A DNA stretch of 64,000 bases from Sialis fuliginosa (Eukaryota > Arthropoda > Insecta > Megaloptera > Sialidae), in NCBI GenBank assembly GCA_961205875.1, contig OY540822.1, positions 5,334,501-5,398,500 on the forward strand, written 5' to 3'. Both the position numbers and the translations under genes were made by a program. This document shows, in pieces, positions 1 to 64,000 of the stretch (position 1 is its first letter; each line of letters opens with the position of its first letter). Under the pieces are notes generated by a model. It did no database searches. It saw only the letters and a list, made by a program, of their open reading frames with translations, and was not told the origin of the DNA.

Positions 1-309
1 TTAAATCACTAATTACGTTAAACACTTGAAATAACACTTGTAGTCACCAATCAACATTAAACTAACATGCACTACAATACTATAAGCAAATTAACTACAA
101 ACTAAAATACTAAATGCACTAAATATTGATATAAATATATACAGAGCTCGTGAGGTGTGTACGTCATGCCGTACGCAAGTGGAAAGAATACTCAAAGATG
201 GCCGTATAGACGCTAAACCGAAAGGAAGGCCAACACGCATGCGCGCCGATACAACCAAACAAAAAATGTAACTAAATACAGAAATGCCAACATCGGCTGA
301 AACAGTATT
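1..309. other. AT-rich stretch, no gene recognised
   Basis: No open frame or repeat here is strong enough to name. Around 150-245 the base composition is more balanced and a short basic reading frame can be seen, perhaps a small transposon remnant, but it matches nothing I recognise. Confidence 0.4.
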
Positions 310-480
310 TATATTGGGATTGTAAGGTCAAATAAATTTTTTTTTATAATTGAAGTAGAAGCATAAAAATTAGCGCTTTATTATTTTTTTCGGAATATTA
401 TTAACATCATTCCATCTTCAGTGCACACATCATTAGTAATTACATATAATTTACAGCTAAAAATTAACAATTTAATATAA
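310..480 (-). repeat. Penelope-type terminal repeat, copy A, with degenerate hammerhead core
   Basis: This stretch is alignable with 15936-16290. Shared blocks include ATTGGGATT..AAGGTCA, GCATAAAA.T.AGCGCTTT, TTTTTTCGGAAT and ATTCCATCTTCAGTGCA. Read on the minus strand it has CTGAAGA (415-421), a GGAAT/ATTCC stem (392-396 with 409-413) and CGAAA (388-391 complement). That is the hammerhead layout with one substitution in the CUGAUGA core. Penelope-like elements are known to carry such ribozymes near their ends, so I infer a Penelope terminal region. It also provides the uninterrupted counterpart of the copy B site. Confidence 0.55.
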
Positions 481-745
481 TTGAATGTTGAAAAAACTAT
501 TATCTATTTAACTTACATGGTAAAAGTAGAGTACATGTAAAACTATCTACATATTGGAAAGTGCATTTTGGAAATAATAGTAAGTTTTAATCAATTTTAT
601 GCTATAAATTTGATAAAACTACTAAAAACTAGTGCTAAAGTGTTAATTATGATAAAATCTATTATTAGTGTTACGTATTTGTTAATAAAAAAATATATTA
701 AATAACAAGTGGCATGTGCTTCTGTGCTAACAAGTAGTTGTCAAG

Positions 746-1729
746 ATGACAAGTCGAGGTATAGAATGCATGAAATGTTCAAATTCAGTAGGCAGATACG
801 ATGATAGTATTGATTGTTCTGTTTGTCTCAATAAATTCCACATTCAATGTGAAGAAATAAATATAAATGAATATCGTCAGTTAATAGATAGCAAATCAAT
901 AAAAACTTGGAAATGTAGTAACTGCTCACAACAAAATGAAATTAATGATTTAAATAAAAATAAAAACAATGAAAACGTTCCGTCATCATCTGAGATGTGC
1001 AATTTACCTAAATACATGTTGTTAGAAAATGAAAATAAATATTTGAAAAATGAAATAACTTTGCTACGTAAGCTAATAAGTGAGATGGATGATAAATTCG
1101 TTCTACTCAATGAAAAATTAGAACGTCAAGAGGAAGAATTAAATAATTTGAAAACTACAGTCAATAAACCAAACAAAAAACATGATAAAAAATCAAACAA
1201 TAAAACTCCAAATATTCCCGAAAACATTCAACCTAATAATCCAAATAGCGACATAAAAACCCCTAAGCTAGGCAACCAGACCTACGCCAGTGTACTAAAT
1301 TCAAATAACAACAAGAAAGATAATGATAAAAACCACATGAACGAAGAGATAAAGGATAATCACATCTCAGATAATGATGATTTCACTGAAGTTAAACCAA
1401 AAAAAAGGAGACAAAAATCAAATACGATTTTTGGTACTGGTAACACTGAAGAAAATTCTGTTTTTGAAGCAGCACCCAAACGTACTTGGCTGTTTCTAGG
1501 AAGGATATTGCCCAATGTCCAAGAAGAACATATTAAAAAATACATACAGAATAAATGTGAAAATACTAATTTAAATATTATATGCGAAGAAATTAAAATC
1601 AGAGGAGAAAACAAAACCTTTAAAATTGGAGTTGATTCTATACATGAAGAAAAACTATACGATCCGAATTTTTGGCCTTCGCGTGTTGCAATACGACGTT
1701 TCAACTTCAAAAATAATTTTTTTTCGTGA
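746..1729 (+). CDS. Non-LTR retrotransposon ORF1 protein with PHD-type zinc finger
   Basis: The product is a 327-residue RNA/DNA-binding accessory protein of the downstream ORF2, expected to act in the ribonucleoprotein particle. The N terminus has a C4HC3 finger (C8, C11, C24, C27, H32, C35, C57, C60). A leucine- and glutamate-rich coiled coil follows at about 90-140, then a lysine/asparagine-rich low-complexity linker. A C-terminal globular block contains KRTWLFLGRI and ends in WPSRVAIRRFNF, a motif seen in many insect ORF1 proteins. PHD-type fingers in ORF1 are known from CR1-like elements. Its stop codon (1727-1729) lies about 17 bases before the first ATG of ORF2, so reinitiation is a plausible expression mode. 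No break is seen. Confidence 0.85.
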   Translation: MTSRGIECMKCSNSVGRYDDSIDCSVCLNKFHIQCEEININEYRQLIDSKSIKTWKCSNCSQQNEINDLNKNKNNENVPSSSEMCNLPKYMLLENENKYLKNEITLLRKLISEMDDKFVLLNEKLERQEEELNNLKTTVNKPNKKHDKKSNNKTPNIPENIQPNNPNSDIKTPKLGNQTYASVLNSNNNKKDNDKNHMNEEIKDNHISDNDDFTEVKPKKRRQKSNTIFGTGNTEENSVFEAAPKRTWLFLGRILPNVQEEHIKKYIQNKCENTNLNIICEEIKIRGENKTFKIGVDSIHEEKLYDPNFWPSRVAIRRFNFKNNFFS

Positions 1730-1746
1730 ACAAAAGTGGGAAAACA

Positions 1747-4647
1747 ATGCATAACACATCAAGAACAATAACAGATACAAGTGAAAAAAGTAAAGTAAAC
1801 TTCAACTTTAATATACTACACTTAAACATTCAAGGTTTAAGATATAAAACACCGTCTATTGAAATATTTCTTGAACAACTTGAACTTGAAGCTGACATCT
1901 TATGCCTATCCGAACATTGGTTACGTAGTGAAGAAATCATTTTCACACATCTTGAGGGTTACAACCTATCATTTAGCCTATGTCGCAGTAGAAAGCTAAG
2001 AGGGGGAGTATGCATCTTCACCAAAAATAAATACGTAGCAATTCCATTACAGTTAACCGAATGCCAGGAGCAAGATTTCGAGTGTTGTGCACTAAAAATA
2101 TCTGAATTAAAAGTTATAATTTTGTGTGTTTATAGATCACCGCTCGGTGACTTAAACAACTTCTTCGAATTATTTTACCAGTGTATTGACTACTTATATA
2201 AACAAGAACCGCTTTTTAAATATATTATTTGTGGAGATTTTAATATTAATATTATGCAAACAAATAATACAGTTTCTACTCTTCAACAGATTCTCTTATC
2301 CTTTAATTTAAACATAGTACTGAACACTCCAACACGATCTACTCATAACTCTGCTACGTGCATCGACAATTTTTTTACTAATTTCAATAACTACCGCTTC
2401 GATATCATTGAAAACAATTTTTCAGACCACACTTGCCAATCTCTTCACTTATATATCAATACTGATACGAAGTACGACAAACAAATAATTTATAAAAGAA
2501 TTTTCTCCGAAGAAAATATATCATATTTCTCATGGCTTTTGTCAAACGAGCATTGGGGTACTGTATATACTAGTCAAACGACTAACAAATCTTACAATGA
2601 ATTTTATGACACCTTTTCTTATTATTTTGAGCTGTGCTTTCCTAAACGCAGATTAATTTTAAATACGTCTAAAAACGATAAAACCTGGATCAATGCAGAA
2701 ATAAAATTATTGCCCTCACACAAAAAAGACATTTATTATCTTATTAAAGACCTTCGAAATTTAAATTTTGATGTAACAAATATTACATGTTATTATAAAA
2801 AAATATGTAATACAATGAAAATACTAGTAAAAAATTCTAAAAAACATTATTACAATAATATTATACTTTCGTCAGATAATAAAACAAAATCCACTTGGGG
2901 AATTGTTAATAAAATTACAAATAAAACTCAAAATGATAGGAAGGGAAGTGGAAAATTACTTTCCTTAAACGACGAGTTCAACAATCATATCTCAGATCCA
3001 AATGAAATCGTTAATACTTTTAACAATTTTTTCTGTGATATCACAAAAAATCTAAACCTAAAAGATCCAGTTTTTAATTCTAGTCATATAGAACCTATAG
3101 CTAAAACAATTTTCTGTAGTGCTAGTGAAATATATAATATTAGTTTAAGCTTAAAAAATAAAAAGAGCTGTGGTTGGGACAATGTACCTTCAACACTAAT
3201 AAAATCTTGTGCCTACCTAATATCTGAACCTCTTAGTCACATAGCAAACAACATGTTTTTAGAGGGGACTTTTCCAGAAATTTTAAAAAAAGCAATTGTA
3301 AAACCTGTCTTTAAAAAGGGCAATGAATCATTGATTACCAACTATAGACCTATTTCTATTCTCTCAACATTTTCAAAAATTTTAGAAAAGATAATAAACC
3401 ACCGTTTAATAGAATTTTTATTAACTTTTAATGTCATTTCACAAAACCAATATGGATTTGTTAAAGGTCGATCAATAAATCAAGCTATTTTCAAAGCGAT
3501 CGATGAAATCTTAGACGCTATAAATAATAATGAGTATACAGCTGCAGCTTTCATAGATTTAGGTAAAGCCTTCGATAGTGTTGACAAGAACCTACTGTCT
3601 TATAAAATTAATAATCTAGGAATAAGAGGTAAAGCCCAAGAACTGATCCTATCCTACATGTCGAACCGTCTTCAATGCGTTTCTATCAAACGATATGAAA
3701 AAAATTTCGAAACTGAATATACCTCTGTCTATAAAGAAATTATCAAAGGCGTCCCCCAAGGATCAATTCTTGGGCCTACACTCTTCCTATTATACATAAA
3801 CGATCTTCCAAATATAATTCAAGAAAAAATGATTCTTTTTGCTGACGACACGTCAATTTTTTTTCGAGACCCAAATAAGGAAATGCTACTAAAAAATATA
3901 AGTACCTCCTTTCAACGTGTTATAACATGGTTTAACAGCAACAGCCTCAAAATCAATACGAATAAAACACAACTTATTTGTTTTAAAAATATTAACACTG
4001 ACCTTGTCAGTATTGCGGATAATGACCAAATTCCAGTCACTGAAGAGATTAAATTTTTGGGTCTGATTATTGATAGAAACCTGTCTTGGGTCTCTCACAT
4101 AAACCACATTATAAAAACAATATCAAAATTTAGCTACGCATTAAGAGTTCTGAGAGACATGGTTTCTCAAAATGTCTTGATACAGGTGTATTATGCTCAT
4201 ATACAGGCTATAATTACCTATGGAATTATCTTTTGGGGTCATTCCTCAAACGTAGTCAATATACTCAAACTGCAAAAGAGATGTCTAAGAACCATTACGG
4301 GTGCTGAACCACGTGAGCATTGTAGACCTCTCTTCAAAAATCTAAATATTTTAACAGTTGTAGACCTTCATATATTGGAGTGTTCAGTATTTGTTAAAAA
4401 CAATCCAGAATTCTTCAAAATTTATTTTCCTGACCATAACCATGATACAAGGAACAAACAAGATATGGTAATAAAACAAACAAAAAAATCAATAGTTTAT
4501 AAAAATGTTATTAATAACTGTATCAAAATATTTAATAAAATACCGAAATACATAAAAGATCAACCCCCAAAGAAATTTAAAATATATTTAAAACGACACT
4601 TAATAAACAAATGTCATTATAGTGTCAATGAATTCTTTGAAGAGTAG
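1747..4647 (+). CDS. Non-LTR retrotransposon ORF2: AP-type endonuclease and reverse transcriptase
   Basis: The frame is open from 1726, but the first ATG is at 1747 and is used here, giving 966 residues. The N-terminal endonuclease shows HLNIQG (about residue 26), SEHWL (about 55), GDFNI (about 162) and SDHT (about 225). The RT follows with NYRPISIL, AAFIDLGKAFDSVD, GVPQGSILGPTLF and the catalytic FADD near residue 700, then a thumb/C-terminal part with YGIIFWG. No RNase H is seen after the RT, as expected for CR1-like clades. The protein would nick target DNA and prime reverse transcription of its own transcript there. The frame is intact with catalytic motifs present, so this copy may be competent. 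Confidence 0.93.
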   Translation: MHNTSRTITDTSEKSKVNFNFNILHLNIQGLRYKTPSIEIFLEQLELEADILCLSEHWLRSEEIIFTHLEGYNLSFSLCRSRKLRGGVCIFTKNKYVAIPLQLTECQEQDFECCALKISELKVIILCVYRSPLGDLNNFFELFYQCIDYLYKQEPLFKYIICGDFNINIMQTNNTVSTLQQILLSFNLNIVLNTPTRSTHNSATCIDNFFTNFNNYRFDIIENNFSDHTCQSLHLYINTDTKYDKQIIYKRIFSEENISYFSWLLSNEHWGTVYTSQTTNKSYNEFYDTFSYYFELCFPKRRLILNTSKNDKTWINAEIKLLPSHKKDIYYLIKDLRNLNFDVTNITCYYKKICNTMKILVKNSKKHYYNNIILSSDNKTKSTWGIVNKITNKTQNDRKGSGKLLSLNDEFNNHISDPNEIVNTFNNFFCDITKNLNLKDPVFNSSHIEPIAKTIFCSASEIYNISLSLKNKKSCGWDNVPSTLIKSCAYLISEPLSHIANNMFLEGTFPEILKKAIVKPVFKKGNESLITNYRPISILSTFSKILEKIINHRLIEFLLTFNVISQNQYGFVKGRSINQAIFKAIDEILDAINNNEYTAAAFIDLGKAFDSVDKNLLSYKINNLGIRGKAQELILSYMSNRLQCVSIKRYEKNFETEYTSVYKEIIKGVPQGSILGPTLFLLYINDLPNIIQEKMILFADDTSIFFRDPNKEMLLKNISTSFQRVITWFNSNSLKINTNKTQLICFKNINTDLVSIADNDQIPVTEEIKFLGLIIDRNLSWVSHINHIIKTISKFSYALRVLRDMVSQNVLIQVYYAHIQAIITYGIIFWGHSSNVVNILKLQKRCLRTITGAEPREHCRPLFKNLNILTVVDLHILECSVFVKNNPEFFKIYFPDHNHDTRNKQDMVIKQTKKSIVYKNVINNCIKIFNKIPKYIKDQPPKKFKIYLKRHLINKCHYSVNEFFEE

Positions 4648-4838
4648 AAATTCTACATGTATTATGTGCATTTGTGTTTTATGTCTATGTTATGTTTATA
4701 TATTAGCTACTCAGTCATGAATTTTTTCTTTCTTTTTACTTTGTTTAAAATTATTTATTATGAATTTACATTTACTTTCAATTTGTAATTTCTTTGCTGA
4801 CGTTTTTCTATGTACTATGTACCTTTTGAAATAAACAT

Positions 4839-4839
<1 letters not shown>

Positions 4840-4869
<30 letters not shown>
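4840..4869 (+). repeat. (ATT)n tail of the non-LTR element
   Basis: About ten ATT units follow the AATAAA signal at 4830-4835. A microsatellite tail instead of poly(A) marks the 3' end of the element. Confidence 0.8.
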
Positions 4870-4871
<2 letters not shown>

Positions 4872-6787
4872 CACATTTATTGCACAAATTAGATAATATG
4901 ACTAGGTACATTTTTGTATTTGTTGTATACATATTAAAAATATTAAAATTTCTTGATCATTATTTAGTTATTATTTAAAATATTAAAACTTTTTTAACAA
5001 AACAACATGTTGGTATATAAGATGATTTAAGATAATACGAGAAGAAAAAATAATATATGTTAGAAAATTAAAAAGAATTTGTTGTTACATTTTTAGATTA
5101 TTGTAAAGTACATACATGTTATTATAAAATATAACTATATATTTAAAAACATAGAAACGAAAAAATCTAATAATATAGGAATATTATAGTGACATAACTA
5201 TAAAGTTGGTAGTTTTGGAAACATATGTTGTAGGAATATTCAAGTAATATGGAACTGTCAACTTTAAGCATTACTTAACCTAAAAAATTCTTTGAATTAA
5301 CCTTAAGTTATAATATTTATCATGACAAAGTCAACACGAAAAACAAAATCTTTTTATAATTTTTAAATAAATGTAAATAGATGAGAACATTACATGTTAA
5401 ACAAAAGGATTAGGCCAAAAATGAGAATAATAAAACATTTTAAAAAGAAAAAGAGGAAAAAGAAAACAAAAATGGAAAGATATAAACATCAAAGACATCC
5501 ATGTATAAAGATGGCTATAATATATTACAATAAAATTGTTTGAGGTGATCAATATTGGTACGAGTATTAATATTAATAAGTGTTAATTATAATAATTAAT
5601 ATATATATATATTTTTTATCATTATATTTATTATAAGAAATTTATGATTACTTTTATATTAGTTTATTAAATATTAAGGTATTGTATGTTCAAATAAAAG
5701 GGAATTTGGATTAAGTCCACCGTCATCGTCGTAATATTCAATTCTTGATATTATTATTAATTGGGAAACTATCCTGCATAGTTTGTAAGTGGGCACAGTC
5801 AAGTGCCAAAAAGAGAAACAACGCCTGTGTTGTAAAATAGTATTCAGACCTGTAAAATAACCTGAAGTAAAAAAAAGAAAGATTATATTGGAAGGAATGT
5901 TCGTCAAAGGTTACATTTTATCCCCGTTAAATATACATTACATACATAAAAGACAATATACTGCATTTATCCTCTCTGTATCCTGTGAAGTCCCTAAAAT
6001 ATTTTAAAGATTAAATTTTAATTAGTGAAGCTGTATTGATTTTCTTCTATAACCAATCCATAATCTTCTGGTTTCAGTTGTGTAGGGCATTTTAAATTTG
6101 CGTTTCACCATATGCTTGCGATGTACTGAGTCCGTAAAAGTTGCTGTTTTAATTCTGATTCACAGGGCGGTAAATTTGATGCATCATAATCTACGTATGT
6201 CATGTCAAAAGGTTCATTTTTATTTTTTACAGTATACAGGGTTACTGGTAATTCGATACATTTCTTGTAAGGCGTAATAGTAGAGATAACAAGTAACCGT
6301 TTGAACCCAATATTGCCTTATACAAATGTTAACCGTTACTGAGATTTTTAGAATTTTTCAAAAATATCCCAAATTTCAACTTTAAACTCATTTTTTTTTT
6401 AATACACAATGTTTTTTTTTAATTTTACTTCTGATACTCAGACAATATGCCGATACTTTGTTAGATACAACAAAACTAATACAATTTACTTAAATTTCGA
6501 CTTAGTTTTTTTTTATTTAAAATGCAAATTCTCCAAAACAATCACTAACTAATTTAATATACAAAGTCTTTTAAAAACTGCCTTATCTTTCTAGCTATCC
6601 AATGAGATACAAATGTTATTTAAAAAAATCTCTACTTAGGAGGAATGAGTCTCAGAAACGAAACAGATCGCAAATCGTTAAAATAGCACGTGGGGATTAT
6701 TTACACAAACGTGTTGATTTTAACAAAATAAAACAAACATCTGGTTTGAAAAAAATAACTTATTATTTTTACAAATCCTGCTCAATT
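4870..6787. other. AT-rich intergenic DNA, no gene recognised
   Basis: About 1.9 kb of strongly AT-rich sequence holds only short open frames. The frame at 5674-5907 (minus) has no motif I recognise, and the one at 6602-6790 (plus) is a basic peptide in low-complexity DNA. No terminal repeats or RNA genes were seen. Confidence 0.55.
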
Positions 6788-7250
6788 TGATAATCTATTT
6801 CTAATGCAGGCTCTACATCTACGCCATACTTCAGTTTTGGTTTGCTGCATCGATTTTTCGCTGCCTTAAGACTTCTTGCGATAATACAGGTCCTCTTAAA
6901 TTGTCGTATACTAAGGACTTCATGTGCCCCCAGACGTGGAAATCCACCGGTGTTAAGTCTGGGCACCTTACCGGCCATGGAATCGGACCTCCTCTGCCAA
7001 TCCATCGATTTGGAAAATGTTCGTCCAGCCACTGACGCACGGATCTCTGGTAATGCACTGGACATCCATCGTGATAATAAATCATATGTTCTCTGGTATA
7101 CAGCGGGACGTCCTCCAGCAAGAAAAACAATTCCTCCCGTTGAAAAACACTGTAAGTTTCACCGTTTAAACTATTTGACAAAAAGTGCGGTCCGATAAGA
7201 CAGTCATTAACTATGCCCATCCACACATCCAATGAAAATAGCCTCTGATA
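6788..7250 (-). pseudogene. Tc1/mariner-superfamily transposase, C-terminal fragment
   Basis: The frame from 7232 to 6831 encodes the last part of a DDE transposase: a DVWMGIVNDCLIGPHFL core, HDG at the second catalytic aspartate, SVRQWLDEHFPNRWIGR, and PDLTPVDF at the third position. About 41 residues separate the aspartates of HDG and VDF, a longer spacing than the 34 of classical mariner. The C-terminal tail (WRRCRACIR-like, about 6790-6830) is in another frame, so the end is frameshifted. The N-terminal half is absent and no inverted repeats are seen. This is a dead fragment. Confidence 0.8.
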
Positions 7251-7303
7251 CTATAAATTCATATCAACATATGAATTTTTTAGCTTCATTGACATTTTCA
7301 GCT

Positions 7304-7918
7304 TTAATTCTGTAAATTTTGCAAATAAATTGTTCTATACTTGAATATTTCGGTACTACGTCCAGTTATATGAGCAGTTGCAATGTCTGTTAAGACTTTT
7401 TGATAAGTTGGTGTATTCTTCAAGATTTCAAAAGGCCTTTTTTGCTCGTTTAAAAAATGAAGGATTACAATGGCAACCTGTGACTGCATGGAATCTCGGT
7501 AGACTTGATGATAATGATGATCCCAACTATTTATACAATTCAGATATGCTAATATGTCTTTTCTTGTTCCCGATGCCGTATTCTATAAAAACTTGCAATG
7601 ACGAGCTCGACAAATGGTCCATGTTTCCTAGCATTATTATTAATATATCGGTGTCTGATGATTTGATCAAAATATTTGAATCTTGATCATTTTCAATTTG
7701 ACAAATGTGATAGACAATTTTTGTATCAGCTTCTTCATGGTCTAGGTCTACATAATTATGGCAATGTAAATAGTTTAAGTGTATTTCTGCATTTCCAATA
7801 AAAGACACTTCATTTGAGCTCCAATGTTGGATTAAAAAGTCTACAAAAGCTTCTTTAAAAGAAATATTTTTCAATTCTTTTCCAAAATCGACTGGCCTTA
7901 TTTGTTCTGGGCCAATAA
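7304..7918 (-). pseudogene. Transposon-associated PIN-like protein fragment
   Basis: The minus strand reads GPEQIRPVDFGKEL, then FKEAFVDFLIQHW, HEEADTKIV (about 7740), IKSSDTDILII (about 7650), an in-frame stop at 7527, LPRFHAVTGC (about 7490) and, after a frameshift, KRPFEILKN. The order HEEADT, SSDTD, LHAFTGCD, RPFE is that of a repeated family of uncharacterised invertebrate proteins. The acidic motifs resemble the PIN/FEN nuclease active site, which is my inference. One stop and at least one frameshift make it a relic. It probably derives from a DNA transposon, but no ends are visible. Confidence 0.55.
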
Positions 7919-8199
7919 TTATAATAATTAATAATTCTCCTTTCTTGACGTCGTTGACGTTTGTAATCTTTTATTGATGGAGAGTAATTTTGATGGAATA
8001 TAATGTCAATTCACGATGCTTTCGTAGCTCTGATAGTTAATAATATTTTTATTTTTTTTGATACATATATTTTCAAACGTAAGCGAAATAATAAATTTTT
8101 TTTTTGAAAACAACGGCCTTCAGAATGATTCTTCGAAACGAACAGTGGAACAATCTAATGTGTTGTACAGTTTATGCAAGAGTTGAAAATTTTCATCTC

Positions 8200-8690
8200 A
8201 TTCATTAACGTTTTCGCAAGTTCTTAGTTCTTCTATTTTTGTAGGGTCAATTAAATGAACAAATTTTGACAATGTGAAAATGTTTTTCGACGCCAGTGGT
8301 TCTAAAACACACGCGCTAGACTGGGTAACTCCCTCGCTTGTTCGAGCAGCAATAGCCGGGTGTCTTTTCTTAAAACATCTTACCTATCCAGTACCAGGGT
8401 AATTGTCTTTAAAACTATTTGGTCTTGGATTATCTTGTACACTGCTTTGTAGGTCTTCCTTTTTTAAAGAAAATCCTTTCTTCGCCAACAGAATAATCCA
8501 ATTTTCTAGAGTCTCCTTTTCTTTAGTAGTTAAAATAGGCGGTGGTCCAAATGAAGCTCTGTGTCCAGGATTTTTCATTTTGAAATGCAATGTTGATTTT
8601 GGTATTCCATATTTTCTAGTTATTTCTCGCAACTTTCCTATATTATACTGCCACGTCACCACCCACGTACGTCTGCCTGTACTGCTCGGC
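8200..8690 (-). pseudogene. Pogo-like transposase, N-terminal DNA-binding fragment
   Basis: The minus strand encodes a pipsqueak-type helix-turn-helix (ITRKYGIPKSTLHFKMKNPG), then GPPPILTTKEKETLENWI, FSLKKEDL, NSFKDNYPG and, after a stop near 8384, CFKKRHPAIAARTSEGVTQ, the start of the CENP-B type HTH. This is the standard N-terminal order of pogo/Tigger relatives. The DDE half is missing here, but the fragment at 27109-28345 has the middle and end of a protein of the same kind. The upstream end is cut by the repeat starting at 8700. Confidence 0.8.
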
Positions 8691-8699
8691 CAATACAAT

Positions 8700-9048
8700 C
8701 AAAATAATTGACGTACGTAGGGCGTCGCATTAAGAAAATGAAGAAATATATATACAAACAAACTTTAATAATAACATAAAAGAGTGGTTGAGATTCTGAG
8801 GAACAGATCTCTGCTACCAGCAAGGGTAAAATATTAAGGGCCCCCTTAGCATAGCCCAATATAAGAATGTAAAATAATTAATAAAGAAAATAAATAAATA
8901 ATACGTTACGTGAACTGAATTACACTATCAGGGGTCGAAACGAGTTCAGTGTTCAAAAATACTGATTTTACTGACACAGAAATCTAAAAATACTGACTTT
9001 TACTGACTATCTGAACCGAGTTAAAAATATAGGTGTTATGTATTAAAA
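8700..9048. repeat. Direct repeat R, first copy (includes hAT left end)
   Basis: The stretch is nearly identical to 9568-9914; the only clear difference is a 2-base indel near 8956/9822. It contains 229 bases of flanking DNA, then a hAT left terminus (CAGGGGTCGAAAC at 8929-8941) preceded by CACTAT. The rest of the hAT is attached only to the second copy, so this copy arose by duplication after the hAT had inserted. Confidence 0.9.
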
Positions 9049-9053
9049 AAAAA

Positions 9054-9572
9054 AACCGCTTTTTAAATATATTATTTGTGGAGATTTTAATATTAATATT
9101 ATGCAAACAAATAATACAGTTTCTACTCTTCAACAGATTCTCTTATCCTTTAATTTAAACATAGTACTGAACACTCCAACACGATTTACTCATAACTCTG
9201 CTACGTGCATCGACAATTTTTTTACTAATTTCAATAACTACCGCTTCGATATCATTGAAAACAATTTTTCAGACCACACTTGCCAATCTCTTCACTTATA
9301 TATCAATACTGATACGAAGTACGACAAACAAATAATTTATAAAAGAATTTTCTCCGAAGAAAATATATCATATTTCTCATGGCTTTTGTCAAACGAGCAT
9401 TGGGGTACTGTATATACTAGTCAAACGACTAACAAATCTTACAATGAATTTTATGACACCTTTTCTTATTATTTTGAGCTGTGCTTTCCTAAACGCAGAT
9501 TAATTTTAAATACGTCTAAAAACGATAAAACCTGGATCAATGCAGAAATAAAATTATTGCCCTCACACAAAA
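9054..9572 (+). pseudogene. 519-bp copy of CR1 ORF2 endonuclease region
   Basis: The segment aligns without gaps to 2207-2725 of the CR1-like element upstream. I see one difference (C at 2339, T at 9186, giving Ser to Phe). It encodes the middle and end of the endonuclease (from CGDFNI to WINAEIKLLPSHK) and nothing else. It has neither the 3' end nor the ATT tail expected of a retrotransposed copy. It lies exactly between the two R repeats, with short homologies at both joins (CAAAA on the right, A-run plus CCGC on the left). Confidence 0.9.
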
Positions 9573-9914
9573 TAATTGACGTACGTAGGGCGTCGCATTA
9601 AGAAAATGAAGAAATATATATACAAACAAACTTTAATAATAACATAAAAGAGTGGTTGAGATTCTGAGGAACAGATCTCTGCTACCAGCAAGGGTAAAAT
9701 ATTAAGGGCCCCCTTAGCATAGCCCAATATAAGAATGTAAAATAATTAATAAAGAAAATAAATAAATAATACGTTACGTGAACTGAATTACACTATCAGG
9801 GGTCGAAACGAGTTGTGTTCAAAAATACTGATTTTACTGACACAGAAATCTAAAAATACTGACTTTTACTGACTATCTGAACCGAGTTAAAAATATAGGT
9901 GTTATGTATTAAAA
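9568..9914. repeat. Direct repeat R, second copy (original hAT left junction)
   Basis: This copy matches 8700-9048. It is continuous on its right with the hAT element, so it is the parental copy. The hAT terminus starts at 9797 and is preceded by CACTAT (9791-9796). Confidence 0.9.
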
Positions 9915-10124
9915 TTTTTTTTTAAAAATTATATATTATATATTATTGGCCTCCGCCATACCCATAACCAACCCTTACCACCTTTTTATTGTGTTCATAA
10001 TAAAAGTAACCAACATTACAGTTAAATTTTATTGGTCAAAAAGCAAAAAAAAAAATCTCAAGTCATAGACAATCATACAAATAGAGTACAAAGTATATAA
10101 TAAGTAAGAATAAAAAAATAGAAA

Positions 10125-12947
10125 TTAAGATTTCTTAAAGAAATTAGTTATTAATGAATTTTTTTTCTTATCTACAATCTTTTGAATAGTTTCCTCCTCT
10201 TTGATTTTGTCTTCTTGTTCTTTCCTCTCGTTGACCACAGCATCCAGTAATGTTTTTGTCATATTTACGGCTACTAAATCTTTATCCTTGATCCCTCCTT
10301 TTAAAATTTCGCTAGCGTTACTAATCAATCTGAAATAAGAAGTGCATTCCAAAAAAAGAAAGGTATTTAACATAACAATAAAGATATTCATTATCAATGG
10401 CGTAGATAGGGTGGGGGGGGGGGGGGGATATTAAGGTGATAAATCCCCTCCCATGAGTCTACTTCATGAGAAAAGTCTAAGACATTTTTTTTAAACTTTT
10501 CTAGTACGAAGAAAATAGTAAAAGTAACTAGGAAATAGGAAAAATTGGGTAAATTAAGAGTTAAAAAAAAGGTCATTCATTTCAAAATTATAATATATAG
10601 AATAATTTCTAGTTACGGCCCTAGTCATACCCCCCCCCCCCCCCCCCCCATCGCAAAAAGCTATCTACGCCACTGTTCATTATAATAGGGTCATACAAAA
10701 ACCAGGATACCTAGTAACAAACTCTTTAAAACTGTTAAATCATACCTATCAACCTTTAAACTTTCTCTTCATTTCTTATTTTTTTTAATGTAGATTCTCC
10801 TTGCTCGATACTTTGTTTCGTTTCTTCAAACTTCCTTTTTAGTTCTATTTTGTGGTTATCTTCATCTTGTTGTCTTTTCAAGTGTATTTTTTTTCTTTTC
10901 TTCGATTTTTTTTTGTTCTTCACAGTACTGTCTGTAACGTATAAATGCTGTTCGAGCTAAATTCATTAACTCTTTAGTCAGTGGTACCAGATCGACTCTA
11001 TTGTTATACATATTTGTTAGCACTGACTTTACTGTCAAATGTGCGTCTAGAGTTTTTTGAGACATTGCAGCTCTTTCTGATGTAAGTATGTGTCCGGAAC
11101 GTGAAAATCCTCTTTCCACGTCTGCATTGCCATGAGAAAGAGCTAACACTGCTTTGACTAATTTTTCCAAATTTGGGTACATTTGTTCTCCAGTTTCAAA
11201 TGTAGATTTAAAAATTTTCACCCAATACATTTCAATACGTTTTTTATCAGAGTTGTCGTTGCAAGGCATTTGTGAAAGAAGACGGCATTCATTTATCAGT
11301 GCAGATTCTTCCAATTCAATGGGTAGGGATTTAGCAATTTTCAAAAAATCTTTGTAACAATTTTCAGTTTTGTGAGCATTAGGGCTCAAAATGTGCAGAT
11401 ATTTCGCCAATGAGTTATCTATAGACGTTTTGAAAAAAATGTGTTTGCATGCGGCAACATAGTGATTCCTGACTCTTGTCAGAAAAATTAATCTCTCACG
11501 TTCTTGAAGTTGCCCTAGTGATTCTGTAATAGAATCTTCCAGGACTATGTCTGTTAATGTTAAATAGTATTTTTCCTGAAGCGCATCAATAGTTTTCGGT
11601 GCATCACCTTTGCAGACTCGGTTTAAAATCCTATTTACAAGATTTTTCAATTCATCGTATATTAAATAAACTAGGGGCTCTTCTCGTTGAAAGAGTCCAG
11701 TGAACTTCACAAATATTTGTGCACTTGAAACGACAAACATGACCTCAATTTTCGCTGATTTTTGAGTCAGAAAATTATGTATATTTTTAAAATTTGCTGA
11801 TGTAGTTTTTTCCTTATTCTTCTTAGGTAAGTGTTAATATTGTAAGTGTTAAATATTCAATTATTGCAGGCCACTGTTCCAAAATTCTTTCGGCGGCAGT
11901 GCCTAAAGTTAGCCACCGGGAAGAGACGTGTTTTAAGAACTTGTGATTGGGCAGTTTTAACTTTGCTTGTATATTTTCATATTCCTCCCAACGAGCAGGC
12001 CAGCCATCAAAAAAGTTGTGAATTTGAAAAATGAAATTAGATACATTTTCACCTAACTCGCTCAAGGCTTTAAGGAACGCATTATGCACAGTGTGTATAT
12101 TGCATGTTCCTATATCTGCTAGCTTTGGTCTGTCCAACAATATCAAAGACTCATTCATTAATCTTGTGACGGCTTTATTAACATTCGGACCATCACATCC
12201 TAGCATAAGAAGATTTTTTCTGGAAAGCTGAGCATTGTCCATAGCTTCGTTTAGTTTGTTTAAAATATCTTGAGCGGTTGCTTTACCAATGAAAAAGGTT
12301 TCCAGATGACTCGTAATTATCATCTCCTTTATCAGAGACCAATATTTGACAGCCACTTGCAGTTCTTTTTTTTATGCAGCATTACATGTTTCATCATAAC
12401 ATAGAGAGAAATAAGAAATTTTACAGTCGTTTAGCATCTCTCTTTTTAAATATGGAGCTAATGCATCGCAAATTAGATATCGTGCCTTCGTTGCAGACAT
12501 AGAAAAATCTGATGGCACCGAATTTGGGAACATTGTCATGAATAATTCTTTTATTGAACTGCAGGATGGCTCTATAGAATAATCAGATGTTACCATCTTC
12601 ATGGCCCATAAAAGCTCTGCTCTTGTAGCACCATCTTTAACACTGTATATCTGTATACTTTCTTCGTTGTGTCTTGAAGTACTAGGTAAACTAGGCTGGT
12701 CTTCATTGGGCCGAACACTTGCGAGATGCAATTGAGAAACGGACAACTTAACTCTTGATTGTTCTTTATGTTTTTGAGATGATGCATGTTGCTCAATTGC
12801 CTCAAAGCCCCAAGCCACAGAAAATTTTTTTAAGCACACACAACAAAAAACGTCACTTTCACCATCCTTTTTCCCCCATTCAGATACAAAATGTCCATTT
12901 TTATATTTTTTATTCAGCCAGTCCTCATTAAATTTACATTTCCCCAT
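10125..12947 (-). pseudogene. hAT transposase (BED-like finger plus hAT dimerisation), frameshifted
   Basis: The first part (12947-12372) has a BED-like finger (CCVCLKKF..EQHASSQKH). A frameshift in the T-run near 12365 leads to 12356-11823 (LGCDGPNVNKAV, HTVHNAFLKAL, WLTLGTAAERIL). A second frameshift near 11825 leads to 11740-10862, containing FTGLFQREEPL and ALSHGNADVERGFS, the hAT C-terminal signature. A further shift near 10890 continues a charged coiled coil to about 10762. A probable intron (about 10332-10762) then joins a last charged exon (10331-10125). At least three frameshifts make it inactive. The domain order is that of a hAT transposase of roughly 700-800 residues. Confidence 0.8.
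10395..10675. mobile_element. 281-bp hAT-type MITE
   Basis: The ends are CAATGGCGTAGATAG and the complement of CAGTGGCGTAGATAG (one mismatch). They are flanked by a perfect 8-base duplication TTCATTAT at 10387-10394 and 10676-10683. Next to the left end is a run of 15 G (10413-10427) and next to the right end a run of 20 C (10630-10649), so the homopolymers extend the inverted repeat. It has no coding capacity. It sits in the probable last intron of the larger hAT gene. Confidence 0.92.
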
Positions 12948-13783
12948 TATTTACAGCAAAATACGCGAAATATTATACACAGTAGTGAAACCAAATCAAA
13001 CCACACAACAACTTACAACAATCAGCGCCCGCGTGAGAATGATGCCACAAACGATTATTTCAAATGTAATAATTGAAAATAGCTTGCAAATATAAATTTA
13101 TTATTGTTGTTTTTGAATTTTGTTATTTCGAATTTTTTGATATTTTAAATCATTTTAACAATATATGTATGTAATCACAGAAGCACAGCATAAAATATTT
13201 TTAAAAAGTAAATAAACTACTAGAAAGCTATATACTACAGCATTCATATAAGAATGTAAAACTATGAATTAATACGATTACTTACTAACAATAAGTTTAT
13301 TTTTGCATTTTTGTACTGCATAAATATGAACCATTTACATAATATTATTTGTATATATAAATTCTTAAATTTAGTACAATAAAATTCTTTTTAGATACTA
13401 ATATTTACATATACTATGTATGTAATTTTTCTCACCGAATTTTGCATAGCCAGTGCTAGGGTGAAATTATATTGTTTATATGTTATAAAACATGTATAAT
13501 TATAAAATAAATATCTTCTAAAAGTTGATACTAAACAATACAAATTATAAGTAAACAAAATATAACATTATTTATGATTTGAATATATTTTTCATGATAA
13601 TTGTGTCGTTTTGAAGTCAAATAGTGGGTTTTTTCACGATAAATAGGGCTCTGATGTGAAAACTTTGGGTGCCAAACCCAAAAAAACTGACAAAACTGAC
13701 CATTTTTCCAAAAAACTGACTTTAACTGACCGGGTTAAAAAAAACTGACTTTTACTGATTTTACTGACCAGTTTCGACCCCTG

Positions 13784-14103
13784 CACTATTGATGGCAACG
13801 CCATTTATAAACGCTCAGGTCTCAACCACGTATACCTTGCAGAGTGTACGCAATATCAGCGCACTTTGATACTACCCACTTCCTAGGGATTTCCGCAGTA
13901 CTATTGAATATTTATTTTGATTGCCGAGCTAATTCACTATAATTAAAGTCACTCAATGATGATAATTCAATACCTGTAACTTAAAGAGGTTAAGGAAACG
14001 AAGGGGGTTTATAAATAAACCCGCAGTTTCAGATTTTAACACATAATACATTTTATTGATAAATAAATAAGTAATTAAATAAACTCACATCAATTTGGTG
14101 GTT
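13784..14103. other. Short non-coding stretch between hAT and Gypsy fragment
   Basis: No open frame of note. Together with 9568-9790 it is the DNA into which the hAT inserted. It may be terminal sequence of the Gypsy fragment that follows, but I see no LTR pair. Confidence 0.4.
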
Positions 14104-15300
14104 CTATAACCTTCTGCGTGACGGTATCGCCTTTGATACGCCCCTTTCCGTTCCCTCATTAGTTGATAACGTTGTTCTGCTGAGGAAGGGTAGTGTTTCT
14201 CGTGACCATACAGTGCGTGACTGGGCTGCGTTCCGTCTGTTCCTAATGTTCAATAGGGTGACAGGGACGTGGCTGTCCCAATCGGTATGGCTGTTGTCCC
14301 GGAGATGTAGGCGGAGCCCCTTTCTCAGCTCCTAGTTCCGTCGTTCCGTGGGGTTGGCACGTGAATGGTAGACGGCCGTGGTCGTGTTGAGTGTCCCACC
14401 GTTGACACGCTCTCTTCCAGGGGTGGCTGATGAATTGGCGGCCATTGTCGGTGAATAGTGCCTTTGGATAGCCGAATCGAGGAAAAATCTCAATGTCCAT
14501 AATTCGAACGAGAATGTGGACCATGGATGCGTCAATTGGGTACGCATCGACCTATCGCGTGAAAAAGTCGGTGAGTCGCGGAGTCCTTGGATATGGTCCC
14601 ATAATATCGACAGCTACCATCTCCCAGAGCTTCGTGAGTTGGTGGGGCCTCTGCTAAGCGGCGCGTTGCTGGGTATTTACCTTGAAACAGGCAAAGATAT
14701 GGCAACTCCGAACGTAGCGAGAAACAAAAGTAGCGTTCTTCTATGGTGCGTGCGGTCTCGCTGATACTCGAGTGGCGTGATCGTGAAAATGGTTCAATAC
14801 TGGGTCGTACCTCGCTTGGCACGTAGAGGCGGGCGATTTCGGGCCCACCGTGCCACAGAGTGTTGTCATTTACTTCGTATCCCGTGGGCAGCGTGACTGG
14901 CAGCTCGTTCTCCGTGAGTTGTAACCACTCTTGGATGTCGCGGTCTTGATGTTGTGCATCTCGGATTGCTTCGTCGAGATGTGGGATCATCAGATGCATA
15001 AGTTGAGGGGGTTCCGCGGGTCGGGTGTGACTTCGTTTGGGTGGAGTCATGTTGGGAATTTCCTCGAGTATAACGGACGGCTCTAGTGGAGCTCGTTGAA
15101 GCGCCCAGGGCAGTGCTCTATTCTGAAGGGGAATTCTTGCAACAGCAGGGCCCATCGAGTTAATTTTGCGCGATGGTCCTTGGTTTCTTGTAGCCATGCT
15201 AGAGCGCGGCTATCGGTGTGAAGAATGAATGGTTTGTTTTTCAAATACGGGCTGATAACAGCATCTCTTACAGTTTTGCCTTCCTGCCATTAAAAATTTT
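14104..15300 (-). pseudogene. Gypsy pol fragment: RNase H end and integrase
   Basis: The minus strand starts with the end of RNase H (SPYLKNKPFILHTDSRALAWL, FRIEHCPGRFNELH, about 15290-15120). Integrase follows with RLYVPSEVRP, RTIEERYF, AVDIMGP, a VHILVRIMDIEIFPRFGYPK segment near 14500, and TDNGRQF. The C-terminal tail reads HALYGHEKHYPSSAEQRYQLMRERKGAYQRR with a stop near 14104. Several frameshifts and stops (near 15080, 14700, 14530 and 14400) break it. It is GC-richer than its surroundings. Style and composition resemble the gag-RT fragment at 28350-30163, so the two may be halves of one family. Confidence 0.85.
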
Positions 15301-15443
15301 CTATAGGTACTTCCTCTGCTTCGATTTGTAAATAATTTATAGGCATTCATTCTTTTCTTAAATAGCTATGTTATGTAATATAGCTGTAGTTATAGCATGT
15401 GTAGTATCGCCATCGAAGGAAAACTTTTAAGCACCTCTAATAT

Positions 15444-15740
15444 CTACTCTATAGTGTTTCTAGTTTGAATAAGTGCCAAATTGTACCTCATTTCCTGGTC
15501 AGTTGCAGGATTCAACACTAGCGTTAATAAATAATTTGTTTGCCGATATGCACTGTCTCCAAAAAGGAACGAGTTTTCAAATTCTTTCTGCTGAAATATT
15601 ACGTTTATAAGAGACCAATTGAAAATAGTGCTGTCATGTGTTGAACCTAGCCATCGAGCAACAATGTCTATTATTTTTAAATCCTCATCGCAGATGGCTT
15701 GGACATTATATGAAAAGTATATTTTTCTGTTTCGATACAA
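15444..15740 (-). pseudogene. PIF/Harbinger transposase fragment
   Basis: The 98-residue frame matches the DDE_4 core of HARBI1-like transposases: YRNRKIYFSYNVQAICD, IVARWLGSTHDSTIF (first catalytic Asp region), LFGDSAYRQTNYLLT (second Asp) and RYNLALIQTRNTIE (third acidic position). The N- and C-terminal parts and the accessory Myb-like gene are missing, and no terminal repeats are seen. This is a fragment. Confidence 0.88.
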
Positions 15741-15935
15741 CCACCTTCAATTAAAATAATTAGTTAAGTCACATAAATAGAATAATATTTTTCTGAAACA
15801 CCTGATAATTAAAATAAACATTATAAAAACATAATTTCTTCATATGTGGCCGCGGGCCAGCCCTGCTCTAGAGTATAACATGATATATATATTTTTTGTT
15901 TAGATAAATGACCATTTTTAATATTTTGATGATTT
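15741..15935. other. Non-coding stretch with a hAT-like terminus
   Basis: At about 15845-15873 the sequence TGGCCGCGGGCCAGCCCTG reads, in complement, as a CAGGGCTGG.. hAT-style end. No partner end or duplication was found, so this is only a possible solitary terminus. Confidence 0.3.
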
Positions 15936-16054
15936 GTATTGGGATTCATAAGGTCAGTAGAAATAAAAGACAGTTGTTATAGTCGATATAGATGCATAAA
16001 ATCAGCGCTTTTATTCCTACTGGAAAAACGGAGAAACTGTGGTTTCTAGTCACT

Positions 16055-16180
16055 TAAACTAAAATATACACCTTAACCACAGTCTGGAACTGTTAGGCTC
16101 CTGATGAGGACTTCTTGTGAAGTCGAAACACGTGTCGAGTGACATTGTTTTATTGTGGTTAAGGTGTATATTTTAGTTTA
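16055..16180. repeat. 27-bp perfect inverted repeat enclosing the hammerhead
   Basis: 16055-16081 is the exact complement of 16154-16180. In RNA it would form a long stem on the distal side of helix I, placing the ribozyme inside a hairpin of about 126 nt. Confidence 0.92.
16096..16141 (+). ncRNA. Type I hammerhead ribozyme
   Basis: The core CTGATGA is at 16101-16107. Stem II is GACTTC/GAAGTC (16109-16114 with 16119-16124) with loop TTGT. The conserved GAAA is at 16125-16128. Helix III is only two pairs with loop ACGT (16130-16133), and the cleavage site would follow C16136 in GTC. Helix I is GCTC/GAGT next to the core (16097-16100 with 16137-16140). The tiny helix III is typical of hammerheads in Penelope-like elements and retrozymes. 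One oddity is an extra G (16108) between the core and stem II, which could reduce activity. Confidence 0.8.
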
Positions 16181-16377
16181 AGCGCTTTTATTGATATTGT
16201 ATGTTTTTTCGGAATCTCAATGTTATTCCATCTTCAGTGCATTATTATTTTTACATATATCATGGCTAAAATTAACACAAAATCAATAGATGCGCCCTGC
16301 TAGCTAACAGTCATTGTTGATATCCATAAAACTTCCCTGGTGGGTTTCCGACACCAGGCTACGCCGCCGACGGAAAT

Positions 16378-16433
16378 CACGACCAGGTCAGCTCTTGCCG
16401 TCTCCCACGACCAGGTCAGCTCTTGCCGTCTCC
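16378..16433 (+). repeat. 28-bp tandem duplication in a GC-rich island
   Basis: The 28-base unit at 16378-16405 is repeated exactly at 16406-16433, inside a GC-rich patch (about 16318-16670). The patch contrasts sharply with the AT-rich surroundings. Open frames here look like by-products of composition (proline/arginine-rich). It may be a fragment of a GC-rich retroelement leader. Confidence 0.75.
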
Positions 16434-16710
16434 CACGACGCCCGCACCGCCGCCCTCGGACGCTATCCCAGGTCCGCCCACGGGCGCTTACAACGCCGAC
16501 GCCCCCCGCCGTCGCTCACGCCGCCCAGGCTTTCGCGGTCACCTCCCGCGTGACCCCTCTACACGACGCCCGCCGTCGCCATCTCAACCGCATCTTGGAC
16601 GCCGATGCCGTCCAACACGTCAGTCTTCATCCCTCCAAACTCAAGATGCAGATTACCCCATAACTACGAGATATTAATACACGATATCTAGTTTTATTAA
16701 TATATATATT

Positions 16711-16898
16711 AGGGTGTTTCGTTTGAAACGAATATTTTTTTTTTCCTCACTGTGAAATATTGTTCTCAACACTGAAAAAAAAATTCCCTGAAAATTTGAG
16801 CCCTTAATTTTAATTTAAAGTACTTCTTTTTTTATTTTGAATTTTTCCCATTTAAAATACATGTTAAAATACATGTATTTTAAACCACGTTATAGGAA
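16711..16898 (+). repeat. Left terminal inverted repeat of the 8.2-kb element
   Basis: It is complementary to 24756-24906 and, beyond the pogo insertion, to about 22001-22022. The block CCCATTTAAAATACATGT near 16848-16866 preserves the empty target of the pogo element. Confidence 0.88.
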
Positions 16899-17076
16899 AG
16901 ATTGAAGAAAATTGATTATTTCGTACTTGAATACTTAAGAAATCTATATTTAGCTCATGAGTTACAACTAATAGTTAAATTACATGATTTTAGTATATAA
17001 TATTTACAATCGTTTTTCAACAACAGCTCAAAATGATGTCATAGTGATAAAAATGTAACTAATATTTATTATCACG

Positions 17077-20000
17077 TTAGACTTCGTATAATTTTTCACC
17101 ATCATTACATAATGCGCTTTTTTTACAAGTCGGGTAGTTCTTTCTGTGATCGTGAACAATTTTTAAAATATCTTGCTTTTCATCTTCGTCGTATGTTAAA
17201 CATTCATTATATTTTTCGATTAGAGCTACTCCTCTTTCGGCAACATCATTTACAACTTTCAGACATGAGAGCGTATTGAAGCATTTCCAATAATCACCAT
17301 CAGATTCCCAATGATCAGGATCGCTGTAAATAAATGTATAGGGCAATTCGAAAGCTTCAAAGATGAAAATTGATTTATTGCTGGCAAAATCACAGATTTC
17401 TGTCGTAGCAAAAGTATCAAATTTGTTTTCTTTAATATTTAAGCGTTTTTTTTTAATATTAAAAGATTCCTTGCATTTAATTGAATTTATTATTTTTAAC
17501 TTTTGTTCTCGTGTTACATCCGAATCAAAAAGAGCTAAGCCTACCAGCTGTTCATGTAAGTACCAAAGATGTCTAGCTAATTTCCTTAAAGCAGCATTGG
17601 CAATTTTTAAATGAATGTTTTTGTATTTTAAAAGATTTTTAAATAATTCAAGATCATTATTGGGAGCTTTGATTGCGAGGGGTGCTTTGAACCAAGCCTC
17701 AACATAAAATAAAGTGAGAAAAACACAAATTTCCCGTAGAGATGAAATTTCTGAAGACCGTAATCGAAATTCACTTCTGAACATATACATTTTAAAACTG
17801 TAAAGGGCTTTTGAAAGCCACCTGGCATGGTGCATTGCACCAGGTGCTCGAAATTTTACTTCACTGCGTGGTACAGCGCCCAAAAAGATTTTACAAAGTA
17901 TCAATAATTCCTTGTAATCATCCCGTGGATGGTGATCCTAAAAGAAAATGAAAAAAATGTGTTTATAAAATATTGCAAATTCCTTACATTGCATTCTTAT
18001 TGAAATTTATTTTCAACATAAAAGAAAATTCTTTTTTTATCGAATCAATAACGAATTTTAGATAATCATTACGTCTCTAATTTACGTACACTGCTAGAAA
18101 GATTTGTTAATTTTTAAGAATATTTGCTAGTAATTAACAAATCATTGATTAGCGTTCACTTTTTTGTTCTTAATAAATATTTCTTACTATATCTTAAATA
18201 CTAAGGAATATTTGTTCATTATTAAAAAGTGATCTCTAATAAATGAATTTTTAATTATTTTACAGTATTTTTAAATATTAACAATTTTTTCTGTCGGTGT
18301 AGTTAAAGTAGATAAGAATTAAATTAGAATTTCACTTAATCAATTTATTAATTGTGATGCAGTAAAAATGATCAGATTTATTTGTTTACTTAAAATATGA
18401 ATTAGATTCTATCATATGCCGATTGATACTACGTTTTTCAACTTATTCATAATTATTTTGGTTTTCAATCTACCTCAAGCTGTTTATCAAGAAATACAAC
18501 TTTTTCATTTTTGATAGTTGTCAAAGTTGTTTCGATATGTTCTTCCTCTAGGCCGGTTTTATATTTGGATTTGTCAATCATTTCCCAATCCTTTTGAAAA
18601 CGTTTAAAAATCGGTACATTTGGTCCATTTGTAGCAGGCCAAGCAGTTTCTACAACCTCTCTCAATATTATTTCATACATGTGATGACGGCAAGCGAAGA
18701 ATAACAAATTTTTTTTGTAATAAACTGCATGTGCCATTTAAATAACCTGTAAATTTATGAATTAAAAAATGAATTGATAAGTAGATAAGTTAATTTGAAT
18801 AAAAGGCTTAAATCGAATGGCGTACGGCATTAGAAAACTAAAATAAATATTTCTTTTTGATATTAAATTAAAAAAAATGAAACCTCATTAGTCTGTTAGC
18901 TTATGCTGAATTTAACGTTAATGATTTCGTCGCTTGTGTATTAACTCTTTACTTTATAGCAAAAATAATTTTAATTAAAAAAAAAAAAAAAATGCTTCAA
19001 AAATTCTGTATTTGTGAAGAATTAACAAGTAAAAACCTCTAAAATTAATGGTATTTTGAAAATTTTTTATTAAAATACTTTAAAACTAAAGGATTAAACA
19101 AATTTTATAAACGTTGGTGCAAACTGGACGTTGTAAATTTATGGAGTTAGTTCAAGATTGTGATGAATTTAGAAGACGAGAGTAAGAGTTGCTAAGTTTT
19201 TCATATTTCATAGAAAGTTGTTAATAATGAACTAATTTCCTCTATCATTTTTTTGTGATTAGAGTAGTGTATTAGATAAAATATATGAAATAATGGAAGG
19301 CGGAATTTTAAGTTACCCGTATTGACGTTAGGAGTGTCGCACGCAACACATAGCTTTAATTTTATCTTGTATATTCCATTGAATTAGAATGTCATAAATT
19401 GTTTCAGCGTGTTCAACTGCGGTCGCTTCATAAAGCATTGGCACGCCAAGTAATTTTTCGGTATCCATGCCTGTAACTAATATTGGAAGTCTCTCTACTT
19501 TTGATTTGGAAGACCCTGTAGAGAGCAATTTTCCATCCCAGTGAACAGTAAGGCATTTCGGAAAATTTAAATCATTTTGTATTGATGCAACAATATTTTT
19601 TCGGAATTTTTTGCGACAATTATGAATTGATGAATGACTTAAATTGTAATCATTAATATTCAATCCCAGACTGTTGATGATAGCAGAAGTCAGATACATC
19701 GCTTGTCTATCAGTGATTTGGGTTCTATCTAACGTCGCAACTACTTCTGGAGTCATAATATCAATTTTTCTGATTTTCGGTTTTGGTAATTCATCCTCGA
19801 AATCCGAATGAACTCGTTTTATATCACTGACATATGAGGATTGACTACTTTGAGCTGATGAAAACGAGCATTGGCTCAACTTTTGACTTAAACCTGAAAA
19901 ATTTTTAAGAAAGTTATGAAACTATACTTTAAATTCACTTTAAACAGATTTAAAAGTTATTCCCGTATTGCTCAAACTAAAAAATAAAAAGAAATCGTAA

Positions 20001-20987
20001 GATTTATTTTATTTAACTAATTTTTTTTAGAGATGTGCATAATGAATTGTGGAAACAAATAGGACAGTAATATATTTTAACAAAATAAAGAGATTAAAAA
20101 AACAATAATTAGCTCATGAAGTTATTTCTATATCGGTAATCCGAATTTATATTTACATATGAGAATGATGAATTGAAAATTAAATAATTTGGAATGATAA
20201 TAAAATTAGTCAAATAAAGTAATTTAGCAAAATAAAGTAAATTTTGAGATAAAAAATACTATAATTTTTTCAAATTGATAATTAATATATTTAAAAAAAC
20301 GATAAAGATTTTCTACACCTCGAGAAAACTATTATTTGTGCAGAAAAAAAAATTTGTGTTAATTTATAATCCAAATAGACTCGATTATAAATGATTAAAT
20401 AGAAAATTAAAGATATTTCTTTACTAACTTATTTCAGTGCCATCGTTGTTATTATAATTATATTCTTCTTCTTCTTCTGATTTTTGTTCTTCTTCATTTG
20501 CAGATTCCTGTTTTAAATTCGATTCATCCCCAGGAACTAACGGCGTACATCTGTAACCACCTTTTTGTTGACTTTGTAATAAAAATAAGCTTATTTCAGC
20601 TGGTAAATTTTTGATTTCAGATGACTTTGACATATCAAACAACGTATCTAATTTAATTTCGAAATCTTTTATTTTCTTAAGATGAATTGGAGTTTTTTTT
20701 CCTTTAGAATTTTTTTTTAAATCTTGATAATTTTTGTAGAAAATTTCTAACTTCTTTATATTATATTGTGATCGATTGGTAGGGATTGAAAATTTACTCC
20801 AAATATTATTTAGCTCGCTAATAGCTTCTATCGAACTTTGCCTGATAGTTAAGCTCAGCATTTGGTGTTTATAAATGAAAAAATTCATGACCTCTCGATA
20901 CGTAGGTAATTTATTGTCATTTAATTGCTTTGTTGGAAACCCAATCAAATAATTAAATGTCTTATTACCAATTTTTTCGCTCATCAT
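17077..20987 (-). pseudogene. Transposase-like gene, four exons, family unassigned
   Basis: Exons on the minus strand are 20987-20429, 19893-19317, 18746-18474 and 17937-17077, each junction with GT..AG and compatible phase. Exon 1 encodes a basic N terminus ending in an acidic low-complexity tail. Exon 2 has LTVHWDGKLL and RLPILVTGM; near its end, in a shifted frame, is CDTPNVNTG. Exon 3 has LLFFACRHHMYEIIL and GPNVPIFKRFQKDW. Exon 4 has FRAPGAMHHARWLSKALYS, HLWYLHEQLVGLALFD and LKVVNDVAERGVALI. Similar uncharacterised proteins recur in invertebrate genomes. D in HWDG and D in CDTP are candidate catalytic acids (inference). Two frameshifts, at the exon 2 end near 19335 and in the A-run near 18715, break it. 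Confidence 0.65.
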
Positions 20988-22022
20988 AGCACAACTATTA
21001 TTTCCAGAGGCGATTTTATATTTATGAAGAAATAAATTAAGGAAACGAAATAAATTAAAAAGAAAGAAAGTACATTAATACATTTTTTTAGGTTAGAACT
21101 TCACTTCACTGGTACAATTGAAGATATGATTGTAACAAACAGCAATTATAATGAACAAACAACAATAGTTCATCTGGATCATTCACGATTTATAATATTT
21201 TAGACAATAGTTTTTTCAATATATTTTATAATAACTATTTTTATTCTAATTACAATAAATTGTTTGCAATTAATAAGAAAAATTACTTAAGAATGAAAAG
21301 CAATGCAAGCTTGGACAAACAACAGGTAATTAGCGCCATTTCAGCACTGGTGGTATTCGCGGTAATTAGGAAAAATTTTTTCAAGGTCAAACAGTACCGT
21401 AAATAAAAGGACTTGAAGCCACAAAATTCACTATTGTAAGTAGATTAATTTTGAAATGGAGTGACAGCGATCTTAAAACTTTTTACGTAAATGAACAATT
21501 CCTATTCAACAATTATTAGTTTTATTCAATAAAAATTCTTAATTTACACTCATAAAAATAAACTAGACGTCGGTTTTTCAATTTTCTGTTGAAATTTTGA
21601 TATATTTTAAGATAAAATTGACCATTTTACAGGCCTAAAGTGAATTTAAGACAGTAAAACTCAAAAAAATTAATATTTTTTTGATTTTCAAATATTCAAC
21701 TGTTCATATTTCCGAAACTATGCATTCGAGCGACATATTTATAGACATCATTTTTGTAGAAAATTTGATTTCCTACAATTTTTGTCTACATTTTTTCAGC
21801 CAGACAAGCCATTTTCTCAATATTTTCAAAAATATGTGAAAAAAATAAAAAAAATGACTAACAGGGCTAATAAAAATAATATGAAATAAGTTGGGTTGAA
21901 ATTGTCCTAAGGTCTTCAAAAGAGCGTTAAATATACTACAAATATCAATGCTTATCAACATAATAGTTTAAAATCCAGCCAAGATATAAAAATTAAAAAA
22001 AACGTGGTTTAAAATACATGTA

Positions 22023-24753
22023 CACCTAATTCTGTTTTTACACGGTAGATACGTTCCAGAAAAAACCGTGTAAAAAAAAATCGTGTAAAAAAAGACATGA
22101 AGTACATAGAAAAAAAGGGGAATAGTTCTATACCCTGAAAAAATAGTTTAAAAAAATGATTCATACAAAAAAAACTCTTATAAAAGCCAAATTAAATTTG
22201 TATGTGCATTCATGCACAGTTTATTTCATAAAAACAAAAGGCAATTCAATAATTACAGTTAAAGTAACATAATTATAAAATTATCGCAAGTTTAGGAACT
22301 GAAAACTAATACAAAAAACAATATAAATTAATAAACAAAGAGTACATAATTCAATTCTTAAAGTAAATTAAAACAAATTAAAAATCATTAAAAATTCATT
22401 AACAAAAATTGTAAAAAATCAAGGTGATGAAAATAATATAGCTCTATTCGCTATCATAATCGGATATCATACGTGATCGCTTGCGTAAGACTGGTTCAAC
22501 ATCGCTATCATCACTTGAAATATTTTGTACGTCATTATCACGTTCCAATTGTGAGGTTCTATCTGTGGTATCTTTAACCAGATTAGGATTTTCGCTTCCC
22601 GACTGGATAGCACCGCATTTGACAACAAAATCGGTTATTAGCCGTTGTGATCCAGTTTTGTTTAACTCTTTGTATAATTCATGGTAACGAGCCATACAAG
22701 ACTTCAGGTCACGTTGAAACTGTGTAGCCCTTTCGCCAATAGGATCGTTTGTGACGAAATGATTTCCTAATTTATTAGCAAGTTGAAGACCTTCTAGAAT
22801 TAAATTTGCAGTTAGTTGAACTGGTTCATCACTATCACTGTTTTCTGTAGAATCAACAGTATCTAAGGCAACCTCTATTATTTCGTCTTCACTTAGAACT
22901 TTCTCAGCTAACAGTTCGTCAATATCATCAATTGCTAAGTCATCAAAGCCCTCTCCACCAACTGCGTGTGCCAAAGTGATTATAGAGGAATACTCGTTCG
23001 TATGTTCAGGCACATAATTTTTGCTTTTGACACATTCTGGCCAAATTGCTTTCCAACAGGCGTTTAGAGTTGATGATCGTAATTCCGATAATGCCAACGC
23101 AGCATGTTTGACGCAATCTTTAACGGAAAACTTTTTCCAAGCATCAATTACTGTAAGTGTTTTATCATTATCTATATTGTCCAAAATATACTGGAAAGTT
23201 CGCTTGATGTAGTAAGTTTTAAATGTAGCAATGATTCCCTGGTCAAGTGGTTGAATTATCGATGTCGTATTTGGTGGCAGGAACAAAACCTGTACATTTT
23301 CGTGGTCCAAAACTGGATGGCCGGGAGCGTTGTCCACAAGTAGAAGAACTTTGAATACCAGACCTTTTTCATTCATATATCTTCTAACTTCTGGGACAAA
23401 ACATTTATTGAACCATTCAGTAAAAATGGCAGTTGTCACCCATGCTTTTTTATTCGCCATCCAATAAACCGGTAAATTATTAAAGTCGACACCTTTCATT
23501 GATCGTGGCTTAAGTGCGCGATTAACAAGTAGTGGCTTCAGCATACGGTCTCCGGAAGCATTGCTACAAAATAAAAATGTCACCCGATCTTTTGCTGCCT
23601 CAAAACCACCAGCACTCTTTTGGGATTTTGCTACATATGTGCGGTTTGGCATTTTTTTCCAAAAGAGTCCAGTTTCGTCTGCATTAAAGACCTGATCTGG
23701 ACTGTACCCACCATCGGCAATTATTTCAGCAAGTTTCGGTATAAATTCTTTGGCAGCCTTCTCATCTCCAGAAGCAATTTCTCCTTTGATTTTTATGTTA
23801 TGAAGTGCGTGCCGTTCGAGAAATCCTGTTAACCATCCTGTACTTGCAGAAAATATATAACGCTTATCTTTATCTGATTGAGAGGATGTAGATGGTTCAA
23901 GTTCCTTTATCTGCTTGTAAATTCTCAATGCTTTCTGCTTGATTGTATTTCCATCTACTGGTATCCTTTTTTGTGTATTGTCCTCTATCCATATTACCAG
24001 TGCTTTTTCCATTTTTTCTTTAACAGAATCTCTTGTATACGATGATAACTTAGCAGATAGTTTCGTTCCAGATACTACCGATTTCCTAATAGCATCTTTA
24101 TTTCGTTTAATGGTCCTTATTGTAGCTTCGTTCAAACTAAAAATCTTACCTAAAGACGTTGAACCTTCTCCATTTTTGAGGCGATCTAAAATTTCAATTT
24201 TAGTTTCCAAAGAAATACCTTTCCTTTTGAGTTTCGGAGTTGTAGTATTCGACATTTTTCTTAGGGCATTAAAAAAAAGTTAATAAAGATACAATAAATT
24301 CGAATAAAATATAGCTTACCTGGTATTCGTATCGATTTAAAAAGAATTTTTATTTCACTTAGTCAACAGCTATAAAAACACGTCCAATTTTATTGAAACT
24401 AAACACAAGACTAAAATAATACTTAAGCTGCTATGAAAATAATTTAGAAAGGGAAATTCCCTAACTATTTTATAAATAACAGATAGAAAAAAACAATCTA
24501 GAAAATTACGGTTAATGTTTACGCCGATAAGGACGTAATCTAGATTTTTGTTAGAAATTTTGTTTGGTCGCCAGATGGCGTTTATTTAAGCTACGATTTG
24601 TTTTTATACTTGTTCTTTAAAATTTAAATCAAATGGCTTTTTATAATCGTGCTAAATCGAATCAAATCGTGTAAAAACGGAAATTTTTTTTTTTCTAGAC
24701 CGTGTTAAATCAAAACCGTGTAAAAAAAGACCGTGTAAAAACAGAATTGGGTG
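22023..24753 (-). mobile_element. Pogo/Tigger-like DNA transposon, apparently complete
   Basis: The ends are CACCTAATTCTGTTTTTACACGG and the complement of CACCCAATTCTG.., flanked by TA (22021-22022 and 24754-24755). Reversing the insertion restores ACATGTATTTTAAATGGG, which is present as an empty site in the left repeat of the host element. Several ACCGTGTAAAA motifs sit behind each end (22040-22090 and 24640-24740). The single gene inside is unbroken. Confidence 0.93.
22444..24255 (-). CDS. Pogo/Tigger-type DDE transposase (jerky/CENP-B related)
   Basis: This 603-residue protein is complete. A pipsqueak-type HTH occupies about 10-60 (GISLETKIEILDRLKNGE, SLNEATIRTIKRNK). A CENP-B type HTH follows at about 75-160 (ALVIWIEDNTQKRIPVDG, STGWLTGFLERH). 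The DDE domain has D193 in NADETGLF, D308 in LLLVDNAPGH and D338 in QPLDQG, a DD29D spacing normal for Tigger/jerky proteins. An acidic C-terminal tail follows. It would bind the ACCGTGTAAAA-type terminal motifs and insert at TA. Intact frame, TA duplication and recognisable terminal repeats suggest a young and possibly active copy. The first ATG fits the family N terminus. Confidence 0.95.
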   Translation of the reverse strand: MSNTTTPKLKRKGISLETKIEILDRLKNGEGSTSLGKIFSLNEATIRTIKRNKDAIRKSVVSGTKLSAKLSSYTRDSVKEKMEKALVIWIEDNTQKRIPVDGNTIKQKALRIYKQIKELEPSTSSQSDKDKRYIFSASTGWLTGFLERHALHNIKIKGEIASGDEKAAKEFIPKLAEIIADGGYSPDQVFNADETGLFWKKMPNRTYVAKSQKSAGGFEAAKDRVTFLFCSNASGDRMLKPLLVNRALKPRSMKGVDFNNLPVYWMANKKAWVTTAIFTEWFNKCFVPEVRRYMNEKGLVFKVLLLVDNAPGHPVLDHENVQVLFLPPNTTSIIQPLDQGIIATFKTYYIKRTFQYILDNIDNDKTLTVIDAWKKFSVKDCVKHAALALSELRSSTLNACWKAIWPECVKSKNYVPEHTNEYSSIITLAHAVGGEGFDDLAIDDIDELLAEKVLSEDEIIEVALDTVDSTENSDSDEPVQLTANLILEGLQLANKLGNHFVTNDPIGERATQFQRDLKSCMARYHELYKELNKTGSQRLITDFVVKCGAIQSGSENPNLVKDTTDRTSQLERDNDVQNISSDDSDVEPVLRKRSRMISDYDSE

Positions 24754-24755
24754 TA

Positions 24756-24906
24756 TTTTAAATGGGAAAAATTCAAAATAAAAAAGGAAGTACTTTAAAT
24801 TAAAATTAAGGGCTCAAATTTTCAGGGAATTTTTTTTTCAGTGTTGAGAACAATATTTCACAGTGTCGGAGGAAAAAAAAAATATTCGTTTCAAACGAAA
24901 CACCCT
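24756..24906 (-). repeat. Right terminal inverted repeat (outer part)
   Basis: This is the outer 150 bases of the right repeat. The inner piece is displaced to about 22001-22022 by the pogo element at 22023-24753. Confidence 0.88.
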
Positions 24907-24917
24907 AATATATATAT

Positions 24918-25797
24918 ATACTAGCTGGGCCCACGCGGCTTCGCTCGCGTAGACTACGGAATTATTGTTTAGGATTTTTGAAAAATATAGTTTAAATAAT
25001 TAAGTACAAACACGATTAGTTATTATTGTAATAATAATTTATCAATACCTAAATTACCTAACAAAAACGAATCAGAAGAAAAAAGTACAAATAATTTGTG
25101 TTCTGTTTAAATTTAAATGTTAATTATTGAAAACAAAATAAACACAAACGATCAGCCGAGGGACTCCGAATAACAACCGAGCGTACGCGAATCCAGTCTG
25201 ATGTACTTGCTTCGATGCGGCACGACACCATACATTTAAGATATTATCTTTATAAATATATTTTAAGATATTTTCTAAACTATACGACCAAATTGGATGC
25301 TGTAAATGGCAAACTATATCTACATTAAGTACTTATGACGATGAAATCATTTATTTCGATATGGATTAATGTTTTGCAGGTCGTAAGTCCATGTAAACAA
25401 AACCCAAATATTTTATGTTTTCTTTGTAACATAAAAGCAGTCATTGTGGCTAAAATATAAAAGTTAGACATATGGTGTCGCGGACTTAATTGAAGAACTT
25501 TTGATTCTACACAATTCTTTATTACATTATTTTGTTCTATATTGAACGGTTTAGGCAGCGTATTACAAAACAGCGCGCCGACGGCAAAATTTTTTCCGAC
25601 TTGATTTACTATTATCGTCACTGCTTTGTTGTTATGTTACCTAACGTAAAAAAATATAGCCTATAACCTGGCCAGAGAACGTACCTATGAATTAAAAAAA
25701 AAACTCGTAAATCGGATAAGTGGTTCTCGAGTGATAAGGTAACTAACGGACAGACAGACAGACAGAGAGACGTTGAGCTTTATATATATTAAGGATA
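24918..25797 (-). repeat. Arthropod-type interspersed repeat (reverse orientation)
   Basis: It begins CTAGCTGGGCCCACGCGGCTT and ends with GACAGACAGACAGACAGA.. and TTTATATATATTAAGGAT. In complement this gives the layout seen at 40513-41026: a GTCTGTCTGTC block, GTTACCTT..TCAC, and finally GAAGCCGCG..AGCTAGT. No coding sequence was recognised. Such repeats are common in arthropod genomes; their class is not decided here. Confidence 0.6.
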
Positions 25798-25997
25798 ATA
25801 TATAATTGTATTATACCTTATTATTATTGTTTTAAATAAAATTAAACAATAAAACACATCATCTGTCTCCCTCTCACTCACAATACCCACACCCGAATCG
25901 TATCAAAATAAAAATTAAGTATAATATTTATTAAATGACAAAAAGCATAAAAAGATAAAAACAAAAATTAAAAAATTAAAACAAATAGCAAAAATTA

Positions 25998-26847
25998 TTT
26001 TATTATATTATTATAAGTTTGTTGAATGTATTCGATATTGGTTCTATTGTTAATAGCATTATCATTTTTAATTATGTGTATTGCTTCTGATACTAATCTC
26101 TGTTTTAACTTTATTTGGATATCGTAAATTTTTGGGTTATCAAAATTAAAATTGTGTCCTGTATTATTACAATGCGTTTTAGGGCAGTCTGCTCTTTGGC
26201 ATATTTATGTGAATTAATACGATTTTTGAGCATTTGTTTTAACTGATCTATATAACTTGCAGAACATTGGTTACATGCAATCCATATATGGCGTTAGATC
26301 TTTTTTTAGTTTCAATTTTGTTTTTTAATTTGGAAAAATATATTTTTGAAATATGGTAATTTTTATCTACTTGAGTAATGTTATAATTTTTTGCTAGTTG
26401 TTTTAATTTTTCTGATAAGATGGGTACATAGGGCATGACAATATAGGTATTTTTATTTTCTCGAGAATCAGAGTTATCAACTAAGTATTTAGGTACTATC
26501 ATGATTATGTCAGCTAACACCACAGACAGGGCAGATCCCATAGGGGCACCAAAAATTTGACTATAAAAATGGTTTTTGAATTGTAAATATGAACTATTGC
26601 AGCAAAATTTGAGAGCGGTTAGAAAATCTTTTTTGGGGATATTAGTGCGAGATTTTATTTTGTTCCACTGTTTTTCTATATTATTCAGAGTTTCTTTTAT
26701 GAGGATGTTAGTAAAAGGAGATTTAACATCCAAGGAAACTAATTTATAATTATTAGGAATGTTTTTTTTTATGAAATCATATAATTGCCAGGAATCTTTT
26801 GTATATTTGTCATCTTGTGTAGGGGAACAGAAGGCAAAATGGCTCAC
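25998..26847 (-). pseudogene. Penelope-like element fragment: partial RT and GIY-YIG region
   Basis: The minus strand encodes SLDVKSPFTNILI and APMGSALSVVLADIIM, RT motifs of the Penelope type. It then passes abruptly to VPILSEKLKQLAKNYNI, the linker before the endonuclease, so the RT part with the catalytic aspartate pair is deleted. The GIY-YIG domain is recognisable but frameshifted: ACNQCSASYI..LKNRINSHKYA near 26250-26190, then THCNNTGHNFNFDNPKIYD to a stop near 25998. AT-rich codon use and style match the N-terminal Penelope fragment at 40030-41340. Confidence 0.82.
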
Positions 26848-26978
26848 TTAACAAAATACGAGTTTTTCAAAGAAAATAAATGCTCTATTATTATTTGTTT
26901 ATAACATTACGAATCAGTCGTTACATCTTCATGATATGTTTTAATTATTAACTAATTATAAATTACAGAAAAGAAGAT

Positions 26979-27054
26979 ATTGGATGATTTCCAACATCCT
27001 CCTTTTGGTCCGTTTTACCTTCATAGCGAGGTTAAACGGACCAAATCATCCAAT
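26979..27054. repeat. Compound hairpin
   Basis: The inner arms 27004-27019 and 27030-27045 pair over 16 positions with one mismatch (TTTGGTCCGTTT..). The outer arms 26979-26990 and 27043-27054 are exact complements (ATTGGATGATTT). A 13-base bulge lies on the left side. It sits just outside the pogo-PHD fragment and may be a terminus of it or a tiny palindromic element. Confidence 0.7.
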
Positions 27055-27108
27055 CTCTTTTTTTCTGGCCTAAATTATAAAAATGATGTTTTTAATAAAA
27101 TAAATTGA

Positions 27109-28345
27109 TTAGTGACAACTCTCGCACAAATATACTGCTTCGTCATCATCGTCAGCACATTTACAGTGGGCCCACAAACGACATCCTGGACATTGTACCC
27201 ACCCTTCATTTGACTGTGAATACAGATTAGAGCAGTAAAGACACTCGGCGTCATTCTCTTCAGAAGAGCTAGAATCTCTCTTGTTTTTGCTTCTTTTTAT
27301 AACTGTATTTTTATTTGCTTTTCCCTTATTTTTTTTCGTTTTTTCACCATTAAGTTTTAGTGCTTTTTTTACACCTTCAGCATTAACATTTTCAATAAGT
27401 TCTTGGCGATATGGTGATGAGGTTAACACCGCCGTTTTTCCTCGTCTAGCGTTCGTCCTGTTTTTTTTTTGACGTCTTAGGATATGGTATAATATCTTTA
27501 GGACCGACGTTAAAAGAACTAGTTCCTGACGTTGATGGCTGAGGATCTATAGAAGGTGTTGGAACAGAACATGATGTCGGAAGCTCTATTTCACTCGTAG
27601 CAGCTGCTAAAAAGTCAGCTTCTGTAAAAACATTACGATTTAGTGGCCAGATGCCTGTAGCCTCGAATGAATTGTAAGCTATTGTCATTGTAGCAGTTTT
27701 TTTAAAAGCATTCTAGACCAATTCTGTAATCTGGAACTGTGTAATGACTCTTCCTGAATTAGTTCTCAGCCAGTTCTGAGCTGCCTCTGTGTAATAGGTT
27801 GACAATGGTTTCATAAATCCCACATCTAAGGGTTGGAGGCGGTGTGTGCAATGTGGGGGAAACGAAAGAATATGCACTCCATTTTCTCGTCCTAAATTAA
27901 TGATATCTAGATTTTTTGTGTGGCTGGCTGATCGAGTAGGAGTAAAACAGGGTTGTCCTTCGAAGCTCTCGAAAAAATGATGAATTTTTTGAACCAGGAA
28001 GTAAAAATTTATTTCTGTATCCAGCCACTTTCATGACACTCAGCCCAAGATCATCGAGGTGCATTGTTCATTAATTCTGCCTACATTCTCTTGCGGGGGA
28101 ATATAAACAAGGGTGGCATGTACGTTCCATCCGCTCCAAAACAAAACACTACTGTAACGAGTTGACCCCGCTCAGCAAAAGTTAGTAAGCCAACTTGCTT
28201 TTTTCCCTTAGTTCCTATTATCCGTGGCATACTTTTTGGCACTGTTGTTATGCCGGTTTCATCAACATTAAATATTTTGTCAGGTGTAAGCTTATAATTG
28301 TCGATTAAATCAGTCAATAAATCAAAAAAATTATTAACAGCATAT
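27109..28345 (-). pseudogene. Pogo-like transposase fragment with C-terminal PHD-like finger
   Basis: Reading down the minus strand: FFDLLTDLIDNYKLTPDKIFNVDETGI (first catalytic Asp), GTKGKKQVG, ERGQLVTVVFCFGADG and PPLFIFPRKR, with a stop near 28081. Broken pieces follow: PPHCTHRLQPLDVGFMKPL (last Asp) and WLRTNSGRVIT. Next come YNSFEATGIWPLNRNVF and a C-terminal C4HC3-like finger (ECLYCSNLY..GWVQCPGCRLWAHCKCA..YLCESCH). Several frameshifts and stops are present. The DNA-binding half of such a protein lies at 8200-8690. Confidence 0.8.
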
Positions 28346-28349
28346 CAAA

Positions 28350-29621
28350 TACCTTCTTCAGATGTTCAAGGTGTTCTTCGTACGTGTTGGAATAGACGAT
28401 TATGTCGTCGATGTAGACGAGGCAAAAGACCCGGAGATATAATACTTGTTGGCTCATTAGACGTTGGAACGTCCCTGGCGCTCCCTTCAGGCCGAACGGC
28501 ATGACCTTGAACTCAAAACAGCCTCCGGAAGGGGTGCAGAAAGCAGTCGCGTGTTGTGAGTCGGGATGCATCGGAATCTACCAGTAACCGGATTTCAGGT
28601 CGATGGCTGAGAACACCTTGGCGCGGCCGAGGTCTTTGAGCGTCTCGTGTATTAATGGCAGGGTAGTGACTTCATCTTTCGTGATGGCGTTAATTTTCCG
28701 GTAGTCCACGCAGAAGCGGGACTCTCCGTTCTTTTTGGCGACCATCACGATCGGCGAGCTGTATGGCGACGTGCTGGGCTAGATGACTCCCTCTGCCAGC
28801 ATCTCCTCCACTTGTCTCTTCTCCACCGAGTAGCGATACATCGGCGATCGCACGGGTGTAGAATTGACGAGCGGTATTTTGTGTGTAGTGGAGTTTGTTG
28901 GGACCTGTGGTGATCGAAAGACGTCCCTGAATCGCTCTATTAACGCTTGGGCAGTGGGTTGGAGGTGCGGTGGAAATTCTCCAATCTGGGGCAGCGTGAT
29001 TACTTCCTCGGTGCATGGCGGCAGTGCCCAATGAATGGTGTGACGTTGTGTGGTGCCGTAATAGACACACTTTCGGGCAAAGTGCATTGTGGCTTCCTGA
29101 CTTGTAAACCACGGCAGGCCCAAAATGAAGTCTTCCCGCAAGTCGTGCACGGTCAGTACGTCCAACTGCGAGCATACGTCCTCTATTGTAATTGTTATAG
29201 AGTGCGCTCCTGAAGCGATGGCGTATTCCCTCTTCTTGGCGAGCTCTACCTCCTGATAGGATGACGTATGGGAGGCGGGTAGATATGCGTCGTTTATGAA
29301 GTTGTGGGATGCGGCCGAGTCCAGGAGAGCGTAGTAGGTCCGGTTCTTAAAACTAATTTTGATTCTGGATAGTGTGGTTACGCTGGTGGCGATCTGGTAT
29401 GACCGGCTCCCGACGTTGTTGGCCCTGTCGTCGCAGGAGGGTTGTCGGTACATCTCCCAGGCCGATGGTAGTTTTCCCGAGCTGGATATTTTGTGTTCAG
29501 CATGGGGCAGTCCCGGTGGAAGTGTCGTTGTGAACAGTGATGACATCGCGGAAGTGATGGCACTGTTGGTGACGGTTGCTTGTTTGCGGCCGCCTGGTTT
29601 GTCGTCGTCATCTCCTGCCAA
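28350..29621 (-). pseudogene. Gypsy pol fragment: protease and N-terminal reverse transcriptase
   Basis: The frame from 29621 has a retropepsin-like motif ALLDSAASHNFI (about 29300) and FILGLPWF. The run-up to the RT (HKIPLVNSTPVRSPMYRY, VEEMLAEGVI) ends at a TAG (28779-28781) where CAG would continue into PSTSPYSSPIVMV. RT continues in shifted frames with ITKDEV and LPLIHETLKDL, then MPFGLKGAPGTFQRLM and VYIDDIIVYS (catalytic pair near 28400). It is cut at about 28350 against the pogo-PHD fragment. Base composition is GC-rich, like the integrase fragment at 14104-15300. Confidence 0.88.
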
Positions 29622-30163
29622 TCTCGCTCGACGTCGCGGGCGCGATCCACGAGCTCTTCTAGTGTGGATGGCATCGGCACCCTCAAGAATGGGCGTACGT
29701 TCGGTTTTACGAGTTCTACGAGAAAACGGACAGTTTCTCCGGCTTCTTTCTCTGGGTGAAGGCGTTGGAACAGGCTAATTTTATTCAGTAGGAACAGTTC
29801 ACAAGACTCGATGTTCTTCTGCTTCTGGCCATACATTTGTGACATCAATTGCGCAATCGTTTCGGGTCCGGCGAATTTCTTTTGGAGTCGCTCTCCAAAG
29901 TCTGTCCATAACAGTTGGAGGCGGTTGTATGTTCTCCACCAGCTTGCGGCATTGTCCTTCAATTGCGGGGTGATGGTGTCAACCCACTGGCTCCGTGGAA
30001 TTCTTAGGTCTTGCAAATGTTCCTCGCACTTCCTCAGGTAGATTCTCGGATCTTCCGATACGTCTCCTCGGAATACTGGTGGTGTCGGACTTGACTGAAC
30101 CAGCAACTTGGATAGTAGCTGGTTCAGTGTGGTAATTCCCATAGGAATTGTTTCTGGGTCCAT
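29378..30163 (-). CDS. Gypsy gag protein
   Basis: An ATG at 30163 (MDPETIPMGITTLNQLL) begins a 261-residue gag; the frame is open further upstream to 30406 but that part looks like leader. A capsid-like block (PPVFRGDVSEDPRIYLRKCEEHL, WVDTITPQLKDNAASWW, FGERLQKKFAGPET) is followed by EEAGETV-type helices. A zinc knuckle near 29540 reads CHHCSQRHFHRDC (C-X2-C-X3-H-X4-C). It overlaps the protease frame, as usual for gag/pol frameshifting. This gag frame itself is uninterrupted though the pol after it is not. Confidence 0.82.
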   Translation of the reverse strand: MDPETIPMGITTLNQLLSKLLVQSSPTPPVFRGDVSEDPRIYLRKCEEHLQDLRIPRSQWVDTITPQLKDNAASWWRTYNRLQLLWTDFGERLQKKFAGPETIAQLMSQMYGQKQKNIESCELFLLNKISLFQRLHPEKEAGETVRFLVELVKPNVRPFLRVPMPSTLEELVDRARDVERDWQEMTTTNQAAANKQPSPTVPSLPRCHHCSQRHFHRDCPMLNTKYPARENYHRPGRCTDNPPATTGPTTSGAGHTRSPPA

Positions 30164-30504
30164 TGTGACTCTTGGCGTTTCTATGTCTCTCAGTGTTTCC
30201 CTGGGAAATAAATCTGTTTCCGTTGTGATTCTTATCGGTGTAGTTTCAGTTTCCCCTGGGGTCTCCTTCAGAGTTATTTCGTGTTGTGTTGGGCGCCACC
30301 GGGTAGTTACCCACGGACGATCCGCCAGAGACGTCCGCCGTACCCACGGACAACCCTGGAATCCCAGTCGCCCTCTTGCCGGAACGCGAAGAAACGACCC
30401 CCCCACCCCCCAATCATCAAGTAACTTGTATGATTAAATTAAAGATATTTTTTTATACAACATTGTTTATTTTCCCGTAACACACAAGCGAGGGTACAAC
30501 AATT

Positions 30505-30522
30505 TGGCGCCCAACGTGGGGC
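30505..30522 (+). other. Orphan LTR-element primer binding site
   Basis: The 18-mer begins TGGCGCCCAACGTGGGGC, the form of a tRNA primer site directly after an LTR (TGG pairs with a tRNA CCA end). It is on the plus strand, opposite to both neighbouring Gypsy fragments, and a second TGGCGCC occurs at 30532. It probably marks the left end of a lost or truncated element. Confidence 0.45.
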
Positions 30523-30559
30523 ATAACAAAGTGGCGCCAAGGGAGGGTATAACACACTT

Positions 30560-32175
30560 ATCCGCATCTCCATTCAAAATTTGCTGTTTTAACAATTGTA
30601 AATCCTCATCTTGGTGTTGTATGGCGCAAACCCAATCATTGTTTGTTTGCAATAATCTTACAGACACCACCACCGGATTTCGACTCATGGCATCTACATG
30701 TGCCATTTGTGTACCTGGTCGGTGTTTTACTTCGAAGTCATACTCCTGAACAGCTGACCACCATCTTGCTATTCTTGGCGAAAGGTCACGTTTCGTCCAA
30801 GTGAGACGCATAGCATTACAATCGGTTATTAAAATAAATTTTCTTCCGTACAAAAAATTTCGAAATCTTTTCGTATCTTCAACCGCAGCCATTGTTTCTA
30901 ATTCATAGCTATGATATTTCATTCAGCATCACTTGTTTGTTTACTCATATAAGCAACAGGCTTCCAATTACTATCTTTTTGTTTTTGAATTAACATTCCA
31001 GCAAACCCATCTTTAGACGCATCAGTGTGAACTTCTGTATCTAGCTCATGATTAAAAGTTGCAAGTATGGGTACCGCCGTTAATTCGTTCTTTAGCCCTT
31101 CAAACTCTTCATCTTGTTCGGTATTCCATTCCCATGGAAGACTCTTTTTTAGTAACTTGGTTAACGCTTTCGCTTTTAAGGCAAACTTAGGAATATATTT
31201 TCGAAAGTATGAAGCAAGACCAACGAACTGGCGTACTTGATGAACATTTAATGGTATCGGAAACTGAGAAACAGCGTTTAATTTATTTGGGCTAGGTTTT
31301 ATGATACCACTTGATATCTCGCTTCCCAAATAATCGACTGAGTCTTTTAGAAATTCGCATTTATTGACATTAAGTGCTAACCCAGCTTCATTCATAACGT
31401 GTAATATCTTGTCAAGTCGTTCATACCTTCTTCTATAGTTTCGGACATTATTAGCACATCATCTAAGTAAGCAAGTGCAAATTCATGTCTGTATTGTCCC
31501 AACACCATGTTAATTGCACGTTGGAACGTAGCAGGTGCTTTGCATAAACCGAAGCTAACGCGGTTGTATTGATAATGTCCATCAGGAGTTACAAAAGCTG
31601 TAAATTTTCGACTATCAGGTGCCATTCTAATTTGATGATAACCTGCTTTCAGATCTAGTGTCGTGAAATATTTATTTTCTGACAGTCGTTCGAAAACATC
31701 TTCAATATGTGGTATAGGATATCTATCTTTTACAGTAATACTATTTAACTTTCTGTAATCCACTACCATTCTATAGTCGCCTGACTTCTTTTTGAGAAGT
31801 AATATCGGAATGGCATACGACGTAATTGTCGGTTCTACTATACCTCTATCTAATAAATCAAGTATAATTTCACAACAACCTATTTATTCGTCCCAAAAGA
31901 TGAGATAGCTTGGTTTCAATTTTTTTATGTACCCCGTCACCGCTAGTAAATTCGGAAGCGATAAGTTCTTTAACTTCGTTAAATTTCGAACGAATTGTTT
32001 TAATTTCATCGGCTTCATTGATGTTTGATTTTGGGAAAGTGATCGCATTTCCCTCTTATGCCAGCTTTAAAATTGCCCGTAAACTTTTACGCATTTGATC
32101 TACGGTACCGACAGCTAGGCCGCGCCACTGAAGTTCGTACTGTAATTCGTCCTGAGATAATCGATATATATCCAT
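30560..32175 (-). pseudogene. Second Gypsy fragment: gag start, RT and RNase H
   Basis: A gag N terminus (MDIYRLSQDELQYELQWRGL at 32175, then a stop) runs to about 31895 and jumps by deletion to DRGIVEPTITSYAIPILLLKKKSGDYR (about 31865). RT follows with MVVDYRKLNSITVKDRYPIP, LDLKAGYHQIRMA and the catalytic YLDD (about 31480). A frameshift near 31395 leads into FLKDSVDYLG and a VRQFVGLASYFRKYIP block. A second frameshift near 30920 is followed by RNase H (TDCNAMRLTW, VKHRPGTQMAHVDAMSR). The frame runs into unrelated sequence at about 30560. Protease and integrase are missing. Confidence 0.88.
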
Positions 32176-32873
32176 CTTACTTAAGGTAAAACACAAGAAA
32201 ATAATCAGTAACTATAACTAAATATCAAATAGCTCAATTCGGTATTACAGTTATAAACACATAAATTGTAAAAACAAAAATAATAACCAAAATATATAGT
32301 ATTTCTAACCCAAATCAGTTAACAAAAATAACTATATTGCCTACCTAATACGATTTTGAAATGTAACAATATAAACTGTGCATATATACGGAATGTCCCC
32401 GAAAAATACAATTAATATGTGCATTTTTCGAGACCTGCCCCCAAAGTATACAAATGTCCCCAAATAATACACTGAATATATAAAAAAATACTCACCACAT
32501 ATATATAAGTATATATTTAAACTTGCTGTTAATATATTTGACCATCTTTTTCCATATTTATATTTATAGAAAAGTTGTGGGGTAATTTAGGTGAAAACAA
32601 AAAAAAATCTTTTTACTAATAAATCATAATAATCTTATGTTTATTTTATTATATGCATAAATGAGCTTATTTTTCGGACTCCTTCGTCCTTTATCAATGC
32701 ATAAAAATTAACAATTGTAGTACTGAAAACCAAAAAAATACAGATACAACTTACAACTTTGTGTTAAAATACAGAAAATTTTTGAAAAAAGCATACTTGC
32801 AAATTCTTTTAAAAGGTTTTTTTGTACAAAAATAACATTGTAGTAAAAATAAAAAGTAAAAATACATTCTAAT
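32176..32873. other. AT-rich DNA between Gypsy fragment and Copia, no gene recognised
   Basis: No coding frame of note. Two similar ATGTCCCC(G/A)AA(A/T)AATACA motifs occur near 32392 and 32455. The Copia element has inserted at its right edge, using CTAAT at 32869-32873. Confidence 0.45.
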
Positions 32874-33059
32874 TGTTGGGTTGGTAGTGCGTATAGTAAA
32901 TTTGTACTGCACGACATCTAAACACAACAAGAAGGAACTAAGTATGGCCGTTAAGATGAAAACGTGTTTTGTAATAAAAAGTATAATTTAACGTAATAGA
33001 ATACATATTATTTTCACAAAGTCTGTATTATTTCTCCACAAGATCCTCTGAAATTCACA
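32874..33059 (+). repeat. Copia 5' LTR
   Basis: This 186-bp LTR, TG..CA, appears identical to 37082-37267. Confidence 0.96.
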
Positions 33060-33144
33060 TGGTAGCAATTCGTGGTTTGGGTGAAAATAAAATTTTATGT
33101 AAAGAAAAGTAAAGTGAGATTATAAGTTCCAAGAATATTCAAAA

Positions 33145-36100
33145 ATGGCTGATGAAGTAAGAATTCCATTGTTTGATGGAAAAGAATATGAATGTTGGAA
33201 GAAAAGATTAATAATGATTTTAAAATTGAAGAAATGTGAAATAGTTGTAAATAGAACAAGAACAACTGAAGATACAGAAAATGAGTGGAGTGAAAAAGAT
33301 CTAAAAGCTATAAATGTAATATACAGTGGAATTTCAAATGATCAGTTACAGTTTATTAAAGAAAAAGAAACGGCCTATGAGATAATTAAAAAGTTCGATG
33401 AAATGTATTTAAAAGAATCAACTGCACTCCAAATATGTGTGAGAAATAAATTAGAGAGATTAAGGTTAAGAGATTTTGAAGACACAGCTACATTTTTTAC
33501 TGAATTTGAAAAATTAATAAATGAATTAAAGAGTGCTGGTGCAAAAGTATCTGAAAAAGAAAAGTTAAGTTACATGATAAAGATGCTCCCAAGTTCGTTG
33601 AGTTACGTCGGGGACTTAATTGATGTTTTAAAAGAGGGTGACCAGACTGTTGAATATGTGAAAAGTAAAATTAAAATGATTGAAGTGAAAGAAAAAGAAG
33701 AAAATAGTAAAAGCAGTACAAGTGTATTCAAGACAGAAAGAAAACAAGATCAAACTTGTTTTAAGTGTGGCAAGTATGGACATTTCAAATATCAGTGTAC
33801 GAAGCCGGATGGAAATTTTTGGAAGCCTAGGGGTGGCATGCAGCAGCGAGGAGGCGGGCGTCAACAGAATTGGCAGTACCGTGGCAACAGTAGCAGTCGA
33901 GGTAGTCGAGGCTCAAGTCAACATCGTCGTGGTGGCGGTTGGCAACAGAATCATCAAAGTCAACGAAATGAAGATGGTAACGCAAGCAGTTTTTGTACGG
34001 AAGTCGAGGTTAAATCCGAATCAAACGAATTATTAGTCAATAGTTGTAATGGTAAAGTAGAATGGTTACTAGACAGTGGGTGTTCTGACCATATTGTTAA
34101 CAATGATGAATACTTTTATGAATCTATTGTTCTTAAAATACCAGTAAGTGTTAAAATTGCTGATGGTCGTATATTAAAAGCTACTAAAATAGGTAATATA
34201 TTACATGAATTCAATGTTTATGGTCAAATGGTTAAGAATAAAATGTCAAATGTTTTCTATGTTAAAGAAATGGATAAAAATCTAATTAGTTTCGGTAAAG
34301 TTACAAGTAAAAATAAAATTGTATCAATGGGAAATACTTCAAAAATATATAATACAGATGGTAATATAATCGCAATAGCATTTAAGAATAATGATGTATT
34401 CCGTATGACAAGTACAATTATAAAAACAGAAGTAAATGTAACAATTAAAAGTAATATGACGGAAAAAGAAAAATTGCATAGGACATTAGGTCATGTAAAT
34501 TTTAATTATTTAGAAACTATGTGTAACAAACAAATTTTAGAAGGTCTACCAAAAGAGTTAGAGTCTGATTATTTCAAATGTGCCATATGTCTAGAAAATA
34601 AAATGCACAATTTACCATTTAAGAATGAAAGGACCAGAGCAAAAGAAATTTTAGAAATTGTACACACAGATCTAAATGGACCACATTATACTACTGGTTT
34701 AAACGGAGAAAAATATTTTTTAACTTTTATTGATGATTTCAGTAAAGTGGCTCAAGTTCATGTAATAAAATCCAAAAGTGAGGTTTATAATTGTTTTGTT
34801 AACTATGTAAACTTAATTGAAAATAAGACGGGAAAAAAAATAAAGAAATTACGTTGTGATAACGGTAAAGAATATATAAATAATGAAATATATAAGTTTG
34901 TGGGAGAAAAGGGGATTTATATTGAACCTTGTCCACCATATGTTCACGAATTAAATGGGACAGCAGAAAAATATAATAGGGATATAATGGATATGTCAAG
35001 ATGTTTGTTAGCTGAAGCAAAAGTACATAAACGGTTTTGGCCAGAAATTGTAAAAACAGCAACCTATTTGAAAAATAGAATTCTAACTAATACAATTATA
35101 AAAAACAAAACTCCTTATGAGATAATGTTTGGTGAAAAACCAGGTATAGAACATTTAAGATTGTATGGTAGTAGGGTTTTTGTGAGAGTACCAGAACAAA
35201 AAAGAAATTCAAAATGGGATAGAAAAGCAGATTTAGGGGTTCTACTAGGTTATGAAAATGTTGGTTATAGAGTTCTAATAAATAATAAAATAGTTGTAGC
35301 TAGACATGTTGATATTATTGAAGAAGGTACATCTTGTATTGGTCTTGATTCAGAAAAAGATTTAGAAAATGTAAATAAAATTCGAATAAATGAAAATGAA
35401 AGTCAAGATGATAGTGATATAAATAGAGAAAATAATCAAGATACAGAACTAAGACGATCATCTAGAGAAAAAAGGAAACCTGCGAAGCTAAAAGATGATA
35501 ATTTTGTTTATAATAATATTGTCTATGTTAATTATGTAAATGCGAGTAACCCTATTTCTTATACTGAAGCGATGAACTGCGAAAATCCTGAAAATTGGAA
35601 GGAAGCTATGAATAAGGAAATAAGTTGTTTAATTAAAAATAAAACTTGGGTCTCTGTTGAAAGGCCAAATGACAAAAAAATTCTAGATTTAAAATGGGTT
35701 TATACTATAAAAGCTAATGACATTTATAAAGCAAGGTTAGTAGTTAGGGGATATCAACAAAATGAGTTGATTGATGATATTTATTCACCTGTTGCAAGAA
35801 TGCAAACGTTAAAAATTTTATTGTCATATTGTTGTAATAATGGTTTAATTATAATGCAAATGGATGTCGAAACAGCCTTTTTAAATGGCAAAGTTAAATC
35901 TGAAGTGTATGTAAAACAACCTCAAGGTTTTGAGGATGGTACAAATAGAGTGTTAAAACTTGATAAAGCACTTTATGGTTTAAGGGAAAGCCCTAGAGCT
36001 TGGTATGAGTGTTTTGATGACTATTTAAGAAACTTAAATTTCAAAAGAAGCATAAATGATAATTGTCTGTATGTATTGAATGAGGAAGGTAATAATGTTT

Positions 36101-37056
36101 ATTTAATCTTATTTGTTGATGATCTACTAATTTGCTGTAAAGATGAAGAAAAATTAAATAATATAAAGAGCTTGTTGTTGAAAAGATTCCAAATGAAGGA
36201 TTTAGGTAATATTAAGACATATTTAGGTATTAATATAAGTTATGACTGTACTAATGGAAAAATGACTTTAGATCAAGAAAATTATATTGTATCATTAGAA
36301 AAAAAATATGAACTAGAAAACTGTAAGTTGTATGCGACTCCAATGGAGCAAAATTTAAAATTATTACCTGCTAAATTAGTAAGTGACGAGATAAAATATA
36401 GAAATTTAATCGGTGCATTGTTGTACATTAGTTCAGGTACAAGACCTGATATAAGTTTTTGTGTGAACTATCTAAGTCGATTCCAAAACTGTTATGATAA
36501 TACTCATTATAAATATGCATTAAGAGTTCTTAAGTATTTGATGTTAACCAGAGATTTAAAGTTAACTTATTATAGAAATATAGATGCAGAAATTTTAAGT
36601 TGTTATGTAGATGCCGACTGGGCAGGGGATGTGACAGACAGAAAATCTACAACAGGTTATGTAATTAAAATGTATGAAAATGTAATTTTTTGGAAATCAA
36701 AGAAACAGAATAGTGTAACAAAGTCTTCCACATCAGCTGAATATGTAGCATTGTCTGAATGTGTAAGCGAGTTAAAAATTGTGAGAGATATTCTGTCTGA
36801 CTTCAATATTGGAGTTTCTGCACCTGTAAAGATATATGAAGATAATTCCGGTGCTATTAGCATAGCCAAGCATGGAAATTTTACAAAAAATTCAAAGTAT
36901 ATTGAAACTCATTATCATTTTGTAAATGAAAATTATATGAACAAAATAATAGAAGTTGTAAAAGTAAATTCAGAAGAGAATGTTGCTGATATTTTAACTA
37001 AATCTCTTGGTACAGTGAAATTTGAAAAGTTTAGAAAAGCGTTGTGTATATTATGA
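33145..37056 (+). CDS. Copia gag-pol polyprotein
   Basis: A single uninterrupted frame of 1303 residues. Gag occupies about 1-200 and ends in a zinc knuckle CFKCGKYGHFKYQC (C205), followed by a Gly/Arg/Ser-rich RNA-binding stretch. Protease has LLDSGCSDHI with D310. Integrase has an HHCC zinc site (about 446-490), then D508 in HTDLNGP, D572 in DNGKEY and E about 608 in NGTAEKYNR. RT has LVVRGYQQ, MDVETAFLNG and the catalytic LFVDDLLI near residue 990. RNase H has YVDADWAGD and STSAEYVALSE. This Copia order (integrase before RT) is complete and no catalytic residue seems lost, so the element looks autonomous. The ATG at 33145 is the first after the primer site. Confidence 0.97.
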   Translation: MADEVRIPLFDGKEYECWKKRLIMILKLKKCEIVVNRTRTTEDTENEWSEKDLKAINVIYSGISNDQLQFIKEKETAYEIIKKFDEMYLKESTALQICVRNKLERLRLRDFEDTATFFTEFEKLINELKSAGAKVSEKEKLSYMIKMLPSSLSYVGDLIDVLKEGDQTVEYVKSKIKMIEVKEKEENSKSSTSVFKTERKQDQTCFKCGKYGHFKYQCTKPDGNFWKPRGGMQQRGGGRQQNWQYRGNSSSRGSRGSSQHRRGGGWQQNHQSQRNEDGNASSFCTEVEVKSESNELLVNSCNGKVEWLLDSGCSDHIVNNDEYFYESIVLKIPVSVKIADGRILKATKIGNILHEFNVYGQMVKNKMSNVFYVKEMDKNLISFGKVTSKNKIVSMGNTSKIYNTDGNIIAIAFKNNDVFRMTSTIIKTEVNVTIKSNMTEKEKLHRTLGHVNFNYLETMCNKQILEGLPKELESDYFKCAICLENKMHNLPFKNERTRAKEILEIVHTDLNGPHYTTGLNGEKYFLTFIDDFSKVAQVHVIKSKSEVYNCFVNYVNLIENKTGKKIKKLRCDNGKEYINNEIYKFVGEKGIYIEPCPPYVHELNGTAEKYNRDIMDMSRCLLAEAKVHKRFWPEIVKTATYLKNRILTNTIIKNKTPYEIMFGEKPGIEHLRLYGSRVFVRVPEQKRNSKWDRKADLGVLLGYENVGYRVLINNKIVVARHVDIIEEGTSCIGLDSEKDLENVNKIRINENESQDDSDINRENNQDTELRRSSREKRKPAKLKDDNFVYNNIVYVNYVNASNPISYTEAMNCENPENWKEAMNKEISCLIKNKTWVSVERPNDKKILDLKWVYTIKANDIYKARLVVRGYQQNELIDDIYSPVARMQTLKILLSYCCNNGLIIMQMDVETAFLNGKVKSEVYVKQPQGFEDGTNRVLKLDKALYGLRESPRAWYECFDDYLRNLNFKRSINDNCLYVLNEEGNNVYLILFVDDLLICCKDEEKLNNIKSLLLKRFQMKDLGNIKTYLGINISYDCTNGKMTLDQENYIVSLEKKYELENCKLYATPMEQNLKLLPAKLVSDEIKYRNLIGALLYISSGTRPDISFCVNYLSRFQNCYDNTHYKYALRVLKYLMLTRDLKLTYYRNIDAEILSCYVDADWAGDVTDRKSTTGYVIKMYENVIFWKSKKQNSVTKSSTSAEYVALSECVSELKIVRDILSDFNIGVSAPVKIYEDNSGAISIAKHGNFTKNSKYIETHYHFVNENYMNKIIEVVKVNSEENVADILTKSLGTVKFEKFRKALCIL

Positions 37057-37081
37057 AAGGTAATACAAATTTAAGGAGGCG

Positions 37082-37267
37082 TGTTGGGTTGGTAGTGCGT
37101 ATAGTAAATTTGTACTGCACGACATCTAAACACAACAAGAAGGAACTAAGTATGGCCGTTAAGATGAAAACGTGTTTTGTAATAAAAAGTATAATTTAAC
37201 GTAATAGAATACATATTATTTTCACAAAGTCTGTATTATTTCTCCACAAGATCCTCTGAAATTCACA
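37082..37267 (+). repeat. Copia 3' LTR
   Basis: This LTR is identical by eye to the 5' LTR. It is preceded by a purine tract at about 37072-37081. Confidence 0.96.
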
Positions 37268-37272
37268 CTAAT

Positions 37273-37792
37273 ACAAATATTTTAGACTAACACATTTATA
37301 TAAATAATGCAAAAGCATTATTATAATTAAAAAGAAAATTTTACATTTTTATTTTGTTTTTATGAACAGGTTAAATATTATATTTATTTTGACATGTGTT
37401 TCCACCGGGAAGCGGAAGAATACAAACAAAGTTTTATTTAAAACGACTACCAACCCAAAAAAAAAATATATTTTACAACTTCTCTATTTAAAACTAAAAT
37501 TATTAGTATCAATGTCATCTATGTTCTAACTTATAATCAATGACTGAAACTGACAGTAGTATTTCAAAATAAAAGACATAACCTAAATTAACAAAAAAAT
37601 GAAAGGTTTTATTTTATAAGAAAAATAAATTACAAAACCGTTATTAATAGAAGACAGATAAAAAAAAATTAATACAAAGGATAGGCAAGAAGAAACAAGA
37701 AAAACGAAAAAAATATTTTAAATTAGAAGAACTTAATTTGGGAAAAAATATATCCTCTTAATTCAACAAATTTTGATATGATTGTTTTAGGT
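37273..37792. other. AT-rich DNA between Copia and hAT, no gene recognised
   Basis: No open frame or repeat structure was recognised in these 520 bases. Confidence 0.45.
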
Positions 37793-37915
37793 CAGGGGTA
37801 GGGAACCATTTTGTCATAGAAGGCCACATTTAAATTTAAAAATAATAAGCAGGCCGCATACTTACCGTCTTTCTTGAAGTAGTCTTCGCCGTGAAATATA
37901 TCCCCACTAGGAAGT

Positions 37916-38049
37916 TCATATCAAATAACTTCAGAATATACCGGATATGCGCAATAACCAATTTTAATTTACGTCTGTATACTGTGACGTCATTATTTTC
38001 AATTCTGGGGAAGTTTCAGATTAAATCCATTTGAAGTTATTTGATATGA
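37916..38049. repeat. 134-bp palindromic insertion with 18-bp inverted ends
   Basis: TCATATCAAATAACTTCA at 37916-37933 is the exact complement of 38032-38049. The segment lies in the 3' non-coding part of the hAT and is non-coding, so it looks like a small MITE. Confidence 0.8.
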
Positions 38050-38820
38050 GCGTTAATATTTTATATAACTAGGACTAATTAGGTCAGTAAATAATAGAAT
38101 AGCGTAAATTCAAAAGTAAATTTATTATTATTTAAGGAAAACTAGAAATAATAGAATAAATGTAATCCACGAACAGGTTTTGGCGATATTATCATAAATA
38201 AATGATCCTCATATCAAATTTAATATGATTTTTGTGTTTGTTTTTTATTAGAAAGAAATTGGAAATTGGGCTCCAACTTTGTAGCTCGTAATTTCAGTTG
38301 GTCTTCTAAATATGTATCAGTTATCTGAGTCCTTAATTGGGTATTAATTTGAGTTAAATATGAAAAAGTTTACTCACAACAGTATGTAGTTCCAAAGCAA
38401 GAAAACAGTCTATGAGCATGTTGTCGTAACTTAGGATATTCAATTACATTTTTCCATATTTCTATTGGATCTTTTTTGGAATCAAAATTATTTTTTATAA
38501 TAGTATCTTCACATAGCTCAAACAATTCCATTTGTAATTCACTTGGTGCCTTTGAAATATCAACTAGATGTGGTTCGTATGCTAATTTCATTGCAAGAGT
38601 ATGTTCTTCAAAATCAGAAAACGTTTCAGAATATTCTTCAATTAATGATTCCAAAACAGCTATATACTCTTGAAATGTTTCACGTACATATTATTGTTCA
38701 TTTATCACTTTCGCTAACTCTGGAAAATGCTCTTCAGAAATTTGTGATTGAGAGAAGAGAGTTTTGATAAATAATAGTTTTTTTCTAAATGCCTGGATTT
38801 TTTGCCACATATCATATATA

Positions 38821-39357
38821 TGTCGGCGCGTGGAAATTATTTATTTCAAATTGGCGCTAAATACGTAGAAATGATGCAGACCAATCAGAAGTCAGCACCA
38901 ATAACCAGTCAGCAGATCAGGAGCCACGCTAAGTGGGAGGTCAGCTGAAAGGGATAGAGAAGATACCGTCATTTTGGAGAGACGGCAGTTAATCAGTTCT
39001 GGCTCAGCGGCCTACGTTATCGTGTCTTTAAACGTGTTACGACACACTTGAAACGTGTTATGTCACACCTGAATTGCAATTACAGTGTTTGGCAGTCGCA
39101 TAATATTCTGTGTATTTATAATTGTTATAAAAACATTCGATTAGTGTTATTTTCTATAATTTAAAGATCTTGTGAAGTTAATGAAAAGGCAATGTGTGAT
39201 TTTGTAATTGTAACTTAGTGATTAATGTTGATAAAAGGACAATATTGTTGATTTGTGTTAGCTTTATTCATGAACGACGAAAGGAGAGCAGATTAGTGAC
39301 GATGTGCGAGACGTGGCGATGCCACCATCTTATGTAATAATAATACACCCTCCGACA
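38821..39357. mobile_element. Solo LTR (537 bp) inserted in the hAT
   Basis: The segment starts TGTCGGCGCG and ends CTCCGACA (6-base inverted ends TGTCGG/CCGACA) and is flanked by TATA at 38817-38820 and 39358-39361. Removing it plus one TATA rejoins the hAT frame exactly (RTKLI to YDMWQ). TG..CA ends and a 4-base duplication point to a Gypsy-type element whose internal part was lost by LTR-LTR recombination. No related internal region was identified in the window. Confidence 0.9.
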
Positions 39358-40029
39358 TATAAGTTTTGTTCTAAATTGCAAAGAAACATTTAATTCATTT
39401 TGTTTTACCATGATATCACACAAAAAAGCAATATTTCTGCAAAATTCTTCATCCAGCAATTCGCATTGCTGTTGTTGTTCGTCATAAAATTGCAAAATTT
39501 ATTTTCGTAAAGTCAAAACTTTTACTAAAACTTGTCCTCTTGATAGCCAGCGTACTTTTGAATGATGCGGCAAATCTACACTATATATTTCATCCTCTGA
39601 CATAAGCATGTTTCGAAATTGACGATGTCGTGTCGCATTTGCACGAATAAAGTTAACAATCTTAATAACTTTATCCAAAGTATTGCATAAAGTAGCGGAT
39701 TTAGCACAATGATTTTTTTGGTGCAATATGCAGTGAAATGAAATGAAATTTTCTAAATTTGGATTGTCTTTTTTCAACAATGAAATAAATCCTTCTCGTT
39801 TTACTTTCATTGAAGGTGCATTGTCAGTGCACACACTCACCAGGTTATCAAGGTTTAGTCCTGCCTCAAGACACTTTTCTTTAAAATTGTTATAGACATC
39901 AATTCCGCGAGTTCTTCCTGCAAGCGTGCCCAAAGCGAGTAGTTTCTCGAAACAACAAAATTCTTCAGGGGGTCTTTTTTAATATTGATATATGTAAGTG
40001 TTACTATCATTAATGAGTTCCAGCATTTT

Positions 40030-41340
40030 TTTTTTATTCTACTTCATGAATAATCACAGTTTTATTAGATTTGTCAGCGGAAATAACTTTAACGTGATTG
40101 TTTTCTTTTAAGAATTTTTTTGTTTGTGGGATTATTGAATTGAATTTATTATTATTTTTTATAACAAAACTATTATTATTTAAATTATTATCATTACTGT
40201 ATTTATCATCCTTAATCATTTTTTTGTAATTATCTAGATTATAAATAAATTTATTTCTTAACTCATTTTTTTGATTTTCACATGTTATTCCTTCAATACC
40301 TACTTCCAGAGAAATAATCATTTCAAGTATTGGTAAGTTCTTTTCATTATACGGTAGGTTTCAATAACGAAATCAGGTAAAACTTCATTAGTAAGATTAA
40401 TAACAAAATTATCAGAGTTAAATTTTTTTTTATCAAAGTACAAATCTGTAGGTAGTTGGCAATTTTCTATTTTTTTGTCATTACTAGAGTAATAAGTTTT
40501 ATTAATATTTTTTCATCCATACTAATATTATAAATGCGAAAGTGTGTTTGTCTGTCTGTCTGTTTGTTACCTTTTCACGGCTAAACCGCTAAACCGATCT
40601 TGATGAAATTGGACAGAGAGATAGCATGCACTCTGAGAAAGGACATAGGCTACTTCGAATCCCGAAAAAACAACCCCTAAGGGGCTGCTGGTTTGTTTGC
40701 TAGATTCATTGTTGGTTTTCAAGCGTGTTTTGGCGCTGGATTGTTGTCATGGTTTCAATGTGTGTTGGTTTCACACGATACTTGATTTTGTAGATGGTTT
40801 TGATGACAGTTCTAATATCAACATAATATTATAGTAGATATGGATTATGAAAATAAAAAAATCTTTTGGGTGAGCAATATATAATTAACAGGAACGATCT
40901 TATGAGGTATGTTTAATAAAACTATGAATGGTTGTAATTAGTTTCATTCGATCCGGCGGAAAAAATATCATGGGGATGGGGGTTTCTAAATCCATGCGAT
41001 CGAAGCCGCGGGTAGCAGCTAGTTAGTAATATTTTTGATGGTCATTTTATCTAGAAGAGATTTAGAATCATTGATACTATCATTTATTTTAATGTGATTT
41101 GTAGTAGTTTTTGTTAGTTTAATTTCTTAAGTTTATTGTAAATAGTGTTATATGATACTTGATATTGTCTCTGGAAATTGGTACTTTCTAGATATACTTT
41201 ATGATAGAATTCATCAACCGTAAGATGTTTTTTAAGAAAGGTTTGATTTTGTTTAATGCTATTGTTTACAATTGACAGATTAGTGAAACATTCACTAATC
41301 AGTAATTTTATGAATTTAAATTTAAAATTGTCTAACAAAA
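40030..41340 (-). pseudogene. Penelope-like element, N-terminal fragment
   Basis: The minus strand carries FKFIKLLISECF..VDEFYHKVYLES..QYQVSYNTIYNKLKKL (41338-41114). After a nested repeat it continues with LPTDLYFDKKKFNSDNF, FVINLTNEVLPDFVIET, ISLEVGIEGI and, at 40060, VKVISADKSNKTVII, the motif that precedes the RT in Penelope proteins. A frameshift lies near 40350 and the sequence ends near 40030, before the RT. It could be the N-terminal half of the family whose C-terminal part is at 25998-26847. Confidence 0.72.
40513..41026 (+). repeat. 514-bp interspersed repeat with 10-bp target duplication
   Basis: It begins TCATCCATACTAATATTATA and contains GTCTGTCTGTCTGT and TTTCACGGCTAAACCGCTAA. 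It ends GAAGCCGCGGGTAGCAGCTAGTTAG. TAATATTTTT occurs at both borders (40503-40512 and 41027-41036), and removal restores the interrupted Penelope fragment. The layout is shared with 24918-25797 in the opposite orientation. No protein is encoded. Confidence 0.78.
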
Positions 41341-41399
41341 TTTTATATTTACTTCTATTTTTGTAATTATTTATACTTATAAAATTATTTATATTATTA

Positions 41400-42395
41400 T
41401 TAAATTTTATAAAGAAAAAATGGTAATTTACTTAAATAAAAAATATAGAACATATATGGGACGTTCTTCGTCAAACGGAACAAGGCTCTGCCCAAAATTC
41501 ATGTTGATAGATTTGAGTGATCTTGGGCTTAAAATGATCGTTATTGATCCCTCTTTATGGGGTAGTGTGGCCTTTTGGAAAATTTCAAAATGGCGGCCAG
41601 AAATCAGAGAAAAATCAAGATTGTGGAGTAAAATATAAGCAAATGAAAATATTTACGGCCGATTCGATTGGTTTTGGGTGCAAATTGTTTGTAATTGACA
41701 GCCCTAAAAAGTTGGATAGGTAAGTTGGCGAAATCCAAGATGGCGGCTGAAACCTAAAAATCGTCGAAAAATGAACTTTTTGACACTAAACTTGATTATA
41801 TTGGCCTCAAATGTTGAAACTCAATCACTCATTACATATACAGGTTATTATAAATCCAAAATCTAAAATGGCGGCTTCGATTAACCTCAAAATGTAATAA
41901 AATCGGTAAAAAACGGTGAAATTTAAGTGGAAACAGTCCCGAACGAGTATATTGATGGTTCATAGATCGTCAAATGATTGATTTTTTATATCGTGAAGTC
42001 AAACTTCATAAATCAAATATGGCGGGGTTAAAATGGCATCAAACAATGTCATATATAAGGAAAACCCCATTGTTAAATGAACTCGCACAACCCATTTTGT
42101 TGAAATTCTTAAGCGAAACGTGATATCTTGTGGTTTTGAGCATTCTGAATACGAGTCCGTACTCAGAATTGGCCAGAATCAGTTTAAACAAAAAATTATT
42201 TCTTTGTTTTATAAAAATTTTTTCTTTTATTTTTTTATATTTTGTTGTTGATAATATTTTGGATGCACTAGAGTATCTAAATGCAGTAAGGGTTTTATCG
42301 GACGAGACTTTGAAGGCATGAGCTTTAGAAATTTTTGGTACCGCTGGTGCTGTGACAAATCTTTCTATTATAGTCTAAATAACAACAAACTTTGA
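41400..42395. other. Non-coding stretch with repeated ATGGCGGC-type phrases
   Basis: AAAATGGCGGCC, CAAGATGGCGGCTG, AAAATGGCGGCTT and ATATGGCGGGG occur at roughly 100-150-base intervals between 41588 and 42026. This suggests a degenerate tandem or a non-coding repeat. No gene was recognised; frames at 41420 and 42130 lack family features. Confidence 0.45.
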
Positions 42396-42467
42396 AATTC
42401 ACTCCTCAAGTGTGACGTCACAATCGCCATTTTTGTTGAGGCAGGTCTAGGTCGCGTTCCAAACAAA
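42396..42467 (+). repeat. Left terminal inverted repeat of the ISL2EU-like element
   Basis: It pairs with 46492-46565 with a few mismatches and two 1-base indels. A central palindrome GTGACGTCAC is conserved in both ends. Confidence 0.88.
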
Positions 42468-42732
42468 CTAAGTTCTATACGTTATTGTCGCTAGGCTTGT
42501 TTTAAAATCGTTCTTTTATTAAAATTTTCTTTGGTGTTTGAGTTTTAAAGAAGATTTATAGGTTCATATAGCTATAAGGTATGTATTACAAATACAATTT
42601 TCCAACAAATTGATTATTGTAAATAGTAAAATGTGGAAAGTAAATAGTAAGGTTATGTATCACTCTAATATGTACTTTGTTTTTGTTCTTAGAATCAACA
42701 TTTCTTATTTTGTCGGCTTCTAAACCGTTACA

Positions 42733-44423
42733 ATGAGTCACAACAAACACGTTTTGAAATTAAGTGCAATTGCAAATTTCTTCTCCGCAGCGGATGAAAG
42801 AAGGTTGATTTCTCGAGGTGAAAATTCGGTGGAATCCAACCACATTAAAAGTTTTCACTTTGTGCCTGAACTATTATTATTGAAGGGTGAAGTGCATGCG
42901 AGTATGAGAGACCGTTTTTATACTGTTGAGGTAAAGCATATATGTTACTCCTAAAAAACAACAATGTTATTTCAATCTAACACATCGCAAACTTATACAT
43001 TGATCTTTTACGATGCATCGATAACTTACATCAATGTTTTCTAAACATCGAATACTTTTATAGAGTATTTAATTTATTTTAATTATCGGATCAAGATTGA
43101 TTTTTTCGATACATCGCATGAATCCAAAAAAATTGATACCTTAACGATACGTCGAATTACATCGGTACACAAAAAGCGAACATCAAGAATGTTTTTGATG
43201 CATCGATATATATAGAATATCCCTAATATATATTATTTATCATTTTATTTTTAAAACTATTTTAAGCTTGGGCATAATATTGTAGGTTAACCTTTTCAAG
43301 GATGGGGAAATAAAGTGTGTTTCCTGCACATGTCCACGAGGTCAGTTCTTGTGTCATCACGTTGCAGCTGTTTGCATCTTTGGACACCATAATATATCGG
43401 TGACAGATGTGGAATGTCGGTGGGCGGCAAAAAAAATTAAAGAAGAAGATGTCAAGACCATTGATGAAATGTATGTGGCAAAAAGTCATGTGTCAGTGGA
43501 TACTGAGCTTACCGAAGATGAAGTAAAAAAATTTTATAAAAGTTTACAACAGTTTGGAACTGCTGTTGGCTTTACGTGGCTCTTACGTCCTGAGCCAACA
43601 ACTCAACTCAATATTCTTCTTGATATCGAAGAATATGTATTTTCAGAAGAATATTGTACAGCAGATGATAAAAAAAATGCTTTCAGGATCTGAAGATACA
43701 ATTAAAGAAGTCTGCAAATATACAGTGGGTCAGTCGGCAAATGAAAATTGGCTGACATGGCGGAAAAACCGATTAACAGCCAGCAATTTTGGAGTTAATT
43801 TGGCAGCGATAGCCAGAAAAAAGTACCCGCCTTCTTTGTTTAAACGATTAACAGGTAAGAAAAATATATATTCTTACTTACTTTTAAATATTTTATACAG
43901 GGCTTTTTTAACATTTCTATTTATTACAGGTTTCTACAACCTAGATAATATTAAATCCATTCAATGGGGTATTACTCATGAAGATGTGGCCCGAAAACAA
44001 TTTTCAGAAGAAACAAAGTTACAGGTGGTACGCACGGGTCTATGGCTACACAGCTGCGGTTTTCTTGGGGCGACTCCAGATGGTCTTGTTGGAGATAATG
44101 CTATAATAGAAATAAAGTGTCCCTTTAAGTTCAGGGATCAATCAATGAGCGTTAAGCTACAAACTGATCAATCATATGTAGTTTATTTTATTGGTGATGA
44201 AATAATGCTCAATAAAAACCACGATTATTACCACCAAATTCAAGGCAATTTGGCTATTTCTGGTCAGGAACTATGCCATTTGTTTATTTGGACACCTCAA
44301 GAAAACATTTTAATCGATGTCCACAGGGATGATAAATGGGTTGACAATTTAGAGCTATTGGAAACATTTTACTTTGATAAGTATTTACCCCATATTATTT
44401 CCAATGTTTTAGATGATGTATAA
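42733..44423 (+). CDS. SWIM zinc finger and YqaJ-like nuclease of the ISL2EU element
   Basis: Exons are 42733-42930, 43286-43854 and 43930-44423; both introns have GT..AG ends and fitting phases. Exon 1 encodes MSHNKHVLKLSAIANFFSAAD and a DRFYTVE strand. Exon 2 starts with a SWIM finger CTCPRGQFLCHH (C-X-C-Xn-C-X-H). The nuclease starts at ANENWLTWRKNRLTASNFG, and exon 3 holds WGITHEDVARKQF, GATPDGLVG and EIKCPF, the acidic D..ExK core of YqaJ/lambda-exonuclease folds, then HDYYHQIQGNLAISG. One frameshift sits in the A-run near 43672. It probably processes DNA ends during transposition (inference). The second intron (75 bp) is in frame, so retention would not break the protein. Confidence 0.8.
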
Positions 44424-44681
44424 ATTTAATTCAATAAAAATACATAAAATCTATTTCCTCTTTTATTTTCATATTATACAAAAATACAAATGGTCAAGTA
44501 GGTATTTACACTTATTATTAGTGTCCGATTGAAGGTCAATTTTTGTATAGAATGTTGCGACAGACCGTAATAAAATAATAAAAATAAATGCTTGTACAAA
44601 ATATTTATAATAAAATTTATGAAATTGAAATGTCGCTTCAGGATATCCGATAGGAACTCCATAACATCCCTGCTTTAAACA

Positions 44682-46241
44682 CTAATAGTCATATAAGTGC
44701 TGAACCTCTTTTATGAGAGGAAACTGTAAATTTGTGAGGGCTGCACAAACCTGAAAAACAACAGATGCATGAGGGATTAAAGTGGCCGGTATTAAAAACA
44801 TAATCGTATAACTCTTTATTCGTCTTATGGCACGTTCCACGTGAATTCGAGCTTTTGCTATTGTTCTTGTCCTAATAACTTGCTCCGGAGTGAACTGAGG
44901 TGTAGTTAAAAAAGGTGGCACATTCAACGAAACACCTTCTGGTAACACATCAGATATGAGAAAGCCTTTATCAGCAAGTACTAAATCCCCAGCTGACAAT
45001 TTTTCAGTAATTCCACGATGGGCTGTAATTTTTTTGTCAGATGTGGACTTTGGATATAACTTACTTGCAAAAGTAATCACACCATTGGGTGCAACTCCTA
45101 TTAGTCCCTTTAAGGTGTTGCGGTGTTTATATGAACTGTAAGTTGCGCGTTGTTTTTCCATATTTTTTGGGTGAATTGTACTCACTTCTGTACAATCAAT
45201 AATTATCCTGCAGTTAGTAAACGAACTAAAAGATACGGGGCTGCACATTTTGTTCTTTGTTCGTGATGGAATATCTTTCATCAGTTGTTTAAATAAAACT
45301 TCATGCAATGCATATAGCCATGTTTTAAAAATATTAGAAACCGTTTCACGGCTTATGTTGAACCTTGCAGCCAGGTCATCATTTAATAAATTTAATTTTA
45401 ATTTCATTAACGTGAGAAGTAACTGGTCAATTTTCGACAACTTTACAACTTGCCAGCCTAAGAAATAATTTAATTTTTTATTTTCAAATAACGAAAATAA
45501 TGTTAAAAAAATTTCTTTTTTAGGAAGTCCCGTATAAACATTTATTAAATGGTCATTATTCTCAATATTGAAACGAAAAACTTAATGTTAAGTTTTTCAT
45601 CTTATTTTTCAATTGCTCTATTTCTTGTTTAAAAAAATAGTTTTCTGCCTCTGACATGGCTACGAACTGTTAGGAATGTTCAAAAGTTTTCGGTTCGACT
45701 TCTGGTACAGGAGTTTCCACTTCAATTTCTGGCTCAGCAGGTGGTGTTGAAGGATCCAATTGCATTGGAATCTCACTTTCATCACTGGGTACTTGTCTCT
45801 GTAAACCAGAAGGTCCGGCATCGCTGTCAGCTGCTTCGATAGTCTTCTTCCTGTGATATCCATATTTTATACACAAATATATATGTAAATTGGCATGCCT
45901 GTATTAACCTTCCAATTTTTGGTTTGTGTTCAGAAATGTCCAGTTTTTTCCCCACATTAAAATCAAAAATAGTAGGTCGATTCTTCCGATCAATGTTAAC
46001 AAAATGACAGCTACAGATGCGAGAATATTTCGAAGGCTCCCTGTCTTTTCGTCTAAAACATTGTATAATGCATAAAATTATGAAATTCACAAAACAAAAT
46101 AACCATGTGTAATGCGTATGGTATCTACCTTATTAATTTAATCCACTTTTTCAGTTCACTGCTTTCCTTCGGAAAAACAAAAAATGTACAATCATGGCTT
46201 GTACTATAATGTTTGCAGGTGGGTGCAAAACACATAACCAT
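44682..46241 (-). CDS. THAP-domain DDE transposase of the ISL2EU element (disrupted)
   Basis: Exon 1 (46241-46129) and exon 2 (46052-45909) encode a THAP zinc finger: CFAPTC, then ICSCHFV, with the family phrase PTIFDFN. Exon 3 from 45850 has an acidic/proline-rich linker, an in-frame TAA near 45675 and a coiled coil (AENYFFKQEIEQL). A frameshift near 45590 follows. The frame is then open to 44682 with an HTH (LAARFNISRETVSNIFKTW) and the DDE core. Counting from the Met at 45440 these are D82 (IIDCTE), D157 (LVLADKGF) and E202 (HVERAIRRIK). Introns have GT..AG ends in matching phase. All catalytic residues are present, but the stop and frameshift make this copy probably inactive. Confidence 0.85.
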
Positions 46242-46491
46242 GATTTTTTAGTTTAATTTTTACCTAAAAATAAATAAAACATGCGTTATCTGCGTTATAG
46301 TCAAAGCGTTACATAACCTCACTTCATTTAAAATCCTTTTTCTTCACATAAAGTAGGCAAAATCTTTAGAAATTATTATTGGAATCGATAAATTATAGCA
46401 AAAGGAATAAGTAAATGTATTTACCTTAAAAAAAAAACGTAAACTTTAATAAAACAATCACTTCTTAGATAAATTCATGTGTTAATCTCGC

Positions 46492-46565
46492 TTTGTTTGG
46501 AACGCGAACCTAGACCTACCTCAATCAAAATGGCGATTGTGACGTCACGACTTGTGGAGTGAATT
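46492..46565 (-). repeat. Right terminal inverted repeat of the ISL2EU-like element
   Basis: It is complementary to 42396-42467. The outer boundary is set where the similarity stops, at AATT/CCCTG. Confidence 0.88.
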
Positions 46566-46705
46566 ACCCTGAAAATTGAGGTTAAAGTCAAGGAAAAGGT
46601 CAATATTGAGTGCTTGATCCAAAGACAATAATTTTCTGCTGATATTAGCCCTTGGTATGGATCTTGGCTTCTGGGTGTAAGCCGCGTCGGTTTGGTCGTG
46701 TTATC

Positions 46706-46750
46706 GGCCAACGTTTCGTCACACATTGCAGTGGATATCTTCAGGGCTCT
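46706..46750 (-). ncRNA. Degenerate hammerhead motif at the 3' side of the Penelope-like element
   Basis: On the minus strand: GAGCC, CTGAAGA, a 19-base arm region, CGAAAC, GTT, GGC. This has the hammerhead order with A for U in the third-last core position, as in copies A and B at 310-480 and 15936-16290. It lies downstream of the GIY-YIG end, where Penelope-like elements carry hammerheads. Cleavage activity is doubtful. Confidence 0.5.
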
Positions 46751-46785
46751 TCTAAAAGTGTAACGGAGGCAAGGGTCCGCACTCG

Positions 46786-49130
46786 TTAAATACTAGTTCG
46801 GACAGCGGTCAGTGGTGACTCGGACGCACCTGATTGGTGCGCGCTCGAGCCTGTGCCCTCGTGTCGTACACCAGTCTCAGCTGGAGGGGGTGGCCTGGTG
46901 AACAGATGTCGCCAGGCGCTGCTGAGTGGATATCCGTCGTCTCTGTTTATGTTATTATTGTTTTTGAGGATCTCGATCGATTCTCGGACAATGCGGGGGT
47001 AATAGCGGGATGTTTTCGCTAGGACCTCGGTTTCGTCGAATCGGATACTATGGTTCTGCGTGTGCGCATGCTCTGCCAACGCAGATTTGTCTAATTGTTT
47101 TAGACGTGTCTGTCTGGCATGCTCTTGCACCCGTGTCCCTATAGTACGTCCGGTTTGGCCGATATACACGAACCCACAGCTACAAGGAATAGAGTATACT
47201 CCTTCAGTGTGTAGTGGTATGTAGTCCTTGGGGTTCCTGAGTCTCTGGGTGATTTTGTTAGGGGGCGTGAAAATTGGTCTGATATCGTGACTCCTTAACA
47301 GTTTACACAACCGGTCTGTTGTGCCGCGTACATACGAAAGTATGGCTGTAGATATGTAATCGGGATCCGGTTTCGGCTAATCTGTTTTAGGGGTCGTCTT
47401 ATCGTGTATGGCCCCCGTAATGTCCCGGGTTTTGTAACCGTTCAGCTTGAGGGCTGAGGTGACATTATCCAGTTCACTTCGGAGGTTAGTCGGATGTGAC
47501 AGGGAGAACGCTCTGTGTACCAGAGTTCACCACTGAGCGTAATTGGGAGGGATGGTGGTGTGACGACGCATTGAGGTAGCGGTTTGTGTGTGTGGGTTTG
47601 CGGTACACACTGTGTACTAGCGAACCCTCAGGGGTGCGTTCTACCAGGACATCTAGAAAAGGCAATTTGCCTTCAACTTCTGTTTCCATGGTGAAACGGA
47701 TGTTGGGGTGTTGATTGTTTAGGAAGTCGAGAAAAGAGGGGAGGGTGTCCCGTCCATGGGGCCAGACGACGAAAGTGTCATCAACGTATCTGTACCAACA
47801 TGTCGGTTTGAGCGGAGTATGCTCGAGGGTTTCAGTTTCGAATGCCTCCATAAATATGTTGGCAACAACTGGTGACAGCGGGGAACCCATGGCGGTACCT
47901 GATACTTGTTCATAGTATTCGCCTTGATAGAGAAAATATGTCGATGTGAGACACGCTTGAATGAGGTCCGGGAGGTCGGATGCCTGGTCGTGTGAGCCCA
48001 AGAGTTGATTAATAATATTAATCGTGTCCTGGACTGAAACCTTAGTGAACAGTGACTCTACGTCAAAACTCACTAAGATGTCACCTGGGTTGGTTTTTAG
48101 AGTATTCAGGATCGACACGAAATGTGACGAGTTCCTGATGTGATGTGGGGATTTGTCCACGAAAGGTTGTAGTGAGTTCGACAAAAATTTTGCCAGCTTA
48201 TAGGTGGGTGAGCCTATAGCACTCACAATAGGGCGGAGGGGGGTGTTGGGTTTATGGATTTTCGGCAACCCGTAAATCCGAGGCAGCCGGGAGTCCTGTG
48301 GGAGGATAGTTTTCTGGGTGGTGACCGGGATGGTGCTTGAGGACTTAATCAAAGTTTTGATGTAAGTCTCGGTTTTGGTGGTGGGATTGTGTCTTAGTTT
48401 TTTGTATGAAGTCTCGTCGGAAAGTAATTCGTCCATTTTTCTGTGACAGTCGGATGTGTCTAGGACCACCGTGGCGTTACCTTTGTCTGCGGCGAGGATT
48501 ATAATGTCCTCGTCGTTCTTAAGGTTTTTCAGGGCTTCCCTTTCGTCTCGTGTGATGTTGGGTTTCGGAGGTTTCGCATTTTTCAGGATCATACTCGTTT
48601 CATGACGGATATTCTCCGCCACGTCCCGAGGGGACCTTACTTAGTGCTGATTCCACACTACACACGATTTCCTCCATAGGAATCGTCCTCGGAGTAATGG
48701 CGTAGTTCGGTCCCTTAGCCAAAATGTCTGTAGCATCCTGGGAGAGGGGTTTGCTCGATAAGTTTACAACCGTGTGAGCGGGACTGGTCCGTGGTCTGGG
48801 TTTTTGTGTTTTGTGAAGTCTGTCGTATTTATGTATGTGTTTTTGTGTGATAGTGTGTGCGGTCTTGTCTGTTTGTTTGTGTGTAATGTCGTCAATTTTG
48901 TCAAAATGGGTATTCGTCATTGTACAACTCAATTTCAGGTGCAGGCTATATAACTGTTTGTTGATATGGTCAAGTTTACGACGCGTGTCCGTGATGCGCT
49001 CTCTGGTTAGAGCCATACTGGCACGTGCGTAGATGTTGTTCACCTGTTGCGTATGGAATTGAGGTTTAATTCTGAGGAACGCAGGGATAACCCCATTGTC
49101 TCGGCATCTTTGTAAAAATGCCAAGGAACA
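46786..49130 (-). pseudogene. Penelope-like element protein (RT plus GIY-YIG), near full length
   Basis: The N-terminal region (49124-48610) has VNNIYARASMALTRERI and NLSSKPLSQDATDILAKGPNYAITP. The RT runs from 48622: DEDIIILAADKGNATVVL, LPRIYGLPKIHKPNTPLRPIVSAIGS, SFDVESLFTKVSV, GTAMGSPLSPVVANIFME and the catalytic CWYRYVDDTFVVW (about 47790). The C-terminal GIY-YIG endonuclease is at 47310-46786 (GVYSIPCSCGFVYIGQTGRTIGTRVQEH). Breaks are a frameshift near 48615, another near 47525 and a TAG near 47378. Lack of LTRs and the RT-GIY-YIG order define the class. GC content is clearly higher than in its neighbours. Confidence 0.93.
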
Positions 49131-49483
49131 GAGAAGTTTGAACCGGTTAGTACGTAGCTATTCAAAAGTTTTTAAAAATTTTAAAATAATTCTCCACGCT
49201 TTATTAGACCAAAATAAATATTTTGTGTATCTTGTACTTTTTTTCTAAAGTTTGTGGTTTCTGAGTAAAAAAATCTTGAAAGTTCAAAATCTCGAATTAT
49301 TTTGTTAGATACCTTGGAAAGCTTGGGTTGTTCAAAAAAAAATTTTCAAGATAAAATTCAAGGTCATGGTCGTTCGTCCCCCTCCTTGCCCAACAACTTT
49401 TGTATAAAACTTTTTTTATTATTTCGCTTACCGGACGAGTTATTCTCCATTAAAGGTTAAAATGATCCACCCGGTATATTTTA
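49131..49483. other. Non-coding AT-rich stretch
   Basis: No gene recognised. A phrase near 49465 (GATCCACCCGGTATATTTT) looks like a small mobile-element end, but no partner was found. Confidence 0.4.
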
Positions 49484-50210
49484 TTCATGATTAAAAGTTA
49501 TAAACTTTGTTAGTTTTCTCCTTATTCTACGCTTTTTCTTAGTTCTATTAGACTCAAAATGCTTAGCTCGTATTTGAGAGAATTTTAATAGAATACTTTT
49601 TATAATGTTAGTTCTATGCTGCTTAGGATCATCCGAGTGTCGAATAACTAACAAACCTTTGGTATAATGGAACACATGCTTTGGCAAATTTCCTTAAAAA
49701 AACCTTTTTTAGAAACGTACTTAATTCAATCTAAAATGTCGTTCTAATAAACGACATATATTAAATATATCCTCACTCGGTTTAACTAAACCACCTCTAT
49801 TTTTTTATCTAGCAAAGCAGAATGACTAGTCTCATTCGTTAATAACATAGGACATACACTTTGTATGCATGAATAATTTTCTTATTATAAATCCTGCAAT
49901 GTAGTCAATAACAACATCTATGTATCTTTTATTTTGATTGTAGCCATAAAAATTAATATCGTCGTAATCAATACTTTGCAAGGGTAATTTTTGTAGAGTT
50001 TGAATTGGACGCGTCATACGCTTGTTCAAAGATATTCAAGTTTCTTCAGAGATTTGCAAGAGTTCTGTATTTTCTAGCACAGCACAGTTACCTTTCTCAG
50101 ATCCTTTTATGTCCGCATGGATGAGTAGTTTTTTTAAAATGTTCATGAACTGATAGCAACTAGGGTTATTATTATTACCATTTCGGTTTCGTACTGCACT
50201 AAAAATATAC
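49484..50210 (-). pseudogene. P-element/THAP9-like transposase, C-terminal fragment
   Basis: The minus strand reads YIFSAVRNRNGNNNNPSCYQFMNILKKLL (about 50205), GNCAVLEN, an in-frame stop near 50036, DYIAGFIIRKLF (about 49900) and, after another break, LLKFSQIRAKHF, ending RRIRRKLTKF near 49500. The order FSxVRxRxGxNxNPS..QF, YIAGxxxRKL, C-terminal RxKLTK is that of P-element and THAP9 proteins. The THAP finger and catalytic core are absent. Decayed fragment. Confidence 0.72.
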
Positions 50211-51120
50211 CTCCAATTGGTCCTGCGACAATTTATAAGTGAGTAAATACAAACTGTGCTTTTTGAAATACTTTTCAAAAATTTAAATAGCGGGAAGCAC
50301 TTGCCCCTCCCCGCCGACCAATCAGCACGCGGAGCGAGAGAGGAAGGATGTAGATTTATTGCGCTTTCTCTCTCGCACACTTGTTTTGCACGGCCGAGCG
50401 GTAAGGCTGCCTCTAGTAGGTACCTGCTCGAAGTTTATTACTGTACAGTTTTTTTAACGAAGCTATTAGCCTGTGCCTATTACCTGGACAGTTGGAATTA
50501 AATTCTTGTAATATTTTACTCCATGTCATATTTTTCGGTTCCAGCGTAACAGCATCAGGTTTTTTATTTTCTATTATGTGTTTATATTTGTTTATTAAGC
50601 TAAATGTTTTTCAGTCGATGAAAAATTTGCTGTACGACATTTCAATTTCATGTTCCGTAAATCAATGTAATATAAATATTATAATACATATAATTATTAA
50701 TTAACAATGTATATTATATTATGATAATATTTTAATTACCGTTTTCTCCATTTTCGTCCTTTATTCTCCGAATACAAAATTATTGAAACACACAGTTAAG
50801 ATGCACATAAAGATCTAGCGAGCCAAAAATGTCAAAAGTAATACATATCGTATATTTTATGACACCCCTTTTGAATTTTGACTAAAACATGTGTTTCACA
50901 GATGTGTTTTTGAAAAATCAGCCACTTGGTGTAAGTACACAAACGTAAGATATAAAAAGTTTCTAGATTTTTACAGTGTTGTCATGGTTAACGGTTTTAT
51001 AGCTAAGCATGGTGGCTTGGGAGACGGTGCAAACGAAACAAAACTTAAGCTTTGCTCAAATTTAATCCAAACTTAGCTAAGCTTGACTTATGTTTAATAC
51101 GGTGCAAACGGGCATTAATG
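50211..51120. other. Non-coding region with a GC-rich patch
   Basis: 50281-50420 is GC-rich with GAGCGAGAGAGGAAG and CTTTCTCTCTCGC facing each other, perhaps a short inverted element. The remainder is AT-rich without recognisable genes. Confidence 0.4.
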
Positions 51121-51124
51121 TCTC

Positions 51125-51500
51125 TACCAAGTAATTTTTACCACTTGTATTCTTGCACACTGCACTTAAATGGCCTTTTTGCTGACACTTTTTACACTTG
51201 TAGAATCTATACTTGCATCTGTTGAAGCAATAAAAAAACTTTAAACTTTTTTCATCTGCTTGCTTTTGTTAATATTCACTGTAGCTTGACCCACTATTAC
51301 AAATTTGTCTTTAACAATATTTTCTAATTGATTCACGAATTTACAAGGTATCACCGTATTTTTTACTCTTACGAACCAACTGCTAATATTTTCATTTGAA
51401 TATTGATTAAGATTGTAAAATTCAATTCTTTTTCTGTATATTGATATTTGTGGTGAAAACTGATTTGTTAACATTTCCGATAATTCCTTATACGATTTAC
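51125..51500 (-). pseudogene. LTR-retrotransposon gag fragment
   Basis: The frame 51474-51241 reads NQFSPQISIYRKRIEFYNLNQ, ISSWFVRVKN and CKFVNQLENIVKDKFVIVG, the order found in insect Gypsy gag capsids. Past a stop, a zinc knuckle KCKKCQQKGHLSAVCKN (C-X2-C-X4-H-X4-C) is at about 51150-51200. No LTR or pol is nearby. Confidence 0.65.
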
Positions 51501-51630
51501 TTGTAGGTGTATTTGGATCACATTAGTATCTTAATACTTTATAAGCTGTATCTCCATGTTAATAACACCGATACTTTTCTGCTTTCACCTATTTCATTAG
51601 CCAGAAAATATTGTTCTAATCTTCCTCTGT

Positions 51631-51655
51631 AGATTAGATTAGATTAGATTAGATA
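51631..51655 (-). repeat. (TCTAA)n 3' tail
   Basis: About five TCTAA units (minus strand) follow the 3' UTR and mark the 3' end of the non-LTR element. Confidence 0.8.
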
Positions 51656-51739
51656 AAGGGGGGGTGGAGCGAGGCTCCTGCACTTAGGCCGCTAGGGCCC
51701 ATTGTGCCCCCTTGAGGTTACCAAGACTTCATTCTTTAA

Positions 51740-52973
51740 GGGCTTACATACAGTTAGAAGGCTTCAAAAAGACGGATTTTCAAGAATTTTTTTCGCGCAG
51801 ACTATTCAATTTATTAATTTGAAAATTGGTGTACATATTATAATAACCTTATAATATATTAACATATTTTTTATTTGTCAAAATAATCTTCGCGAATGTT
51901 GCTATCGCCGATCTCCTAGAGCTCCGCAAAAAAAAACCAATTTTGCGGTGATCACGATATCTCTGGACCGGATTATCTGAAATGAAAAAACCAAATAAAT
52001 TTCGTTAATATAATACATTATCTAGTATTTAATCGAAGGAATTAGCGAAAAAATAATTTTTGACAAAATGGCGACTTCTTAAAATAAAAGACTTAATTTT
52101 GAACGAAAATTTAAGCCTTAAATTGTTTATAAAATGTAAAATATTTATCGGAGAAAAAAAATCTTCGATTAATTACTAAAAAATCTAGTTAAAAAGGTTG
52201 TGTTAAAATTTGAGACTGATCGGTTCAGCCGTTTTCGAGAAATCTTGATCACCGATTTTGAAAACATAGTTTTGAGAAAAACGCGTTTAAAGTTTCAAAA
52301 GCGTTTTACATGTGGTAAATTTTGTTTTTTTTCAACTTACATGGAGTCATCTATTCCAGGGCCATATAATAATCCGTTCGCATCGTTGGCAGCTTCTAAT
52401 AATTCGATTTGATGCTGTCTGCGAGCCATTCTTCCCTCTCTGGTGCTCTCGTGTGATCTCAGGTCGGAGATCTTGATGCGCTGCACATCTTCTTTATCTG
52501 TATATGAATGCGCATTGGACCCAAGTGAGACGCCCATTGCATTCATATAATATAAAAGGGCAGCTGTCCCTTCATTGAAGATGCCAGCAGCTATATATGC
52601 AGCCATTTCCACCGTTTTTGATCCGGCTGGAAGTACTTTTGGAGTGATCTTCCACACCAGTTGGTTATAGCTAATAAACTATCAACTTGTCGATCATTTT
52701 TGCTGTCAGCTTGCCTTTTCCACCGAGAGTTTTTTTTTTTTTTTTTCCATCCTTTTTTTCCACCGTTTCCACTTTCTTTTCCACACACCAACACACCGGT
52801 CCCCGACTGTGAGACGCGCCTCCCTAACGAGCCTTCATAAATGTGTCTATAACTTCGAAAATATTCGTCTGATTGACATAAAATTTTGAGTGTGTATGCT
52901 CAAATATATGTATATTCAGAAAATACAAAAAAAAAAAAACGATTTTTTGAAAATTACAAGTGTATGTAAGCCC
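51740..52973 (-). mobile_element. Kolobok-like DNA transposon, internally deleted
   Basis: The ends are GGGCTTACATACA and its complement, flanked by TTAA (51736-51739 and 52974-52977), the target duplication of Kolobok and piggyBac. It carries only a C-terminal transposase fragment. Excision in silico restores the last codons of the host non-LTR ORF2 (DLF..KE stop). Confidence 0.85.
52337..52657 (-). pseudogene. Kolobok-type transposase, C-terminal fragment
   Basis: The 106-residue frame (KVLPAGSKTVEMAAYIAAGIF, NEGTAALLYYMNAMGVSLGSNAHSY, REGRMARRQ, LLYGPGIDD) resembles the conserved tail of a widespread invertebrate transposase family (ExxxxxAxxxFNxG..LxxMGxxxGxNA..YGxG). The frame meets GTAAGT right after the last aspartates, a good splice donor, so the original gene probably had a further exon. 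The N-terminal and catalytic parts are gone. Confidence 0.65.
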
Positions 52974-52977
52974 TTAA

Positions 52978-54569
52978 ACAGGTCCGTTGCTTCCACGAAG
53001 GAAAGAATCCTGTTCAACGGTATGTCTTGAATGTCTCTCGGCTCAAGAAAAGGGGAGCCAAGGTATTTGTTCCTTATCTCAGCAAGTGCTGTGCAAATGC
53101 AAAATGCAAATGCAGAAGTTTCCTCCTGTGTTCGACATTTCCTACACTTTGGGTTAGGCGTTATGCCTATAGTGTGGAGATGGCTGTTCATACGCCCGTG
53201 ACCCGTTAGGAGGCCCGTAACGATTTTAAGCTGTCTTCTGTTTCAGTTCAGAAGATATTTAGTTGACTTAGACGAGAGGCCCTTAATAAAGGATCTCGCT
53301 TGTCTGGGTCTTTGTCTAGAGGTCCAAGATTGCTGAAACCGCTCGGTTACATTGTTCCAGATCTCGTGCCTCACGTTTTTTTGGGATATTCCGAAGGCTG
53401 GTTCTGGACCTGTGAAAGGTTCATTCGCTCCAGCTACCGCTAGAGCGTCAGCTTCTTCATTTCCCTTGATTCCACTATGGCCTGGTACCCATAGGATCTT
53501 CACATAGTTCTCAGTTGAGAGTTTTGTGAGTGTTTGCCGACATTCCTCAACCAATCGTGACCCTATCTCTGGAGAGATTAGGGCCTTAATGGCCGCTTGG
53601 CTGTCGGAACAAATGTAGATGTGTCTCCATTTGTATCCTCTTTTGAGATTTTTTGCGAGAACCTTGCAAAGCCTTGCTGCTTTAGGCATACTTTCTATGT
53701 CCTCGCAGTATGCCTTCCAAGTAGTCCTCTTTGATTGCCTTATGGCGTTTTTGTATCTCTGTTGGGACATCTTGTGGTGTTCCCAATCCTCAGGTTTTCT
53801 GGTACGTTTGGCTATGTTGAATAGCCTACGGTTTTCTTTGCGAAGCTTGTCTAGCGATGAGCTCCACCAAGGGTTGGTCTGTTTAGACTTTTGAACACGT
53901 AGGGGACAGTTGTCCTCATACGACGTTATTATGGCCCTCTGTAGAGAGTCTACGGCCAGCTCTATTTCGCCCGGGTTTTTGGGCTCATTCTGAATCCCGT
54001 GAAGTCTACTTAGGAGGTCCTCCTTATATGAGGCCCAATTGGTAGACTTGGGGTTTCTGTACGTTTCCAGAACTTGGGGGTTCGAAGTTAGTTTGAAGCA
54101 TATGTACCTGTGGTCCGACAAAGACGGCTCCGTTGATACATGCCAGTTTTCTACATCTTGGGTAATAGACATGGACCCAAGTGTTATATCTATTACTTCC
54201 TGCCTTCTAGTCGTAATGAAGGTCGGAGAGTTTCCTCGGTTTAAAATTTCGAGATCTGTTGTTTGTACGAATTTTAGGAGAGCCCTTCCTCTCTCGTTGA
54301 CGCCACTACTTCCCCATAAAGTATGGTGAGAGTTCGCATCACAACCAATTAGAAGGTCCCTCCCATTGTTCCTACAAAAGGTAATCAGCTCCTCTAGTTC
54401 CCTCGTGGGGGGTGGAGTTGGTCAGAGTCATACGGCATATAGGCGGAGCAGATAACAATATCTCTCTGTCCTGTATTGCTGTCCAATCTGATGGTGGCTG
54501 CTACCAAGTCTCTGAAACAGAAAGATGGCATGGGGGTGAAATTAATTCTGTTGGAAGCATATATGCATG
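52978..54569 (-). pseudogene. Non-LTR ORF2, 3' piece: endonuclease end and RNase H (RT deleted)
   Basis: From 54569 the minus strand continues the endonuclease (YASNRINFTPMPSFCFRDLVAATIR, CDANSHHTLWGSSGVNERGRALLKF, SPTFITTRRQEVIDITLGS, SLSDHRYICFKL). A linker follows with NPWWSSSLDKLRKENR. At about 53640 it passes without a break in frame to RNase H (HIYICSDSQAAIKAL, ILWVPGHSGIKGNEEADALA), so the whole RT is deleted. After a break near 53243 the C terminus NSHLHTIGI..CRKCRTQEET is at about 53190-53110. Frameshifts occur near 54350, 54200 and 53240. Confidence 0.88.
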
Positions 54570-54916
54570 AATTATGTTTTTCATTGAAAAAATATCCTTT
54601 TTAAAAAAATCTTTATTTGTTATAATTCTATATAATGCTTATAGCTAGATGGTATACTTGAGAATGAATTCTTATAGAAGAGGATAACAGTTGCATGATT
54701 TTACTCCGTCATCATTTTCTATAATTCTCTGAATGTAATACAATACTTTTGTACGCCGGATAAGGCGATGATAAAAATGTGTTAAATTCCTAAGTGTTAT
54801 ACATATGATTAAATAGTTATTCATAATTAAATTAAGTACAATACAATATAATATCTTAACTATTGGTTATTGAAATATATATTTATCTTATATAATAGAT
54901 AGTTCATTTCATGACT
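54570..54916 (-). repeat. Gypsy 3' LTR
   Basis: This 347-bp LTR appears identical to 61514-61860. Confidence 0.95.
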
Positions 54917-56045
54917 CCTCCCACCAAAGTCTGAGACATCGGCCAATGAAATTGAACTTTAGGCGATGTGGAAGCATTATAGCTGACTGGTGCACAATTT
55001 TCATTTTTCGTTTCTTCATTTTTGGTTTTACGTTTTCTTCGAATAATAATTGTAGTGATTATTATTGTAATAATTATCCCAATTATAGTGTATGTAGAAT
55101 AATTCATTTTATTTTCTCTGACTTCTTACAACTCTATTGCTTTTCTTGTTTGTTGATGAAAATCGTTAAGTTTTTGTAGAGTTAGAGTTTTGGAAATATT
55201 TCTTACTTGAAGTTGCGAAAAAACAGTAGGTATGATAAAAATGTCGTCCCACGAAAGTGTTGATTTGCTTGTATATTTTATGTTGTTAATTTCTATACTG
55301 CAGTTTTGGAAATGTATTAATAAATTTCCTATGATGGTCTTTTGTTCCATTTCACATGTCGTTTGAATTTCTTGGGGGTGCTGTGTTGCAATCAGTAAAT
55401 AGTTTTGTTCGATTGTTTCTATAAATTCCACATCTTCGGTATCGATCAGAGAACAGTTAGCTGTTGATTTCTGTATTAGTTTTGTAATGCAATGTTCATT
55501 TTCTAACGATTTAAGATGTTTACTTTCACAGAAATATTGATTCTCTATAAGGTTACATGGTTTCGTCATATACTGATAGCTTATCTCGTTCAAGATAATA
55601 TAAGGAGTAGGAATTTTAATTGTATAAGTATTGTTTATAGGTAGGTTTCTAATATGATAATAATTAAATTGTTCATTAAGGAAATTAGGAATTAATATTA
55701 CAAATATGATATTTGTTTGATTGTAATATGCTTGTAGTTCTAATAATTCGTATATATGTTCACTAGAAACTAGATTGATATTTTGATTGTTAAAATATTG
55801 ATAGATTTGTTTTAATTCCGCCGGATGTAATATTTGTTTAGGAATTACATTGAGTTTGGCTAAAACTATAGATTCACTTATATCTTTAAGATGTATAGTA
55901 ACTTACTATACTATTACTATTAGTAAGTAGATCTATATTGTAAATAATTTTATCAATATATTGATTATACATAACTTGTGCATCTATAAAATTTACTTTA
56001 TTTAATAGTTCATTTCGGAAATGATCAAAATACTTTTCAATGGCT
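54904..56045 (-). pseudogene. Envelope-like gene of the Gypsy provirus, broken
   Basis: Downstream of pol on the minus strand is a region of about 1.1 kb in the position of an errantivirus env. It has cysteine-containing ectodomain-like segments (55593-55126) and ends with a hydrophobic membrane anchor (IIGIIITIIITTIII) followed by a basic RRKRK cytoplasmic start near 55020. It is interrupted by a frameshift near 55905, inside a small palindromic sequence, and by an in-frame stop at 55126-55128 just before the anchor. As it stands it cannot yield a full product. Assignment rests on position, anchor and element type. Confidence 0.7.
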
Positions 56046-59000
56046 AATTGTTGTTTTGTGGATTTCCATCCGTTGACTGCCTACGATTTGCAGCATTAAC
56101 CTGAAATTTACGTTTTGGTTTTAACTTACGTTTATGTACTTTACGAGTTAAAGTTTGAGCTGTAACATTTTTATTTTTTGAAACTATATGTTGTTGATAT
56201 AAAGGAGCTAATTTTTCTCTTTTATTATCTCTTTCATATACTACGTCATCAGGTTTTAATTTTGATGGGGTTTCTAAATTTTTATTTAGTTTTTCAATTG
56301 TTTTCAATTTTTTATTATGTTGCCTGTCATGAATAATTTGTTTTATATTTTCGTACTTGGTTTTTAAATCATTTAAATAATCGTGTGGGGTTGTTATATT
56401 ATTGGTTATATTTAAATCATTATAATTGTTAATATGACCTTTTAACGCTTCGAATGGTGTCAGTTTAATTGTACTATGAATTGAATTGTTATAAGTTATT
56501 AAACATTCATTCAAAATATCTGTAGGTAATTTTGTTTTATCTTTATGAAATATTATCCTATAGATTTCTGTTATCGTAGAATGAAATCGTTCTACGTCTG
56601 AGTTACCAGTTGAACTTTTTGCGGTAGTCTCATGTTGTTTAATATTATATTGTTTAAGAAAATCTTTATAGATAGAAGCAGTAAATTCTAAACCTGGGTC
56701 ATTTATAATTAATTTAGGAAGACCGTGTTGCGAAAAGAAATGAGTTAATGATTTAACTACATTTAAACTTGTTCTTTGTTCTATAATGTACGCTGAGGCA
56801 AATTTAGTAAATTTGTCTATTATAGTTAATATATTTTTCTTATGAATATTGAATATGTCTATATTTAATATTTCAAGAGGTGCACGTGGGGTCTCTGATA
56901 TTTCAAATTTTATTTTTGGTGGATGTCTTTCGTACTTTAATTTTTGACAAGTTTCGCAATTATTTATAATCTTAGTTATTTTCTGATTCATATTATCAAA
57001 ATAATATTGCCGTTTTAGATGTTCAAATGTTTCGCTAATTCCGCGATGATTTGAATTTTCGTGATATTCAGATATAATATTATCTTGTAAGTCTCGTTCG
57101 GTAATGTCTTCTAATAATTTTGTACTTCTAACAATTTTAAAACGTCCGTTACTGAAAAATTTATCATAAACGGTTTGTACCATTTTAAATGTATTGTCAT
57201 CTGTAAAAATACAAAATAATCGGTTTGGTCTAACATATTGTTTAAAAATGTTTACTATGTCTTGTTCGCTAAAGTCTTTTTGATAAAATGTTCGTCTACG
57301 TTTCGTTTCAAATAAAACTTTATAAGTCATTTTTTGTGATTGTTCTATTAGAGTGAATATTATTTGTTCTTTAAAGTCATTTATACATTTTTCGGTGATA
57401 GGTATATCGTTATTTAAATTTTCTTGAGCAGAGTGAATTGTGTTACTATCCGTTAATTTATCTAAATCATCTACATTGTTGCTTAAAGAACTTCCGGAGC
57501 TACAACTATGTAAATTAATTTCGATTCTAGAAAGTGCATCTGCGTTTAGATTTAGTTTTCCAGATTTATATAAAATTACAAATTCGAATTCTTGGAGTTT
57601 CAACCGCCAGCGGACCAATTTTGAATTTGGTTCCTTTAAACTGAAAAGCCAAGTGAGAGGTTTGTGATCTGTGATTATTTTAAATTTTCGACCGAATAGA
57701 TAAGGTCTGAAATATTTGGTTGCCCAAACAATTGCTAAAAGTTCTTTTTCTATTGTTGAATAATTTTGTTCTGTTTTTGTCAGTGTTCTACTCGCATAGC
57801 ATATTGGTTTATCAGATCCAATAGGACCTTGGGACAAAATTCCGCCCAACGCGAAATTACTAGCATCTGTTGTCAAATTGAATTCTTTACTAAAATCAGG
57901 GTATTGTAAAATTGGATCATTGCAAAGTAATTGTTTACAATTCTCAAAACATTGTTTGTATCTATCGTCTAATACAATTTGTTTGTCTTTACGCAAACAT
58001 TCTGTTAGTGGTTTTGTCAGTTTGGAAAAGTCTTTTATAAATTTTCTATAGTAACCTAAGAGTCCTAGAAAAGATTTTATTTGTTTTTCTGTTTTTGGGA
58101 TGGGAAATTTTTTTATAGCAGAAATTTTATCAGGGTTTGGTTTTACACCGTCTCTCGTTACTACATGTCCTAGAAATGCCACTTCTTTATGTAAAAATTC
58201 CGACTTGTCTAGCTGAATTTTTAGATTTGCTGATCTTAACTTTTCAAATATTTTATTAAGGTTTTCGATATGTTCTTGGAGGGAAGTAGAAAATACAATT
58301 ATGTCATCCATGTACACAAGACAGATTTTTCCTTGTAATTCACGTAATACATGGTCCATTACTCGTTGGAATGTACTAGGTGCGTTCTTTAATCCGAATG
58401 GCATCCGAACGTATTCGTAATGACCGTAATCTACTGTAAAAGCTGTTTTTGAAATGTCTTTAGAATGTACTTCAATTTGGTGGAACCCAGAGGCTAAGTC
58501 AAGTGTACTAAAATAGATACATTTTCCTAACTTATCTAAGATTTCCGTTATATTAGGTAAAGGATAGCGATCGTCTATTGTTTTCTCATTTAATTTCCTA
58601 TAGTCTACAACTAAACGCCATTTACGTATACCGCTTGCGTCTAATTTCTTTGGAACAATCCAAATTGGTGAAGACCATGGAGAAAAACTAGGTCTAATAA
58701 TTCCTTGTTTTAATAATTTATCTATCTGACTACGTACTTCGTTCTTATGAATTTCCGGGTATCGGTAAGACTTGGTATAAATTGGAGTGTCGTCAGTAGT
58801 TTTAATTTCATGTTTAATTTGATTGGTAAAAGATAGGTCTTGTCCTTCTTTGAAGAAGATATCATCAAATTTTTGACAAATGTGTACTATAGCTTTTTTC
58901 TCTTCTGAATTTAAATGATTAATGCGAATTAATGATTCAATTTCTGATGAGTCTGATACGTTATTAGTGTAATTTATGTCAAAATTATTTATTTGTTGGC

Positions 59001-59640
59001 AATTTTCTAAATTATTACATTTAATAGGTTGTTCTAACATGAAAGTTTTTGAGGTTTCATTTAAATTTACAATCTCAATTCTAGATTGCCAATTTTTAGA
59101 TTTATAAATGCCTTCGTTGACAAATAAATTTGGTTGTATATTAGTTTTGGGTATAAAAATATCTCCGTTTTCTATGTCTACAGGTGCGTTAATTGTTAAC
59201 TTACTGCGCGGATTTATTTCTAATATCCCTGTTGTGTGATTTGGTTTGTAAAGAATAGGTATACAAACTTTGTCTGTTATTAGTTTTTGGTTGCCATAGT
59301 CAATATGAGCTTTTATTTGTCTTAATATGTCTGAACCTATTAGTCCGTCAAAATATGAATGAAAATTAAAAAGATAAAAATTTAATGGTTTTTCATTTTG
59401 TAATTCTATTAAATTGTCAATTGTTGTTTGTTTGTCTATTTGTTTTGAAATGAATACTGTTGTTATAGTTATTGGTTTAACTGTGTAAATATATTTTTCA
59501 GAAATTAATTTTGGGTTAATGAATGATGTACAGCTTCCTGTATCAATCAAAAATTTTAATGGAGGACCGTTTGAATTAGAAATATGAATATATGGTAGTT
59601 TTGTTATTAGTTTACTGTCTAAGTTTAAGAACCCGACTGC
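56044..59640 (-). CDS. Gypsy pol polyprotein
   Basis: The frame is open from about 59640; the first in-frame residues overlap the gag end, implying frameshifted translation from gag. Protease is at the start (IDTGSCTSFI near 59545). RT has RKWRLVVDYRKLN, LDLASGFHQI, MPFGLKNAPSTFQRVM and the catalytic VYMDDIIVFS near 58300. RNase H has LTTDASNFALGG near 57865. Integrase has an HHCC zinc site (HENSNHRG..CETCQKLK, about 57060-56940), first Asp in LNIDIF, second in INDPGLEF and Glu in SDVERFHST. The length (about 1168 residues from 59550) is normal for the clade and no break is seen. Confidence 0.96.
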   Translation of the reverse strand, partial: AVGFLNLDSKLITKLPYIHISNSNGPPLKFLIDTGSCTSFINPKLISEKYIYTVKPITITTVFISKQIDKQTTIDNLIELQNEKPLNFYLFNFHSYFDGLIGSDILRQIKAHIDYGNQKLITDKVCIPILYKPNHTTGILEINPRSKLTINAPVDIENGDIFIPKTNIQPNLFVNEGIYKSKNWQSRIEIVNLNETSKTFMLEQPIKCNNLENCQQINNFDINYTNNVSDSSEIESLIRINHLNSEEKKAIVHICQKFDDIFFKEGQDLSFTNQIKHEIKTTDDTPIYTKSYRYPEIHKNEVRSQIDKLLKQGIIRPSFSPWSSPIWIVPKKLDASGIRKWRLVVDYRKLNEKTIDDRYPLPNITEILDKLGKCIYFSTLDLASGFHQIEVHSKDISKTAFTVDYGHYEYVRMPFGLKNAPSTFQRVMDHVLRELQGKICLVYMDDIIVFSTSLQEHIENLNKIFEKLRSANLKIQLDKSEFLHKEVAFLGHVVTRDGVKPNPDKISAIKKFPIPKTEKQIKSFLGLLGYYRKFIKDFSKLTKPLTECLRKDKQIVLDDRYKQCFENCKQLLCNDPILQYPDFSKEFNLTTDASNFALGGILSQGPIGSDKPICYASRTLTKTEQNYSTIEKELLAIVWATKYFRPYLFGRKFKIITDHKPLTWLFSLKEPNSKLVRWRLKLQEFEFVILYKSGKLNLNADALSRIEINLHSCSSGSSLSNNVDDLDKLTDSNTIHSAQENLNNDIPITEKCINDFKEQIIFTLIEQSQKMTYKVLFETKRRRTFYQKDFSEQDIVNIFKQYVRPNRLFCIFTDDNTFKMVQTVYDKFFSNGRFKIVRSTKLLEDITERDLQDNIISEYHENSNHRGISETFEHLKRQYYFDNMNQKITKIINNCETCQKLKYERHPPKIKFEISETPRAPLEILNIDIFNIHKKNILTIIDKFTKFASAYIIEQRTSLNVVKSLTHFFSQHGLPKLIINDPGLEFTASIYKDFLKQYNIKQHETTAKSSTGNSDVERFHSTITEIYRIIFHKDKTKLPTDILNECLITYNNSIHSTIKLTPFEALKGHINNYNDLNITNNITTPHDYLNDLKTKYENIKQIIHDRQHNKKLKTIEKLNKNLETPSKLKPDDVVYERDNKREKLAPLYQQHIVSKNKNVTAQTLTRKVHKRKLKPKRKFQVNAANRRQSTDGNPQNNN

Positions 59641-60895
59641 TGGTGTAAGGCTATTTTCCGAAAATTTTCTTCATCTATTTCGTTTGTTTCGAAATCATCA
59701 TTTATATGTGGACCTAAATTTTGAAAATGTTTATGTGAATTAATATCTAGTTGATAGCTAGAGTATTCTTGTTCTGATTCATCGTTTAAAGCAGAGTTAT
59801 ATTCGATATACTCGTTTTCAAAATCAGGATGGGTTATTTCAGGATTTTCACAATTAAATAATTCTTTTGAATGGAAATTTGGAGGACCTGTTGATTTGAA
59901 GAATTGGGTATTTGTTTGAGGTATTGGTCTATATCTATTAGTGTTACCACTATTTGTGTCCATTGGAGTAGGACGATATATAGGTTTCGATTGTTGTGGA
60001 TATTGTGATTGTTGAATTGGACGATTATTGAAGAAAGGTTGGGATTGTTGAGGACGATTAACATTTGAATTAAATCTTAATTGTTGTGGATGATTGATTT
60101 GAGTATTTGGAATATATGATCGATAATTATTTTGATTATACGATCGATTATTATTTTGATTATACGATTGATAATTATTTGGGTTATACGATCGAATATT
60201 CGAATTATGTGAAAATTGTCTGTAATTCGAATTTTGAGGTGTAGGGTGATTGTATGTCTTGTTGTGTGGTGTGTGACTAATATTTTGTGTATTATTGAAT
60301 TTTGGTGTATTCCTAACATAATACGTATTTTGTTCTTGTATCGAGAAACTGAATGCTTCCGCCAATGAAGTTGGTCGCATTGCTCTTATAGTACTACCTA
60401 ACGGTTCTTTTAATCCTGTCAGATACGTATTAAGGCACATTTCTTGATAAAGTTTATGTTTGGCTGATATAACGTTTACATCAGCTTCATGAATGTTAAT
60501 TAAGTTTGTCATTGTTGAGAAAAGTTCAATAATTTTACTATAGAAGGTTTCTACAGTTTCATTTGTTTGTTTTAGTGTATGTATTCCCTGATAAGGGAAG
60601 TTTCGTTACGCTTATCTGAATAATGTAAAATTAAATTTCTTTTTATTTCTGACCATAGTACCGGAGTACCGTACATATTTAATACTTCGTTTGCTTCATT
60701 AATTATTTTATTTCTTATAGCCCTAGTTATAAATTTTACATAATTATTGTCTGAATTAGGTATTATATCTAGTATTTCCTGTACGTTATTTATGAAATCG
60801 TACAGTAATCTTGGATTACCATTGAATGTAGGCAAATCTTTTATTGCATCTGGTATTCTTAAATTATTAAAAATATCTAGTGGCGTTGCTGCCAT
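59625..60895 (-). pseudogene. Gypsy gag gene, one frameshift
   Basis: The first clear ATG is at 60895 (MAATPLDIFNNL), though the frame is open upstream to 61147. A capsid-like part (PTFNGNPRLLYDFINNV, VLNMYGTPVLWSEIKRNL) reaches a stop near 60572, where a 1-base shift leads to the frame 60512-59625. That has LGSTIRAMRPTSLAEAF and an Asn/Gln/Pro/Tyr-rich tail (about 60300-59900) in place of a zinc knuckle, as in 17.6-like gags. The shift lies by an A-run, so a sequencing error is possible. Confidence 0.85.
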
Positions 60896-61494
60896 ATTTA
60901 CTTTAATTTTATTTATTTGTTCTTTTGAAATTGTTAGTTTTATATTTTCAATATTTGACTTATTACTAGCGAAACTCAAGTTTTTAACAACTGGCGATAA
61001 ACCTTCGCCGGTGTTAATGTTTTGTTCTTGTACTGTCGATAAACCGTCGTCAGTATTTGAACTCAAAGCATTTACAGTATTACAACTTTTGGATTTTTTT
61101 AATTTTTGGATAAGGATACTTAAACATGAACGAAACAAAAAAATCAATACAGACTTACCACATAGCCCAAATGTAGAATACCATCGTCCGAACCCACTGC
61201 CTGCCCGATGTTCCTTCGGGTTGAATAGTGTTCTCCTATTCCGGATTCGTCACCAAATATTCCTGTGGAGTACGTTGGTTCTTAGTGCGAAGAATTAGAA
61301 TTCACCCAGTAGAGTTTTCGACTGGTTCACTAGGTCGTTGTTGATTGATCGACAGCTGATTTACTGAATCTCTTCACTAATACTGTTTTGTATTAACAAT
61401 TTCCGAACTTTCAACTTTTAACAATAAACCGTTGTTAAGGCTGTTTTTTCGCGATTCACTTAATCTTACTGTTTGGATATCAACGAATCTTTTT

Positions 61495-61514
61495 GTATCC
61501 TACCGACTGCGCCA
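61495..61514 (-). other. Gypsy primer binding site
   Basis: The minus strand reads TGGCGCAGTCGG and continues to a 20-base match to the primer site known for 17.6/297-type elements (tRNA-Ser). It overlaps the last base of the 5' LTR. Confidence 0.88.
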
Positions 61515-61860
61515 ATTATGTTTTTCATTGAAAAAATATCCTTTTTAAAAAAATCTTTATTTGTTATAATTCTATATAATGCTTATAGCTAGATGGTATA
61601 CTTGAGAATGAATTCTTATAGAAGAGGATAACAGTTGCATGATTTTACTCCGTCATCATTTTCTATAATTCTCTGAATGTAATACAATACTTTTGTACGC
61701 CGGATAAGGCGATGATAAAAATGTGTTAAATTCCTAAGTGTTATACATATGATTAAATAGTTATTCATAATTAAATTAAGTACAATACAATATAATATCT
61801 TAACTATTGGTTATTGAAATATATATTTATCTTATATAATAGATAGTTCATTTCATGACT
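61514..61860 (-). repeat. Gypsy 5' LTR
   Basis: This 347-bp LTR appears identical to 54570-54916 and is adjacent to the primer site and to the CATG duplication. Confidence 0.95.
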
Positions 61861-62057
61861 CATGCTCGTGGGTTCTCATTTGAGGCACAATACCAAGTGG
61901 TGCCTTTATTGGTGGGCAAGCCTTTTACATGGCCCCCATAAACCCAGGGTTCCTGCATTAGGCAAATGTCTGCATGTACTGTTATCAGCTGACACAAAGA
62001 ATCAGTGGCAGCGATGCAGTGTTGCAAGTTAATCTGGATACATGAGATACCTGTCAT
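61861..62057 (-). pseudogene. Non-LTR ORF2, 5' piece: endonuclease start
   Basis: The ATG at 62057 starts MTGISCIQINLQHCIAAT, then ICLMQEPWVYGG, the N-terminal motifs of an AP-like endonuclease (N in QINL, E in QEPW). It stops at the Gypsy insertion and resumes in the same frame at 54569. Confidence 0.88.
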
Positions 62058-62067
62058 TAACCAATGG

Positions 62068-62899
62068 TTATTTCCCGGTTTCTCGATCCGTCTTCTCCTT
62101 CGGGGGTGGCTTCTCTAGCAGCACAAAGGTCACTCTCTTTGTGCCCAGGAAAGGTCTGAAGTCCTTAAACTTCAAGAAGTCTACAGACGCTTCGTCAACA
62201 CCTAGGATCATGCGAAATCCTTTTGGGGGATCCGCCGTCTTGCTTAAGCTTAGGGAGGCCGCTCTGCTCCACTAGTTGGAGTTTTGCGCCCTCCCATGGC
62301 TTAAGGTCTTTGGTAGCCTCTTTCAGCCACTCCTTTGTCGACTCGTTCGAGCAGGAAATCAAAAAGGCTCCCTTTACGAGTCGAGAATCCTGGAAGATTG
62401 GCATGGCCACCTCGAGGGGCAAGCCTACCAATTTCTCCCAGATAGCCTTGTCCAGTGCTGCAGATTGCTCCTCGGAGATTTTGGTCTCGGGGTAGCCATC
62501 GCTAACAATGGCCACCCTTAAGGAGCTGTCCACAGCCTGGGCGTAGCTCGAAGGTTTCAGTTGTGGAACCTTCGGTTTCTTCACCAGTTGTTTGGTGTCA
62601 GGGGGAGTCTCTCCTGGTGACCGCATCCGTTTGGAGCCGCCAGAGGTTGAAGCCTCCTCCTGTGAGGTGGAGGCAGCCGCTTTAGCCTTCCTCCGTCTCT
62701 TCTTCTCAGCACCAGAGATGGGTTTCCTTTTGGGATGCCCTTCTAGGCTGAGCTTGTTGACATCCTCAAGTAACCCCTTTTCAGGGGCCTCCTGAGGATG
62801 AGGTGTGGCGGTGCTGGTTTCCCCAGAGGGGCCTCCAGCATCGAGTTTGAGGTCTCCCGGTGGGGAGCCCTCGGTTGTTTTTTGGTTTTGTTTCTTCAT
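62068..62899 (-). pseudogene. Non-LTR ORF1 with DUF4780-like domain
   Basis: The ATG at 62899 (MKKQNQKTTEGSPPG) is used; upstream codons lack family features. A basic, serine-rich N terminus (KRKPISGAEKKRRRKAKA) is followed by a globular block: SSLRVAIVSDGYPETKISEEQ, FQDSRLVKGAFLISCSNE and TKEWLKEATKDLKPWEGAKL. This resembles the DUF4780 region common in insect non-LTR ORF1. A 1-base shift near 62225 diverts the original frame to a stop at 62195. The continuation (RMILGVDEASVDFLKFKDF) runs on in another frame to a TAA near 62068, eleven bases before ORF2. Confidence 0.8.
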
Positions 62900-63230
62900 G
62901 TTGTTCCCACGAGTAGTGAGGCAAGTGTGTGTCATTCCCCGGACAGCCTCATACGGGGCAAGGCTAAATACAATGGGATTTCGCCAGGTTTCCCAAGGGC
63001 ATCGTTCATGACACAATAACCCAGTGTCATTCATCCCTCAGCACGATAGCTTACACCTTGGATTGGGAGATGTTTTTCGACTTCCCAGTCTAGATCCGCT
63101 GAGTTTAGTTTCAACAGGGCCACCGCGTGAAGGATGCAATCTTAGATCGCACACCATCTTTCTGAAGATGGTACCCAACGGTCTTGGGGTGCTAGGCTCA
63201 GCTGTACCCCCGGTGTTGGAGTTTCTTTAG

Positions 63231-63690
63231 TCGCGCAGCGTATTACAGCCGTTTGACTATCTACTTTAATCCCTCGACCCTTCCTCTGTAAATACTTTCA
63301 AGTTCAGACTTCTTCAACATTATACTCCTTTAGCACTCCAATGTTCCCATATACTATTAACTTAGCCGGTTTCTCCTTCTTTTTTCCCCATTCATGTGTC
63401 ATATACACATCTCATACTATACTCTTTCTTTTTCTTACTGGCACGTTTCTTATACATGTTCTATACTCTACATTCTTCCCCTCGAAAAATATATAACGTA
63501 TAACTGTGAATATTCAAATTTTAAAACATACATATAACATTTTATACTAACATTAGTACATTATAAACAAAATCAATTATTCTTAATATATGTAATTTTT
63601 AATATAATTTTTTTTTTTTTAATTACACAAATATTTTAATTTTCCTTATTTCTATACAAATTTCATACACTCAACTTATTGTAAATCGCT
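63231..63690. other. AT-rich stretch next to a Gypsy 3' end, no gene recognised
   Basis: It is non-coding. It lies downstream of the integrase tail at 63691-64000 and may contain that element's 3' untranslated region or LTR, but no LTR pair can be seen within the window. Confidence 0.4.
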
Positions 63691-64000
63691 TTATAGGTAA
63701 TCTTCCCTTTGGGAACGTCTAGGAGCATTAAGAGTTTTGACAATTGAATTAGTTGTATTTCCGTCAGTTGATTTTTCTATTTCCGAATCATCTAATTTAG
63801 CCTTTTCCTGTACATTTGCCATACTTTCATTTTCCTCCTCAGTATCTCCTACCATGAGTTCTTCCTGCCTATATTGTATATTCGTTTCAAAATCATTACC
63901 AATATTTATTTCCTTACTCTCCTCTGAGCTTAAATTTTCACTATTTGGCAAGGATAAAATTTGATTTATATGCCTTTTAATTACTTTTCCGTTTTCAAGT
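63691..64000 (-). pseudogene. Gypsy integrase C-terminal tail (cut by window edge)
   Basis: The minus strand enters at the window edge with LENGKVIKRHINQIL, the end of a Gypsy integrase where the chain meets its C-terminal tail. It continues with an acidic stretch and ends APRRSQREDYL. The fragment is open to the edge, so the element may be longer outside the window. An alternative is a Copia linker, which has similar RRSxR motifs, but the VIKRHINQI phrase favours Gypsy. Confidence 0.6.

Follow-up and report, generated by a model that had tools for sequence, protein, structure and literature searches.

Positions 16016 to 16180 (+ strand) of the window, by which we mean the whole 64-kb stretch of DNA that was analysed, hold a mobile-element insertion with the layout of a type I hammerhead ribozyme. 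This conclusion is well supported by the anatomy of the motif, by a target-site duplication and by an empty site in a related repeat. The unit probably represents one insertion of a tiny, non-autonomous retroelement with a mode of action like that of animal non-LTR retrozymes.

An inserted unit with a type I hammerhead layout

The inserted unit is 165 bp long, has a G+C content of 38% and carries no coding sequence, its longest stop-free frame being 37 codons. Direct repeats of at least 9 nt are absent from its interior, and it is present at the 16016-16180 locus as a single unit, with no tandem arrangement. BLAST detected no second copy in the 64-kb window; once the unit's own arms, described below, are set aside, the best remaining hit covers 28 nt at 79% identity (E 0.34). 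The unit lies between two copies of AGCGCTTTTATT (16004-16015 and 16181-16192), which are identical at 12 of 12 positions and have different neighbors, C versus A on the 5' side and C versus G on the 3' side. The left copy has ATT at its end, at the top-strand junction. These coordinates and the noncoding character of the unit had been proposed in an earlier note on this DNA, and both hold. Direct repeats of 12 bp at a spacing of 100 to 400 bp are not rare alone, since the window yields a list of 16, of which two overlap, so it is the exact placement of this pair around the unit, together with the empty site, that carries the weight.

The insertion resides in an older host repeat at 15932-16277 (+), whose extent is that of its match to a diverged relative at 307-469. 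The joined flanks (15932-16015 plus 16193-16277) align with this relative at 69.6% identity. As the earlier note had recognized, the relative has an uninterrupted site, AGCGCTTTATT, which is one T shorter and contains no insert. The simplest reading is therefore that the insertion took place after the two host repeats had diverged. The left flank at 15955-15969 is an inverted match (14 of 15 nt) to 16008-16022 at the left junction, which spans the target duplication and enters the unit; templating from the flank was considered as an explanation and set aside, the match being likely due to chance. On the 3' side of the host repeat, a G+C-rich stretch includes 2.2 mismatch-free copies of a 28-bp unit (16378-16439).

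The hammerhead occupies 16097-16140 (+), and its parts follow one another in the type I order. Stem I consists of four base pairs between GCTC (16097-16100) and GAGT (16137-16140). It encloses the core CTGATGA (16101-16107), one extra G (16108), a 6-bp stem II in which GACTTC (16109-16114) and GAAGTC (16119-16124) are separated by TTGT, the GAAA element (16125-16128), and a short helix III (C, ACGT, G) that leads through TC back to stem I. Helix III has two pairs, A16128-U16135 and C16129-G16134, around an ACGU tetraloop. The GTC site ends at 16136, and cleavage is predicted after C16136. The core, GAAA and GTC elements are thus where the earlier note had placed them, and the motif presents the conserved CUGANGA/GAAA/UH core with three helices, open at helix I, apart from the additional G before stem II. 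In the model, an alternative in which G16108 pairs with C16124 and the next G bulges out costs 4.0 kcal/mol more.

Helix III coincides with an 8-nt palindrome, ACACGTGT. Two units could consequently pair at this position and form a dimer, which is how type I hammerheads whose helix III is weak reportedly function (PMC7229834; PMC6155905). The axolotl Amex2 motif, whose helix III likewise has two pairs and a tetraloop, has been likened to invertebrate motifs (PMC7229834).

The covariance search, which the earlier note had suggested as a check, counts in part against the assignment. The Rfam Hammerhead_1 model (RF00163) agrees weakly in a 401-nt search (17.7 bits, E 0.17), below its gathering score of 34. 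It is absent from the three matches with E up to 10 over the whole window, in which no Rfam family reaches its gathering threshold. The hammerhead assignment therefore rests on the core, the helices and the context. A pattern that includes stems I, II and III, and that was written after the match had been seen, occurs once in the window and was found twice in 300 first-order Markov windows. When helix III is made optional, the same motif is again the only one in the window, with 0.01 expected per window (100 simulations), and no further hammerheads emerge. If no stems are required, the motif is not unusual, as 0.45 occurrences are expected and 33 of 100 shuffles contain it.

The long inverted repeat and predicted folds

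The ribozyme is enclosed by a perfect 29-bp inverted repeat with arms at 16053-16081 and 16154-16182 (+), the longer of only two perfect inverted repeats of at least 18 nt with a spacer of at most 300 in the window. The last two bases of the right arm (AG) lie within the 3' target duplication, so that the 3' end of the unit does coincide with a long stem, as had been noted earlier. On the left, the repeat falls short of the end of the unit by 37 nt.

Such a stem could instead be the scar of a retrotransposition event and not part of the element. A source with only one arm would have folded back its 3' end (TGTGG on CCACA), primed its own synthesis, been extended along the left arm up to TTAAG and become attached to the target through the 2-base AG match. 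We regard this origin as unlikely. The arms match at 29 of 29 positions, and hence lack any G-U pair, and the insertion stops at the arm end with a 2-base overlap with the target, both as self-priming would have it; moreover, self-priming with palindromes has been inferred for rotifer Penelope elements (PMC3846280). However, the rotifer palindromes, as described there, sit in head-to-head pseudo-LTR arrangements and not around a ribozyme, and extensive self-pairing is in any case reported for the RNAs of animal retrozymes (PMC7229834, PMC4918200). The perfect 12-bp target duplication also argues against this origin, as it is the signature of an ordinary staggered-cut insertion.

Returning to a retrozyme-like element in which the stem is an integral part, the predicted fold of the linear unit has an energy of -69.6 kcal/mol (z -8.15). 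The minus strand also folds well (-60.8 kcal/mol, z -11.02), because the long stem dominates either strand. Folded as a circle, the unit is predicted to form a closed rod with 128 of its 165 nt paired, at -65.8 kcal/mol, whereas 200 shuffles average -31.2 (sd 4.3). The rod end opposite to the ribozyme is a predicted hairpin at 16019-16050 (+; z -2.29, with 2 of 200 shuffles as good), and the inner 72 nt adopt a three-hairpin arrangement (z -2.33; 3 of 200 shuffles as good). The 29-bp stem accounts for most of the excess folding energy, and the 16019-16050 hairpin and the inner 72 nt exceed shuffles only modestly.

The three-hairpin fold retains stem II, and it replaces stem I and helix III by other pairings. 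One of these is a competing hairpin at 16125-16151 (+; z -2.03; 9 of 200 shuffles as good), which pairs across the cleavage site and so represents a blocked form. Transcripts were grown in the model from four starts to 15 ends, and the hammerhead was preferred in none. In all 60 start-end pairs the hammerhead pairing is 4.1 to 12.2 kcal/mol above the minimum, in a model that omits tertiary contacts and has no scale from known hammerheads, and the probability of the first stem I pair is at most 0.031. In the whole unit, the ribozyme pairing is 7.2 kcal/mol above the minimum. When only 46 nt are folded (16096-16141), stem I has a probability of 0.41-0.43 and helix III of 0.01. Because the last base of the core, 16140, is transcribed while most of the blocking strand is yet to be made, a cotranscriptional cut is conceivable, although the model does not favor the core even then.

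These properties bear on the idea that no hammerhead element is present, and that a chance core has arisen in a miniature hairpin transposon or foldback insertion. The Rfam score under threshold and a minimum-energy fold that is not the ribozyme fold are what such a chance core would be expected to give. Nevertheless, three stems and a core are rarely found together by chance, and a typical miniature inverted-repeat element, unlike this unit, does not leave 37 nt outside its left arm. We therefore consider a chance core very improbable.

A microRNA reading was also rejected. The best two sub-threshold Rfam matches in the segment, both on the minus strand, are mir-2363 (39.1 bits, E 4.2e-06) and MIR841 (21.5 bits, E 0.036). 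Both match the long stem as a hairpin and score far below their gathering thresholds (90 and 200, respectively), so the unit is not called a microRNA.

A candidate route of mobilization

If the unit works like a retrozyme, transcripts of copies elsewhere, probably in tandem, would be cut by the hammerhead, and a host RNA ligase would circularize the resulting piece of roughly 165-167 nt, giving a closed rod. The ribozyme would lie at one tip of this rod and the 16019-16050 hairpin at the other, and the hairpin that competes for the cut site would assist in holding the circle closed. A Penelope-like or LINE enzyme acting in trans would then start copying at a point away from where the ribozyme cuts. 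The predicted cut after 16136 falls inside the unit, and the copy terminates at the foot of the long stem, which argues that the template was not a plain linear product ending at the cut. Either a circular RNA or an uncleaved transcript would fit, with copying begun internally.

Reverse transcriptases of both the Penelope-like and the LINE kinds are encoded in the window. A Penelope-like element is present in pieces at 46786-49157 (-), and includes a reverse transcriptase at 47486-48640 (Pfam RVT_1, 7.5e-13). A GIY-YIG-like stretch, GVYSIPCSCGFVYIGQTG, was recognized by eye within 46786-47376 (-), and Pfam and PDB searches did not recognize it. At 26248-26847 (-), a second short stretch resembles a Penelope-type reverse transcriptase by eye; Pfam gave an unrelated match below the cut-off, and PDB gave none. 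A LINE at 1717-4647 (+) has an endonuclease and a reverse transcriptase in one frame of 976 amino acids, and a partial second copy, nearly identical by eye, is found at 9047-9601 (+).

Other mobile elements in the window include a Copia-type gag-pol in a single open frame of 1312 amino acids (33118-37056, +) and a 611-amino-acid frame with DDE_1, Tc5-type and CENP-B-type domains, corresponding to a pogo/Tigger-like transposase (22444-24279, -). A frame with a YqaJ recombinase domain (43527-44423, +) adjoins a DDE_Tnp_4 transposase frame (44682-45581, -), and the two possibly form one transposon. Taken together, the mobile elements of the window make its source look like an animal.

Since the pseudo-LTRs of Penelope-like elements also bear type I hammerheads, the unit might be a solo pseudo-LTR or a fragment of such an element. 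Hammerheads are reported in Penelope-like elements (PMC7761336, PMC6155905), one of these elements is present in the window, and rotifer elements are described with 8-10-bp target duplications, solo pseudo-LTRs and palindromes (PMC3846280). However, Penelope hammerheads are described as minimal and usually without helix III (PMC7761336, PMC6155905), whereas a short helix III is found here. Furthermore, BLAST reveals no match between the unit and the Penelope-like element of the window, beside which the only direct repeat, and so the only candidate for pseudo-LTRs around it, is a 26-nt pair at 73%. A Penelope origin of this kind is thus quite unlikely.

For a retrozyme-like unit mobilized in trans, the Penelope-like element of the window is a plausible candidate for the kind of helper required, though it has no sequence link to the unit. 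The mobilization by Penelope-like enzymes that the earlier note suggested is accordingly no more than plausible. In vitro, an Anolis Penelope-like enzyme is reported to cut at ATT in AT-rich DNA and to start copying inside a stem-loop, not at the RNA 3' end; hammerhead cleavage is dispensable, and the position where copying starts shows no homology to the cleaved DNA (PMC11167929). The left target duplication of our unit similarly ends in ATT, but, in contrast to the Anolis system, the unit end has a 2-base match to the target, which may be due to chance. Hammerhead repeats in Nematostella have 15-bp duplications that were likened to LINE insertions (PMC4918200), which suggests that the helper here may also be a LINE. 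We infer the identity of the helper enzyme as one of these two kinds.

A more specific proposal is that the unit represents one complete turn around a retrozyme RNA circle no larger than the smallest one published. The 29-bp stem would then be a cis-signal, with Penelope-type copying starting at its base, and the RNA, folded as a ribozyme while being transcribed, would later switch to a blocked fold and so keep the circle shut. We offer this combination speculatively, and consider it doubtful. If the circle model is true, tandem dimers are expected with the junction ...TTTAGTTTA or ...TTTAAG running into CCTACTGG. In the published accounts that we consulted, the return of retrozymes into DNA is inferred and not demonstrated. 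The present insertion, for which both ends and an empty site are available and copying seems to have started at the foot of a stem and not at the cut, provides a small concrete case for checking models with circular templates and internal starts when further copies have been read.

Comparison with known hammerhead elements

Insects and crustaceans are among the animals named as retrozyme carriers (PMC7229834). Animal non-LTR retrozymes are described as tandem units, dimers or more, with repeats of 150-450 bp and a G+C content below 50% (PMC7229834). Their RNAs are reported to be about 170-400 nt long (PMC7229834, PMC4918200) and more than 70% paired (PMC4918200), and in most of them the ribozyme can still form in the circles as published (PMC7229834). 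The unit resembles these elements, as they are described, in its type I hammerhead, its short, noncoding and low-G+C sequence (165 bp, 38%), its long target duplication (12 of 12 bp, where more than 4 bp is the criterion) and the high self-pairing predicted for its RNA.

The unit also departs from the published retrozymes. It is solitary where those are dimers to multimers, it lies at the lower edge of the published sizes, and it has a perfect 29-bp stem at its end. In addition, with 128 of 165 nt paired and the ribozyme pairing 7.2 kcal/mol above the minimum, its ribozyme is predicted to be blocked. The likeness to retrozymes drawn in the earlier note thus stands for size, G+C content, target duplication, helix III shape and self-pairing, and fails for the tandem feature, which is lacking at this locus; this copy is consequently not filed as a proven retrozyme. 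By analogy, we count it as a member of a wider kind of small hammerhead retroelements, presumably working as a retrozyme does.

Like Penelope-like elements (PMC11167929, PMC3846280), the unit contains a hammerhead. Its target duplication and inverted repeat recall the 8-10-bp duplications and palindromes reported in rotifers, where duplications are 8, 9 or 10 bp in some cases and absent in others (PMC3846280), and its junction and stem recall the AT-rich ATT target and internal stem-loop start described for Anolis. Unlike them, it has no coding sequence, and therefore no reverse transcriptase of its own; it does have a helix III, and it does not match the Penelope-like element of the window. 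Schistosome hammerhead repeats are likewise small and non-autonomous, but are said to carry tRNA sequence (PMC4918200), whereas ARAGORN found no tRNA in 15900-16300; this description sets them apart.

Searches of public viral contigs with three patterns, and of bacterial and archaeal genome contigs with one pattern, gave no matches, as expected for an animal repeat. Among the matches listed, a solitary, stem-bounded hammerhead unit was not recognized in titles and abstract openings of the open literature on hammerheads, retrozymes, Penelope elements and palindromes, a scope that gives weak evidence of absence. The earlier note's impression that a compact monomer ending in a long stem is undescribed is therefore uncontradicted within that literature, although its components are in print: the plant retrozyme model has circular templates that yield monomeric copies (PMC4918200), and palindromes are reported in Penelope elements (PMC3846280). 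Animal retrozymes with the traits shared by this unit are thus already known from the accounts cited here, and this copy is distinguished from them by being solitary and very short and by ending in a perfect stem.
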